Shown here: positions 1 to 46,836 of the stretch, piece after piece
Layout of the letters: every line of letters begins with the position of its first letter
How positions within the stretch are numbered: the stretch's first letter is position 1
NCBI GenBank assembly: GCA_945868805.1
Contig: CAMBMO010000017.1
Coordinates: 1-46,836 of the forward strand
DNA length: 46,836 bases
Direction of reading: 5' to 3'
DNA from: Singulisphaera sp. GP187
GTDB taxonomy: Bacteria; Planctomycetota; Phycisphaerae; Phycisphaerales; SM1A02
Translations under genes and position numbers: made by a program
The notes under the pieces: generated by a model
Databases searched by the model: none
Seen by the model: only the letters and a program-made list of their open reading frames with translations
What the model was told of the DNA's origin: nothing

Positions 1-821
1 CCAGCCTTCGGAGCTGCTCCCTGCGGCGGAGCCCACTTCGAAACATTCGCAACCACAGCTTTCCCAGGCATCGAACGGCAAATCGTGACGGCGTCGATCG
101 CATCTCCGAGCGCGCTGTAGGCGAGCGTTGTCCTGCGAGCCGCATCTTCGACAGCCGCGGATAGATCCTGAAATTTTCCCGGAGTGAACTTCGAGCTCGG
201 AGGATCGAATGGACCATCGAGCCAACTCAAGACTTGGCCACGACCTGCTGCCAGCGCGACTGCCGCCGTCCACGCTGGATCACTCATGCTCGCGAGCACC
301 AATCCAATTGGCTCGAATCGCACCGATGCGAACGCCTCCGCAGGAGATTGGGGGTGAACCGTGCTCCCTGGAACGGTCCATGCTTGAGTTATCGCATGAC
401 GTGCGAGTGCTTGACGATCGGCCTCCGCGACAGGAAATGCTCCAACCGAGGATCGACGAATCACCTTGCTCGGCTTGAAGGCACGGATGAACATCGGTGC
501 GTAGAAACCGTCTTCGATCAAGACGGGCCAGCGACCGCGCAGAGTCCAGCGGGAAATCTCGTCCAGATAGGTCGCAACATCTGGAACGAGGACAACCTTG
601 TCCACGACCAGAATTCGCATTTCAACTTGAAACGAGCGCAGTCCCATCTGCTCTTTCCAAGAGACCGGCATGGGCTGTCTCGCCACGGGACTGGGCGATT
701 CGGGCTGCACTTGCGCTGGCTGCACTTGCGCTGGCTGCTCCGCAGTGGAGTGTGCCCATTCGCATGGCAACCCACACACGGTGAATCCGACGACAAATGC
801 CGTAGTGCAAAAAGCGTTCAT
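1..821 (-). CDS. Exported protein of unknown function (3' end outside window)
   Basis: The frame from the ATG at 821 has no stop down to the left edge, over 270 codons, so this is the N-terminal part of a longer protein. Residues 8-19 (AFVVGFTVCGLP) are hydrophobic and look like a Sec signal. A Gln/Pro/Ala-rich linker follows, in which a 15-bp unit is duplicated (QPAQV twice, residues 29-38). The body has hydrophobic and aromatic segments such as VLIEDGFYAPMFIRAF, as expected of a folded protein. I do not recognise the family. It lies 29 bases after glpD on the same strand and may be the last gene of that transcript. I see no clear ribosome binding site before the ATG. The gene call is fairly secure; the function is unknown. 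Confidence 0.75.
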   Translation of the reverse strand, partial: MNAFCTTAFVVGFTVCGLPCEWAHSTAEQPAQVQPAQVQPESPSPVARQPMPVSWKEQMGLRSFQVEMRILVVDKVVLVPDVATYLDEISRWTLRGRWPVLIEDGFYAPMFIRAFKPSKVIRRSSVGAFPVAEADRQALARHAITQAWTVPGSTVHPQSPAEAFASVRFEPIGLVLASMSDPAWTAAVALAAGRGQVLSWLDGPFDPPSSKFTPGKFQDLSAAVEDAARRTTLAYSALGDAIDAVTICRSMPGKAVVANVSKWAPPQGAAPKA

Positions 822-850
822 AGATCGAAATGTACTTCGAAGCCGGCGCT

Positions 851-2443
851 TCACGGCGACAACTGATATCCCGTGGCGATCGCCTTGAAAGTCGCGGCAT
901 CCTTTGATGCCCACTGCGCGTCTCGTCCCAGCTCAGACGCAAGGTTGGTCGCGACCGAGTCGGCACTCTCGGATGCGGCCTTCGCATCGAGCAGCAAACT
1001 GCGGGTGCGCCGTGCGAGCACATCGTCCACACTTCTCGCCATCTCGTGGCGCGCGGCGTACGCGACAACCCCCATCGGATATGGCAGGCGGGGATGGATC
1101 GACTCGCGCCACTCGGGTCGCTCTGCGCAGACTGCAAGCACAGCGGGCGCATCGCTGCCATAGACGCGCAACCAGTCGTCGCTCGGCATCGCTGGATCGC
1201 CACGCGCGATCCAACCGTGCACTCTGAGCGACTCGGTTCCACAGGGGCGGCGATCGAGTTGTCCGACATCGATCACTCGTGCCATCGTGTCCTCGGCCAT
1301 GCGCCGATAGGTCGTCCACTTCCCGCCCATGATCGACACCATTCCGCTCGCACTCACCACCACCTTGTGCGAACGAGAAAGCGACTTGGATGGCGAATCA
1401 ACTCCGCTTTCGTGCACGAGTGGACGCATGCCCGCATAGACCGAACGCACATCGGCGCGGGTCGGATCGCGTTCCAGATATCGCCCCGCGTTTCGCAGAA
1501 TGAATTCGATCTCGTCCGGGAGCGCACGTGGTTCGATTTCCGCCTTCTTCATCGGAGTATCCGTCGTTCCGACGACAATTCGGTCGTGCCACGGAATCAC
1601 GAACAGCACACGTCCATCGTCGGTATGCGGAACCATGATCGCTCGTGCGCTCGGTTGAAGTGACTTGTCGAAGACGAGATGGACACCCTGCGCGGGCTCG
1701 ATCATTCGCGGAGCCTTCCCATCGTCGAGCAGGCGAAGTTCATCGCCAAAGATCCCGCACGCATTCACAACGACGGTCGCGCGGATCTCCATCGCTCGAC
1801 CGCTCTCGCCGTCGGTGGCACAGACGCCATGAACAGCATCCACTCCACCGCTGGAATCCTTCAGCAACCCGGTCACGCGGCATTGATTCAGCACGACCGC
1901 TCCCAAATCCGCTGCTGTGCGCGCAAGTGTCAACGCCATCCGCGCGTCGTCGAATTGTCCGTCGTGGTATTCAATGCTCCCAAGCAATCCCTCGCGTGCG
2001 ACATTCGGGATCGCCTCGATCGTCTCGGCAGTCGACAAAAACTTGCTTGGAGCAAGATTGCGCTTCCCCGCAAGCAGGTCGTACAACTTCAATCCCGCTC
2101 CGAAGAACGGCCCTTCCCACCACGTGTAGCGAGGAACGAGGAACGCAAGATCATGAACGAGGTGGGGCGCGTTCTGGTGCATCAATCCGCGCTCGTGAAG
2201 CGCTTCCATCACCAATGCGATGTCGAGTTGTTCGAGGTAACGCACACCCCCGTGAACGAGTTTCGTACTGCGACTCGATGTCCCCTTCGCGAAGTCGTGC
2301 GCTTCCACCAGACATGTCGAAAAGCCGCGCTGCGCAGCATCGACTGCGACGCCCAGCCCTGTCGCGCCACCACCCACGACGAGCACATCGAATGACTTGC
2401 CATCGGCGCGTCCGAGCATCTCATCGCGCGAGAAACGATTCAT
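851..2443 (-). CDS. glpD: Aerobic glycerol-3-phosphate dehydrogenase
   Basis: FAD enzyme that oxidises sn-glycerol 3-phosphate to dihydroxyacetone phosphate at the inner membrane and passes electrons to quinone. The N-terminus holds the dinucleotide-binding motif VVGGGATGLGVA (about residues 21-32), an acidic end to the second strand (LVEAHDF) and the family signature TSSRSTKLVHGGVRYLEQ. The C-terminal helical domain contains the block SVDDVLARRTRSLLLDA. At 530 residues it has the usual length. The ATG overlaps the glpK stop as ATGA and is preceded by GGGAGG, so translation is probably coupled. With glpK it forms a glycerol catabolism unit that also supplies or drains glycerol 3-phosphate for phospholipids. 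The assignment is firm. Confidence 0.95.
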   Translation of the reverse strand: MNRFSRDEMLGRADGKSFDVLVVGGGATGLGVAVDAAQRGFSTCLVEAHDFAKGTSSRSTKLVHGGVRYLEQLDIALVMEALHERGLMHQNAPHLVHDLAFLVPRYTWWEGPFFGAGLKLYDLLAGKRNLAPSKFLSTAETIEAIPNVAREGLLGSIEYHDGQFDDARMALTLARTAADLGAVVLNQCRVTGLLKDSSGGVDAVHGVCATDGESGRAMEIRATVVVNACGIFGDELRLLDDGKAPRMIEPAQGVHLVFDKSLQPSARAIMVPHTDDGRVLFVIPWHDRIVVGTTDTPMKKAEIEPRALPDEIEFILRNAGRYLERDPTRADVRSVYAGMRPLVHESGVDSPSKSLSRSHKVVVSASGMVSIMGGKWTTYRRMAEDTMARVIDVGQLDRRPCGTESLRVHGWIARGDPAMPSDDWLRVYGSDAPAVLAVCAERPEWRESIHPRLPYPMGVVAYAARHEMARSVDDVLARRTRSLLLDAKAASESADSVATNLASELGRDAQWASKDAATFKAIATGYQLSP

Positions 2444-3957
2444 GTGATTTCCTCCCAGCTGTTCTCGTCGCAGCCTCGTGACTTGTCGATTGCCTTACGC
2501 CACTGCTTGAGTTTGGTCGCGCGTCGCGGTTGTGTCGTTGTCGCAACAAAGAGACGGTCGACACTCCTGAGACCTTCAAGATCGGCGAGAGACTTCCAGA
2601 CACCCGTTGCAAGTCCGGCAAAGTGCGCCGCGCCGAGCACCGTCGACTCGAGCACTGAGGGGCGTTCGATCGGAATCCCAAGCGCATCCGCTTGCATCTG
2701 CATGAGCAAGTCGCTCGCGCACGCCCCGCCATCGACACGCATGACATCGATCGTTGTTCCTCGGTCGACGTTCATGGCATCAAGCACCTCCACGACTTGC
2801 ATGGCGATTCCTTCGAGCGTCGCTCGTGCGATGTGGGCGGCGGTTGTTCCTCTCGTCAAGCCCAGGATCGCACCGCGCGCCGATGCATCCCAGTGTGGCG
2901 CCCCAAGTCCAGTGAATGCGGGCACGACCACGACACCGGCGGTATCCGCGACGGACCCCGCAAGCACGTTCACGTCAGCGGCGCTTCGAATAATGCCAAG
3001 TCCATCTCGGAGCCACTGGATGGACGCGCCGCCCATGAAGACGCTTCCTTCGAGCGCGTACACCGCGGGCGATCCCCTCAGCCTCCACGCAACAGTCGTG
3101 AGGAGTCTCGACCGACTTCGAACGACTTCTGTGCCCGTGTTCGCGAGCAAGAAGCACCCCGTTCCAAATGTCGTCTTCGCCATTCCCGGACGCACGCACG
3201 ACTGTCCGAAAAGTGCGCACTGCTGATCGCCCCCGATACCCGCGATCGGAATCGATGCGCCAAAGATTTCGCGATCGGTTTCACCACAGACGCCACTACT
3301 GTCGACAATTTGCGGCAGCATCTCGCGCGGGATCTCGAAGAGTTTCAGCAACCACTCATCCCATTCGAGCGTGCGCAAATCCATGAGCATCGTTCGCGAG
3401 GCGTTGGAAACATCAGTGACATGCACTCGACCACCAGTCAAATTCCAAATGAGCCACGTGTCGATCGTTCCTGCGGCGAGCTCTCCTCGACGAGCACGAT
3501 CCGCTGCTCCCGGAACCGTGCGAAGTATCCACGCCAATTTCGAAGCGCTAAAATACGGATCGAGGAGCAATCCAGTGCGCTGCGAGACTTCATCCTCGAC
3601 GCCTCGCTCTCGCAATCGAGTCATATCGCCAGCGGTTCGGCGATCCTGCCAGACAAGCGCATTGCAAATGGGCTGACCACTCTTGCGGTCCCACACGACG
3701 ATCGTCTCGCGTTGGTTGGTGATTCCGATTCCGGCAAACTCTCCTGCCGCAACCCCGGATTCTCGCATCACCTGCTGAGCAGTCGCCAACTGCGCCGACC
3801 AGATCTCCGACGCATCATGCTCGACCCAGCCCGGCTGCGGAAAGTGCTGCCCAAACTCGCGCTGTGCGGCACAGACGATGCCCCCATCGGCATTGACGAC
3901 AACGGAACGGAGACTGCTCGTCCCTTCGTCCAGCGCAAGTATGTGTCTTCGACTCAT
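2440..3957 (-). CDS. glpK: Glycerol kinase
   Basis: ATP-dependent phosphorylation of glycerol to glycerol 3-phosphate in the cytoplasm. It is a FGGY-family kinase of 505 residues, the usual length. Visible motifs are ALDEGTSSLRSVV (phosphate loop 1, about residues 8-20), GITNQRETIVVWD, the substrate region NALVWQDRRTA, GIGGDQQCALFGQ, and KTTFGTGCFLLANTG. The segment between VCGETD and IPIAGIGGDQQ is short and lacks the GGKGGTR-like loop that binds fructose 1,6-bisphosphate in E. coli GlpK, so that inhibition is probably absent (inference). It is first in the glpK-glpD pair and starts 24 bases after the upstream exported-protein gene on the same strand. The assignment is firm. Confidence 0.95.
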   Translation of the reverse strand: MSRRHILALDEGTSSLRSVVVNADGGIVCAAQREFGQHFPQPGWVEHDASEIWSAQLATAQQVMRESGVAAGEFAGIGITNQRETIVVWDRKSGQPICNALVWQDRRTAGDMTRLRERGVEDEVSQRTGLLLDPYFSASKLAWILRTVPGAADRARRGELAAGTIDTWLIWNLTGGRVHVTDVSNASRTMLMDLRTLEWDEWLLKLFEIPREMLPQIVDSSGVCGETDREIFGASIPIAGIGGDQQCALFGQSCVRPGMAKTTFGTGCFLLANTGTEVVRSRSRLLTTVAWRLRGSPAVYALEGSVFMGGASIQWLRDGLGIIRSAADVNVLAGSVADTAGVVVVPAFTGLGAPHWDASARGAILGLTRGTTAAHIARATLEGIAMQVVEVLDAMNVDRGTTIDVMRVDGGACASDLLMQMQADALGIPIERPSVLESTVLGAAHFAGLATGVWKSLADLEGLRSVDRLFVATTTQPRRATKLKQWRKAIDKSRGCDENSWEEIT

Positions 3958-3981
3958 CGCCGGGACGAATCTACTTGAAAC

Positions 3982-6573
3982 TCACTTCAGGCTCGCTGCT
4001 CGAAGTTGTTCGACAGTCAATGTGTGTTGAAGTCGGAGATACAACTTGTCACGGCTGGCATTGCGGGCGAAGGCGTAGCGGGCTACTTCTTGTGCCGCTT
4101 CCTGGATGCGAATCATTCGACGCGTGACTGCATCGATTTCAGCCCGATCCGCATTGGCCACGATTTTCGTGATGATCGTCAACGGAGGCGCCTGCGTCTT
4201 CATGTGCTTCATCATGCCTTCGATCGCAGCATCGCGTTCCAGAGTGAACTCATCCCGAGCGACCGTCAGCGCGCTCCTCTGCGATTGTGTCAAGTCGCCC
4301 AGCGCAAGCGCCGATTTGATCCATGACTCGACTGGCTCGGTTTCGTGGAAGGCATCGAAGAATGCCTCGCGCAAGTACGCACGCCGAACCGCCTTCCCCT
4401 TTGCTGGGGAGAGGACCGCGATGATTGAATCGATGACTTCGCGTTGCACCAGCGCCTTCGCGTAGGCCGCTCTCCATCCCGCCAAGGTGCTCGCGTTTTC
4501 CTTATCCCCCATCGCCCTGGAATACTCAACAAACCCACCCCAGAGGGGATCCTTGCGGACTTCCAGCCACGCCACAAGCTCCGAGGCCTGCGTCCGACCG
4601 TGCTCGATGGTCGCGCTGTTCAGGTCGTCCGAGACCTTGACGATTTCGGCAAGCCTGACCGCGACTGCCTCGGCGACGAGCTTGCATTCGACAGCAGAAA
4701 GATCGCCTCCAGTCGCTGCGAAGAGTGCATTGCCACTCTCCTCGCCCCCCGCGAGGAGATCGAACAGGGTGTCCACCCCCGAAACGCGCTCTCCGCAGAT
4801 TCGTGCAACCCGAAGCATTTGAACGACTGACTTGCTCGCAGGTTCCGCGACAGCTCCTGCGACATCCTCGAAAAATCGATCTTCGATTTCTCGGCGCACT
4901 CGTTCCAAGTCGGTGTATCGGGATACCCACTTCGCAACATCCGCCTCCGTTCGGACGATGTTTTCAGTCACAGCATCCGCAGGTGCGTTGGGAGAAATAT
5001 GAAGTGTGCCGAAGGCACCAATCTGCGGTTTGATCCGTGCATCCCACTCCTTCCAGTAATCCTCCATCAGCGCACGCAAGGTCGCGCTCGCTGCGTCATC
5101 GCACCCGAGCGCCATCTCGATTCGCTCGGCCCAGTCGATTTCCATTCGACGTGCAACCCACATTCCTGTGAAACCCATCCAATCATTCGCCCAGCCCACG
5201 GGATCAACCGATTCGTCCTCTGCAACTGCTCCATCGACGACTCCAGCGCCTGCGACATCCAGCGACACTCGGCTCTCTGGAAAGAATATCGCTGCCTCTT
5301 CGTCGCTCCCGAACTTCGCCAATGCCTTACCCCATTCGACACCGATCGCTGAATTGATCGCATCGAGCGCCTTGACTGCTTCAGCGTCGCGCTTGGCTTC
5401 CATCGAGTCGATCTCAAGCTGGTTGCTCTGGTCGAATGCGTCGCCGTTGAGCCAGACGCCTTCCCCTTTCCCGTGTTCCTTGTCGAGCAACACCATCAAC
5501 TCGTCCATGATCCGATCGTCGCGATCAGACCACGAAGCGTGGATCGACCGAATCATCGAACGCTGATCGTCTGTCAGCGCCCGCGTTCGAAGCGCCAGGA
5601 GCGCGTGCTTCTGGACGGCGACATGGACCGGGTCGACGTAAGGGTAGGACTCCACGAAGTATTGCCGACAAAAAATCCTTGCGAGCTTTGCGTCGCGCTC
5701 CTTCAATACATCGCGCACCGCACGATAGGCACGTGCATTGCTCGCTCGCAGTGGCTTCTGCGATTCGATCACCGGCGCGATTGCGTTCTTGTACGCCACC
5801 TCGGCCGCGACCATCCGCTCTTGAAGTTGAAGATGGTCCAGATTCAGAACCTCTCCGTGCTCAATGCCTGCGGTCCCGGCCGAGAGTTCGAGTGACATCT
5901 TCATCGTCGCCATCACATGCGCTCGCAGAAGTCGATCTTGGCGAGTATCAAAGTCACCGAGCGCGTTTTCGCATGCGACGCGCAGTTCAGTGATATGCGG
6001 CACTGAGCGCCAATCGCCGGACCCATCGGCAGACCAAGGCAAGTTGCGAAGAATCACTGGCACATCAACATTGATCGCATTCGTCGCGTCTTGGTTTGGA
6101 GTCGTCCGCCACACAGTGCGAATCCTGGACGCCGCGGCGCGGGAAACGCCCGCATGATCTGCCTCAGGGAGCGCGGTGCGTAATGCGTCGAAGAGTGACT
6201 CGTCGAGTGCCACGGTCTTGCGGAGGATTCCTAAATACTGGTCCATCGTGCGCTTCGCCTTTTCGACGTCGGGTTCACGTCCGGAAGCTTCGATGATGTC
6301 GATGCCCTTCTTGAACCGTTCGAAATCTCCAGAGCGAAGCTCTGCGCAAGCCGCGAGGTACTTCACATGCGCTGCTTCGACCGCCGGATAAGACGGCTTA
6401 TAGTCGATGCCGTTTTTCTCTAAAAGTACCGTCAACTCGACGAGCCCGATGGGGGGAGCGACCATTCCCATCGTTCCTTGCCCATGCGCAGGAATGGACA
6501 GCCCAGCGAAAACGACGACGAACGAAATGAAGCGGGCAACTGCACCACAAACGACCCAACAAATCCGCCCCAC
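3982..6573 (-). CDS. Large exported protein of unknown function, mainly helical
   Basis: About 863 residues. The frame is open back to a GTG at 6633, which would overlap the DinB-like gene by 37 bases. I prefer the GTG at 6573 because it puts a short basic region and a hydrophobic stretch (WVVCGAVARFISFVVVFAGL, then IPAHGQG) right at the N-terminus as a signal peptide. The rest is rich in Ala, Glu, Asp, Arg and Leu with little sign of beta structure, and probably forms many helices. It has no obvious catalytic motif and no membrane segment after the signal. It lies between the DinB-like gene and glpK on the same strand with short gaps. I do not recognise the family; it may be specific to planctomycetes. 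Confidence 0.8.
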   Translation of the reverse strand: MGRICWVVCGAVARFISFVVVFAGLSIPAHGQGTMGMVAPPIGLVELTVLLEKNGIDYKPSYPAVEAAHVKYLAACAELRSGDFERFKKGIDIIEASGREPDVEKAKRTMDQYLGILRKTVALDESLFDALRTALPEADHAGVSRAAASRIRTVWRTTPNQDATNAINVDVPVILRNLPWSADGSGDWRSVPHITELRVACENALGDFDTRQDRLLRAHVMATMKMSLELSAGTAGIEHGEVLNLDHLQLQERMVAAEVAYKNAIAPVIESQKPLRASNARAYRAVRDVLKERDAKLARIFCRQYFVESYPYVDPVHVAVQKHALLALRTRALTDDQRSMIRSIHASWSDRDDRIMDELMVLLDKEHGKGEGVWLNGDAFDQSNQLEIDSMEAKRDAEAVKALDAINSAIGVEWGKALAKFGSDEEAAIFFPESRVSLDVAGAGVVDGAVAEDESVDPVGWANDWMGFTGMWVARRMEIDWAERIEMALGCDDAASATLRALMEDYWKEWDARIKPQIGAFGTLHISPNAPADAVTENIVRTEADVAKWVSRYTDLERVRREIEDRFFEDVAGAVAEPASKSVVQMLRVARICGERVSGVDTLFDLLAGGEESGNALFAATGGDLSAVECKLVAEAVAVRLAEIVKVSDDLNSATIEHGRTQASELVAWLEVRKDPLWGGFVEYSRAMGDKENASTLAGWRAAYAKALVQREVIDSIIAVLSPAKGKAVRRAYLREAFFDAFHETEPVESWIKSALALGDLTQSQRSALTVARDEFTLERDAAIEGMMKHMKTQAPPLTIITKIVANADRAEIDAVTRRMIRIQEAAQEVARYAFARNASRDKLYLRLQHTLTVEQLRAASLK

Positions 6574-6596
6574 CCCCGTTGGCGCGGTTACGCTCG

Positions 6597-7118
6597 TCAC
6601 ATCGCAGATCCCAAGCCCATGACTCTGCGCCACGCACTGATTTGCCCCAAGTGCATCATGTTGTGTGCGAGCGACATGAACGAAACCATCCCACCCACTG
6701 TCGGAAGTCGTTCGATCATCTGTTCCATCGGATTGGGCTGACTCAACCGAGCGTCATCGACTGTCGCAAGGAGCTCCGCGACTTTGGACCAACCGCCGAC
6801 GAAATGTCCGATCAGCTCCGCCTTTGACGGATAGTGACCCGGTGTCGCAATGCAAGGCGCGCCATTCTTAAAGAGGTCCTGATAGTGCGCCGGAGTTTCG
6901 ATGCCTTCGGCAGAGCCGATCATCCCAGCCACCATTGGCGCGTAGATCGCCAAGTGCCCGATACAGAATGCTGGACTATTCAAGTCCGCGCGTGGCATCG
7001 CAGCAAACTGATCCGCCGGAATCGACTGGATCAACTTGTCGGCATAGCCGAGTGTCATTTTCAATGGACCCGAGATCATCGACCCGACATTCGTACCCGT
7101 CATCATGGTGGTGCTCAT
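6597..7118 (-). CDS. DinB-like four-helix putative metal-binding protein
   Basis: 173 residues from the ATG at 7118 (MSTTMMTG). The frame extends upstream to 7154, but that would run into rpsG. The pattern fits the DinB/YfiT four-helix bundle family, with three widely spaced histidines that could bind a divalent metal: FCIGHLAIYAP in the N-terminal third, ELIGHFVGG in the middle, and SLAHNMMHLGQISAWRR near the end. Family members include thiol transferases and many proteins of unknown role, often stress related. The substrate cannot be told from the sequence. It follows rpsG by 29 bases on the same strand, where fusA would stand in a classical str operon, so the str operon order is broken here. 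Confidence 0.8.
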   Translation of the reverse strand: MSTTMMTGTNVGSMISGPLKMTLGYADKLIQSIPADQFAAMPRADLNSPAFCIGHLAIYAPMVAGMIGSAEGIETPAHYQDLFKNGAPCIATPGHYPSKAELIGHFVGGWSKVAELLATVDDARLSQPNPMEQMIERLPTVGGMVSFMSLAHNMMHLGQISAWRRVMGLGSAM

Positions 7119-7147
7119 GATGCAAGCGTACCAATCACTAAGCCCAA

Positions 7148-7642
7148 TCACCAAGCAAAGTGTGCGAACGCCTTATTGGCGTCGGCCATACGGTGCGTGT
7201 TTTCACGCGTCGTGACCGCCTTGCCTTCGTTCTTTGCGGCGTCGAAGAGCTCTTTCGCCAATCGGAGTGCGATCGGCTTGCCCTTCTCGGATCGGATCGC
7301 CTCGAGAATCCAGCGGAAGGTCAGGCTCTGCGCGCGACGACGATTCAGCGGCATCGGAACTTGGTAGTTCGCTCCACCCACTCGCTTCGAGCGGACTTCG
7401 ACTGATGGTCGAACATTGTCAATGGCTCGGTGAAAGAGCTCGATCGCGGTCTTTGGGAGCGCGTCCGACTTCTCCTTGTCGAGTCTGTTCTGAACCATGT
7501 CGAAGGCTTCGTACACCGCACGCTGAGCGGTCGCTTTTTTGCCTCCGTACATGATGCAATTGATGAACTTCGCCACGATGAGATCCTGATATCGAGGATC
7601 GGGCTTGAGTTGCGATTCGCTGGCTGTGAACTGCTTTGGCAT
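7148..7642 (-). CDS. rpsG: 30S ribosomal protein S7
   Basis: Primary 16S rRNA-binding protein that nucleates assembly of the 30S head. Conserved stretches are DPRYQDLIVAKFINCIMYGG, the segment around NVRPSVEVRSKRVGGANYQV, and RRRAQSLTFRWILEAIR. I take the ATG at 7642 (MPKQF) as the start because AAAGGAG lies 8 bases upstream; the frame runs a further 13 codons upstream without a comparable site. The product is 164 residues, slightly longer than the usual 156. It follows rpsL after a 190-base spacer that may be regulatory. Neither tuf nor fusA follows. Confidence 0.97.
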   Translation of the reverse strand: MPKQFTASESQLKPDPRYQDLIVAKFINCIMYGGKKATAQRAVYEAFDMVQNRLDKEKSDALPKTAIELFHRAIDNVRPSVEVRSKRVGGANYQVPMPLNRRRAQSLTFRWILEAIRSEKGKPIALRLAKELFDAAKNEGKAVTTRENTHRMADANKAFAHFAW

Positions 7643-7832
7643 AACTGAAACTCCTTTGGGGCTTGCCTTCTGGGCCAACACGCGAAATGCGTGTCTTCAA
7701 TTTCACCGCGACGCTGGAGGTTGGACATCTCCGGAGAAATGCGTCGCGATTACTGCCTTGCGAGCGGAACATCCGTCTCGCATCCGGATTCGAGGGAACC
7801 GGCGACCTGAACTGCTTTGCGCTTTCGCGCGA
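7643..7832 (-). promoter_or_regulatory. rpsL-rpsG spacer, candidate S7 translational operator
   Basis: This 190-base transcribed spacer contains no plausible gene. Read on the minus strand it has a perfect 6-bp hairpin, ACACGC-ATTTC-GCGTGT, about 35 bases before the rpsG start, and further GC-rich pairing segments (CGCGCGAAAGCGC near the rpsL end). In E. coli, S7 represses its own synthesis by binding the rpsL-rpsG intercistronic region. Position and unusual length suggest the same kind of control here, but binding is an inference. Confidence 0.35.
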
Positions 7833-8222
7833 TTATTTCTTCTTCGCTATGACTGCCTTGCGCTTCACGCCGTACAGCGAGCGACCCTTCTTACGACCGT
7901 CAACTCCGAGGCAATCGAGCGTTCCACGCACAACGTGGTACCGAACTCCGGGGAGGTCACGCACACGACCGCCGCGCACGAGCACGATCGAATGCTCTTG
8001 AAGATTGTGGCCTTCACCACCGATATATGCGGTGACTTCGCGACCGTTCGAGAGTCGAATTCGAGCAACCTTGCGCAACGCCGAATTCGGCTTCTTTGGC
8101 GTGACGGTCTTGACCTGCAAGCAGACGCCACGACGCTGCGGGCATGCGGCAAGATCATTGACCTTACTCTTGGTAGTTGGGTCGCGACGAGGCTTTCGAA
8201 CGAGTTGATTGATGGTCGGCAT
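7833..8222 (-). CDS. rpsL: 30S ribosomal protein S12
   Basis: Decoding-site protein of the 30S subunit, 129 residues. The sequence matches the family throughout: [68 protein letters not shown] and GVKRKAV. The loop lysine at position 43 (TPKKPNS) is kept. Position 88, nearly always Lys in RVKDLPG, is Arg here, encoded by CGT. K88R is a known streptomycin resistance change in other bacteria. A good promoter lies upstream at 8265-8293. It is the first gene of the minus-strand run and is divergent from rpmF. Confidence 0.98.
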
Positions 8223-8264
8223 GTGGAAGTTCGCTCTGGAATGTCGTTCTGTGGCGGGTTGGGA

Positions 8265-8293
8265 AATATACCGAGGATCGTCCCGCGAGGCAA
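8265..8293 (-). promoter_or_regulatory. Promoter for rpsL (sigma-70 type)
   Basis: On the minus strand, TTGCCT (8293-8288) and TATATT (8270-8265) are separated by 17 bases, close to the consensus for the housekeeping sigma factor. The predicted transcript starts about 35 bases before the rpsL ATG. Confidence 0.6.
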
Positions 8294-8310
8294 CCGTTGG
8301 ACCGCGATCC

Positions 8311-8338
8311 TTGACAGATCAAGATGGTCAGTTAGACT
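8311..8338 (+). promoter_or_regulatory. Promoter for rpmF-plsX-fab genes
   Basis: A perfect TTGACA (8311-8316) is followed after 16 bases by TAGACT (8333-8338), which matches the -10 consensus at four of six positions. It lies about 40 bases before the rpmF ATG and back to back with the rpsL promoter. Confidence 0.55.
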
Positions 8339-8379
8339 AACCCCCCGCCCCACTGCCGGGGCTCACGAGGTCAATTTCC

Positions 8380-8565
8380 ATGAATCCCGTAATGAAAACA
8401 TCGCCTGGTCGGACGCGTCGGCGCCGGAATCACCAGGCTCTCCGAGCAGCACACACTGTCACCTGCCCCAATTGTGGCGCCACCAGACGCCCTCACCATG
8501 CGTGCTCCTCATGCGGCTACGTCCGCCCTGGACTGCAATTGAAGGGCTTCCAGGCCAGCGCCTGA
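8380..8565 (+). CDS. rpmF: 50S ribosomal protein L32
   Basis: Small zinc-binding protein of the large ribosomal subunit, 61 residues. The basic N-terminal half (SPGRTRRRRNHQAL) is followed by two Cys pairs, CPNCG and CSSCG, that form the zinc ribbon of the Cys-type L32. The start ATG is 41 bases after the -10 element. rpmF directly before plsX is a widely conserved arrangement, and plsX starts 9 bases after the stop, so they are probably co-transcribed. Confidence 0.95.
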   Translation: MNPVMKTSPGRTRRRRNHQALRAAHTVTCPNCGATRRPHHACSSCGYVRPGLQLKGFQASA

Positions 8566-8574
8566 TAACGACCG

Positions 8575-9591
8575 ATGCGCATAGGCATCGATGTCATGGG
8601 CGGCGACAACGCCCCAGATGAGATCTTGAAGGGTTGCTTCGCGGCGATCGCGAGTCTCCGAGCGAACGATCAAATCGTTCTTATCGGAGATGCGGCACTG
8701 ATCAATGAAGCGATCGCAGAGCGTGCGATTGATCGCACTCAACTCGAAGTCGTCGGGACAACCGAAGTGATTGGGATGGACGAACCCCCCGTCGATGCGG
8801 TTCGCGCGAAGAAAGATTCATCGATCGTCGTCATGGCGCGGATGGCTTCTCCCAAGTTGCCGAACCGACTCGCCGCCATCATTTCCGCTGGAAACACAGG
8901 CGCGTGCGTCGCCGCGGCCCAACTTCATATGCGTCGCCTCGATGGCGTGATTCGACCCGGAATCGCCGTCACTGTGCCGACATTTGCGGGGCCGATCGTG
9001 CTGATCGATGTCGGCGCCAACATCGAACCCAAGGCGGCGCATCTGGCTCAGTATGGTGTCATGGGTGACATCTACGCACAGCGCGTCCTCGGCATTGCGA
9101 ATCCGCGCGTCGCTCTCATGAATGTTGGAGGTGAAGAACAAAAGGGAACGCAGGAGGTGCGCGATGCTCGCGATCTTCTTCGAGCCACTGAAGGACTGAA
9201 TTTCACGGGATTCGTCGAAGGACGAGGCGTATTCAATGGGGACGCAGATGTCGTGATCACCGATGGAATCGTCGGAAATGTCATGCTCAAGATGGCCGAA
9301 GGACTCTCCTCAGGGATCTTCAAGGCCCTCGCGAAAGAGGTCTTCGCGATCGACCCCACGCTCGCGTCTCGACTTGAACCCGTGGTCAAGAGTCTTTATT
9401 CAAAATACGACTATCACGAGTACGGCGGCGCGCCGCTCCTGGGAGTCAATGGCGTCTGCTTGATTTCGCACGGATCCAGCGTCGCACGCACGATCACCAA
9501 CGCGATCCGACGCGCTCACAACTTCGTCGATCTCGGCGTCAACGAGACAATCGTTGAACGCCTCGCTGCGGCGACCCATCTCATCGCATGA
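8575..9591 (+). CDS. plsX: Phosphate acyltransferase
   Basis: Converts acyl-ACP and phosphate to acyl-phosphate, the acyl donor for PlsY in the first step of phospholipid synthesis; a peripheral membrane or cytosolic enzyme. 338 residues. Family motifs are the N-terminal IGIDVMGGDNAPDEILKG, the middle ISAGNTGACVAAA, VLIDVGANIEPKAAHLAQ, VALMNVGGEEQKGT and the C-terminal GGAPLLGVNG. The stop overlaps the fabH start as ATGA, showing translational coupling. The assignment is firm. Confidence 0.96.
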   Translation: MRIGIDVMGGDNAPDEILKGCFAAIASLRANDQIVLIGDAALINEAIAERAIDRTQLEVVGTTEVIGMDEPPVDAVRAKKDSSIVVMARMASPKLPNRLAAIISAGNTGACVAAAQLHMRRLDGVIRPGIAVTVPTFAGPIVLIDVGANIEPKAAHLAQYGVMGDIYAQRVLGIANPRVALMNVGGEEQKGTQEVRDARDLLRATEGLNFTGFVEGRGVFNGDADVVITDGIVGNVMLKMAEGLSSGIFKALAKEVFAIDPTLASRLEPVVKSLYSKYDYHEYGGAPLLGVNGVCLISHGSSVARTITNAIRRAHNFVDLGVNETIVERLAAATHLIA

Positions 9592-10592
9592 ACGAGGTCG
9601 CACCTGCGTTTGGAGTCCGCATTCGCGGCACGGGTTCTTGCGTACCCGATCGCGTTCTGACAAATGACGACTTGTCCAAGATCATGGACACGACAGACGA
9701 GTGGATCTTTCAACGAACTGGTATCCGAGAGCGACGCGTCTGCGATCCAAATGTCGAGGGGACCTTCACGATGGCGCGTGACGCGCTGAAGAACGCACTC
9801 GATGCGGCAGAGATGAAGGGATCGGACCTCGATCTCATCATCGTCGGCACGGTCACTGCAGAGATGACATGCCCCTCGGTTGCAGCTCGTGTCGGAGCGG
9901 CACTCGGCGCAGTCCCGGCTGCTGCATTCGACCTCTCGGCCGCGTGCTGCGGATTTGTCTACAGCATCAATCTTGCGCAAGCGTTGATTCGATCTGGGCA
10001 ATTCCGATCGATTGGGGTGGTCGGATCTGAGGCAATGAGCACCATCGTCGATTACAACGATCGAACGGTGTCAATCCTCTTCGGCGACTCGGCAGGCGCG
10101 GCGGTTTTGACTCGCGATCCCGACCCAAGAATCGGATGCATTTATCAAACGATGGGATCGGACGGCAGTGGTTGGCACTCGCTCTACTTGCCTCGGCGCG
10201 ATCAGGAAGTGCCTGCGGCCGACAAGGATAACCCGATCCGACTTGGCAATCTTCGTATGAATGGGAAAGAGGTTTTTCGATTCGCCGTGACGAAGTTCAA
10301 GGAGGTCATCGAGGACGCGATGTCCAAAACTGCTTTGACTCCGGAAACAGTTGGTCAGGTCATCTGCCACCAGTCGAACATCCGCATCATTGAAGCTGCC
10401 CGCGAGAAGCTGGGCCTTCCTCATGAAAAGGTCTATATCAACATCGACAAATTCGGGAACAGTTCGGCGGGGAGCGTCGGTCTCTGTCTCGATCAACTCT
10501 GGCGCGCTGGAAAAATTGAATCGGAACGACCGTTCGTAATGGTCGCGTTCGGCGGTGGGCTGACCTGGGCGAGTGGCGTTTGGCGCGTTTGA
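9588..10592 (+). CDS. fabH: 3-oxoacyl-ACP synthase III
   Basis: Starts fatty acid synthesis by condensing an acyl-CoA (acetyl-CoA in most bacteria) with malonyl-ACP. 334 residues, usual length. The catalytic triad of the family is visible: Cys in SAACCGFVYSI, His in ICHQSNIRIIEA, and Asn in KFGNSSAGSVG. The N-terminal segment GTGSCVPDRVLTNDDLSK and DEWIFQRTGIRERR are also typical. The ATG lies inside the plsX stop overlap. The primer specificity (straight or branched chain) cannot be told from the sequence. Confidence 0.96.
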   Translation: MNEVAPAFGVRIRGTGSCVPDRVLTNDDLSKIMDTTDEWIFQRTGIRERRVCDPNVEGTFTMARDALKNALDAAEMKGSDLDLIIVGTVTAEMTCPSVAARVGAALGAVPAAAFDLSAACCGFVYSINLAQALIRSGQFRSIGVVGSEAMSTIVDYNDRTVSILFGDSAGAAVLTRDPDPRIGCIYQTMGSDGSGWHSLYLPRRDQEVPAADKDNPIRLGNLRMNGKEVFRFAVTKFKEVIEDAMSKTALTPETVGQVICHQSNIRIIEAAREKLGLPHEKVYINIDKFGNSSAGSVGLCLDQLWRAGKIESERPFVMVAFGGGLTWASGVWRV

Positions 10593-10630
10593 TCGCTTCC
10601 GTGCGATCGATGGACACTGGAGCAACTGCA

Positions 10631-11686
10631 ATGACGAAATCCATGGTCTTTCTTTGTCCAGGACAAGGCGCGCAATCCATCGGCATGGGAAAGTCTTGGT
10701 GTGAATCGGGCGGAGCAGGAGCCGATATCTTCGCCCGAGCGGATCGAACGATCGAACTCGCATCGGTCGGAGCGTCGCTCTCAACACTCTGCTTCAATGG
10801 ACCAGCCGAGTCGCTCAATCGAACTGATGTTTGTCAGCCCGCCCTCTACACCTGCGCAGTCGCCAGCTTTCATTCGTTGCAGGACGAATTCGACCGGCCA
10901 ACGGTCGTTGCGCTCGCAGGGCTTTCACTCGGTGAGTACACCGCCCTCCATCTCGCGGGCGCGTTCTCTTTCGAAGACGGACTGCGACTTGTCGCGATCC
11001 GCGGGCGACTGATGCAAGAAGCCGCGCAAGCCAGCAAGGGGGGAATGGTTGCATTGATCGGCGCTGACGAAGCTCAGGCACAAGCGGTCTGCGACAGCGC
11101 TGCGCCATCGGGATCTGGCGAAGTACTCGTCTGCGCGAATTTCAATGCGCCTGGCCAAATCGTCCTCTCTGGACATGCGACTGCGTGCGACCGTGCCCTC
11201 GAACTCGCTTCGACTGTGGGTTGTCGTGCGGCGAAACTTCAAGTTGCAGGAGCATTTCACTCCCCGCTCATGGCACCCGCGGCAGAGTCGATGCGAAGGG
11301 CTCTCGAGAATGTGCAATTTCAGCCGCTCAAGTATCGGGTTTGGAGCAACGTGACAGCCCAACCGCATGCCGCCAACGATGCCGCGACATTGAAGAAACT
11401 CCTTGTCGATCAGATAGTTTGCCCCGTAAGATGGAGCGAGAGCATGTCGTCGTTGATTGCGGAGTTTCCCGCTGGCGACAACTGCCCCGCGTTCCATGAA
11501 TTGGCGCCGGGTAGCGTGCTGAAGGGACTGATGCGTCGGATTGACAAGAATTGCGAGATCATGAGCCATGACAAACCAGACAAACCAGACAAACCAGACA
11601 AACCAGACAAACCAAACAAACCAAACAATCATGACACCGCACCCAAATCAGACGATCCAAGGCAGTTGGAATCTCCGCGCTCATAG
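10631..11686 (+). CDS. fabD: Malonyl-CoA:ACP transacylase with a repeat-encoded tail
   Basis: Transfers malonyl from CoA to ACP. The oxyanion motif PGQGAQSIGMG is near the N-terminus, the nucleophile Ser is in GLSLGEYTALHLAG, and the catalytic His is in GAFHSPLM. I take the ATG at 10631 (GGAG 8 bases upstream) over the upstream TTG at 10580, which would overlap fabH. The family usually ends at about 310 residues; this protein is 351 because it carries a hydrophilic tail with DKP repeats encoded by a 9-bp tandem repeat. The last 119 bases overlap the next gene in another frame. The enzyme assignment is firm; the tail is probably disordered. Confidence 0.94.
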   Translation: MTKSMVFLCPGQGAQSIGMGKSWCESGGAGADIFARADRTIELASVGASLSTLCFNGPAESLNRTDVCQPALYTCAVASFHSLQDEFDRPTVVALAGLSLGEYTALHLAGAFSFEDGLRLVAIRGRLMQEAAQASKGGMVALIGADEAQAQAVCDSAAPSGSGEVLVCANFNAPGQIVLSGHATACDRALELASTVGCRAAKLQVAGAFHSPLMAPAAESMRRALENVQFQPLKYRVWSNVTAQPHAANDAATLKKLLVDQIVCPVRWSESMSSLIAEFPAGDNCPAFHELAPGSVLKGLMRRIDKNCEIMSHDKPDKPDKPDKPDKPNKPNNHDTAPKSDDPRQLESPRS

Positions 11687-12449
11687 CATTTTCGCGCTCT
11701 CGGCTTCGGTCTGCATCATTGCCTCCGCCGCGCTCATCTCTTGCGGCGAAGAAGAAGCTCCACCTCCACCCATCGTGAGAGCAGAACCACCACCGCCACC
11801 GCCGCCACCTGAACCGACCGTCAAGTCGATTGCTGAGCTCATGACGGAATACGACATCGACTCCAGGATCGACTTGCCCGAAACATTGGCACCTGACACC
11901 AACGAAAAGCGCATCGCTGTACTGAAGTTCTGGAACGCCTTCGCCAAGGGCGACGATCAGTACGCATCGGGCCGTATGGCCGAACTCGATCGGAAAGTCC
12001 TGAACGACCTTGTGAAGAGTGGTTCTTGGAAGACGACGACGGGCGCCATCACATCGATCGAAGTTCAGTGCAAGGATGATGAAGGTGGCTTTGCAACCTT
12101 TGGTCTCATCACTGCTGGTGGCGCTGAACAAGCCATGCTCTGGGATGCGGTTCAGTCCGGCGATGATTCGGTCTTTACGGCGTTTCCAGGGACCCACGAC
12201 ATCCTCGCGCATCTTTCGGGCGAAGATTCCATCGGCTCATGGAAGATCTATATCAATGGACTTTTCGAGAAGTACTCGAATCTGCCAGACGAGCAGGTTG
12301 AGATTCCTCAAAGCGATGTTCAACTCGCTGAAGGATCCGATTCTGGAGTTGGTGGCGGTGGCGAAACTCCGGCCCCACCCGATGGTGGCGGTGGTGGCGG
12401 TTCGGGTGGCGGAGTGCTCAAAAAGAAGCCTCACGCTCCGCTTCCTTGA
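11568..12449 (+). CDS. Lipoprotein of unknown function with Pro-rich and Gly-rich linkers
   Basis: 293 residues from the ATG at 11568, or 272 from the ATG at 11631, which places the signal peptide nearer the N-terminus. The hydrophobic run ending in the lipobox LISC predicts lipid attachment at the Cys. After it come an acidic stretch, a poly-proline linker (about eight Pro in a row), a globular segment (ELMTEYDIDSRIDLPETL, VLKFWNAFAKGDD) and a Gly-rich tail ending in basic residues. I do not recognise the globular part. It overlaps the fabD tail by up to 119 bases. It occupies the place where fabG stands in the usual cluster, so it may have entered the cluster when fabG was moved. Confidence 0.8.
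   Translation: MTNQTNQTNQTNQTNQTNQTIMTPHPNQTIQGSWNLRAHSIFALSASVCIIASAALISCGEEEAPPPPIVRAEPPPPPPPPEPTVKSIAELMTEYDIDSRIDLPETLAPDTNEKRIAVLKFWNAFAKGDDQYASGRMAELDRKVLNDLVKSGSWKTTTGAITSIEVQCKDDEGGFATFGLITAGGAEQAMLWDAVQSGDDSVFTAFPGTHDILAHLSGEDSIGSWKIYINGLFEKYSNLPDEQVEIPQSDVQLAEGSDSGVGGGGETPAPPDGGGGGGSGGGVLKKKPHAPLP
11571..11624 (+). repeat. 9-bp tandem repeat read in two frames
   Basis: Six consecutive copies of ACAAACCAG, the last two ending in A. In the fabD frame it reads as Asp-Lys-Pro, then Asn-Lys-Pro; in the frame of the next gene it reads as Thr-Asn-Gln. Because the unit is three codons, copy-number changes alter tail length but never shift either frame. Confidence 0.95.
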
Positions 12450-12514
12450 TTTTGCGGGCGGACGTACCGCGTCGATCATCCAATTCGTTACAAGCTGGCT
12501 CTGCGATCGTGGCT

Positions 12515-13249
12515 TTACATCGCTAGGCCGCCGTCAATCGACAGCACCTGCCCGGTGAGGTATCCCGCTCCGTCAGATGAAACATACGAGACCCCAGCTG
12601 CGATATCGCTTCCGGTCCCGAATCGCTTCAGTGGAATCGCTGGCAGGACAGCTTCGCGAAGCGCCGCTGGAAGGACGCTCGTCATGTCCGTCTCGATGAA
12701 TCCAGGAGCGATCACATTCGCTGTGATTCCCTTGCCGCCAAGCTCCTTTGCGATCGACTTTGTCAGCCCGATGATGCCCGCTTTCGCGGCGGCGTAATTC
12801 GCCTGTCCCGCGTTCCCCGTGATTCCTGAAACCGATCCGATATTGACGATGCGTCCGAAACGGCCACGCATCATCGGACGCGCCGCCGTCCGGCAAGCAA
12901 CGAACGCCGACCTCAGATTCACGCGCAGGACATCGTCGAAGTCCTCATCACTCATGCGTAGGATCAAACCGTCCTTTGTGATTCCGGCATTGTTGACCAT
13001 GATGTCCAAACGTCCGTGGCGCTCGGCGACCGCTTCGATCGCCGCGGCAAATCCCGCGCCGTCCCCGACATCGCACGATTGCATCTCGCACGATCCACCC
13101 GCACCCTTGATCTCCGCCTCAAGCGAAGTCAGTTGCTCTGCATTGCGCGCAAACCCCACGACATGGCGACCATCCGCTGCGAGCCGGATCGCGATCGCTC
13201 GACCGATGCCTCGACTCGCTCCTGTGACAATGGCTACTCGCTTTTCGAT
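12515..13249 (-). CDS. fabG: 3-oxoacyl-ACP reductase, apparent ATC start
   Basis: NADPH-dependent reduction of 3-oxoacyl-ACP in fatty acid elongation; a short-chain dehydrogenase. From the ATC at 13249 the protein is 244 residues, exactly the family length, and begins (M)EKRVAIVTGASRGIGRAI with the complete cofactor motif. The catalytic residues are Asn in VNNAGIT, Ser in NIGSVSG and Tyr/Lys in YAAAK. Between the in-frame TGA upstream (near 13331) and this point there is no in-frame ATG, GTG, TTG or CTG. The ATC has a perfect AGGAG six bases upstream. The first downstream ATG or GTG would remove the glycine motif. The gene points opposite to all other fab genes around it. The function is firm; the start codon is inferred. 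Confidence 0.93.
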   Translation of the reverse strand: MEKRVAIVTGASRGIGRAIAIRLAADGRHVVGFARNAEQLTSLEAEIKGAGGSCEMQSCDVGDGAGFAAAIEAVAERHGRLDIMVNNAGITKDGLILRMSDEDFDDVLRVNLRSAFVACRTAARPMMRGRFGRIVNIGSVSGITGNAGQANYAAAKAGIIGLTKSIAKELGGKGITANVIAPGFIETDMTSVLPAALREAVLPAIPLKRFGTGSDIAAGVSYVSSDGAGYLTGQVLSIDGGLAM

Positions 13250-13386
13250 GGTGGACTCCTTCTGTGCTCTGTGCTGGAGGGCTTCGGGGCGGGGATCATA
13301 ACCTCGTGGCTCAGCGATTCGCTTTTGGCATCACCGGGCGAGACCACGGTCGCCCATCAAAGCCGATTCTCGTTATCATCCGAATC

Positions 13387-13402
13387 ATCGGCATTTGCCG
13401 AT
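13387..13402. promoter_or_regulatory. Inverted repeat between fabG and acpP
   Basis: ATCGGCA-TT-TGCCGAT is a perfect 7-bp inverted repeat in the 212-base divergent region between fabG and acpP. It could be an operator or a small hairpin. No regulator gene is adjacent, and I cannot assign a binding protein. Confidence 0.4.
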
Positions 13403-13461
13403 ACGATTGTCCCGTCTGATTCAGTCCATTCGATCATTTGCCAATAATGAGGAGCTAACCC

Positions 13462-13740
13462 GTGACAGAAGCTGAGATTCAAGAAAAGGTCATCGCCATC
13501 GTCGCCGAGCAGATGGGTGTCGACAAGGCTGAAATCAAGCGAGAAACCAGTTTTACGAACGATCTCAACGCCGACAGCCTTGACATTGTCGAATTGGTTA
13601 TGGAATTCGAGGATCAATTCGGAACCTCCATTCCGGACGATCAGGGCGACAAGATCCAGACCGTTGGATCGGCGATCGATTACATCAAGACGAACTTCGG
13701 CGCGGGTCCAAAGGGCGATGCGGCGAAGTCCGCGAGCTGA
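13462..13740 (+). CDS. acpP: Acyl carrier protein
   Basis: Small acidic carrier of acyl chains in fatty acid and lipid synthesis. Residue Ser39 in [19 protein letters not shown] is the phosphopantetheine attachment site. The start is GTG, supported by GAGGAG eight bases upstream. At 92 residues it is about 14 longer than most ACPs because of a C-terminal extension ending in [14 protein letters not shown], rich in Gly, Ala, Lys and Ser. It is followed by fabF, as in the usual cluster. Confidence 0.96.
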
Positions 13741-13780
13741 CCGCTCTCGTGATTCAATTGTGCCTCCAAGTCGGTGATCC

Positions 13781-13809
13781 TGCGGACAATCGAAAGCTTT
13801 GCGGACAAT
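13781..13809 (+). repeat. 10-bp direct repeat around the fabF start
   Basis: TGCGGACAAT occurs at 13781-13790 and again at 13800-13809. The second copy contains the last two bases of the TTG start of fabF at 13799. It may be a small duplication that created the start region, or a control site. The site has only a weak ribosome binding site (GAAAG). Confidence 0.6.
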
Positions 13810-15055
13810 AACGCTCCGAAGAGTCGTTGTGACGGGCTTGGGTGCGATCACTCCGGTCGGTAATAGCGTTGCCCAAACTTGGGACGGGATGGTGAACGGT
13901 CGATCTGGGATCGACTCGATCACGCTTTTCAATGCGGACGAAGACTGGGGAGTTCGCTTTGCGGGCGAGGTTCGAGGGCTGGATACAACTTCGATCTTGG
14001 ACGCTCGCGAAATTCGTCGGTTCGACCGATTCGCCGTGTTCGCACTTGCGGCGGCCACCGAAGCGGCACGAGACTCGGGGTTTAACCCCCAAGTTGGCGA
14101 TCCCTACCGGCACGGAGTTGCGATCGGTTCGGGTATCGGTGGCGTCGGAACGATCGAGACTGGTGTCCGAAGTCTGATTTCCAGCGGGAGCAGAAAGATC
14201 GGACCGTTCACGGTCCCCCGCTTGATGGTCAACGCCGGTGCTGGGCAGGTTTCGATTCGGTTCAATCTTCGTGGAGCCAACATCGCGACCGCGACCGCGT
14301 GCGCGACTGGATCCCACGCCATCGGCGCTGCATTCCAACTCATCCAACGCGGGGATGCCGATGTCATGTTCGCTGGGGGCGCCGAAGCTGCTGTCACTCC
14401 GCTCTGTATCGGATCGTTTGCATCGATGAAGGCGCTCTCGACGCGCAACGATGCGCCGAAGTTGGCATCGAGACCATTCGACAAGGACCGCGACGGATTC
14501 GTTCTCTCGGAAGGCGCAGCGGTGCTCGTGCTCGAGGAATACGAGCAAGCAAAAAAACGGGGCGCGCATATTTACGCTGAAGTACTTGGATTTGGATCTT
14601 CGGGAGATGCGTTCCACATCGCGGCTCCGGAAGAACATGGAGCCGGAGCGCACCGCGCGATGCTCAACGCACTTGGAGATGCCGAGGTCTCGATCGACCG
14701 CGTCGGGTACATCAACGCGCACGGAACCAGTACGCCGCTCGGCGACGCCGCTGAGGTCTCGGCTGTGAAGAAACTTTTCGGGGATCGAGCGCGTTTGCTC
14801 GCGATGAGCTCCACAAAGTCGGTGACCGGCCATGCGCTCGGAGCGGCTGGTGGCATCGAAAGCATCGCGACGATTCTCGCGCTTCAGACGGGAATCCTTC
14901 CTCCAACGATCAATCTCGATTGCCCTGATGAGGGATTCGACCTCGACTTTGTCGCCCACACCGCGCAGGAACGACCGATTCAAGTCGCCCTGAACAACTC
15001 GTTCGGATTCGGCGGACACAACACGTCGCTCGTCTTCGGCCGATTTCAAAGCTGA
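13799..15055 (+). CDS. fabF: 3-oxoacyl-ACP synthase II
   Basis: Elongating condensing enzyme of fatty acid synthesis. The Cys-His-His triad is visible: Cys in TATACATGSHAIGAA, His in NAHGTSTPLGD and His in SVTGHALGAAGG; the C-terminal NNSFGFGGHN is also typical. 418 residues, usual length. The frame is closed by a TGA at 13775, and the only reasonable start is the TTG at 13799, giving MRTITLRRVVVTGLG. The ribosome binding site is poor, so initiation may depend on acpP translation 58 bases upstream. The assignment is firm. Confidence 0.95.
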   Translation: MRTITLRRVVVTGLGAITPVGNSVAQTWDGMVNGRSGIDSITLFNADEDWGVRFAGEVRGLDTTSILDAREIRRFDRFAVFALAAATEAARDSGFNPQVGDPYRHGVAIGSGIGGVGTIETGVRSLISSGSRKIGPFTVPRLMVNAGAGQVSIRFNLRGANIATATACATGSHAIGAAFQLIQRGDADVMFAGGAEAAVTPLCIGSFASMKALSTRNDAPKLASRPFDKDRDGFVLSEGAAVLVLEEYEQAKKRGAHIYAEVLGFGSSGDAFHIAAPEEHGAGAHRAMLNALGDAEVSIDRVGYINAHGTSTPLGDAAEVSAVKKLFGDRARLLAMSSTKSVTGHALGAAGGIESIATILALQTGILPPTINLDCPDEGFDLDFVAHTAQERPIQVALNNSFGFGGHNTSLVFGRFQS

Positions 15056-15065
15056 TCGCGAGCCC

Positions 15066-17060
15066 ATGCCGCGCAACCTTCCTGTCGGCAACGGAGAAAT
15101 GCTCGTTGCATTCGACGACCTCTATCGAGTTCGTGACTTGTACTGGCCGCACGTTGGCATGCCGAACCACACGTGCGGGCACCTCCAGCGATTCGGCGTC
15201 TGGGCTGACGGACAATTCGCGTGGATCGAGAGTCCAGGCTGGTCCCGCGAATTGAACTATGTCCAAGATTCGCTCGTGACGGATGTCCGGCTTCGAAACG
15301 ACCGACTGGGAATCGAACTGCACTGCAAGGACGCCGTGGACTACTGGAGCCCCGTCTATTTCAAGTCCGTTCAAGTGACCGATTTGCACAATCGCCCACG
15401 CGATGTGCGACTTTTCTTTCATCAAGATCTCTCGATCGGCGAGAGTGCCATTGGCGACACTGTGAATTACGACCCGCAAACAGGCGGGCTCATCCATTAC
15501 AAGGACGACACGTACTTTCTCTTCAATGGATCGGGCGCGCGCTCCTACGGCGTCGATACATGGTCGACGGGACAGAAGCGCATCCGAGATGCGGAGGGAA
15601 CTTGGCGCGACGCCGAGGATGGCCTCTTGTCCCGCAACACGATCGCGCAAGGGTCGGTCGATTCGACGGTCGGATTCTCGCTGATGCTGCTTCCGGGCGG
15701 ATCGTCGACCGTCACCTACTGGACGTGCGCAGGGCGCAACTACGCAGATGTAAAGGCGCTCGACGACAAGGTTCGCAACAAGACCCCGCAGCGCATGATG
15801 TTGCGTACGGAGGCGTATTGGCGCCTTTGGGCGACGAAAGAAGGATTCGACTTTTCGCCACTCTCCAAGTCTGTGCGCGATCTCTTCATCCGCAGCGAGT
15901 TAATCGTGCGCACGCAGATTGATCACGATGGCGCGATTATCGCGGCGAACGACTACGACATCACGCGATTCGCCGGCGACACCTATTCGTACATGTGGCC
16001 TCGTGACGGGGCACTCGTCTCGCATGCACTGGTCCTGTCCGGACAAAGCGAGCTCTCGCAGGAATTCTTTCGATTCGCACAACGGGTCATCGAGAAGAGC
16101 GGGTACTTCCTCCACAAGTACAACCCCACTGGGACTCTCGCGTCGAGCTGGCATCCGTGGACACTTGATGGCAAGCGAATCCTGCCCATTCAGCAAGATG
16201 AGACTGCGCTCGTCGTCTGGGCACTCCGACGGCATTTCTGCACATTCCGCGATGTCGAATTCATTCGCGATCTTTACAACCCGCTGATCGTCGACCCTGC
16301 GAGTTGGATGATTCGCTACCGCGATCCCAACGGTTTGCCCATGCCATCGTGGGATCTCTGGGAGGAGCGTCGCGGAGTTCATCTCTTCACGGTCGCGGCG
16401 ACCATTGGCGCGTTGAAGGCAGCTGCTTCATTCGCCCACGAGGTTGGCGCGCTCGATCGCGCGATCGAGTTCGAGCAAGGGGCAGAGCGGATGCGGGATG
16501 CGATGTTTCGCCATATGTGGAGTCCAGAACGAAACATGTTCGCGCGGATGGCGACACCGCTTCCAGATGGCGGGTACGAGTTGGACTTCACCGCCGACGC
16601 GAGCGCGTGCGGGCTTTTTGCATTTGGCGCAGTCGACGCCAACGACCCGCGCGTCGTCGCGCACATGCAGATGCTGCGCGAGAAGTTGTGGGTTCACACA
16701 AATATCGGCGGTATGGCGCGATACGAGCGTGATCCATACCACCAAGTGGAGAGATTCGATACGGGACGGGTTCCGGGAAACCCGTGGATCATCACAACAC
16801 TTTGGTACGCGCAGTGGTTGATCGAACGTGCGCACACAGAAGAGGAACTTGCCGAAGCACAACCACTCCTCAAGTGGACCTGTGATCGAGCATCCCCATC
16901 GGGCGTCCTCGCGGAACAATTCGACCCCTACTCGGGAGCGCACCTTTCCGTGAGTCCGCTGACATGGTCGCATGCGGCGTTTATGACGACGGTGCTGAAG
17001 TACTTGCAGCGTCACACGCAACTCACCGGCGTCCAGCACGGCGTATCGGCACGAGCATGA
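15066..17060 (+). CDS. Glycoside hydrolase family 15 (glucoamylase-like)
   Basis: Probable exo-acting glucan or oligosaccharide alpha-glucosidase; some family members act on trehalose. 664 residues: an N-terminal beta-sandwich domain (about 1-260) and an (alpha/alpha)6 barrel. Diagnostic segments are YMWPRDGAL in the substrate pocket and SWDLWEERRGVHLFT, whose Glu fits the general acid of GH15. I see no signal peptide, so it is probably cytoplasmic and may act on stored glycogen or trehalose. It starts 10 bases after fabF, and its stop overlaps the next start as ATGA. The exact substrate is not clear. Confidence 0.9.
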   Translation: MPRNLPVGNGEMLVAFDDLYRVRDLYWPHVGMPNHTCGHLQRFGVWADGQFAWIESPGWSRELNYVQDSLVTDVRLRNDRLGIELHCKDAVDYWSPVYFKSVQVTDLHNRPRDVRLFFHQDLSIGESAIGDTVNYDPQTGGLIHYKDDTYFLFNGSGARSYGVDTWSTGQKRIRDAEGTWRDAEDGLLSRNTIAQGSVDSTVGFSLMLLPGGSSTVTYWTCAGRNYADVKALDDKVRNKTPQRMMLRTEAYWRLWATKEGFDFSPLSKSVRDLFIRSELIVRTQIDHDGAIIAANDYDITRFAGDTYSYMWPRDGALVSHALVLSGQSELSQEFFRFAQRVIEKSGYFLHKYNPTGTLASSWHPWTLDGKRILPIQQDETALVVWALRRHFCTFRDVEFIRDLYNPLIVDPASWMIRYRDPNGLPMPSWDLWEERRGVHLFTVAATIGALKAAASFAHEVGALDRAIEFEQGAERMRDAMFRHMWSPERNMFARMATPLPDGGYELDFTADASACGLFAFGAVDANDPRVVAHMQMLREKLWVHTNIGGMARYERDPYHQVERFDTGRVPGNPWIITTLWYAQWLIERAHTEEELAEAQPLLKWTCDRASPSGVLAEQFDPYSGAHLSVSPLTWSHAAFMTTVLKYLQRHTQLTGVQHGVSARA

Positions 17061-18739
17061 CGAACGCACGTGCCTCGCGGCGACGAGCGCAAATCGTGAT
17101 GGTCTGTGCCATCACCGCCATCATCACACTGGTCGCGACTCGGGATGCACCTGAACCAATCCTGCCCTCGGCCGATCCGGGCGCGTTCGACGGGATCCGC
17201 GCGAGTGAAGAACTCCGCAGATTTGTCGCAGATGGAACTCCTCGAGCGGTGGCGACCCCAGGGCATGATGCCGCGCGAGAGCGACTGCGAACACGACTGA
17301 CGGAAATCGGATCTGGCGGAACTGCTTTATTCACTGAGCAGACTTTCTTCGCACGTGGCTGGAATCGCACTGCGGTCGAGATGACCAACATCTTGGTGCG
17401 GGTACTCGGAGTCAGTGCCGAACACCGTCCACCCTTCGTTTTGCTGAGCGCGCACTACGACTGCGTCCCGATGGGTCCGGGCGCGGGCGACAATGGCGCT
17501 GGCGTTGCATGTGCGCTCGAAATCATCCGTGCACTGACAGCCGTACCGCCACCCAACGATGTGTTTGTGCTCTTCTGTGATGGCGAGGAGACAGGATTGC
17601 AAGGAGCGCGAGCATTCGGACTCGAGCATCCTGTTTGGCCGAGCATTGGAGCCGTCGTCAACCTCGACGCGCGCGGAAGCGATGGTCCTGTCTATGTTTT
17701 CGAAGTCGGCGCGGATGGACCGGCTCACGCAGCGCTATTGTCAGCGCTCAACACACCAGCTCGCACCACCAGTCTCGCCGCCGAGGCATACCGCCGAATG
17801 CCAAATGGCACCGATTTCACCGTGTATTTGCGCGGTGGCAGGCCTGGTTTCAACCTCGCGTTCGTGGGCTCTCCTCGCAATTATCACACGGCAGAGGACA
17901 CAATCGCGAACCTCGATCCCCGCACCATGAATCAGATGGGTTTGAGCGCGCTCGCGTTCGTCCGTGCGCTCTCGGGTGGACAATCGCCGATGCCGACGCC
18001 CTCGGAATTCGCGCAGTGGTCCACACCCCAAACCGCGCCGCCGATTCAATCAGCCGTGTGGTTCGATCTCTTCGGGTTTTTCATCGTGAGATGGCCCGCT
18101 TGGTTGAGCAACGTCGCGATCATCGGATCATTCGTCGCGATGGCGATCACGCTTCGTTCGCTTCGTCGCGCAAGCGTCGCATCGTTGATCGGATCGATCG
18201 TCGGTTCGGCGGGAGCCGTGGTCGGTCTGATCGTCGCCGCAGCAGCTGGCACGTTCATATCGTTCGCACTTAATCGCCTCAACCTAGTCGAAATGCCATG
18301 GCCAATTCAGAGCATCTGGTGGGGAGACGTTTCGCTCCTTCTCGTCGGCTTCGCCGCCGTCGTCATTCCTTCTCGCGTCATCGCCCGACACCGTATCACT
18401 CGAAGGTTCAGCCCGTGCGCGAGTTGGGATGGATGGTTCGGCGGCTGGTTCGTGATGATCGCGCTCGTTGCGGTGATTGCGTGGTTCGCCCCTGGTGCCG
18501 TTCATCCATTGCTCGTGCCGATAGTCGTCGCGGTCGCTCTGACACTTCTCGCCCTGCGCAGAAGATCGCTTTCACCAGACTGGTGCGCTGTTGGAAGTGG
18601 TATCGCCGCGGTCGCGATGTGGGCGCCACTCGAACCAGCATTCGCAGATGCGTTTGGACTTTCGCTTGGTGGCTTCACGGCTGTCCGTGGAGCGCTCGTG
18701 ATGATCGCCTGTCGACCGCTGTGCGATCCAATCGAGTAA
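17057..18739 (+). CDS. Membrane-anchored M28 family metallopeptidase
   Basis: Zinc aminopeptidase-type domain followed by a membrane region. The ATG at 17057 overlaps the GH15 stop as ATGA; a longer frame begins at 16964 but lies inside the GH15 gene. After one N-terminal membrane segment (IVMVCAITAIITLVAT) come the metal and catalytic motifs: HYDCVPMGPGAGDNGAG (His, Asp), FCDGEETGLQGA (Glu-Glu), NLDARGSDGPV (Asp) and NYHTAEDT (His). The C-terminal 200 residues carry about six to eight hydrophobic segments. 560 residues in total. The layout resembles ERMP1/Fxna-like M28 enzymes of eukaryotic membranes. The peptidase domain probably faces the periplasm. Confidence 0.9.
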   Translation: MTNARASRRRAQIVMVCAITAIITLVATRDAPEPILPSADPGAFDGIRASEELRRFVADGTPRAVATPGHDAARERLRTRLTEIGSGGTALFTEQTFFARGWNRTAVEMTNILVRVLGVSAEHRPPFVLLSAHYDCVPMGPGAGDNGAGVACALEIIRALTAVPPPNDVFVLFCDGEETGLQGARAFGLEHPVWPSIGAVVNLDARGSDGPVYVFEVGADGPAHAALLSALNTPARTTSLAAEAYRRMPNGTDFTVYLRGGRPGFNLAFVGSPRNYHTAEDTIANLDPRTMNQMGLSALAFVRALSGGQSPMPTPSEFAQWSTPQTAPPIQSAVWFDLFGFFIVRWPAWLSNVAIIGSFVAMAITLRSLRRASVASLIGSIVGSAGAVVGLIVAAAAGTFISFALNRLNLVEMPWPIQSIWWGDVSLLLVGFAAVVIPSRVIARHRITRRFSPCASWDGWFGGWFVMIALVAVIAWFAPGAVHPLLVPIVVAVALTLLALRRRSLSPDWCAVGSGIAAVAMWAPLEPAFADAFGLSLGGFTAVRGALVMIACRPLCDPIE

Positions 18740-18748
18740 GCCCTCGCC

Positions 18749-19501
18749 TCAGCTACTTCCCTCACGCATGCGATCGACGCCTGCAGGAAATGGATAGCGA
18801 GCGAAGACACCGGTTCGTGGCGTATCCCACGCCGAAACTGGCGGATAGAAATCGCCTTGAAAACCCGCGTCATACATGGCCTTCAAGACCGCCTCGCTGC
18901 TCGGTTCTTCGCCGGTTGGATCGAATCTGTGATCAAGCAGGCGATTGCTCTTCGCTCCGAGAAACGAAATAGACGCAACGGGACGACGATCGGCCCGACC
19001 CTCAAGCATTTGAGTGACCGTTCGAAAGCCTCGATAGATGTCTTCGAGCGTAAAGAAATCTCGTCCACTCGGCCTAAGTAATGCGAGCACGAGGATCCGG
19101 TCGAGATCGAACTTCAAGATGTAAGGCTCGCGATCTTCCTTGGCGTGGATGTTGACCGCCGTTCGAAAGACTTTCGCGTAACTCGTCGCCGAAGCAAGCG
19201 TCCACTGGCTCGTGGGAACGAGCTTAAATATCTCTCCCAATATTCCGTGCGTATTGTCTACGTCGTTGACCCCGCACACCAGCGTGCGGTAGTGACCCTC
19301 CACCAAATCGTCGAGCAAGTGTTGCCCCCACAGCACTCGAATGTGGCGCTTCGGATCTGCCGTACGCGGATCTCCAGACGGAAGGATCGTGACTTTCGGT
19401 CCTGCGGAAGGAACCTCGACAAGTCGGTCGCCATCACCCTCGTAGATTTTCGAGGTTGTCGATCCCAGAGGAGATTTGCCTTGCTTTGCGTGGAGTGCCA
19501 T
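18749..19501 (-). CDS. Conserved-looking protein of unknown function
   Basis: 250 residues from the ATG at 19501; a TTG at 19519 is an alternative start. No signal peptide or membrane segment is seen. The sequence is a normal mixed soluble protein with motifs such as VLWGQHLLDDLVEGHYRTL, FDLDRILVLALLRPSGRDFF and FYPPVSAWDTPRTGVFARYP. I do not recognise the family. It follows the DUF4340 gene by 62 bases on the same strand, so it may be the last gene of the ABC exporter operon. It is convergent with the M28 peptidase gene, with only nine bases between the stops. Confidence 0.75.
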   Translation of the reverse strand: MALHAKQGKSPLGSTTSKIYEGDGDRLVEVPSAGPKVTILPSGDPRTADPKRHIRVLWGQHLLDDLVEGHYRTLVCGVNDVDNTHGILGEIFKLVPTSQWTLASATSYAKVFRTAVNIHAKEDREPYILKFDLDRILVLALLRPSGRDFFTLEDIYRGFRTVTQMLEGRADRRPVASISFLGAKSNRLLDHRFDPTGEEPSSEAVLKAMYDAGFQGDFYPPVSAWDTPRTGVFARYPFPAGVDRMREGSS

Positions 19502-19563
19502 GGCGCGAATTATCGCCAATCGCCCACGCGAGCGCTACTGCGCCCTGACAAATTCGTCCGAGA

Positions 19564-20610
19564 TTATTTCGGCGCGTCGATCGGTGGAGGCGACTGCGTA
19601 CCTGGAACGACAGTGTTCGACTCAAAGAGCGGTTTCAGATGCCCCCCCTTCCACGTTGGCATCTTGAAAACCCATCCCGACCACTTCTCCGCGAATTTCG
19701 CCAGTTTCTCATTCGGTTCACCCGCGCAGTCGCCAATCGCGAATCGAATCCAGATGGCGTCACCTTCTTTCCAGAGCTGCACATCGACGGAATGATTCTC
19801 GTCCAGTCGAAGGATCGCGGCAATCTGATCAGGGTGCGCAAGGTCATCGGCTCGCTCGCGACGGACATCTTCCGGTTGAAATCCGGAGAGCAAGTAGGGA
19901 AGCGTCCCTTTCATCGCCTCGTGCTTGGGATTCTGCGCCGGGGTCACTTCGGAAGTCGGGCCAGCCGAAACAACCGACCACTGACCTTCCTTGCTCGTCA
20001 TCGTCATCCCGTCGAAGTCGACCTGCTGAATCTCGTCCGCAGAAATGTCCGCGACTGGACCGGCCAACCAAGCACCTGGATCCGACATCGGACCCAGTGT
20101 GCCTACACAACGCCACGTTTGATCTTCGGCGTTGTTGCGAACATAGACACCCGCAGGCGATTGGACCGCACGTCCGACGACGATATCAACGATCGGATCC
20201 GTCGAGTTCTCGACGAAGATCCGGACACGACGCGCCTCGTTTCCCTCGCCTGTCGCTGGCCAAGCTAATCCCAACTCGGCGTGTCGATCTGGCTTCGCGG
20301 TCATGCGCTGAGATTTTTTCAGCGAGATGAGTCCTCGGACGAGATCCTGAATCGTCTCGTCCTTCGCAGGAAACTGGTCGCGAGTGGCGATCACCCAGCC
20401 ACTTGGACCGCGCTCGGCTCGCAACGAATCCGCACCAAACTGAAACTCGACACCATTGATTTTCTGCGCCACGTCCGAAAGATCGACCATCGAATCACCG
20501 ATTCCAGTTCGATCGGTTGAGTTCGGTCCTGCGAGGCGCATGAAGACCGCGAGAGCCACCACCACGAACACAACGATGATCAACACTCGAATCATCTTGC
20601 CCGCATTCAC
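19564..20610 (-). CDS. DUF4340 domain membrane-anchored protein
   Basis: 348 residues from the GTG at 20610, which overlaps the gldG stop as GTGA with AAAGGTGG just upstream. An N-terminal membrane segment (MIRVLIIVVFVVVALAVFM) is followed by an extracytoplasmic domain of the DUF4340 type, recognisable from the order ADSLRAERGPSGWVIATR, a short block with DETIQDLVRGLISLKK, and ELGLAWP. DUF4340 proteins commonly sit beside GldG-like proteins in ABC export operons, and the role is probably an accessory extracytoplasmic part of that complex. Confidence 0.85.
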   Translation of the reverse strand: MNAGKMIRVLIIVVFVVVALAVFMRLAGPNSTDRTGIGDSMVDLSDVAQKINGVEFQFGADSLRAERGPSGWVIATRDQFPAKDETIQDLVRGLISLKKSQRMTAKPDRHAELGLAWPATGEGNEARRVRIFVENSTDPIVDIVVGRAVQSPAGVYVRNNAEDQTWRCVGTLGPMSDPGAWLAGPVADISADEIQQVDFDGMTMTSKEGQWSVVSAGPTSEVTPAQNPKHEAMKGTLPYLLSGFQPEDVRRERADDLAHPDQIAAILRLDENHSVDVQLWKEGDAIWIRFAIGDCAGEPNEKLAKFAEKWSGWVFKMPTWKGGHLKPLFESNTVVPGTQSPPPIDAPK

Positions 20611-22490
20611 GCTGCCACCTTTCCCGCCGTGGACTTTCTCGGCGTGAAATTGCGACGAAGCCCGAATCCAACCGCGATGACTGCAACCAAGATCGGCCAT
20701 GCAACCACATTGAGCAACATGAGACGGTGCCCGAGAGATTCGACCTCTTCACGCAGGCTGAACTGGACTTGGCGGAGCTCTTTTCGCGCCGCGACGATTT
20801 CACTTTGCGCTGCTTCGAGTTGCACTTGCTGTTCGCCGGTGAGAATCAGCATTTGATCGGGAGACTTTTGCTTCTGAAGCTCGTTGACGCGCGCTTGCGT
20901 CTGCGCGATCCGCGCCTTCAGCTCCTCTTCTCTCGTCCGATATCGATCCTCAGCTTGACGCTGCAATTCTCGTACGACATCGAATGGACGTTGACTGCCG
21001 CTGCGCGATCGCAACGAGAGGAGCGCTGAATTGCCACAGAGCTGCTCGACGCAATTGACGAGTAACGACCCATTGTCAGCGAATGTTCGCCATCCCAAGC
21101 TGATTGATCCGAGACGCTCTTCCTGAATCCACGCCTCATTGCGGAGCAGGTCCGCGTCGGCGACAACGAGAATCGTGGCGGGCATCGTCGCGGTCGATGC
21201 TGGCGAAGCCGAGGCGGGGTACGCGCTTTTCACCTTTCCGACGAAACGCGCGCCGATGACGTGTTTCTGATTGTCCGACTTGAATTCGCGCAGGAGCGCG
21301 GCAGGATCCGCGAAGGCGCCGAGCTTTGATCCATCGATCATCATCGAGTCAGCCGAACTTTCGATCAGCGGAGTCATCTCGAGACCCGATCCCGCCGCAT
21401 TCTCGATCGACCCTGCCGAGAGCATCACGAGCGTCTGGAGCACACCAACGGCAGGATCGCCTTTTAAGATCGCGTCATTGGTCAGGAGTAGCCATGCGAG
21501 ATAGTCAATCGTCGCGAGTCCACCCTCCGACCTCGCACGCACGCGCTGTGGATAGGTGCGGTCCGCGACCACCCGCCCAGGATTCCAATCGATTCCCCAT
21601 GCTTTCGGAAGCGGACCGAGATCGCTCGCTCCACCGCCCGCCCCAAATCCACCAGGACCCGCGGCCTGTGCATCGGATTCGCAGTATGGATCAAGGAAAA
21701 GCAACATCCGTCCCCCACCGACTGCGTATGCGTCAATTGCTTTGAGGAGTGGCTCGCCCACTCCCTTGGGATGGGCAATCAAGAGCATGTCGAATCGATC
21801 TGGCAGTTTCTCCGCGGTCGGGGCAACCACCTCGACATCGAAGAGCGTCCGAAGCTGCGCGAGCACCTGCCACGGTGGCGCCATCTGCTGTGAGCGAGGG
21901 TCAAAACTCGAATCCATCGGCATGCTTGTGACGAGCGCCACGCGCGCACGTGTCTGACGCGAGACACTCACAATCGCCCTCGAAATGTCGTACTCCAAGT
22001 ACGCCTCTTCCGCTGGGTTGAGATATGGAATTCCCTCGCGTCGATCAGTTGCGCCGGACACCACGAGTCCGAGCATCAATTGACGACCAGCTCCATCGGC
22101 CGTAATCGGCGCGATCCCCGCCGACTTCGCAGCATCTTCACCTTCGGAATAGGGTTGGGGATCGATCACCTCGACTTCGACCCGACCATCCGATGCGCGA
22201 GAAATCTCGTCGAGAAATTCCTGAACACGCAGTGCGTGATTGCGGATCACCGGGATGTCCTTCGCCGCGTCTTCCGAGTAATAGAAATCGATATGCACTG
22301 GCTCATCCAATGATGCCAGCATCGCACGAACTCCAGGAGAAAGCGTGTAAAGCGATCCTTCAGTGAAGTCGGCGCGGATCGGAATCTGAACGCTTGAAAG
22401 AATCGCATTCAGAGCAATCCATCCCACGAGCAGGAGGGCACTTCCGACGATTGCCAGAGATCGCTTGTTCGCTCGGCGCATGTCAGGCAC
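20607..22490 (-). CDS. GldG-like ABC exporter auxiliary protein
   Basis: 627 residues. One membrane helix at the N-terminus (LAIVGSALLLVGWIALNAIL), a large extracytoplasmic domain of the GldG/ABC-transporter-auxiliary type (FTEGSLYTLSPGVRAMLASL, then VHIDFYYSE, and VEVEVIDPQPYSE), a long coiled-coil segment near the end (AEDRYRTREEELKARIAQT, MLILTGEQQVQLEAAQSEI), and a final membrane helix (LMLLNVVAWPILVAVIAVGF). It starts with GTG overlapping the permease gene by 8 bases; an ATG at 22481 is an alternative. In Bacteroidota GldG works with GldA and GldF; in planctomycetes the cargo is unknown. Confidence 0.88.
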   Translation of the reverse strand: MPDMRRANKRSLAIVGSALLLVGWIALNAILSSVQIPIRADFTEGSLYTLSPGVRAMLASLDEPVHIDFYYSEDAAKDIPVIRNHALRVQEFLDEISRASDGRVEVEVIDPQPYSEGEDAAKSAGIAPITADGAGRQLMLGLVVSGATDRREGIPYLNPAEEAYLEYDISRAIVSVSRQTRARVALVTSMPMDSSFDPRSQQMAPPWQVLAQLRTLFDVEVVAPTAEKLPDRFDMLLIAHPKGVGEPLLKAIDAYAVGGGRMLLFLDPYCESDAQAAGPGGFGAGGGASDLGPLPKAWGIDWNPGRVVADRTYPQRVRARSEGGLATIDYLAWLLLTNDAILKGDPAVGVLQTLVMLSAGSIENAAGSGLEMTPLIESSADSMMIDGSKLGAFADPAALLREFKSDNQKHVIGARFVGKVKSAYPASASPASTATMPATILVVADADLLRNEAWIQEERLGSISLGWRTFADNGSLLVNCVEQLCGNSALLSLRSRSGSQRPFDVVRELQRQAEDRYRTREEELKARIAQTQARVNELQKQKSPDQMLILTGEQQVQLEAAQSEIVAARKELRQVQFSLREEVESLGHRLMLLNVVAWPILVAVIAVGFGLRRNFTPRKSTAGKVAA

Positions 22491-23235
22491 TCTTTCTCCA
22501 GTCGACGACGAGCGCGGTCGCGACGAGTGCGCCGACGATGCCCGACGCGAAGTAGACGAGATCGCGCAATTCGATAACTCCGCGCATGAGGCTATTGAAG
22601 TGTGTCAAGACGCTGACACTCGCGATGGCGTCGATCGCGCCGGAACCCATCCAACCTCGGAAGAAATTCAAGACAAGCGGGAACCCGGAAAGCAGAACGA
22701 GAAAACACGCGACGATCGCGACGATGAACGCGATCACTTGATTCTTTGTGATTGCCGAAACAAATCCGCCGATGGCAAGAAAGATTCCTGCGACCAACGC
22801 CGCCGCGATGTAACCGGCAATGATCGCCCCCTGATCTGGATCTCCGAGCCACGACACGGTGATCCAAAGCGGTGCAGTGAGCGCCAGTGCCAGTATCGAA
22901 AAGAGCCACGCCGCGAGAAACTTGCCAACGACGGCGTGCCAGATCGGAACGGGGAGTGTCGTGAGGATCTCGATTGTGCCGAGTCGCCGTTCTTCCGCCC
23001 ACAATCTCATCGAGATTGCTGGTGCGAGGAAGAGATAGAGCCACGGCACGAATTGAAAGAACGATCGCAGATCGGCTTGCCCGCGCTCATAGAGGCCGCC
23101 AAGTGAAAAGGCGAAGATTCCAGATGAAAACAGAAAGACAACCAGAAAAACAGCGGCGAGCGGCGTCGCAAAGTACGAGCGGAATTCGCGCCGAAGGATC
23201 GTCCGCCAGGGACTCATCGCTCCAGAAGCAATCAT
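22483..23235 (-). CDS. ABC-2 type permease, GldF-like
   Basis: Integral membrane subunit, 250 residues, with about six hydrophobic helices (for example PLAAVFLVVFLFSSGIFAF, FLAAWLFSILALALTAPLWI and VIAFIVAIVACFLVLLSG). The conserved cytoplasmic loop AEERRLGTIEILTTLPVP is typical of this permease class. I choose the ATG at 23235, which overlaps the ATPase stop as ATGA and is preceded by GGAGG; a further ATG at 23217 is possible. The frame extends 50 codons upstream, but that part lies inside the ATPase gene. It forms the transporter with the neighbouring ATPase. Confidence 0.9.
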   Translation of the reverse strand: MIASGAMSPWRTILRREFRSYFATPLAAVFLVVFLFSSGIFAFSLGGLYERGQADLRSFFQFVPWLYLFLAPAISMRLWAEERRLGTIEILTTLPVPIWHAVVGKFLAAWLFSILALALTAPLWITVSWLGDPDQGAIIAGYIAAALVAGIFLAIGGFVSAITKNQVIAFIVAIVACFLVLLSGFPLVLNFFRGWMGSGAIDAIASVSVLTHFNSLMRGVIELRDLVYFASGIVGALVATALVVDWRKSA

Positions 23236-23993
23236 GTCGAGGCCTCCACTCCGGATCCTGTCATCACTCGAAAGACATGATCCATGCGATTGCGTGTGAC
23301 ACTCGATGGCGCCTTCGCCTCGAATTCCGATGGAGTTCCGTCGAACACCACTCGCCCATTGGCGATCACAATCGCGCGCGTACACACCGCCTCGACCTCT
23401 TCCAGAATGTGCGTTGAGAGGACAATTGCCTTCGTCGATCCCATCGTTCGGATGAGCTCGCGAACCTCGTGCTTCTGATTCGGGTCGAGTCCATCGGTCG
23501 GTTCGTCCATAATGAGGATCGGCGGGTCGTGGATGATCGCCTGCGCAATGCCGACACGACGCTTGAAACCCTTCGACAACGTCTCGATGACTTGATCGAG
23601 CACGCCCCGCAGATGGACGCGCGTAGCGACGCCCTCGACCGCTGTGGCGATATCTCGGCGAGGCATGCCTCGCGCCCGAGCGATGAAGTGCAAGTACTCG
23701 CGAACCGTCATGTCGGGATACGCGGGCGCTCCCTCGGGCAGATACCCGAAGGTGCGACGTGCGCCGATTGGGTCCTCGGCGATCGAAATCCCGTTCAGTA
23801 AGACCACGCCATCGTTTGGGTCGAGAAAGCCAGTCAGGATGCGCATCGTCGTCGTCTTGCCGGCACCGTTTGGGCCCAAGAAACCAACAACTTCCCCGGC
23901 ATTCACGCGAAGGTTGACACCGTGAACGGCGCGCAACGAGCCGAACGACTTCTGAAGGTTGCTCGCTGAAATCAACTCTCCCATGGATGACAT
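23232..23993 (-). CDS. ABC transporter ATPase, GldA-like
   Basis: 253 residues. Walker A is GPNGAGKTTTMRIL, the signature is at ETLSKGFKRRVGIAQA, Walker B is PILIMDEPTDGLDPNQ and the switch His is in IVLSTHILEEVEAV. It energises the adjacent permease for export. It is the first gene of a four- to five-gene minus-strand operon whose members overlap, so stoichiometric coupled translation is likely. A TATACT at 24009-24004 lies only 10 bases before the ATG. Confidence 0.95.
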   Translation of the reverse strand: MSSMGELISASNLQKSFGSLRAVHGVNLRVNAGEVVGFLGPNGAGKTTTMRILTGFLDPNDGVVLLNGISIAEDPIGARRTFGYLPEGAPAYPDMTVREYLHFIARARGMPRRDIATAVEGVATRVHLRGVLDQVIETLSKGFKRRVGIAQAIIHDPPILIMDEPTDGLDPNQKHEVRELIRTMGSTKAIVLSTHILEEVEAVCTRAIVIANGRVVFDGTPSEFEAKAPSSVTRNRMDHVFRVMTGSGVEAST

Positions 23994-24003
23994 CCGAGGC
24001 GCA

Positions 24004-24009
24004 AGTATA
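24004..24009 (-). promoter_or_regulatory. Possible -10 element for the ABC operon
   Basis: TATACT on the minus strand, five of six consensus bases, but no good -35 at the right distance. If used, the message would have a leader of about four bases, that is, nearly leaderless. Confidence 0.3.
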
Positions 24010-24106
24010 GTTGAGCCTCGAAATCGAAGCGGATCGCGTCGGCTCGTTCGGGATCAGACCTTTCGCTTCTCCACTACATTGCGTGGTCCCTCACAGGTGG
24101 CTGCAA

Positions 24107-25753
24107 ATGATCCGACTCAACGAACTCCGACTCCCGCTTGAACATCCCGAGGGAGCGCTACGCCGTGCGATCATCAATCGTCTGGGGATCCAATCGGAGG
24201 ATCTCGCCCACTTTCAGATCGTTCGGCGTTCGGTCGACGCCCGCGATCGCGACGCATTCCTCTTCGTCTACACCATTGATGTCAAAGTTCGCGAGCAGTC
24301 GAAGCTCCTCGCTCGAGTCAAGGGCGATCGGCGGATTAGTCTGGCGCCTGATTCGAGTTACAGATTCGTGGCGAACGCGCCTGACACAATGTCAGGACGC
24401 CCCATCGTGATCGGCATGGGACCCGCCGGCCTCTTCGCCGGACTCATACTCGCTCAATCTGGATTTCGCCCATTGATTCTGGAGCGTGGCAAGGCCATGC
24501 GCGATCGGACCAAAGACACATTCCGCATGTGGCAACACGGCGACCTCGATCCCGAATCGAACACCCAGTTCGGCGAGGGCGGGGCAGGGACCTTTTCGGA
24601 TGGCAAGCTCTATAGCCAAGTCAAAGATCCAAAGCACTACGGACGAAAGGTGCTCGACGAATTCGTGAAGGCGGGAGCACCAGAGGAGATCCTCTTCGTC
24701 AATCGACCCCACATCGGCACCTTCCGACTCGTCAAGGTTGTCGAGCAAATGCGCGCAAAGATTATCGAACTCGGCGGAGAAGTTCGCTTCGAAAGTCGCG
24801 TGACGGGCATCGAAATCGATCGCGACCCGGTGGATCAAGCCCGAGGCAAAACGACTGGAGTGACGCTCGCGAGCGGTGAACGCATCGCGGCAGACCACGT
24901 CATCCTCGCGATCGGCCACAGTGCGCGCGACACATTTGAGATGCTCGATGCTCGTGGAGTCCATCTCGAAGCCAAGCCATTCTCGATCGGATTCCGTGTT
25001 GAACACCCGCAGTCACTCATCAACGAGTGTCGGTTCGGCGAGAAGGCGAGCAATCCCCTGCTTGGCGCGGCGGAGTACCAGCTCGTTCACCATGCGAGTA
25101 ATGGACGGTCGGTCTATACATTTTGCATGTGCCCCGGCGGAACAGTGATCGCAGCAACATCTGAAGTCGGTCGAGTCGTCACGAATGGAATGAGCCAGTA
25201 TTCGCGCAACGAGCGCAACGCCAACGCGGGAATCGTTGTCGGCATCACCCCCGAGACCGATTATCCCGGCGGGCGACTCGCAGGTGTGGAATTTCAACGC
25301 TTCTGGGAGTCGCGCGCATTCGAACTCGGAGGTGGTGGATACAAAGCCCCTGCCCAGCTGGTCGGTGACTTCCTCGCCGGTCGACCATCGTCCGCCTTCG
25401 GAACAGTTGTGCCGTCGTACACACCGGGCGTTCACCTCTGCGATCTCGCGACTGCGCTCCCGGACTATGCGATCACTGCGATCCGCGAAGCGATTCCGGC
25501 GTTTGCTCGACAGATAAAGGGTTTCGACCTCAGCGACGCGATCTTGACTGCTGTTGAGTCCCGAACCTCATCACCCATTCGAATCACCCGCGACCGCGAG
25601 ATGCAGAGCGTCAACACAACCGGGCTTTACCCAACGGGCGAGGGCGCGGGTTATGCGGGTGGAATATTGTCCGCCGCGATGGATGGAATCAAGGTTGCTG
25701 AAGCTGTCGCGACAAGCCTGGCGGGACCAGTGGAAACTCAACGTCAATTTTAG
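24107..25753 (+). CDS. NAD(P)/FAD-dependent oxidoreductase (COG2509-like)
   Basis: 548 residues from the ATG at 24107, supported by AGGTGG upstream; the longer frame to 24011 overlaps the promoter region of the divergent ABC operon. The N-terminal 90 residues (LNELRLPLEHPEGALRRAII) are an extra domain found in this uncharacterised flavoprotein group, followed by the dinucleotide motif IGMGPAGLFAGLILAQSGF and an acidic ERGK. Other conserved parts are TFSDGKLYSQVKDP, VILAIGHSARDTFEML and the C-terminal YPTGEGAGYAGGI typical of the FAD ribityl contact. The substrate is unknown. A short hairpin follows the stop. Confidence 0.88.
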   Translation: MIRLNELRLPLEHPEGALRRAIINRLGIQSEDLAHFQIVRRSVDARDRDAFLFVYTIDVKVREQSKLLARVKGDRRISLAPDSSYRFVANAPDTMSGRPIVIGMGPAGLFAGLILAQSGFRPLILERGKAMRDRTKDTFRMWQHGDLDPESNTQFGEGGAGTFSDGKLYSQVKDPKHYGRKVLDEFVKAGAPEEILFVNRPHIGTFRLVKVVEQMRAKIIELGGEVRFESRVTGIEIDRDPVDQARGKTTGVTLASGERIAADHVILAIGHSARDTFEMLDARGVHLEAKPFSIGFRVEHPQSLINECRFGEKASNPLLGAAEYQLVHHASNGRSVYTFCMCPGGTVIAATSEVGRVVTNGMSQYSRNERNANAGIVVGITPETDYPGGRLAGVEFQRFWESRAFELGGGGYKAPAQLVGDFLAGRPSSAFGTVVPSYTPGVHLCDLATALPDYAITAIREAIPAFARQIKGFDLSDAILTAVESRTSSPIRITRDREMQSVNTTGLYPTGEGAGYAGGILSAAMDGIKVAEAVATSLAGPVETQRQF

Positions 25754-25760
25754 CCGTATA

Positions 25761-25777
25761 TGCCTACAAAATAGGCA
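25761..25777 (+). terminator. Short hairpin after the oxidoreductase gene
   Basis: TGCCTA-CAAAA-TAGGCA forms a perfect 6-bp stem seven bases after the stop. There is no T-run after it, so it would be a weak terminator or an RNA end stabiliser. Confidence 0.35.
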
Positions 25778-25921
25778 CTTATGTATCAATTGGTCGACTG
25801 GCAACACCCGTCTTGATCGTTGCCGTGTCGCTGCCAATTGCGAGCCTCCTCAGCACCACGTTTTCCGCACCCTGCAAACAATTGTGTCGAGAAAAGCCTC
25901 GCCCTGCCGATAACCAATTGA

Positions 25922-25946
25922 GGGACTTCGCAATGTGCGAAGTCCC
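25922..25946 (+). promoter_or_regulatory. Perfect 11-bp hairpin in the leader of the small membrane gene
   Basis: GGGACTTCGCA-ATG-TGCGAAGTCCC, an 11-bp perfect stem with a three-base loop. It ends 15 bases before the AGGAGA ribosome binding site of the gene at 25974. With no T-run it is not a classical terminator. It may protect the 5' end of the message or mark a processing site. Confidence 0.5.
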
Positions 25947-25973
25947 GTGATCAGAATCCACAGGAGATACAAA

Positions 25974-26213
25974 ATGCAGGCATTTACTTGGGTCAAAGGT
26001 TGGGCTCGTGAGTTAATGGACATCATGCTTCTTTTCATCGGACTCGGGGTTCTCGTGCAGATCATCTTTGGATCGAACAATGTCGGATTCTTCGGTGGGA
26101 TCACTGCCAATCTCATGAAATTCGTCGAGCAACTCGGTGGCGGCGGATTCGTCGGACTCATCGCGCTACTCGTCATCATTGCTGTGTTCACACGCAAGGC
26201 ATCAACGACCTGA
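25974..26213 (+). CDS. Small two-helix membrane protein of unknown function
   Basis: 79 residues from the ATG at 25974, with AGGAGA six bases upstream. Two hydrophobic helices (DIMLLFIGLGVLVQIIFG and GGFVGLIALLVIIAVF) are joined by a segment containing FFGGITANLMKFVEQLGGGG. The tail RKASTT is basic. There are no cofactor or enzyme motifs. The gene stands alone between a strong leader hairpin and a strong terminator, which suggests an independent, stable, perhaps abundant message. I do not recognise the family. Confidence 0.75.
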   Translation: MQAFTWVKGWARELMDIMLLFIGLGVLVQIIFGSNNVGFFGGITANLMKFVEQLGGGGFVGLIALLVIIAVFTRKASTT

Positions 26214-26271
26214 TTGGGAAAGTCGGGAGTTGAGGGTGAAGCAATAAGGAAGCGGTTCTAGGACTGGTTTC

Positions 26272-26290
26272 TGATCCGATTCTCGGATCA
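26272..26290 (+). other. Hairpin downstream of the small membrane gene
   Basis: TGATCCGA-TTC-TCGGATCA, a perfect 8-bp stem, 14 bases before the main terminator. It may help block 3' exonucleases. Confidence 0.45.
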
Positions 26291-26303
26291 CCCACGATTC
26301 ATC

Positions 26304-26349
26304 AAGATCGGAGGCTCGGCAGTAACCGAGTGCTCCGATCTTTTCTTTT
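26304..26349 (+). terminator. Intrinsic terminator
   Basis: A 10-bp outer stem (AAGATCGGAG with CTCCGATCTT) encloses a 5-bp inner stem (CTCGG with CCGAG) and is followed by TTCTTTT. It ends the small membrane protein transcript and lies in the convergent gap before mgtE. Confidence 0.8.
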
Positions 26350-26371
26350 GTCCGGGTTCAACATTTCGCAA

Positions 26372-27436
26372 CTAGCGGATGAGCATCGTGGCGAGCCCCA
26401 AAAACACTCCCATGCTCGCGACATCCGTCGCGGTGGTCAGAAAGATGCTCGAGGCGGTGCATGGATCTGCTCCAAGCCTCTTAAGGATCAACGGAATGAA
26501 CGCCCCTGAAAGTCCACTAATCATGCAACTTGCTGTCATCGCGACGAAAGTCACAAACGCAAGTATGAGCGCTCGATCTCCAGCCCAAAGCACGAGTGGA
26601 TCCACTGGCTTTGCTTGAACGCTCGCGAAGATGTACATCCCGATCCCTGCGGAGATCCCAACCAGCGCCCCATTCGCAACGCCGAGAAGCGCCTCCTTGA
26701 TGACGAGCGCCCTCTCCTTCCCTGCCTTCAATTCACCAAGCGTCATTGCGCGCAGGGCGATTGCCAGTGCCTGGCACCCAGTGTTGCCTGACTGTCCAGC
26801 GAGAACCGGAAGGAAGACAGCAAGGATGACGAGCCGCTCCAGCGTCGATTCGAAGCACGCCACCACCCCCGCTGCGATGAAGGCGGTCAAGAGATTGAGT
26901 TGCAACCAAGGGTGTCGATACATGAGGCTCGTGATCCAAGGAGTCGAGAGACGCTCCTCCTTTGTCACACCCACCATCGATCCCGCTTGAGCACTGATCT
27001 CGATCGCCTGGGCCTCGAACATTTCGGCGCCTCGGATCAGCCCTACGAGCTTGCCGTCCGCTTCACAGACCGGGTAGATCGGATAGTGCCGATTCAGCAC
27101 GAGTTTCATCGCGTCCATAAGCTTCGCCGTAGGAAGAAGCGAGAACGGATTTCGGATCATGATCTGTTCGAGTTTGGTCTCTGGGGTCGCTAGGAGCAAG
27201 TCTCGCATAGCCAGAATGCCGACGAGTCGATCTTGATCATCGACGACGAATCCATATGTGACGAAGGTCACTTTCACGATCTCGCGGATCTCGGATACTG
27301 CTTCCGCCACTGTCTGGGAAGGCCTCAAGATCGCGTGGGTCGGCTCCATCATGTCCGCGATGGTGACGACCGAATAGTCGCGAGTCAGGTCATCGACTGG
27401 AGCTGGACTTGAATGATCGGGCTTGCTGGCAGTCAC
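26372..27436 (-). CDS. mgtE: MgtE-type magnesium transporter lacking the N domain
   Basis: Probable Mg2+ channel or transporter, 354 residues. Order: a short hydrophilic N-terminus, two CBS domains (about 25-150, with VSEIREIVKVTFVTYGFVVD and LVGLIRGAEMFEAQ), then the membrane domain from about residue 175 with five helices. Family signatures are LPVLAGQSGNTGCQALAIALR and the final helix TTATDVASMGVFLGLATML, where the Asp matches the ion-pathway Asp of MgtE. The usual MgtE is about 450 residues and starts with a 130-residue superhelical N domain that helps sense Mg2+; it is missing here. The gene is divergent from the zeta-like gene with 44 bases between them. Confidence 0.9.
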   Translation of the reverse strand: MTASKPDHSSPAPVDDLTRDYSVVTIADMMEPTHAILRPSQTVAEAVSEIREIVKVTFVTYGFVVDDQDRLVGILAMRDLLLATPETKLEQIMIRNPFSLLPTAKLMDAMKLVLNRHYPIYPVCEADGKLVGLIRGAEMFEAQAIEISAQAGSMVGVTKEERLSTPWITSLMYRHPWLQLNLLTAFIAAGVVACFESTLERLVILAVFLPVLAGQSGNTGCQALAIALRAMTLGELKAGKERALVIKEALLGVANGALVGISAGIGMYIFASVQAKPVDPLVLWAGDRALILAFVTFVAMTASCMISGLSGAFIPLILKRLGADPCTASSIFLTTATDVASMGVFLGLATMLIR

Positions 27437-27480
27437 GGCGCACCCGATGAGATACCATATCGATCAAGGAGTTGCCACCG

Positions 27481-27804
27481 ATGTCAGGATTTTCAAAGCG
27501 CGAAGAAGGGTTTGAAGGAAAGCTTGCGTTCGATGCTGAGAAGCGATTCAAGGCGGAGGCACGCCGCAACAAGTTGCTTGCTCAGTGGGTCGGGGGGCTG
27601 ACGAAGATGGACTCGCAGGCGATCGCGCAGTACTCGATTGAATTAATCCAACACGATTTGAAGAAACCTGGAGACGATGATGTGCTGCAGAAATTGCTCG
27701 CCGATCTCAAGAGCCGTGGCGTGACGGTCTCTCCCGCCGAAGCACGAGCCGAAATGGAACGGTGCAGTGAAGTCGCATATGAGCAGACATCGCGAGACGG
27801 CTGA
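27481..27804 (+). CDS. ATP synthase zeta-subunit-like protein (DUF1476)
   Basis: 107 residues from the ATG at 27481, with AAGGAG nine bases upstream. It matches the DUF1476 / F1-ATPase inhibitor zeta family along its full length: FSKREEGFEGKLAFD, then FKAEARRNKLLAQWVGGL, then HDLKKPGDDDVLQKLLADL, and a final helix AEARAEMERCSEVAYEQ. In Paracoccus the zeta subunit is a four-helix bundle that blocks ATP hydrolysis by F1. The family is best known from alphaproteobacteria, so its presence in a planctomycete-like genome is unexpected. No ATP synthase genes are nearby. The family call rests on remembered sequence patterns. Confidence 0.8.
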   Translation: MSGFSKREEGFEGKLAFDAEKRFKAEARRNKLLAQWVGGLTKMDSQAIAQYSIELIQHDLKKPGDDDVLQKLLADLKSRGVTVSPAEARAEMERCSEVAYEQTSRDG

Positions 27805-27818
27805 TTCGTTCGTCCGAC

Positions 27819-30086
27819 TCAACCCCAGTTTGCAAAGAGCGTCGTCAAGTCTGCGCCGTCGACAATTCCACTCTCGTCGAAATCTGCGGGACCCGGCACT
27901 CCCCATCCACTGAGTAACGCAGAGAGGTCATTGCCATCGACATGCCCATCTCCGTTCAGATCACCTTCGATCGCGATTGGCATAAAGCTCGCGCGATAGT
28001 GCAAGCCGAAGAATCCAGGTTCGAAGGGAGGATCCTTGGGATCGGGTGGTGGGGCATCTGGATCGGCGACATCGCAGGGAAACGCGCTCCGCATTGGACG
28101 ATCAACGTTTCCCGCGGAGATCACAAGCCATGTCGATGGCGACGACTCGATGGCGATCGTCGTGACCGAGCATGGTTGGGCTTCGAAAGCGCCACGAACT
28201 TCGAGTGGACCCTCGCATGAACCAGCGACGACGAGCGCCAGAAGCGGAAACTCCCCGTGAAGGCGCACCGCCACGCGTTCGCATCCAAGATCGTCCAGTC
28301 GATACCAGTCGGTGTCGCGCGGCACATCGCTCGTGATCGTCGATTCGTACATGACGCCACAGACCGCATCGATCGATCCGCGAAGTGCGCTGTTGCAACC
28401 ATCATCGATTCGCTCGTAGCAGATCTCGGCAAGTTCGACCGCACGAGGATCGTGACCAATCGAACACGCACTCGATCCGCAATACTCGGTCGACTCGCGC
28501 GCACAGACTTCGTCCCAGATCGAGTAGCAACAGAACGGATCCAATTCGCAAAGGAATCCGCAGCATCCCTCGTCGTCGCAGCCTGGTCCGACATGGAACG
28601 CGCCACATGCTCCCGCACTCGGGCAGTTGTAGTCATCGCAAAGTTCATCTTCAGCGTCGACGCACCCCTGATCCCACTCGAGATCGCAGCAGAGTGGATT
28701 GAATTCGCAAACTGCCTCGCAGCACAAGGTCCGCACGCATCCGGGCGTCTCATGTGGCTCTTCGCACAATCCCGCGCCCGCGCCACACACGACAGGCGTC
28801 TCGCCCGCGATCGATCCCTCAACGCCTTCCCACTGCGCGAGCCACTGCGAAGCCGCACGCCCATCCCTGAATTTCGGGTGATCTCCCGAAGGCGGTAGAG
28901 GTGGCGGATCTCCTGCGACGCCGCCCGTGACATTGCGGTAGATCATGACAGTGTGCGCGGCGATATCAACCGCGACGACATCACGGTCGCCATCACTGTC
29001 GATGTCGACGACAGTCATGTCACGGAGAAAACTTCCTCCCATCTTGGTCGCGAGGCTTATGAACTCGCCACCAGCGGCGCCATCAACTTCAGCGATCGTC
29101 AATCGTCCCGGGAGCGCAGAACCCATCAACACATCATCGTCGCCATCGCCGTCCAAATCGGCGGCATTGACCGTCCACGAATATCCTTCTGCTCCCGCGG
29201 ATCGAATGACCGTATCGCCGAATCCGCCCTTCCCATCGTTGACCCACACGACGGTCGCATTCGGCGAGTTGAGCAGCAACCCGTTTGAAATGATGTCAAC
29301 ATCATTGTCTGCATCGATGTCGGATGCAGCGATGTTGGCGATCGAGACGGTCTCTTTCCCAACCAGCGGCGCACGCCACGACCGTCCCTGCGAGAAGAGT
29401 CCGGAACCGTCATTGCGCAGAACTGCCATGGATGAACCCCCGATCGACGCACTTGCGATATCTAGGTCTGCGTCGCCATCGAAGTCGGCGCAGATGAGGC
29501 TGAAGGGATAGGAGTAACCCGCAGTCCACTGTTGCGTCGTGATGATTTGCGATAGGTGAAACTGCAATGCGCTTGCGCCCATCCAGATCTCCACCGAACC
29601 GCTGACATAATTCACAAGCGCAACGTCAACGTCGCCATCGCCATCGAGGTCGCGTACGATCATCCCCGCAGGATTCCGCTGCGCGAGGATCATGACCGGG
29701 AGGGCGAACTGGCCGCCCCCGAGACCCTTGAGCACAGCGAGTCGTCCGTACCCCGACCTCACCGATGCGAGCAAGTCTTTCACGCCATCCCCATCAAGGT
29801 CTCGAATTTCGACCCAATCGGTCTGCGCACCAACTTCGATCGGCTGGTGTGGTGCAAACGCTCCGCCACCGAGCCCACGCAGGAGTGCGATCTTCCCAGT
29901 CGCGTCCCTCAAACTGACCACGACATCGACGACACCATCGCCGTCGACATCCGCGACCGCAGCGTGGGTGGGATAAAGGAGCGGAGCAAGCGGTAGTGTC
30001 GTCGGCCCGATGAGCGTGATCGCACCGTTCGTCGCGGTTGCGATCGATCCACAAAGGAACCCAGCGAGCAGACAGATGCGCTTCAC
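27819..30086 (-). CDS. Secreted FG-GAP/VCBS repeat protein with Cys-rich and dockerin-like parts
   Basis: 755 residues from the GTG at 30086, which begins a signal peptide (VKRICLLAGFLCGSIATA). Residues about 30-420 contain FG-GAP repeats with calcium-type loops (ADVDGDGVVDVVVS, RDLDGDGVKDLLAS, DFDGDADLDIASA, ADLDGDGDDDVLMGS), predicted to form a beta-propeller. Two Cys-rich repeats follow (one with GCVRTLCCEAVC and WDQGC, the other with GCDDEGCCGFLC and WDEVC). Then comes a beta-rich domain, and the end has two EF-hand-like segments, DLNGDGHVDGNDLSALLSGW and DFDESGIVDGADLTTLFANW. The end may be a sorting or attachment signal. It is divergent from the transglutaminase-like gene. Confidence 0.88.
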   Translation of the reverse strand: MKRICLLAGFLCGSIATATNGAITLIGPTTLPLAPLLYPTHAAVADVDGDGVVDVVVSLRDATGKIALLRGLGGGAFAPHQPIEVGAQTDWVEIRDLDGDGVKDLLASVRSGYGRLAVLKGLGGGQFALPVMILAQRNPAGMIVRDLDGDGDVDVALVNYVSGSVEIWMGASALQFHLSQIITTQQWTAGYSYPFSLICADFDGDADLDIASASIGGSSMAVLRNDGSGLFSQGRSWRAPLVGKETVSIANIAASDIDADNDVDIISNGLLLNSPNATVVWVNDGKGGFGDTVIRSAGAEGYSWTVNAADLDGDGDDDVLMGSALPGRLTIAEVDGAAGGEFISLATKMGGSFLRDMTVVDIDSDGDRDVVAVDIAAHTVMIYRNVTGGVAGDPPPLPPSGDHPKFRDGRAASQWLAQWEGVEGSIAGETPVVCGAGAGLCEEPHETPGCVRTLCCEAVCEFNPLCCDLEWDQGCVDAEDELCDDYNCPSAGACGAFHVGPGCDDEGCCGFLCELDPFCCYSIWDEVCARESTEYCGSSACSIGHDPRAVELAEICYERIDDGCNSALRGSIDAVCGVMYESTITSDVPRDTDWYRLDDLGCERVAVRLHGEFPLLALVVAGSCEGPLEVRGAFEAQPCSVTTIAIESSPSTWLVISAGNVDRPMRSAFPCDVADPDAPPPDPKDPPFEPGFFGLHYRASFMPIAIEGDLNGDGHVDGNDLSALLSGWGVPGPADFDESGIVDGADLTTLFANWG

Positions 30087-30150
30087 CCCAACAGGGTATG
30101 CCTGCCCTCGTGAAATTCCACTCCGAGAGTCGATTACACTTCCCACAGTG

Positions 30151-31134
30151 ATGCTCTCGATCCAACGCGCGATTGTGCTAGCGATCATCGCGACGAGTTG
30201 CTCGCTCGGGGCATCCCAATCGATTCCTCCCGAGGATTACAACAAAAAGTTCGATGCGTGGCTTAAGACTCCCAACGCCCCCGCAACGGTCAATCAAAAG
30301 ACAGTCAAGCGATCATTCGAGTGGCTCGACGCGACACCTTCCATCACGTACCGCGATGGCGTGAAGTATCGAGACCCGTCCATCGCCCCTTGGAGCTTTT
30401 CCATCGTCGCGTCGATCGACGAGGCGCGTGCGCAGGCGATCGAGAAGCACTTCGGGGTTCCGATGGACGCAATTCAGTTCGGATATTCGAGCCCCGAAGA
30501 GAAGGAACGCTGTCAACGCCTCGAACAGGAAAAGCTGGCGCATCACGGGATGAAAGTGACAGCGACATCCGATGGGACCGCCGACCTGCTCGAAGTGAGT
30601 TACCAGTGGCTTGTCGATGGCTGCAAGAGTCAGGTGCAACCGATAGCGGAAAGCATTCTGCGCGAGACAGATCGGGTCCTGAAGGAGAGTTCTGCACCTC
30701 GGGTCGCAACTTCACGAGACAAAGTCTCCGCGATCTTCCGTTTCATCCAGAGCATTCCTTATGAATCGATTCCAGATCTTCCCGATGGCAAGGATCGCTG
30801 CGGAATGCGAACTCCACTCCTGACACTGCTGAAAGGCGGTGATTGCGATTCGAAGTCCGCGCTGATGGCCGCGCTCATCCGATCCAAGAAGCTTGCCGAT
30901 GTCGTGATTGTGACACTCAAAATGAAGGACGGAACTGGTCACGCAATCCTTGGAGTACATGTCGACACGCACTCGGGAGATCGAACGATTACACACGAGG
31001 GGAAGCGGTATGTGCTCGCGGAGGCGGCGAGTACTGATGTCGCCCATGACGGAAACCTCGCAGACTTGGGCGAGGTCGCCGACGAGTGGCGCGACTTCCA
31101 ATCACGCCCGCACGATGTGACAGCTGTTCGCTAG
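30151..31134 (+). CDS. Exported transglutaminase-like protein
   Basis: 327 residues from the ATG at 30151, which starts a signal peptide (MLSIQRAIVLAIIATSCSLG). The frame is open to 30010, but that part overlaps the divergent gene. The C-terminal half contains GGDCDSKSALMAALIR, with the Cys of a transglutaminase/peptidase-like fold, then GHAILGVHVD with the His, and YVLAEAAST, where an acidic residue is expected. The N-terminal half (about 25-180) is not recognised. It could act as a peptidase or cross-linking enzyme in the periplasm. The fold call is moderate; the reaction is unknown. It is convergent with the porin gene, three bases apart. Confidence 0.78.
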   Translation: MLSIQRAIVLAIIATSCSLGASQSIPPEDYNKKFDAWLKTPNAPATVNQKTVKRSFEWLDATPSITYRDGVKYRDPSIAPWSFSIVASIDEARAQAIEKHFGVPMDAIQFGYSSPEEKERCQRLEQEKLAHHGMKVTATSDGTADLLEVSYQWLVDGCKSQVQPIAESILRETDRVLKESSAPRVATSRDKVSAIFRFIQSIPYESIPDLPDGKDRCGMRTPLLTLLKGGDCDSKSALMAALIRSKKLADVVIVTLKMKDGTGHAILGVHVDTHSGDRTITHEGKRYVLAEAASTDVAHDGNLADLGEVADEWRDFQSRPHDVTAVR

Positions 31135-31137
31135 ATC

Positions 31138-32679
31138 CTAAAAACACAACTGCATCTGCAGACGCGCCACAACCTGGCCGTTCGCATCGTTGGTCTCATC
31201 AGCGCGGTAGTCCGCCCCGATGATGTTCGAACCGTAGAGTCCGTTCTGGAAGAGGATCGCGCCCGCGACATACCCAACATCTCCAGAGATCTTCAGTGTG
31301 TTTTTGCTGATGTAGTAGTTCGCGCCGATCGTGTAGATCGAAAAGTGCTGGGCGTTGATCGCCGATGCATGCCCTGCCACTGGCGGAATGCCCGATGGGG
31401 TTGAGACATCCGTCGTGCCTCCGCTCACATTCATCCACTCCCATCGAGCCACGACTTCGACATCGTCGGTCAGGAAGTATCCGCCTTCGATGAGCGCTCC
31501 GTACGAGTCGACGGCCGCCGCTCCACTGGGTCGGTCGTAGAAACTATTCCCAAGGAACGCCGCGGTGATACTTGCTCCATTGAACCGAGCCGACACATCA
31601 GTCGTGTACGAGATGTTCATTCCAGGACTATTGCCGATCATTGCGGGATTCAATGCGTTGAGAGCGCCACCGCGTTGCCAGTTGTATGCGAGACCGAGTT
31701 GAACTCCGTCATCGCTTCCACGGAAGGACATGATCTCCTTGAATTGCTTCCACTCACCCAGAAGTTTCCAGTCGACGCGACCCGAGGTCGCCCACTCAAC
31801 CGCGTTGCCGTGGTCGAGATCGGCTCCCGAGCTGGATGTGTTCGCACCGATCGCAGCGATGTTGCGATTCCCGCCACCATCGTTGTAGTTGACGAGAGCG
31901 CGCCAATCGGACGTCTCGTACTGCAGTTCGATCCCCTGGATGAAGTCGGTCTTGAAATAGGTATTGATGACCGACCGCTCGACAAGTTGCTGAGCTTTCG
32001 AGCTGGCGATTTCTTCGATGTTGTAGTGCGCCTTCCACTGCCCCGCGCGAATTGCGAATCCATTCCCGAAATCCTTCCGAATGAACGCATCCTCGAGTGC
32101 CGGAGTGTTGGTCGTTGTGATCGACGACGAATTGGTCTGTTCCACCAGTCCATTCTGATTGAAGGCGATCTTGACCATGTAGGTCCAGCTTGGATCCACC
32201 ACATTGCCTGTAAAAACGAGTTCGGCTCGACGAATCTCAAATCCGTACTCGCTCGACTCTTCATCATCCGACGCGACCCGGCTCTCATTGGACTGATAGT
32301 TGTAGACCGCGCGCCCTTGGGAAAGCGCGGTGATCACTAGCTTGAAATTGCCATCGGCGCTCGCAATAAAAAACCCGCTCTTGTAGCCCGACGATGCTCC
32401 ATCGTCGGCGAGACTGTTCCGCGTCTCGGAATCCGCCAAGACATCCTTGACGACCTCGCGGATCTCTTCGGCGCGCTGTTGGGTGAGCCACTTGTCGCCA
32501 TTCTCGTTACGAAGGGCCGTCATCTCGGCATCATGGCGACTTTCCATCGCGGACATCCGCTGCTTGAGTTGTTCGATCTCACTCATGGATTGTGTGGAAG
32601 GTGGCGTGTCATCCGCACGCAGCTCTCCGCTTGCCAGCAAACTGACTGCGAGAACTCCGAGTTGGGTCGTTCGATTCAT
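31138..32679 (-). CDS. Outer-membrane porin, OprO/OprP-like
   Basis: 513 residues from the ATG at 32679, with GAGGAG nine bases upstream; the frame extends upstream without support. A signal peptide (LGVLAVSLLASGELRA) is followed by a predicted trimeric coiled coil (MSEIEQLKQRMSAMESRHD) and a beta-barrel with alternating strands, such as FEIRRAELVFTGNVVDPSWT and FAIRAGQWKAHYNIEEIASS. The protein ends in Phe (VARLQMQLCF), as outer-membrane beta-barrels usually do. Family members pass phosphate or polyphosphate; the ion here cannot be told. It implies a diderm envelope. Confidence 0.88.
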   Translation of the reverse strand: MNRTTQLGVLAVSLLASGELRADDTPPSTQSMSEIEQLKQRMSAMESRHDAEMTALRNENGDKWLTQQRAEEIREVVKDVLADSETRNSLADDGASSGYKSGFFIASADGNFKLVITALSQGRAVYNYQSNESRVASDDEESSEYGFEIRRAELVFTGNVVDPSWTYMVKIAFNQNGLVEQTNSSSITTTNTPALEDAFIRKDFGNGFAIRAGQWKAHYNIEEIASSKAQQLVERSVINTYFKTDFIQGIELQYETSDWRALVNYNDGGGNRNIAAIGANTSSSGADLDHGNAVEWATSGRVDWKLLGEWKQFKEIMSFRGSDDGVQLGLAYNWQRGGALNALNPAMIGNSPGMNISYTTDVSARFNGASITAAFLGNSFYDRPSGAAAVDSYGALIEGGYFLTDDVEVVARWEWMNVSGGTTDVSTPSGIPPVAGHASAINAQHFSIYTIGANYYISKNTLKISGDVGYVAGAILFQNGLYGSNIIGADYRADETNDANGQVVARLQMQLCF

Positions 32680-32777
32680 TATGTGGTCTCTCCTCATTTG
32701 CAAAACAGTCGATCCGATGCGCCAATGGGATACCCGAACGAATTGCTCCCGTGAAGCTCTGGACCGAAAACAAACAG

Positions 32778-32806
32778 AATGCAAACATTTCAATCTCGAA
32801 TGTCAA
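32778..32806 (-). promoter_or_regulatory. Candidate porin promoter
   Basis: TTGACA (32806-32801) and TGCATT (32783-32778) on the minus strand are 17 bases apart. The -35 is perfect and the -10 matches at three of six positions. The implied leader before the porin ATG is about 90 bases. Confidence 0.4.
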
Positions 32807-32904
32807 GGATCTGTTCAGATTCCCCCGGTCCGGCCTGGACGATTACGCTGTCGCAACGGCATTGCCATCAACGGGTTAGCAGGGTCGAAACCGCGCTCGT
32901 CGAA

Positions 32905-34029
32905 TCAGGGCGTCCGCGCGACCCGAAACCCGTAGTCGGTGATGCGCGGGTCTCCCGTGAAGTGATTGAGTCGGAATGACGCTCTGCAATTTTTCCCATC
33001 GTGATCCCAAGATCCGCCCCGCAGAACTCGAAATGGATTGCGCGCATTCCCCGTGGGATCAGTCGCGCCATTTTCGCACGACTTGTAATAGTCCGCGCCG
33101 TACCAGTCATTCGTCCACTCCAAGACATTTCCGATCATGTCGTAAAACCCGAGCCCATTGGGCGACTTCGATCCGACTGGATGCGTGCGCCCGACTGAGT
33201 TACCCGCATGCCATGCGATTTGATCCAGTGCTCCGTGACAAGGAGCGGCGGAACCAGCTCTGCATGCGTACTCCCACTCCGCTTCCGAAGGCAGCCGCAA
33301 TCCGCATTTGGCGAGGAATGGCTGAACCTCTTCCCAAGTCAGAGTCTCCACAGGCCATGTCGCAGTCACCACGACCTCCATAATCGCCACGCCGAGCTTC
33401 GCCTCCGCTTGTTGGCTCGTGTAACCCGCTTCGAGAAGCTCTGCAATCTTTGCGGTGCGATCCGCTTGTGGAATCACCTGAAAATTGATGTCCTGGAAGT
33501 AGCTCTGGTTCGATCCCATGAGCCGAGTCCACTGCTCCTGTGTCACTTCCGTTCGCCCGAGGTAGAACGGCCTCGTCAAGATGACCTCATGCGATGGCCT
33601 TTCGTCACTCGTCGCATCCGCATCGCCGACGCTCATTCCCATCGTGTACTTCCCCGCTGGAACGAGGAGCATCTCGATGCCACTGACACGATCTCGAACA
33701 CGCCATGGCAATCCCGTTGCTTGAATCTGCGAACGCATCGTGGCATCAGTCACGACCAATGGATCGGGCGCGCTTTCGACGAGGTCAGCCCAGTTCATCC
33801 TCGATGCGGCTTCCTCACCCCAACCGTGGGGAGTAACCGTCGCAGGAACTCCCTGGGCTACGGGAACTGGCTGAGAAGCTTGCTCCTCCGGGCTGAGAGG
33901 GGTAGCTCCTAACGGAGCCGAAGCGACGGAGATTCCGACGAGCAAAAGGCGCGCGCTCGTGAAACGGACGGATCTGTTCATTCGGTTCATCGTTTCGTTC
34001 AAGGTTGAGTCGCCTTTCAATTCTTGCAT
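32905..34029 (-). CDS. SUMF1-like protein, exported (paralogue 3)
   Basis: 374 residues; the start ATG lies six bases after the preceding paralogue. A signal peptide (LLLVGISVASAPLGA) follows a short basic stretch. The FGE-sulfatase (SUMF1/PvdO) domain covers about residues 105-372: LLVPAGKYTMG, GRTEVTQEQW, LPSEAEWEYACRAG, FYDMIGNVLEWTNDWYG and RVLRGGSWDHDGKNCRASFR. Human FGE has two cysteines after RGGS, five residues apart; here the first is His and only the second remains, so formylglycine formation is unlikely. A helical insertion (KIAELLEAGYTSQQAEAKLG) interrupts the domain before the PVE segment and is shared by all three paralogues. Confidence 0.88.
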   Translation of the reverse strand: MQELKGDSTLNETMNRMNRSVRFTSARLLLVGISVASAPLGATPLSPEEQASQPVPVAQGVPATVTPHGWGEEAASRMNWADLVESAPDPLVVTDATMRSQIQATGLPWRVRDRVSGIEMLLVPAGKYTMGMSVGDADATSDERPSHEVILTRPFYLGRTEVTQEQWTRLMGSNQSYFQDINFQVIPQADRTAKIAELLEAGYTSQQAEAKLGVAIMEVVVTATWPVETLTWEEVQPFLAKCGLRLPSEAEWEYACRAGSAAPCHGALDQIAWHAGNSVGRTHPVGSKSPNGLGFYDMIGNVLEWTNDWYGADYYKSCENGATDPTGNARNPFRVLRGGSWDHDGKNCRASFRLNHFTGDPRITDYGFRVARTP

Positions 34030-34035
34030 TCGATC

Positions 34036-35040
34036 CTATGGATTCCGCGCGACCCGAAATCCAAAGTCGGTGATTCGGGGATCAGGCATGAAGTGGTTCT
34101 CGCGAAACGAAGCTCGGCAGTTCTTGTCCACGTGATCCCATGATCCACCACGAGCAACTCCAAACTCGCTCTCCGCCGGCCCAGTCGGATTCGTCGCACC
34201 GTTCTCGCATGACGCGTAGTAGTCCGAGCCATACCAGTCCGAAACCCACTCCCATACATTTCCGATCATGTCGTAAAACCCCAGTGCATTCGGCGCCTTC
34301 TGACCGACCGGGTGCGTCCTTTGCTGCGAGTTTCCCGAGTACCAAGCGATGTCGTCGAGCGCGCCATATCTCGCGTCACGCACTCCCGCACGACACGCAA
34401 ACTCCCACTCCGCTTCGCTCGGCAAGCGCAACTTCGTCTTGCGGAGAAAAGGCGCCATCTCGTCTGGCGTGAGTGTTTCCACCGGCCATGTGGCGGAGGG
34501 CACTTCGACGAGTTCGCCGATCCCTGCTTCGGCACGCGCTTCGTCTTTGGTCATCCCCGATTTCATGAGCGATGAGACTCGCTCGTCCGATGCAATCGCT
34601 GGTTCAATCTTGAAATAGGCTTCCTGAAAATAGCTCGGGTTGTATCCCATCACCTGTATCCACTCGCCCTGCGTGACTTCATTGCGACCGAGGTAAAACG
34701 GATTCGTGAGAACGACTTCGTGAGCCGGACGCTCGTCGTCCATCGCAAGCAAATCGCGTGGGCTCATCCCCATCACGAACTCACCAGGCGGAACGAGCAA
34801 CATTTCGATGCCACTCGCCGAATCTCGCACTCGCCAAGGAAGTCCAGTGGCTCGGATTGCCGCCAGCATTGAAGGATCGGTCACAACCCGCGGATCGGGA
34901 TCACGCTCGAGCACCTGCGCCCACCCCATCGACGACCCGTCGGAGCTCTTCAGGGGCTTTCCGACTTTCGTCGTCGCGCAACCTGCAACGATCGCTACGA
35001 AAACCAGACAGAAACACTTGATTGACCCCAACTGCTTCAT
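34036..35040 (-). CDS. SUMF1-like lipoprotein (paralogue 2)
   Basis: 334 residues. The signal peptide ends in a lipobox (VAIVAGC), so this copy is lipid anchored while its neighbours have plain signal peptides. The SUMF1-like domain shows LLVPPGEFVMGMSPRDLL, GRNEVTQGEW, LPSEAEWEFACRAG, FYDMIGNVWEWVSDWYG and ARGGSWDHVDKNCRASFR, again with His in place of the first FGE Cys. The shared insertion reads VSSLMKSGMTKDEARAEAG. The block ATGLPWRVRD before the domain is conserved among the three. It lies 48 bases after paralogue 1 and 6 before paralogue 3. Confidence 0.88.
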   Translation of the reverse strand: MKQLGSIKCFCLVFVAIVAGCATTKVGKPLKSSDGSSMGWAQVLERDPDPRVVTDPSMLAAIRATGLPWRVRDSASGIEMLLVPPGEFVMGMSPRDLLAMDDERPAHEVVLTNPFYLGRNEVTQGEWIQVMGYNPSYFQEAYFKIEPAIASDERVSSLMKSGMTKDEARAEAGIGELVEVPSATWPVETLTPDEMAPFLRKTKLRLPSEAEWEFACRAGVRDARYGALDDIAWYSGNSQQRTHPVGQKAPNALGFYDMIGNVWEWVSDWYGSDYYASCENGATNPTGPAESEFGVARGGSWDHVDKNCRASFRENHFMPDPRITDFGFRVARNP

Positions 35041-35088
35041 GAAGGAGAAGGATACTAACTCTCGAATCGGCTGGTCGCGCGGAACAAG

Positions 35089-36099
35089 TCATGGATTTCG
35101 CGCGACTCGAAATCCGTAGGCGGGAACTCCCGAGGCTGCGCCGATTCGATACGAGGAACGGCAGGTCTTCGGAAGACTCAGCCAATTTCCCCCGCGCACG
35201 ACACTCGCTTCGCCCGACGATGGACCCGTTGGATCGACAACACCGGCCTTAGATGCGACGAATGAATCGACAGCGAATCGGTCCGAGCACCACTCCCAGA
35301 CATTTCCGAGCATGTCGTGCAAACCGAATGCGTTCGCTGCGAGGGTTCCGACTGGATGTGTGTGCTCGTGTGAATTGGGTCCGCACCACGCGATCGCATC
35401 GAGCGGCCCGTACGTCGGCGACTTCGATCCCGCGCGACAGGCGTACTCCCACTGTGCTTCGGTTGGGAGTTGCAAGTTGGACTTCTGAAGAAACACCTTC
35501 AGATCTGCGAGCGACATCGAATCGACCGGAAAGTTCGTCGTGTCATCGATGATCGCACGCTCCGCCCCGAGCTTGCGCTGCGCCTCGCGCCGAGTGAACC
35601 CCTCGAGCAGAAGAGTCTGAAGCTCCGCCTCGCGCGACTCAACCGCGATGGTCCGAAACGTGCTCTCTTGAAATCGGCTGGGATTGGACTTCATTGCCTT
35701 CACCCACTGCTGTTGAGTGACTTCCGTGCGCGAGAGGTAGAAAGGCTTTGTAATCGTGACTTCATGCGCCGGCTGCTCCGCCACAACCGCGTCCATATCC
35801 CCGGCGCTCGCTCCCATTGTGAATGTGCCAGCCGGAACGAGCAACATCTCGATGCCACAGCTCGCCTCCCGCACTCGCCATGGCAATCCAGTTGCGGCAA
35901 TTCGAAGTCGAATCGCCGGATCAGCGATTACTGTCGGATCGGGAGCGGCATCTAGAACCGTTGCCCAACTGAGCGAACCAACTTGCGACGAATGGGTCGA
36001 CGCCAAGCGGGCCTCAGCACCGAAGCAAAGCGACCCGACTTGCCACGCAAGGAGAAGTCCGACGCTGGTGCCGATCAATCGTCGAGAACGTGAGATCAC
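35089..36099 (-). CDS. SUMF1-like protein, exported (paralogue 1)
   Basis: 336 residues from a GTG start at 36099. A signal peptide (GLLLAWQVGSLCFGAEA) is followed by the conserved lead-in (AAPDPTVIADPAIR, ATGLPWRVRE) and the SUMF1-like domain (LLVPAGTFTMGASAGDM, SRTEVTQQQW, LPTEAQWEYACRAGS, LHDMLGNVWEWCSDRF, VRGGNWLSLPKTCRSSYR). The residue at the first FGE Cys position is Ser. The insertion reads LQTLLLEGFTRREAQRKLG. It is the first of three tandem copies and is the most diverged near the active-site loop. It is divergent from the methyltransferase gene. Confidence 0.87.
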   Translation of the reverse strand: MISRSRRLIGTSVGLLLAWQVGSLCFGAEARLASTHSSQVGSLSWATVLDAAPDPTVIADPAIRLRIAATGLPWRVREASCGIEMLLVPAGTFTMGASAGDMDAVVAEQPAHEVTITKPFYLSRTEVTQQQWVKAMKSNPSRFQESTFRTIAVESREAELQTLLLEGFTRREAQRKLGAERAIIDDTTNFPVDSMSLADLKVFLQKSNLQLPTEAQWEYACRAGSKSPTYGPLDAIAWCGPNSHEHTHPVGTLAANAFGLHDMLGNVWEWCSDRFAVDSFVASKAGVVDPTGPSSGEASVVRGGNWLSLPKTCRSSYRIGAASGVPAYGFRVARNP

Positions 36100-36163
36100 G
36101 CGCCCATCCTAACTTGGCTCGGGCCGAGATGGGAGAGTGAGACAAGGTCCATATGCTCTCCCA

Positions 36164-36931
36164 ATGCGAGCGCGACCCAGATTCGACTTGATATGCGCGG
36201 GAGCAACGATCGCCCTCCTCTTCGCGTGTGATACTCGGCGCGATGCGCCTGCGACTGTCCCTCTCACCGACGACTCAGCGCCGTCCAACGTCTATGAGGA
36301 TGGACCGCCGACCGCAGACGGAATCGGCCGACGCTATTTCGGACGCGAGATCGCGCAGGTGATGGGGCACCCCGCGATCTACTGGCTCCAACGGAACACC
36401 CGCGAGGCCGAAGAGCGCACCGACTTGCTGATGACAGCGTTGCAATTGCGCGATGGACTCGATGTCGCGGACATCGGATCGGGGAGCGGTTACTTCACCA
36501 TTCCACTTGCTCGCGCCATCGGCCCGAGCGGAACTGCCTACGGCGTCGACATCCAACCCGAAATGATCGAGTTTCTCTCCGCCCGCGCACGAGTGGACGG
36601 CATTGGCAACATCTCCCCGATCCTGAGCAGAGTGGATGATGTCTGCCTCGCGCAGAGCAGTGTTGATCTCATTCTCCTCGTCGACGCGTACCATGAATTC
36701 GATCATCCGCACGAAATGCTGCAGTCGATTGTGCGTTCGCTACGCCATGATGGGCGGGTTGCGCTTGTCGAGTATCGAGGCGAAGATCCCGAAGTCCCTA
36801 TCAAACCCCTCCACAAGATGACCGAAGCGCAAGCGCGCATCGAACTCGAAGCGGCGGGGCTGGTCTTCGAACGAAACGACTCGGTCCTTCCCCTCCAACA
36901 CCTCCTCTGGTTCCGAAAGCCCTCACCGTGA
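36164..36931 (+). CDS. Class I methyltransferase-like lipoprotein
   Basis: 255 residues from the ATG at 36164. The N-terminus has a basic region, a hydrophobic run and a lipobox (ATIALLFACD), with Asp after the Cys. The rest is a standard class I S-adenosylmethionine-dependent methyltransferase fold: motif I DIGSGSGYFTIPLA, then YGVDIQPEMIEFL, LILLVDAYHEFDHP and VALVEYRGED. Export of such an enzyme is puzzling because its cofactor is cytoplasmic. The stop overlaps the next start as GTGA, so it is coupled to the giant cytochrome protein. The substrate is unknown. Confidence 0.87.
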   Translation: MRARPRFDLICAGATIALLFACDTRRDAPATVPLTDDSAPSNVYEDGPPTADGIGRRYFGREIAQVMGHPAIYWLQRNTREAEERTDLLMTALQLRDGLDVADIGSGSGYFTIPLARAIGPSGTAYGVDIQPEMIEFLSARARVDGIGNISPILSRVDDVCLAQSSVDLILLVDAYHEFDHPHEMLQSIVRSLRHDGRVALVEYRGEDPEVPIKPLHKMTEAQARIELEAAGLVFERNDSVLPLQHLLWFRKPSP

Positions 36932-39900
36932 ATACAAGTCTTTCAATCGTCGCATGCCTTCTCCTCGCTCCCCTCGCTACCGCGGATGACAGCGGGATCA
37001 CTCCCTTCAATGGCACAACGCTTGACGGATGGGAGGGAGACAATTCGTACTGGAGCGTTGATGATGGATCCATCGTCGGTCGTTCGACCCTCGAGCATCC
37101 CTTGACGACGAGCACCTACCTCGTGTGGTCGGGGGACATGCCGCAAGATTTCGACCTTCGCTGCAAGATCAAACTCAACGGCGGAAACAGCGGAATTCAC
37201 TATCGCAGTTCCCGCGCGGACGGACAGCACGACTTGCGTGGATTTCAAGCAGACTTCGACGCGAACAATAGCTACTCGGGCGTGCTCTATGAAGGTGTCG
37301 GAAGGGAATTGATGAGCGCGCGAGGTGAGCAAGTGGAATACTCGCCAGCGGGCAAGCGGGTCATCGCGCAATTCGCGCCGGACGAGGTCTTGCGCAAGTC
37401 GATCCGCACTGGCGAATGGAACGACTATCGAATCGAAGCGCGGGGCACGCGTGTCCGTCACTGGATCAACGATGTGCTGATGTGCGATGTGACCGACGGC
37501 GATGCATCGCGATTTCGCCGCGACGGATTGCTGGCGTTTCAACTCCATCAGGGGCCGCCGATGGAAGTCCGTTTTCGCGATCTGACAGTCCAGCCTCTTC
37601 TCTCCGCTCCGCCAGTCGCGTCGCTGACAATTGCCGCAGGATTTTCCGCCGAACTTCTCGCGAGTGCGCAAGCGGGACAAGGCAGTTGGGTCTGCATGAC
37701 ATTCGATGCCCTCGGGCGTGCAGTGATCTCGCCCCAAGATGGGGGATTCGTGGTCGCGTGGATCCCAGGTATCAGTTGCAATGACGATGGAAGTATCTGG
37801 ACTGGTCGATCGATCGAAGTTCGTCCATTCGAGACGCCGATTCGTGGCGCGCAGGGTCTTTGTTTCGTCGATGGCGCACTCTGGGCGAATGGAATCGGTC
37901 CCGACGGAAAAACCGGTCTGTGGCGAGTGCGCGACTTGGATGGAAACTCGACATTTGAAGATGCAACATGCATCGTTCCTTACGAAGGCGATGCGGGTGA
38001 GCATGGTCCGCACGCAGTTGTGCGAGGTCCCGATGGCGCTCTCTATATCGCGCTCGGAAATCACACAAAAGTTGCGCCTTCGATCGTGCAGTATTCCACT
38101 GACGAGACGCCGGGGCGCGCGACGGGTTCTCCGCACGATCACTTCGGCGAGGATCGAATCGATGCTCGCATGTGGGATCCGCGCGGACACGCGGTCGGGG
38201 TCTATTCGCCGGGCGCAATCGTGCTTCGGGTTGACCCATCCAAAGATCCCACCCACGAAGCACCAACCGTCTTCGCCGGCGGATTCCGAAATGCATACGA
38301 CCACTGCTTCAACGCCGATGGCGAACTCTTCACCTACGACAGCGACATGGAATGGGATATCGGCGCACCCTGGTATCGCGCGCCACGAGTCGTTCACGTC
38401 GTGAAAGGCGGCGATTATGGATGGCGCAGCGGAAGTGCCGCTATGCCTGATTGGTATCCAGACACTCTCCCGCCCGCGTGCGAGACGGACTCTGCTTCCC
38501 CCACTGGGATGCTTGCAGGATGCGATGGCGGGTTTCCCGCCCCATGGAATGAAATGATCTTCGCGGCGGACTGGACATATGGGCGCATTCTCGCGGTGAC
38601 AGTGACACCCAGCGGATCGACCTACTCCGCGCAGTGGCAACCATTCATTTCGGGTCGACCGATGCCCGTTGCGGACATGGCATGGGGCCCTGACGGAGCG
38701 ATGTACATCGTGACCGGCGGACGAGGAACCCAAAGCGGGCTTTATCGCGTGCGCGCGAACGCGCCAACGACAGCGGTCGCCACAGCAACTCCTCAGAGCC
38801 CGATGAGCGTCAATCTGCGTGCGAAACGAAACTCGATGGCAACGCAGTCGGTGCCCACTCTCATAGATGGTCTCGGTCATCCAGATCGATTCATTCAGGA
38901 TGCCGCACGCGTCGCGCTCGAACACCACCCCATCGATTCGTGGCGCGAGCTGGTCGCGACGATTCCCTCGCGGCGTGCGAAACTCGCAGGCGCGCTCGCG
39001 CTCGTGCGAGTGGGCGGTCTTGACGACGCAAAGGTCGCATGCAGGATCGCCGCAGAGTCTGGACCAGAGTCGGACGACGATGCGATCGTTTCAATGCGTG
39101 TTGCCGAGGTCGCAGTCGCTCGACACCGCGAACTCGCGACGGATCCAAACGTTCTCGCAATCGCGAAACTCGGGCTCGAACGAGTGGCACAATCGCCAAC
39201 GCGAGATGGTCCCGCGTCATGGATTGCTCTCGAACTCGGCGGTGCCCTAGGTATGCCCGCAACGATTCCGCTCGCGATGGCTGCGCTTGAACGCGCACCC
39301 AATCGAAGCGAAGCGCTGCGATATGTGTCGCTCCTTCGACATGTGAAGGAAGGCTGGACGACCGATCAGCGGGCGCGGTACTGGCAGTGGCTCACTGGTG
39401 CGAACGACCGTGCCGGTGGATTCAGCCTTCGCGGATTCATCGAGCATGTCAAGAGTGATGCGAGAGCGTCGGTGGGCGAACCGCCAGCGACTGCGACAAG
39501 CACCAGCGATGGGCGACCCGCGACTGTGCTGCCCCCCGCATTCGCGACGACCAACTCGACACTGCATGACTGGAAAGTCGCAGAGTTCGCAGACGTACTC
39601 CATTCATCAAGCGCCGGCGACCCGGCACGCGACATCGCGCGTGGTGCCCGCATCTTTCGCGAGGCGACCTGCATTCTCTGTCATCAGTTCGCGGGCGATG
39701 GATCGACGGTTGGACCTGACCTTTCCGGTCTCGCCGGTCGATTCTCGCGGCAGGACATCTTGACCGCGATCCTGGATCCTTCGGTAGTCGTCTCTGACCA
39801 GTACAAAGACACGCTGATCGAGTTGAACGACGGATCGATCGTCGTCGGACGAATTGTCGGCGACTCGGCTGGCTTTCTCAAAGTGCGGACGAATCCGCTG

Positions 39901-40068
39901 AGCGAAGATACTGAGCAAGTTGCGAAGAATTCGATTGGAAAACTCTCGCTGATCTCAACCTCGAACATGCCCCCCGGACTCGTGAGTTCGAGAACTCGCG
40001 ACGAAATCCTCGACCTGCTGGCCTACCTCGAATCGGGCGTTCCCTCTGCACAACCGCTGAAGAAGTGA
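36928..40068 (+). CDS. Giant exported DUF1080 / beta-propeller / HEAT / cytochrome c protein
   Basis: 1046 residues from a GTG inside the GTGA overlap. Order: signal peptide (LSIVACLLLAPLATA); DUF1080 domain (about 22-230: FNGTTLDGWEGDNSYW, GGNSGIHYRSSRADG), a sugar-cleaving or glycan-binding fold; a PVC-type dehydrogenase beta-propeller (about 235-610: AQGLCFVDGALWANG, GGFRNAYDHCFNADGELFTY); a helical repeat region (about 640-800); and a C-terminal cytochrome c domain with heme motif C915-I-L-C918-H919 and a candidate axial Met near 1014 (NMPPGL). Proteins of this kind are typical of planctomycetes and probably oxidise sugars in the periplasm. The substrate is unknown. Confidence 0.92.
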   Translation: MNTSLSIVACLLLAPLATADDSGITPFNGTTLDGWEGDNSYWSVDDGSIVGRSTLEHPLTTSTYLVWSGDMPQDFDLRCKIKLNGGNSGIHYRSSRADGQHDLRGFQADFDANNSYSGVLYEGVGRELMSARGEQVEYSPAGKRVIAQFAPDEVLRKSIRTGEWNDYRIEARGTRVRHWINDVLMCDVTDGDASRFRRDGLLAFQLHQGPPMEVRFRDLTVQPLLSAPPVASLTIAAGFSAELLASAQAGQGSWVCMTFDALGRAVISPQDGGFVVAWIPGISCNDDGSIWTGRSIEVRPFETPIRGAQGLCFVDGALWANGIGPDGKTGLWRVRDLDGNSTFEDATCIVPYEGDAGEHGPHAVVRGPDGALYIALGNHTKVAPSIVQYSTDETPGRATGSPHDHFGEDRIDARMWDPRGHAVGVYSPGAIVLRVDPSKDPTHEAPTVFAGGFRNAYDHCFNADGELFTYDSDMEWDIGAPWYRAPRVVHVVKGGDYGWRSGSAAMPDWYPDTLPPACETDSASPTGMLAGCDGGFPAPWNEMIFAADWTYGRILAVTVTPSGSTYSAQWQPFISGRPMPVADMAWGPDGAMYIVTGGRGTQSGLYRVRANAPTTAVATATPQSPMSVNLRAKRNSMATQSVPTLIDGLGHPDRFIQDAARVALEHHPIDSWRELVATIPSRRAKLAGALALVRVGGLDDAKVACRIAAESGPESDDDAIVSMRVAEVAVARHRELATDPNVLAIAKLGLERVAQSPTRDGPASWIALELGGALGMPATIPLAMAALERAPNRSEALRYVSLLRHVKEGWTTDQRARYWQWLTGANDRAGGFSLRGFIEHVKSDARASVGEPPATATSTSDGRPATVLPPAFATTNSTLHDWKVAEFADVLHSSSAGDPARDIARGARIFREATCILCHQFAGDGSTVGPDLSGLAGRFSRQDILTAILDPSVVVSDQYKDTLIELNDGSIVVGRIVGDSAGFLKVRTNPLSEDTEQVAKNSIGKLSLISTSNMPPGLVSSRTRDEILDLLAYLESGVPSAQPLKK

Positions 40069-41285
40069 CAAGTGGTTTGTCCCGACGGGACATACCGTGC
40101 AGGAATTGCCATTCGCGTCCATCGCCAACGGGTATGGATACCGCGATGTCTTTGGTGTCTTCCAGCAACTCGGCGGAACATGTTCATTGAATCCAGCGTG
40201 CTACCCAGCGTGGCTCAACGAATCGAATGCCACATGCAAACTGACATTTACGAGCGGGGGCGGCGGCTATTTCTGCTCGACCCAGTTGATCGCGACGACT
40301 TCCGCGGACGAAACCCCCTATTTCTCGACTGCGAATCATTGCATCAGCTCTGCTGCAGAAGCCACCAGCGCTCAATTCGTCTTCTTCAATCGTTCTGCCT
40401 GCACTGGCGGAAATTCTGCGGGAACGACCGTGTCGGCCGCAGACGTCACGGCAACTTCGGCAACGAGCGACTGCACCCTGCTGATGGCTCACGGCGCGCT
40501 TCCGACGGGCGTTTACTGGGCGGGTTGGACCAACACGAACCCGGCAACGGGGACCGCATCGACGGGGCTTCACCACCCGAGCGGTACTGCTCAGGCAATC
40601 TCGTTCGGGTCGAAGAACTCTGGATCGTTGAACTGCGGGTCGCCGCAAAGCAACTGGAATTCGCTCACTTGGAACAGTGGCATCACCGAGGGCGGTTCGT
40701 CCGGGAGCGCGATCTATCGGAACTCCGATCACAAGATGTACGGCGTGCTGACATGTGGCGCGAGCTCGTGCTCGAACCCTGGGGGTGACGATGGATACGG
40801 ACGGTGGGATGTCGCCGCCAACTCGGCAGCCTTCTCGACTCTCCTTGTCGCAGGAAGCGACGACTGTGACGCCGACGCTTCCCGCATCGTGCAACGAAGG
40901 TGGCGGAGTCGCCATCAACAAGGATGTCTGGTTCAAGTACACCGCCGCATGCTCGGGCACTGTCACAGCGAGTACCTGCGGCAGTGCTACGTTCGACACG
41001 CGCATCGCGGTCTACAGTGGAACGATCTGCCCGAGCACGACGACCGTCGTCAGCGCATGCTCGGACAATGCTGCTGGATGTGCGAGCTCTACGAGCAAGG
41101 CGACCTGGACTGCGATTGCCGGAAGCGTCTGGTATGTGCGAGTCGGTTCGCCTGGATCGACGAGTGGAACCGGATCACTTTCGCTGAGCTGTGCCGTGAC
41201 TTGCACCGCCGATGTCAACGGCGATCTCTACGTCGATGGCGCAGACCTGGGCATCGTGCTGGGTGCTTGGGGAAGCTGTCCGTAA
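40061..41285 (+). pseudogene. Decayed secreted trypsin-like serine peptidase
   Basis: The frame from 40061 (WFVPTGHTVQELPFASIANG) joins a peptidase domain of the lysyl endopeptidase kind, with His in TPYFSTANHC, Asp in SDCTLL and Ser in ITEGGSSGSAIY. Two lesions are visible. First, the start is missing: the sequence begins in the middle of a domain, right at the end of the preceding gene, with no signal peptide; the only start is a GTG at 40097 without a ribosome binding site. Second, the frame shifts near 40862-40870, after LLVAGSDDC; the rest continues in the next frame as TVTPTLPASCNEGGG, a beta-rich domain, and one EF-hand-like segment ADVNGDLYVDGADLGIVLGA. The shift amounts to one extra base (or two missing). 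A sequencing error could explain the second lesion, not the first. Confidence 0.75.
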
Positions 41286-41342
41286 CGCACTCGCAGAATC
41301 GATGACGGGTTGGACGCGATTGTTACTAGGATCTCGCTACTC

Positions 41343-41372
41343 GGATCATGCTGGATCATGCTGGATCATGCT
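41343..41372 (+). repeat. Three tandem copies of a 10-bp unit
   Basis: GGATCATGCT repeated exactly three times, 38 bases before the start of the gene at 41410. Each copy contains GATC. The 10-bp period is near one turn of DNA, so a protein binding each copy would meet the same face. Confidence 0.9.
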
Positions 41373-41409
41373 TGTCTGGTGATGGGTTCTTAACACGAAG
41401 GAATACGCG

Positions 41410-43230
41410 ATGAAACTGACCTCGGCAACAATTGGAGCGCTCGCACTTTCTGGTTGTGCTTTCGTGCTCGGACACTACGGAGCAACGCTGGAGAGCCCAG
41501 CCCATGCGTTGCCAGGTGATGGCGGCGTCGCGGGCGCGGGCACCGATTGCAATAGTGCACCTTCCGCGCTCATCGGAACAAACTCCTTCAACACGGCGTC
41601 TGCAACTGCATCGCTCGTCGTGACTGCTGGGGCTGGGTGCAGCACACACACGATCTACAAGGTGAACTACTTCACATTCACCGCCCTCGAGACGGGCAAC
41701 CACACCTTTTCGACTTGCGACCAAGAGACCTGGGATACGCGCATCGCCGTCCTTGCGACATGCGGAGCGAATCAGGTTCCGGTCGCTTGTAATGACGACG
41801 CGTGCAATTACCAAAGTACTGCGACGGGATCCCTCGTCGCCAATACCACCTATCGGATCGCAATTGGCGGTTACGGCAGCGGCGACGCCGGAGTCGGCGC
41901 ACTCGTGATCTCCTTTGGTGGTTCGGGTGGTGGTGGTGGCGGTGGTGGCATTGGTCCAGATGTCATCGTGGGCGCAATTCCGGATGTATCGAAGTATGGC
42001 AGTGTCGTTGTCAGCGGCCAAACAATCATGGCGTATGCGATCGGGACGACGAGTTGCAACATCGGCGACGCATTGCTCGATTGGTTCGCATCACCGAGCA
42101 ACCTTCACCCATTCATCCCTCAGAACTTCTACCGCATCAAGGGTGGCCGTTGCGAGCAAATTGGAATGGGGTGGGGAAAGCATGGTTTCACTGCGCTCCA
42201 AGGCTCGCTCTGCGGAGCATGCACGCCCTCATCGAGTGGAACATGGCTCGGTATCGGATGTTCCGATCCCTATAGTTCTGGGCTCAATGGGAGCCAGAGT
42301 GGTCTTGGTTGTCGATCAGAAGTCAACGCGGCGACTGGGGTCTTTCCCGGACAGATCAATCAAGGGATGCCAGGCGCAGCTGCGACGATTGGACGACGAA
42401 TCCAAGTGAATGGGAACGACTTGAACCCTGCGATGAATGCCGGTGCCACCTATTTCGCGGAAGCCCAGTACATCCATCCGGGCGATGCCGCCGCGGGCAA
42501 CGACAACAACAATGGATCATGGCGCGCATTCACAGTCGGCGCACTTACGAGCGGGGCTTACGCAGTGACAATGTCGGGAGCGACGATCCAACAGCAGCCA
42601 GCGATCGCTGCGTGGCGTTCGTACACCCCTGCGGTCACACTCGTCAACGCTGATGTCGACGCCGACGGGCGGTTCATTGTGGGATATCTCGTGACCGTCA
42701 ATACGAATGGAACTTGGCACTACGAGTACGCGATCCAAAATATCAGCAGTCACCGCAGTGGTCGCTCCTTCAGCGTTCCGGTTCCAACGGGAACAACGAT
42801 CACCAATGCCGGATTCAAGGACATCGATTATCACTCGGGCGATCCGTTCTCGGGAACAAATTGGACGACGGCGGTCGCAGCTGGATCAGTGACATGGACA
42901 GGTGGCGATTACGCGGTCAGTGCCAACGGAAACGCACTCCGCTTCGGCACGATGTACAACTTCTGGTTCGACGCCAACCAACCACCGACCGCTGCCACCG
43001 GAACAATCGGACTCTTCCGTCCAGGGACGAACCCAACGGTCGCACTCGCGATTCAGGGACCGAGTGGAACTCCCACCAATCCAGCCGATCTTAATGGCGA
43101 CGGACTCGTTGACTCAGCGGATCTCGGACTCCTGCTCGCCGCGTGGGGAAGCTCGGGCCCAGGAGATATCGACAACAACGGAACCGTGAACGCGCCAGAC
43201 CTCGCGGCGCTTCTCAGTGCGTGGAGCTGA
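41410..43230 (+). CDS. Large secreted protein with dockerin-like end
   Basis: 606 residues; AAGGA lies 8 bases before the ATG. A signal peptide (ATIGALALSGCAFVLG) leads to a beta-rich domain (TLLVAG-type fold; YKVNYFTFTALETGNHTFST, WDTRIAVLATCG) resembling the C-terminal domain of the neighbouring peptidase remnant. A Gly-rich linker (about residues 170-180) follows, then a 350-residue domain with many aromatic and Gly residues that I do not recognise. The protein ends in two EF-hand-like segments, DLNGDGLVDSADLGLLLAAW and DIDNNGTVNAPDLAALLSAW. It is probably exported and attached or sorted at the cell surface. Confidence 0.88.
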   Translation: MKLTSATIGALALSGCAFVLGHYGATLESPAHALPGDGGVAGAGTDCNSAPSALIGTNSFNTASATASLVVTAGAGCSTHTIYKVNYFTFTALETGNHTFSTCDQETWDTRIAVLATCGANQVPVACNDDACNYQSTATGSLVANTTYRIAIGGYGSGDAGVGALVISFGGSGGGGGGGGIGPDVIVGAIPDVSKYGSVVVSGQTIMAYAIGTTSCNIGDALLDWFASPSNLHPFIPQNFYRIKGGRCEQIGMGWGKHGFTALQGSLCGACTPSSSGTWLGIGCSDPYSSGLNGSQSGLGCRSEVNAATGVFPGQINQGMPGAAATIGRRIQVNGNDLNPAMNAGATYFAEAQYIHPGDAAAGNDNNNGSWRAFTVGALTSGAYAVTMSGATIQQQPAIAAWRSYTPAVTLVNADVDADGRFIVGYLVTVNTNGTWHYEYAIQNISSHRSGRSFSVPVPTGTTITNAGFKDIDYHSGDPFSGTNWTTAVAAGSVTWTGGDYAVSANGNALRFGTMYNFWFDANQPPTAATGTIGLFRPGTNPTVALAIQGPSGTPTNPADLNGDGLVDSADLGLLLAAWGSSGPGDIDNNGTVNAPDLAALLSAWS

Positions 43231-43232
43231 CG

Positions 43233-44396
43233 CTAGCGAATCTCGCTGGCACCAGTCAGTTCCCACCGCTCGCTCTTGGCACTCTTGAGGATCGCCGCGC
43301 ACACCTTTCCAGTCTCATGCGCTTCGCGAAATGTCGGATGCGCAGGTGCGCCGGACTCGAGAGATTTCAAGAAGTCCGCGACATGATGGATGAATGAGTG
43401 TTCGTATCCGATGGCGAGACCGGGCACCCACCACTGCTTCATGTATGGATGATCACCATCGGTGACATGGATTGATCGCCAACCGCGCAGGCTGCTTTGG
43501 TCACGGTGATCGAAGTACTCCAGTCGATGCAGATCGTGCAGATCCCACGCAATCGACGCGTTCTCGCCATTGATCTCGAAGGAGTACTTCGCCTTGTGGC
43601 CGCGGGCGTATCGAGTGGATTCGAAGTTGCCAAGAGATCCATTTTCGAAGTCGCAGATGAACTCACACGCGTCGTCGATACCGACCGGCTCCATCTTGCC
43701 CGACAGTATGTGCACGCGCTCTTTGACAAATGTTTCAGTGCGCGCGACGACGCGCGAGATCGGACCATTGAGCCACTGCGCGGTGTCGATGCAGTGCGCG
43801 AGCAGGTCGCCAGTCACTCCAGAACCAGCGGCGCTCGCGTCGAGCCGCCAGAGCCCCGCACCTCCCTGTGGCAGGTCCGCACTGATCGTCCAATCCTGCA
43901 GAAACTGCGCTCGAAAATGAAATATTTTCCCCAGTCGCCCCTCGCCGATAAGTTGCTTCGCCATCGTGACCGCAGGGATGCGCCGATAGTTGTACCAAAC
44001 GGTGTTTGCGACGCCTGCAGATTCGATCGCCCGCACCATTCGCTCGCCTTCTTCGACATCCATCGAAAGTGGCTTCTCGCAGAGCACCATCTTCCCTGCC
44101 TTCGCGGCAGCGATGGCGATCTCTGCATGGGAGTTGTTCGGTGTGCAAATGTCCACTGCATCGACATCATCGCGCGCGATCACCTCGCGCCAGTCAGTCA
44201 CGACATGCTTGTAACCCCAAGCCTGAGCAAATGCCTTTGCCTTCGCCTCATCGCGGCCGCAGAGCACTTGCAAGACTGGTTGAAATCGTGACGGAAAAAA
44301 CTGACCGACTTGGCGATAGGCGTTGGAGTGCGCCTTCCCCATGAATCCGTATCCAATCATCGCAATGCGCAGTTCCTTCGTCATTTCGCTCACCAT
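43233..44396 (-). CDS. Gfo/Idh/MocA family oxidoreductase
   Basis: NAD(P)-dependent sugar or inositol dehydrogenase-like enzyme. From the ATG at 44396 it is 387 residues; a second ATG at 44384 is possible. The frame is open further up, but that part overlaps the preceding gene. Rossmann motif [14 protein letters not shown], the NADP-side signature CEKPLSMD, and the catalytic region [14 protein letters not shown] with His and Asp. It overlaps the stop of the isomerase gene upstream. Substrate not evident; such enzymes with isomerase neighbours often degrade inositols or uncommon sugars. Confidence 0.93.
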
Positions 44397-45433
44397 GCCT
44401 GCCCATGTGCATCGCGCACTTCGATCATCACCGTCAGGATGTCGTGCCATGTCTTTGGCTTCGCCATCACGGCATTTGAGAACATGCAACCATCCCAACA
44501 AATGTGACCGAATCGCGCGAGCGGACGATCGCTCTCGGTAAGCCAGTACCCCGCGGCCTTGACGATGTCGAGCTTGCCTTTGGGATCAAAGGGCAGACAG
44601 TGTCGCCCCGTCTTGTCGTGCGTGCCAGATCCGTGCACGGTGCCGTCGTTCTGTGCGATATGAAAATCGATCGTCCACGGACGGAGCGCATCGGTCAGAG
44701 CCTTGTACGCGACCCAGAACTGCGCCTGAGTGTGGCGTGGCTGCAGGAGCGCCTGCGTTGGCGCGTTGTGTCCGAGCAAGTACAGATAGGTATGCGCCAT
44801 ATCAGCTTGAAATCCAAGCGTTTCGGGCATGCCAACGCCTTCGAGCACATCGAGCATCGACTTCCATCCGTGCGTGCCGCCCCAGCAGATTTCGCCCTCG
44901 GCCGCGAGTCGTTCACCCTGCCCCTGCGCAATCTTTGCGGCCTCCTTAAATGTGGCGATCACCTTCTTTGTATTGCCCCTCGGATCTGCGTTCCAGTTGG
45001 CCGGCGAATCTGCCGAGTCGATACGAACGACACCATAGTGACGCACACCGAAATCTCGAAACTTCCCCGCGATGCGGCATGCCTTCTTGACTTGCCCCAA
45101 GAACTTCTTGCGATCTGATGTCGATCCCATCGCAGATCCCCCGCCCGTCGGAGTCCAGACCGGTGCGACGAGAGAACCGATGACGAGGTCTCGATTGGCG
45201 ACCTTCGCCGCGACACGCTTCAGCTCATCGTCGCTTGAGTCAATGCCGATATGCGGATCAAAGAGAAAGACGTCGACACCGTCGAACTTGACTCCGCCGA
45301 CGGATGCGCGTGCGGTGTAATCAAGCATCCGGTCGAATGAAATGATCGGCTCAGACCCCGGCGATCCCTTGCCAACGATCCCTGGCCAAAGTGCGTTGTG
45401 AAGATTGGGAAGTTGATGGGATGGATTCTTCAT
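44390..45433 (-). CDS. Sugar isomerase/epimerase-like TIM-barrel protein
   Basis: 347 residues, AP endonuclease 2/xylose isomerase-like TIM barrel. Typical points are [17 protein letters not shown], the metal-binding Glu near [46 protein letters not shown] and [11 protein letters not shown]. Family members isomerise or epimerise sugars, inosose or keto acids. ATG overlaps the cupin gene stop (ATGA), and the next gene overlaps its end, so the three are one operon. The reaction cannot be fixed from the sequence. Confidence 0.88.
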
Positions 45434-46653
45434 AAGTTGGGTGCCTGTGGGTTGACCTCTGGACCGAAGTATCGCAGAACGACCAAGTCCTCAGTCTCGC
45501 TCGTGTTTTCGTATCGAACTCCCGCACGTGCCGCTGGGTCCGCCACAAAGACCTCATCCTCTGTCATCTCGCCAAAGCGAATCAGTTTGGGGCAGTGCAA
45601 TCGCATCGAGTTGATTCGTCCCGTCCCTTGCACGACGATGATTGAATTCGCGCCGCGATCCTTGATCGTCACATTCGCCCCTGGTTTCACGGTCAATTCC
45701 TTCGCCGAAAACAATTGTGCCCCCTCGATGCGACCATAGACGATCCACTTGTCGCAGTGCGCGTCATCCTGCGTGTCGATGACTGGTCGCAAGAAGTGAT
45801 TCGATTTAAAGTTCGGGTCGACATTTCCATTCCAGTCGAGTTGGTCGACGATGAAGTCGATGTCATCGTGCTTGTTCGCTGGCATGTCCTTCACGAGCAG
45901 TTGTCTTGGCACTTCCCGACCCTCGACGAGATTCTGATACATCGCAAAGACATCGCTCCCCCACTGCGGTTCGTAGGTGCACAGAGATCCTGGCGCATGC
46001 AAGATCGAAGGCGGTATCAGCCACCCCGTTGCGAGTTCCAGTTCGTACGCCCGACTGAGTGCGGTGATCTTGTTATCGCCCTTGTTCCAGTTGCTGATGC
46101 ACCTGCGCACATCATCGCGCGTCGTGCCAGGCTCCAACCCCATGAAGGTGTACGGGAAGTTGTTGCCGACGTTGTTATGCTGGGGCGGGAAGTAGTACGC
46201 CTCAGGCTTACCTTCAAGACCAACCAATTTCGCCTGCGCATCGCTCTGGTGCATGTGATGCGGGATCGGCCCCATGTTGTCGAAGAATTTCGAATAGACC
46301 GGCCACTTGCCATACTTCTTCCAGATGTCTTGGCCAACAATCTCTGAGCCGATTTCAGCGACAACGTCGCGAAGCAGGAACCTGTGTTTCTCGTGGACCA
46401 CCCAACTCAGTCCCTCGTCTGGAGCCTTGTTGTCGTTGGCCGCTTCAGTTGTCGATCCAAACCACCTCTCATCAATCCCGCCTCGATTTAAACCAAGAGC
46501 GTAAAGGTCATTAGGGTGAAGTTTGAGTCGCCTTCCGGGTTGTAAGAACGATCTTGGCACCCAGGTGGGAGCGAGGCGAAGAAGCCCTTGTCCGGCGTCA
46601 AAAGCGGTCCGGGCAGTCGAACGAAGCCGTGCTTCGGCGTGATTTTCAGCCAT
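45430..46653 (-). CDS. Cupin-type isomerase-like protein
   Basis: 407 residues. The metal-binding pattern is in [17 protein letters not shown] in the first half, with a Glu at [13 protein letters not shown] and an acidic or His block later; the C-terminal part ([32 protein letters not shown]) is a second small cupin barrel. The organisation resembles class I mannose-6-phosphate isomerases, but some key parts differ, so this may be a distinct sugar isomerase. It is first of the three-gene minus-strand operon, with an ATGA overlap to the TIM-barrel gene. Cytoplasmic. Confidence 0.78.
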
Positions 46654-46790
46654 GGGTTGAATCTAACATCCACGCCAATTTGTCGCTCCCGCTTGCTTTT
46701 GTATCGGGATGTGGCAAACTGAACCGGTGCGCGGGGTTGCGTGTGCAATTCCGCCAGTCCGTTGGTTGGTCCCTTATTCGTGGAGCAAAT

Positions 46791-46836
46791 ATGAATCCCC
46801 TCAATCGACTCGAATCACACTTCGTTGCCTGTGCCG
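46791..46836 (+). CDS. Start of a gene cut by the window edge
   Basis: ATG at 46791 with GGAG six bases upstream; 15 codons, no stop before the edge. The residues begin MNPLNRLESHFV. Too short for a family call. The 137-base gap before it separates it from the divergent sugar operon and probably holds both promoters; I see no strong consensus promoter there. Confidence 0.6.
   Translation, partial: MNPLNRLESHFVACA

Follow-up and report, generated by a model that had tools for sequence, protein, structure and literature searches.

How does a normally essential gene begin when the place where its start is required offers ATC and nothing conventional? The question is raised by fabG in the 46,836-nucleotide stretch of DNA analysed here (the window), in which the minus-strand frame at 12515-13249 encodes FabG, a predicted ketoacyl-ACP reductase. 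The translation scores 312.8 bits against the NCBIfam equivalog profile TIGR01830 (cut-off 297.75), with residues 6-242 aligned to profile positions 1-238 of 239, and it contains TGASRGIG and YAAAK, which we take to be the TGxxxGIG cofactor motif and the YxxxK motif of FabG. A single close FabG was found in the window's genome, the next best match being 32% identical.

Read in the direction of the gene, the start region runs AAGGAG, TCCACC, ATC (13249-13247), GAA AAG CGA GTA GCC ATT GTC ACA GGA, and the frame is open from the TGA at 13333-13331 down to the stop that ends at 12515. The initial annotation had placed the fabG start at this ATC, behind an AGGAG six bases away, and had claimed both that canonical starts are missing between the upstream TGA and the ATC and that the first later start would cut away the cofactor glycine motif. 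Each of these points held: AGGAG lies 6 nt from the ATC, the 27 in-frame codons between the TGA and the ATC include no ATG, GTG, TTG or CTG, and a start at the first canonical codon downstream, the GTG at codon 31, would remove TGASRGIG from the protein. The features of the locus are collected in Table 1.

Table 1. Features of the fabG start region and its divergent neighbor, in window coordinates.
Feature	Position	Strand	Basis
fabG, 3-oxoacyl-ACP reductase, 244 aa from ATC	12515..13249	-	TIGR01830, Pfam PF13561/PF00106, translation
AUC start codon of fabG (very probable)	13247..13249	-	direct reading; ATC shared at this codon by 85 of the 144 family loci
Shine-Dalgarno AAGGAG, 6 nt before AUC	13256..13261	-	6-nt match, spacing 6
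in-frame upstream stop TGA of the fabG frame	13331..13333	-	direct reading
GTG at fabG codon 31, first downstream canonical codon, rejected as start	13157..13159	-	
TATGAT, -10-like element, predicted fabG promoter	13295..13300	-	TAT(A/G)AT in 18 of 18 genus loci
acpP, GTG start, divergent neighbor of fabG, control gene	13462..13740	+	TIGR00517 above cut-off

Searches of the genus and the family covered 160 genomes, 147 of which gave a FabG match at E 1e-60 and 13 none (18 of 19 genus genomes and 139 of 151 family genomes were matched). The closest match on a named contig, L047 (89%), carries the label Singulisphaera sp., followed by an uncultured bacterium (L048, 68%) and by contigs named as Phycisphaerales or Phycisphaerae (L049, 61%; L078, 60%); the family that carries the AUC start would seem to lie in or near Phycisphaerales. 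The start region was read in 144 family fabG loci from 43 genera, rows inside one genus being non-independent. Three matched genomes stand outside this table (G159 and G113, with cut matches, and G026, whose locus L265 is without alignment), and a second, partial fabG copy in G068 was excluded from the count.

Alignment with close relatives, where the initial annotation had said that an ATG would overturn its proposal, found ATC at the same codon in 15 of the 18 genus loci (the window included) and, across the family, 85 ATC (30 genera) against 12 ATG, with one ATT and 46 other triplets. All 12 rows with ATG at exactly codon 1 belong to two genera, g23 and g26. Among the 46 other rows, 31 have ATG, GTG or TTG within 8 codons, and 13, assigned by eye, begin at an ATT or ATC 3-10 codons upstream, 12 of these moved starts being accompanied by a Shine-Dalgarno match. 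For example, L140 and L224 carry ATT at the place where their genus-mate L138 has ATG, and the moved start is ATT in L217, L221, L240, L250 and L259 and ATC in L242, L254 and L263. The other three genus loci have, one codon upstream, ACA (L015), ACG (L016) or ATG (L020), the same triplet behind AAGGAA; if used, the ACG would be another weak start and the ACA a very odd one. Altogether, 45 of the 144 rows fall outside the AUU/AUC count (43 that are canonical at or near the place, plus L015 and L016), which indicates that the weak fabG start is dispensable.

Our preferred explanation, which as a whole we consider likely, is that fabG begins at a weak AUC start that is kept by selection, is discriminated against by initiation factor IF3 and limits FabG. 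Its parts differ in firmness: AUC is very probably the fabG start, its maintenance by selection is quite probable, and IF3 discrimination is the operative brake towards which we lean, in line with the initial annotation's idea of weak initiation limited by initiation-factor discrimination. At the level of sequence, support comes from the AUC itself, the Shine-Dalgarno element, the absence of a second usable start from the window, the conservation of the triplet, the recurrence of AUU or AUC at moved starts and a set of ordinary initiator tRNAs. Since most of the relatives read keep the odd start, we take it to be a probable built-in brake and not an error. Mechanistically, the ordinary initiator fMet-tRNA (anticodon CAU) would start fabG at AUC with a mispair at the third position, and a strong, well-spaced Shine-Dalgarno element on a short leader would permit this. 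Initiation at AUC, the efficiency of which was reportedly measured in E. coli by Hecht in 2017, would be inefficient in these cells, and IF3, judging from precedent, would discriminate against it. The weak codon would in this way tune FabG output, and we propose that selection across the family maintains it for keeping FabG synthesis low and, as for infC, sensitive to IF3.

The alternative that survives best, though it is clearly the less probable, is that the AUC start is real but neutral, little FabG being needed and the weak start having been fixed by mutation and drift with no IF3-linked role. Frequent, unclustered switching of the start state on an rpoB tree and canonical starts in 43 of 144 relatives are in keeping with drift; the identity of the codons is not, since ATC occupies the same codon in 30 genera, where ATT appears once and GTG, TTG and ATA never, and the 13 moved starts are again ATT or ATC. 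A single transversion, moreover, would restore ATG, and the acpP and fabF genes of 30 family loci all have canonical starts at or near the N-terminus.

These two genes also served as controls. The homologous start codon of acpP is GTG in 30 of 30 family loci, and fabF, which adjoins acpP, satisfies in 30 of 30 a uniform rule that accepts any ATG, GTG or TTG from codon -12 to +5 with the frame open; the oddity is thus specific to fabG and does not extend to these fatty-acid genes in general. Under the same rule, 75 of the 144 family fabG loci have no canonical start, a state seen in 0 of 78 loci of other bacteria and in 0 of 31 of sister families (0 of 11 and 0 of 20; these 31 were available or hand-chosen from the sister-family matches). 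The acpP codon itself, compared at window positions 13462-13464 and in loci L318-L347 and L418-L437, is also GTG in the sister families f2 and f4 (9 of 9 loci) and ATG in f5 and f6 (11 of 11), L422 having an additional GTG two codons upstream. It looks, on this alignment, to be likewise strongly conserved, and more deeply than that of fabG.

Two broader causes were considered and rejected. A genome-wide habit of ATC starts found no support in a 447-kb sample of the genome that carries the window, made up of the window itself and 400 kb of other stretches, where no second credible ATC start appeared: the best starts of 301 gene calls were ATG in 250, GTG in 34, TTG in 13, GTC in 3 (weak or low-complexity calls) and ATC in 1, which was fabG. 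A scan for a Shine-Dalgarno match of at least 5 nt followed by AUN returned 37 sites, 3 of them without an upstream canonical codon, and among those three only fabG had a coding signal before the next start; the sensitivity of both scans is limited, since they missed infC even though its ATC start is inside the sample. Gene order does not account for the start either, ATC being found in 18 of 23 loci in which acpP is divergent and in 22 of 32 in which acpP lies downstream on the same strand (a set that includes two sister-family loci).

An rpoB tree built from 26 family genomes and 4 outgroups, all hand-chosen, was used to follow the history of the start; two of its representatives (G062 and G044) are canonical and belong to genera in which ATC also occurs. 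The start, scored as either AUU/AUC or canonical, requires at least 10 changes on this tree; shuffled labels gave a mean of 10.2 changes, and 291 of 500 shuffles were as low, so that the states cluster no more than shuffled ones and one ancient gain followed by many losses is not told apart from repeated gains. Both larger clades have ATC at the same homologous codon, which points to an early origin and repeated reversion to canonical starts; alternatively, the AUU/AUC start may have been gained repeatedly. Either history must explain why a normally essential gene keeps or regains a poor start. In two genomes, rpoB is matched as a pair of neighboring pieces, each with its own open frame (G022, contig C11, 173018-176768; G033, contig C6, 202502-206274), which may be split genes, frameshifts or assembly errors.

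Very improbable is a canonical start further upstream that would make the ATC an internal isoleucine codon. Some canonical codon does lie upstream in frame in 41 of the 85 ATC rows, within 8 codons in 10 of them; such codons are absent, however, from the other 44 rows, among them the window, for which the sequence rules this reading out, and 75 of the 85 have none within 8 codons. The codon also behaves unlike an internal isoleucine. The isoleucine triplets at codon 1 across the family are ATC 85, ATT 1 and ATA 0, whereas the same 85 ATC rows give ATC/ATT/ATA counts of 69/11/4 at Ile7 and 63/14/0 at Ile15 (Fisher P = 1.3e-4 and 1.6e-4 when rows are counted, 0.002 when rows are collapsed into genera). 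That ATT and ATA are nearly missing at codon 1 indicates that the triplet ATC is conserved, rather than isoleucine.

The region in front of the codon likewise has the character of a leader. A Shine-Dalgarno match of at least 4 nt precedes ATC in 77 of the 85 loci, against a background of 17% at random upstream positions of the same loci; 65 of these 77 matches lie 6-8 nt from the ATC, and 8 of the 85 rows show no match by the measure used. Codon 1 lies 29-31 nt behind the TAT(A/G)AT element in 17 genus loci and 51 nt behind it in the window; over the 18 loci this distance is spread across all three frames (9, 5 and 4), from which it follows that the stretch before the ATC is leader and not coding. 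By its sequence, TAT(A/G)AT resembles a -10 box, and as such it would leave most of the upstream in-frame codons outside the transcript. The leader of the window (13250-13300) is about 21 nt longer than in the 17 genus relatives. In the window, L022 and L043, the predicted folding of the RNA near the start was unremarkable (z -1.23, 1.65 and 0.87).

A special initiator tRNA, for instance one with a GAU anticodon, could read AUC as a fully efficient start, and the codon would then not be weak. This seems scarcely probable, since the 43 tRNA matches in the window's genome (95.8% complete) comprise two identical CAU initiator genes, whose GGG/CCC anticodon stems were read by eye, and one GAU tRNA, a tRNA-Ile; no initiator-like tRNA with a non-CAU anticodon was present among the 43. 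With this ordinary CAU set, AUC would most likely be decoded by the normal initiator through a third-position mismatch.

Less probable still is a downstream start that would leave the ATC region untranslated. The GTG at codon 31 is the first canonical codon of the frame; no Shine-Dalgarno match precedes it in the window, however, the cofactor motif would be lost, all 18 genus loci share the peptide RVAIVTGA beginning at codon 4, 16 of them with EK at codons 2-3, and codon 1 is ATG in the 12 rows of g23 and g26. Finally, a sequencing or assembly error or a private mutation in the window's genome is of negligible probability: that assembly does consist of 47 contigs, but the same codon occurs in 85 family loci from different genomes, and an ATC common to most relatives is neither an error nor a recent private mutation.

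AUU, AUC and AUA form a start class that is a well-known target of IF3 discrimination, and the gene for IF3 itself, infC, was found in each of the 41 family genomes examined. Its start, read by eye, could be assigned in 24 of 30 family loci, as ATC in 16, ATT in 5 and ATA in 3 (in two of these loci, L293 and L299, an ATT two codons downstream is an equally good candidate); of the remainder, 5 lacked the motif and L314 was unreadable. In the window's genome, infC appears to start at ATC. From these sequences, the infC of the family in which fabG starts at AUC appears to begin at ATC, ATT or ATA. The fabG start shares the marks of an infC-type start, namely an AUN codon, no canonical alternative at the required place, a strong and well-spaced Shine-Dalgarno element and conservation. 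One may tentatively ask, although we think it rather doubtful, whether in this family fabG and infC are translationally paired under IF3, a shared AUN class tying fatty-acid elongation to the state of the initiation machinery. Were that so, membrane synthesis would follow the balance of ribosomes and IF3, and the coupling would be kept or regained when the start site moves.

Weak starts of this kind have precedents. E. coli pcnB encodes poly(A) polymerase, which, unlike FabG, is no core metabolic enzyme. Its AUU start nonetheless resembles that of fabG in that an inefficient start codon limits expression, according to the title of a study cited in PMC13009471. The infC gene starts at AUU in E. 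coli, ATC in Streptomyces and AUA in S. aureus (PMC5472188, PMC13009471), placing it, like fabG, in the non-AUG AUN class discriminated by IF3; infC differs in being autoregulated by its own product, whereas fabG encodes a metabolic enzyme on which control would act in trans. Streptomyces sigR, as described in PMC5472188, has a conserved non-canonical start behind a strong Shine-Dalgarno element, as fabG does; the codon is GTC in 32 of 34 species and GTT in 2, is repressed by IF3 and is misannotated in public genomes. It is, however, the GTC start of a sigma factor in one genus, as opposed to the AUC start of a core biosynthetic enzyme in many genera. PMC13009471 likewise describes conserved AUN starts with strong Shine-Dalgarno elements for ccpN (AUA, in S. 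aureus and B. subtilis) and the staphylococcal gene cvfC1 (AUU); in S. aureus reporters these starts yielded about 10% of what AUG gave in poor medium, and that of ccpN up to 30% in rich medium. These genes encode a repressor and a small protein, unlike fabG, and AUC is nowhere mentioned in that paper. General background on initiation fidelity is given in PMC11497404.

No connection of fabG or Phycisphaerales with an AUC start was found among the literature matches listed, which mostly did not extend to subscription journals. The kind of weak start is thus known from infC, pcnB, sigR, ccpN and cvfC1, and a fatty-acid enzyme with an AUC start over 30 genera is new as far as we have searched. 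If the proposed brake is real, the gene of a core, normally essential enzyme would join the short list of natural genes restrained by a non-AUG start, and selection on start-codon identity would act across about 30 genera instead of one. The switches on the rpoB tree, at least 10 between AUC/AUU and canonical states, offer ready material for comparisons that address the purpose of weak starts. We would also predict that gene finders limited to ATG, GTG and TTG cut or wrongly extend FabG in these genomes.

Two further features of the neighborhood were observed. At about 11560-11690, the 3' end of a fabD-like open reading frame (DKPDKPDKPD...) overlaps the start of the next frame (MTNQTNQTNQT...), the overlap consisting of one short DNA repeat read in two frames. 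Directly after fabF, at 15066-17060, lies a glycoside hydrolase family 15 gene (PF00723).
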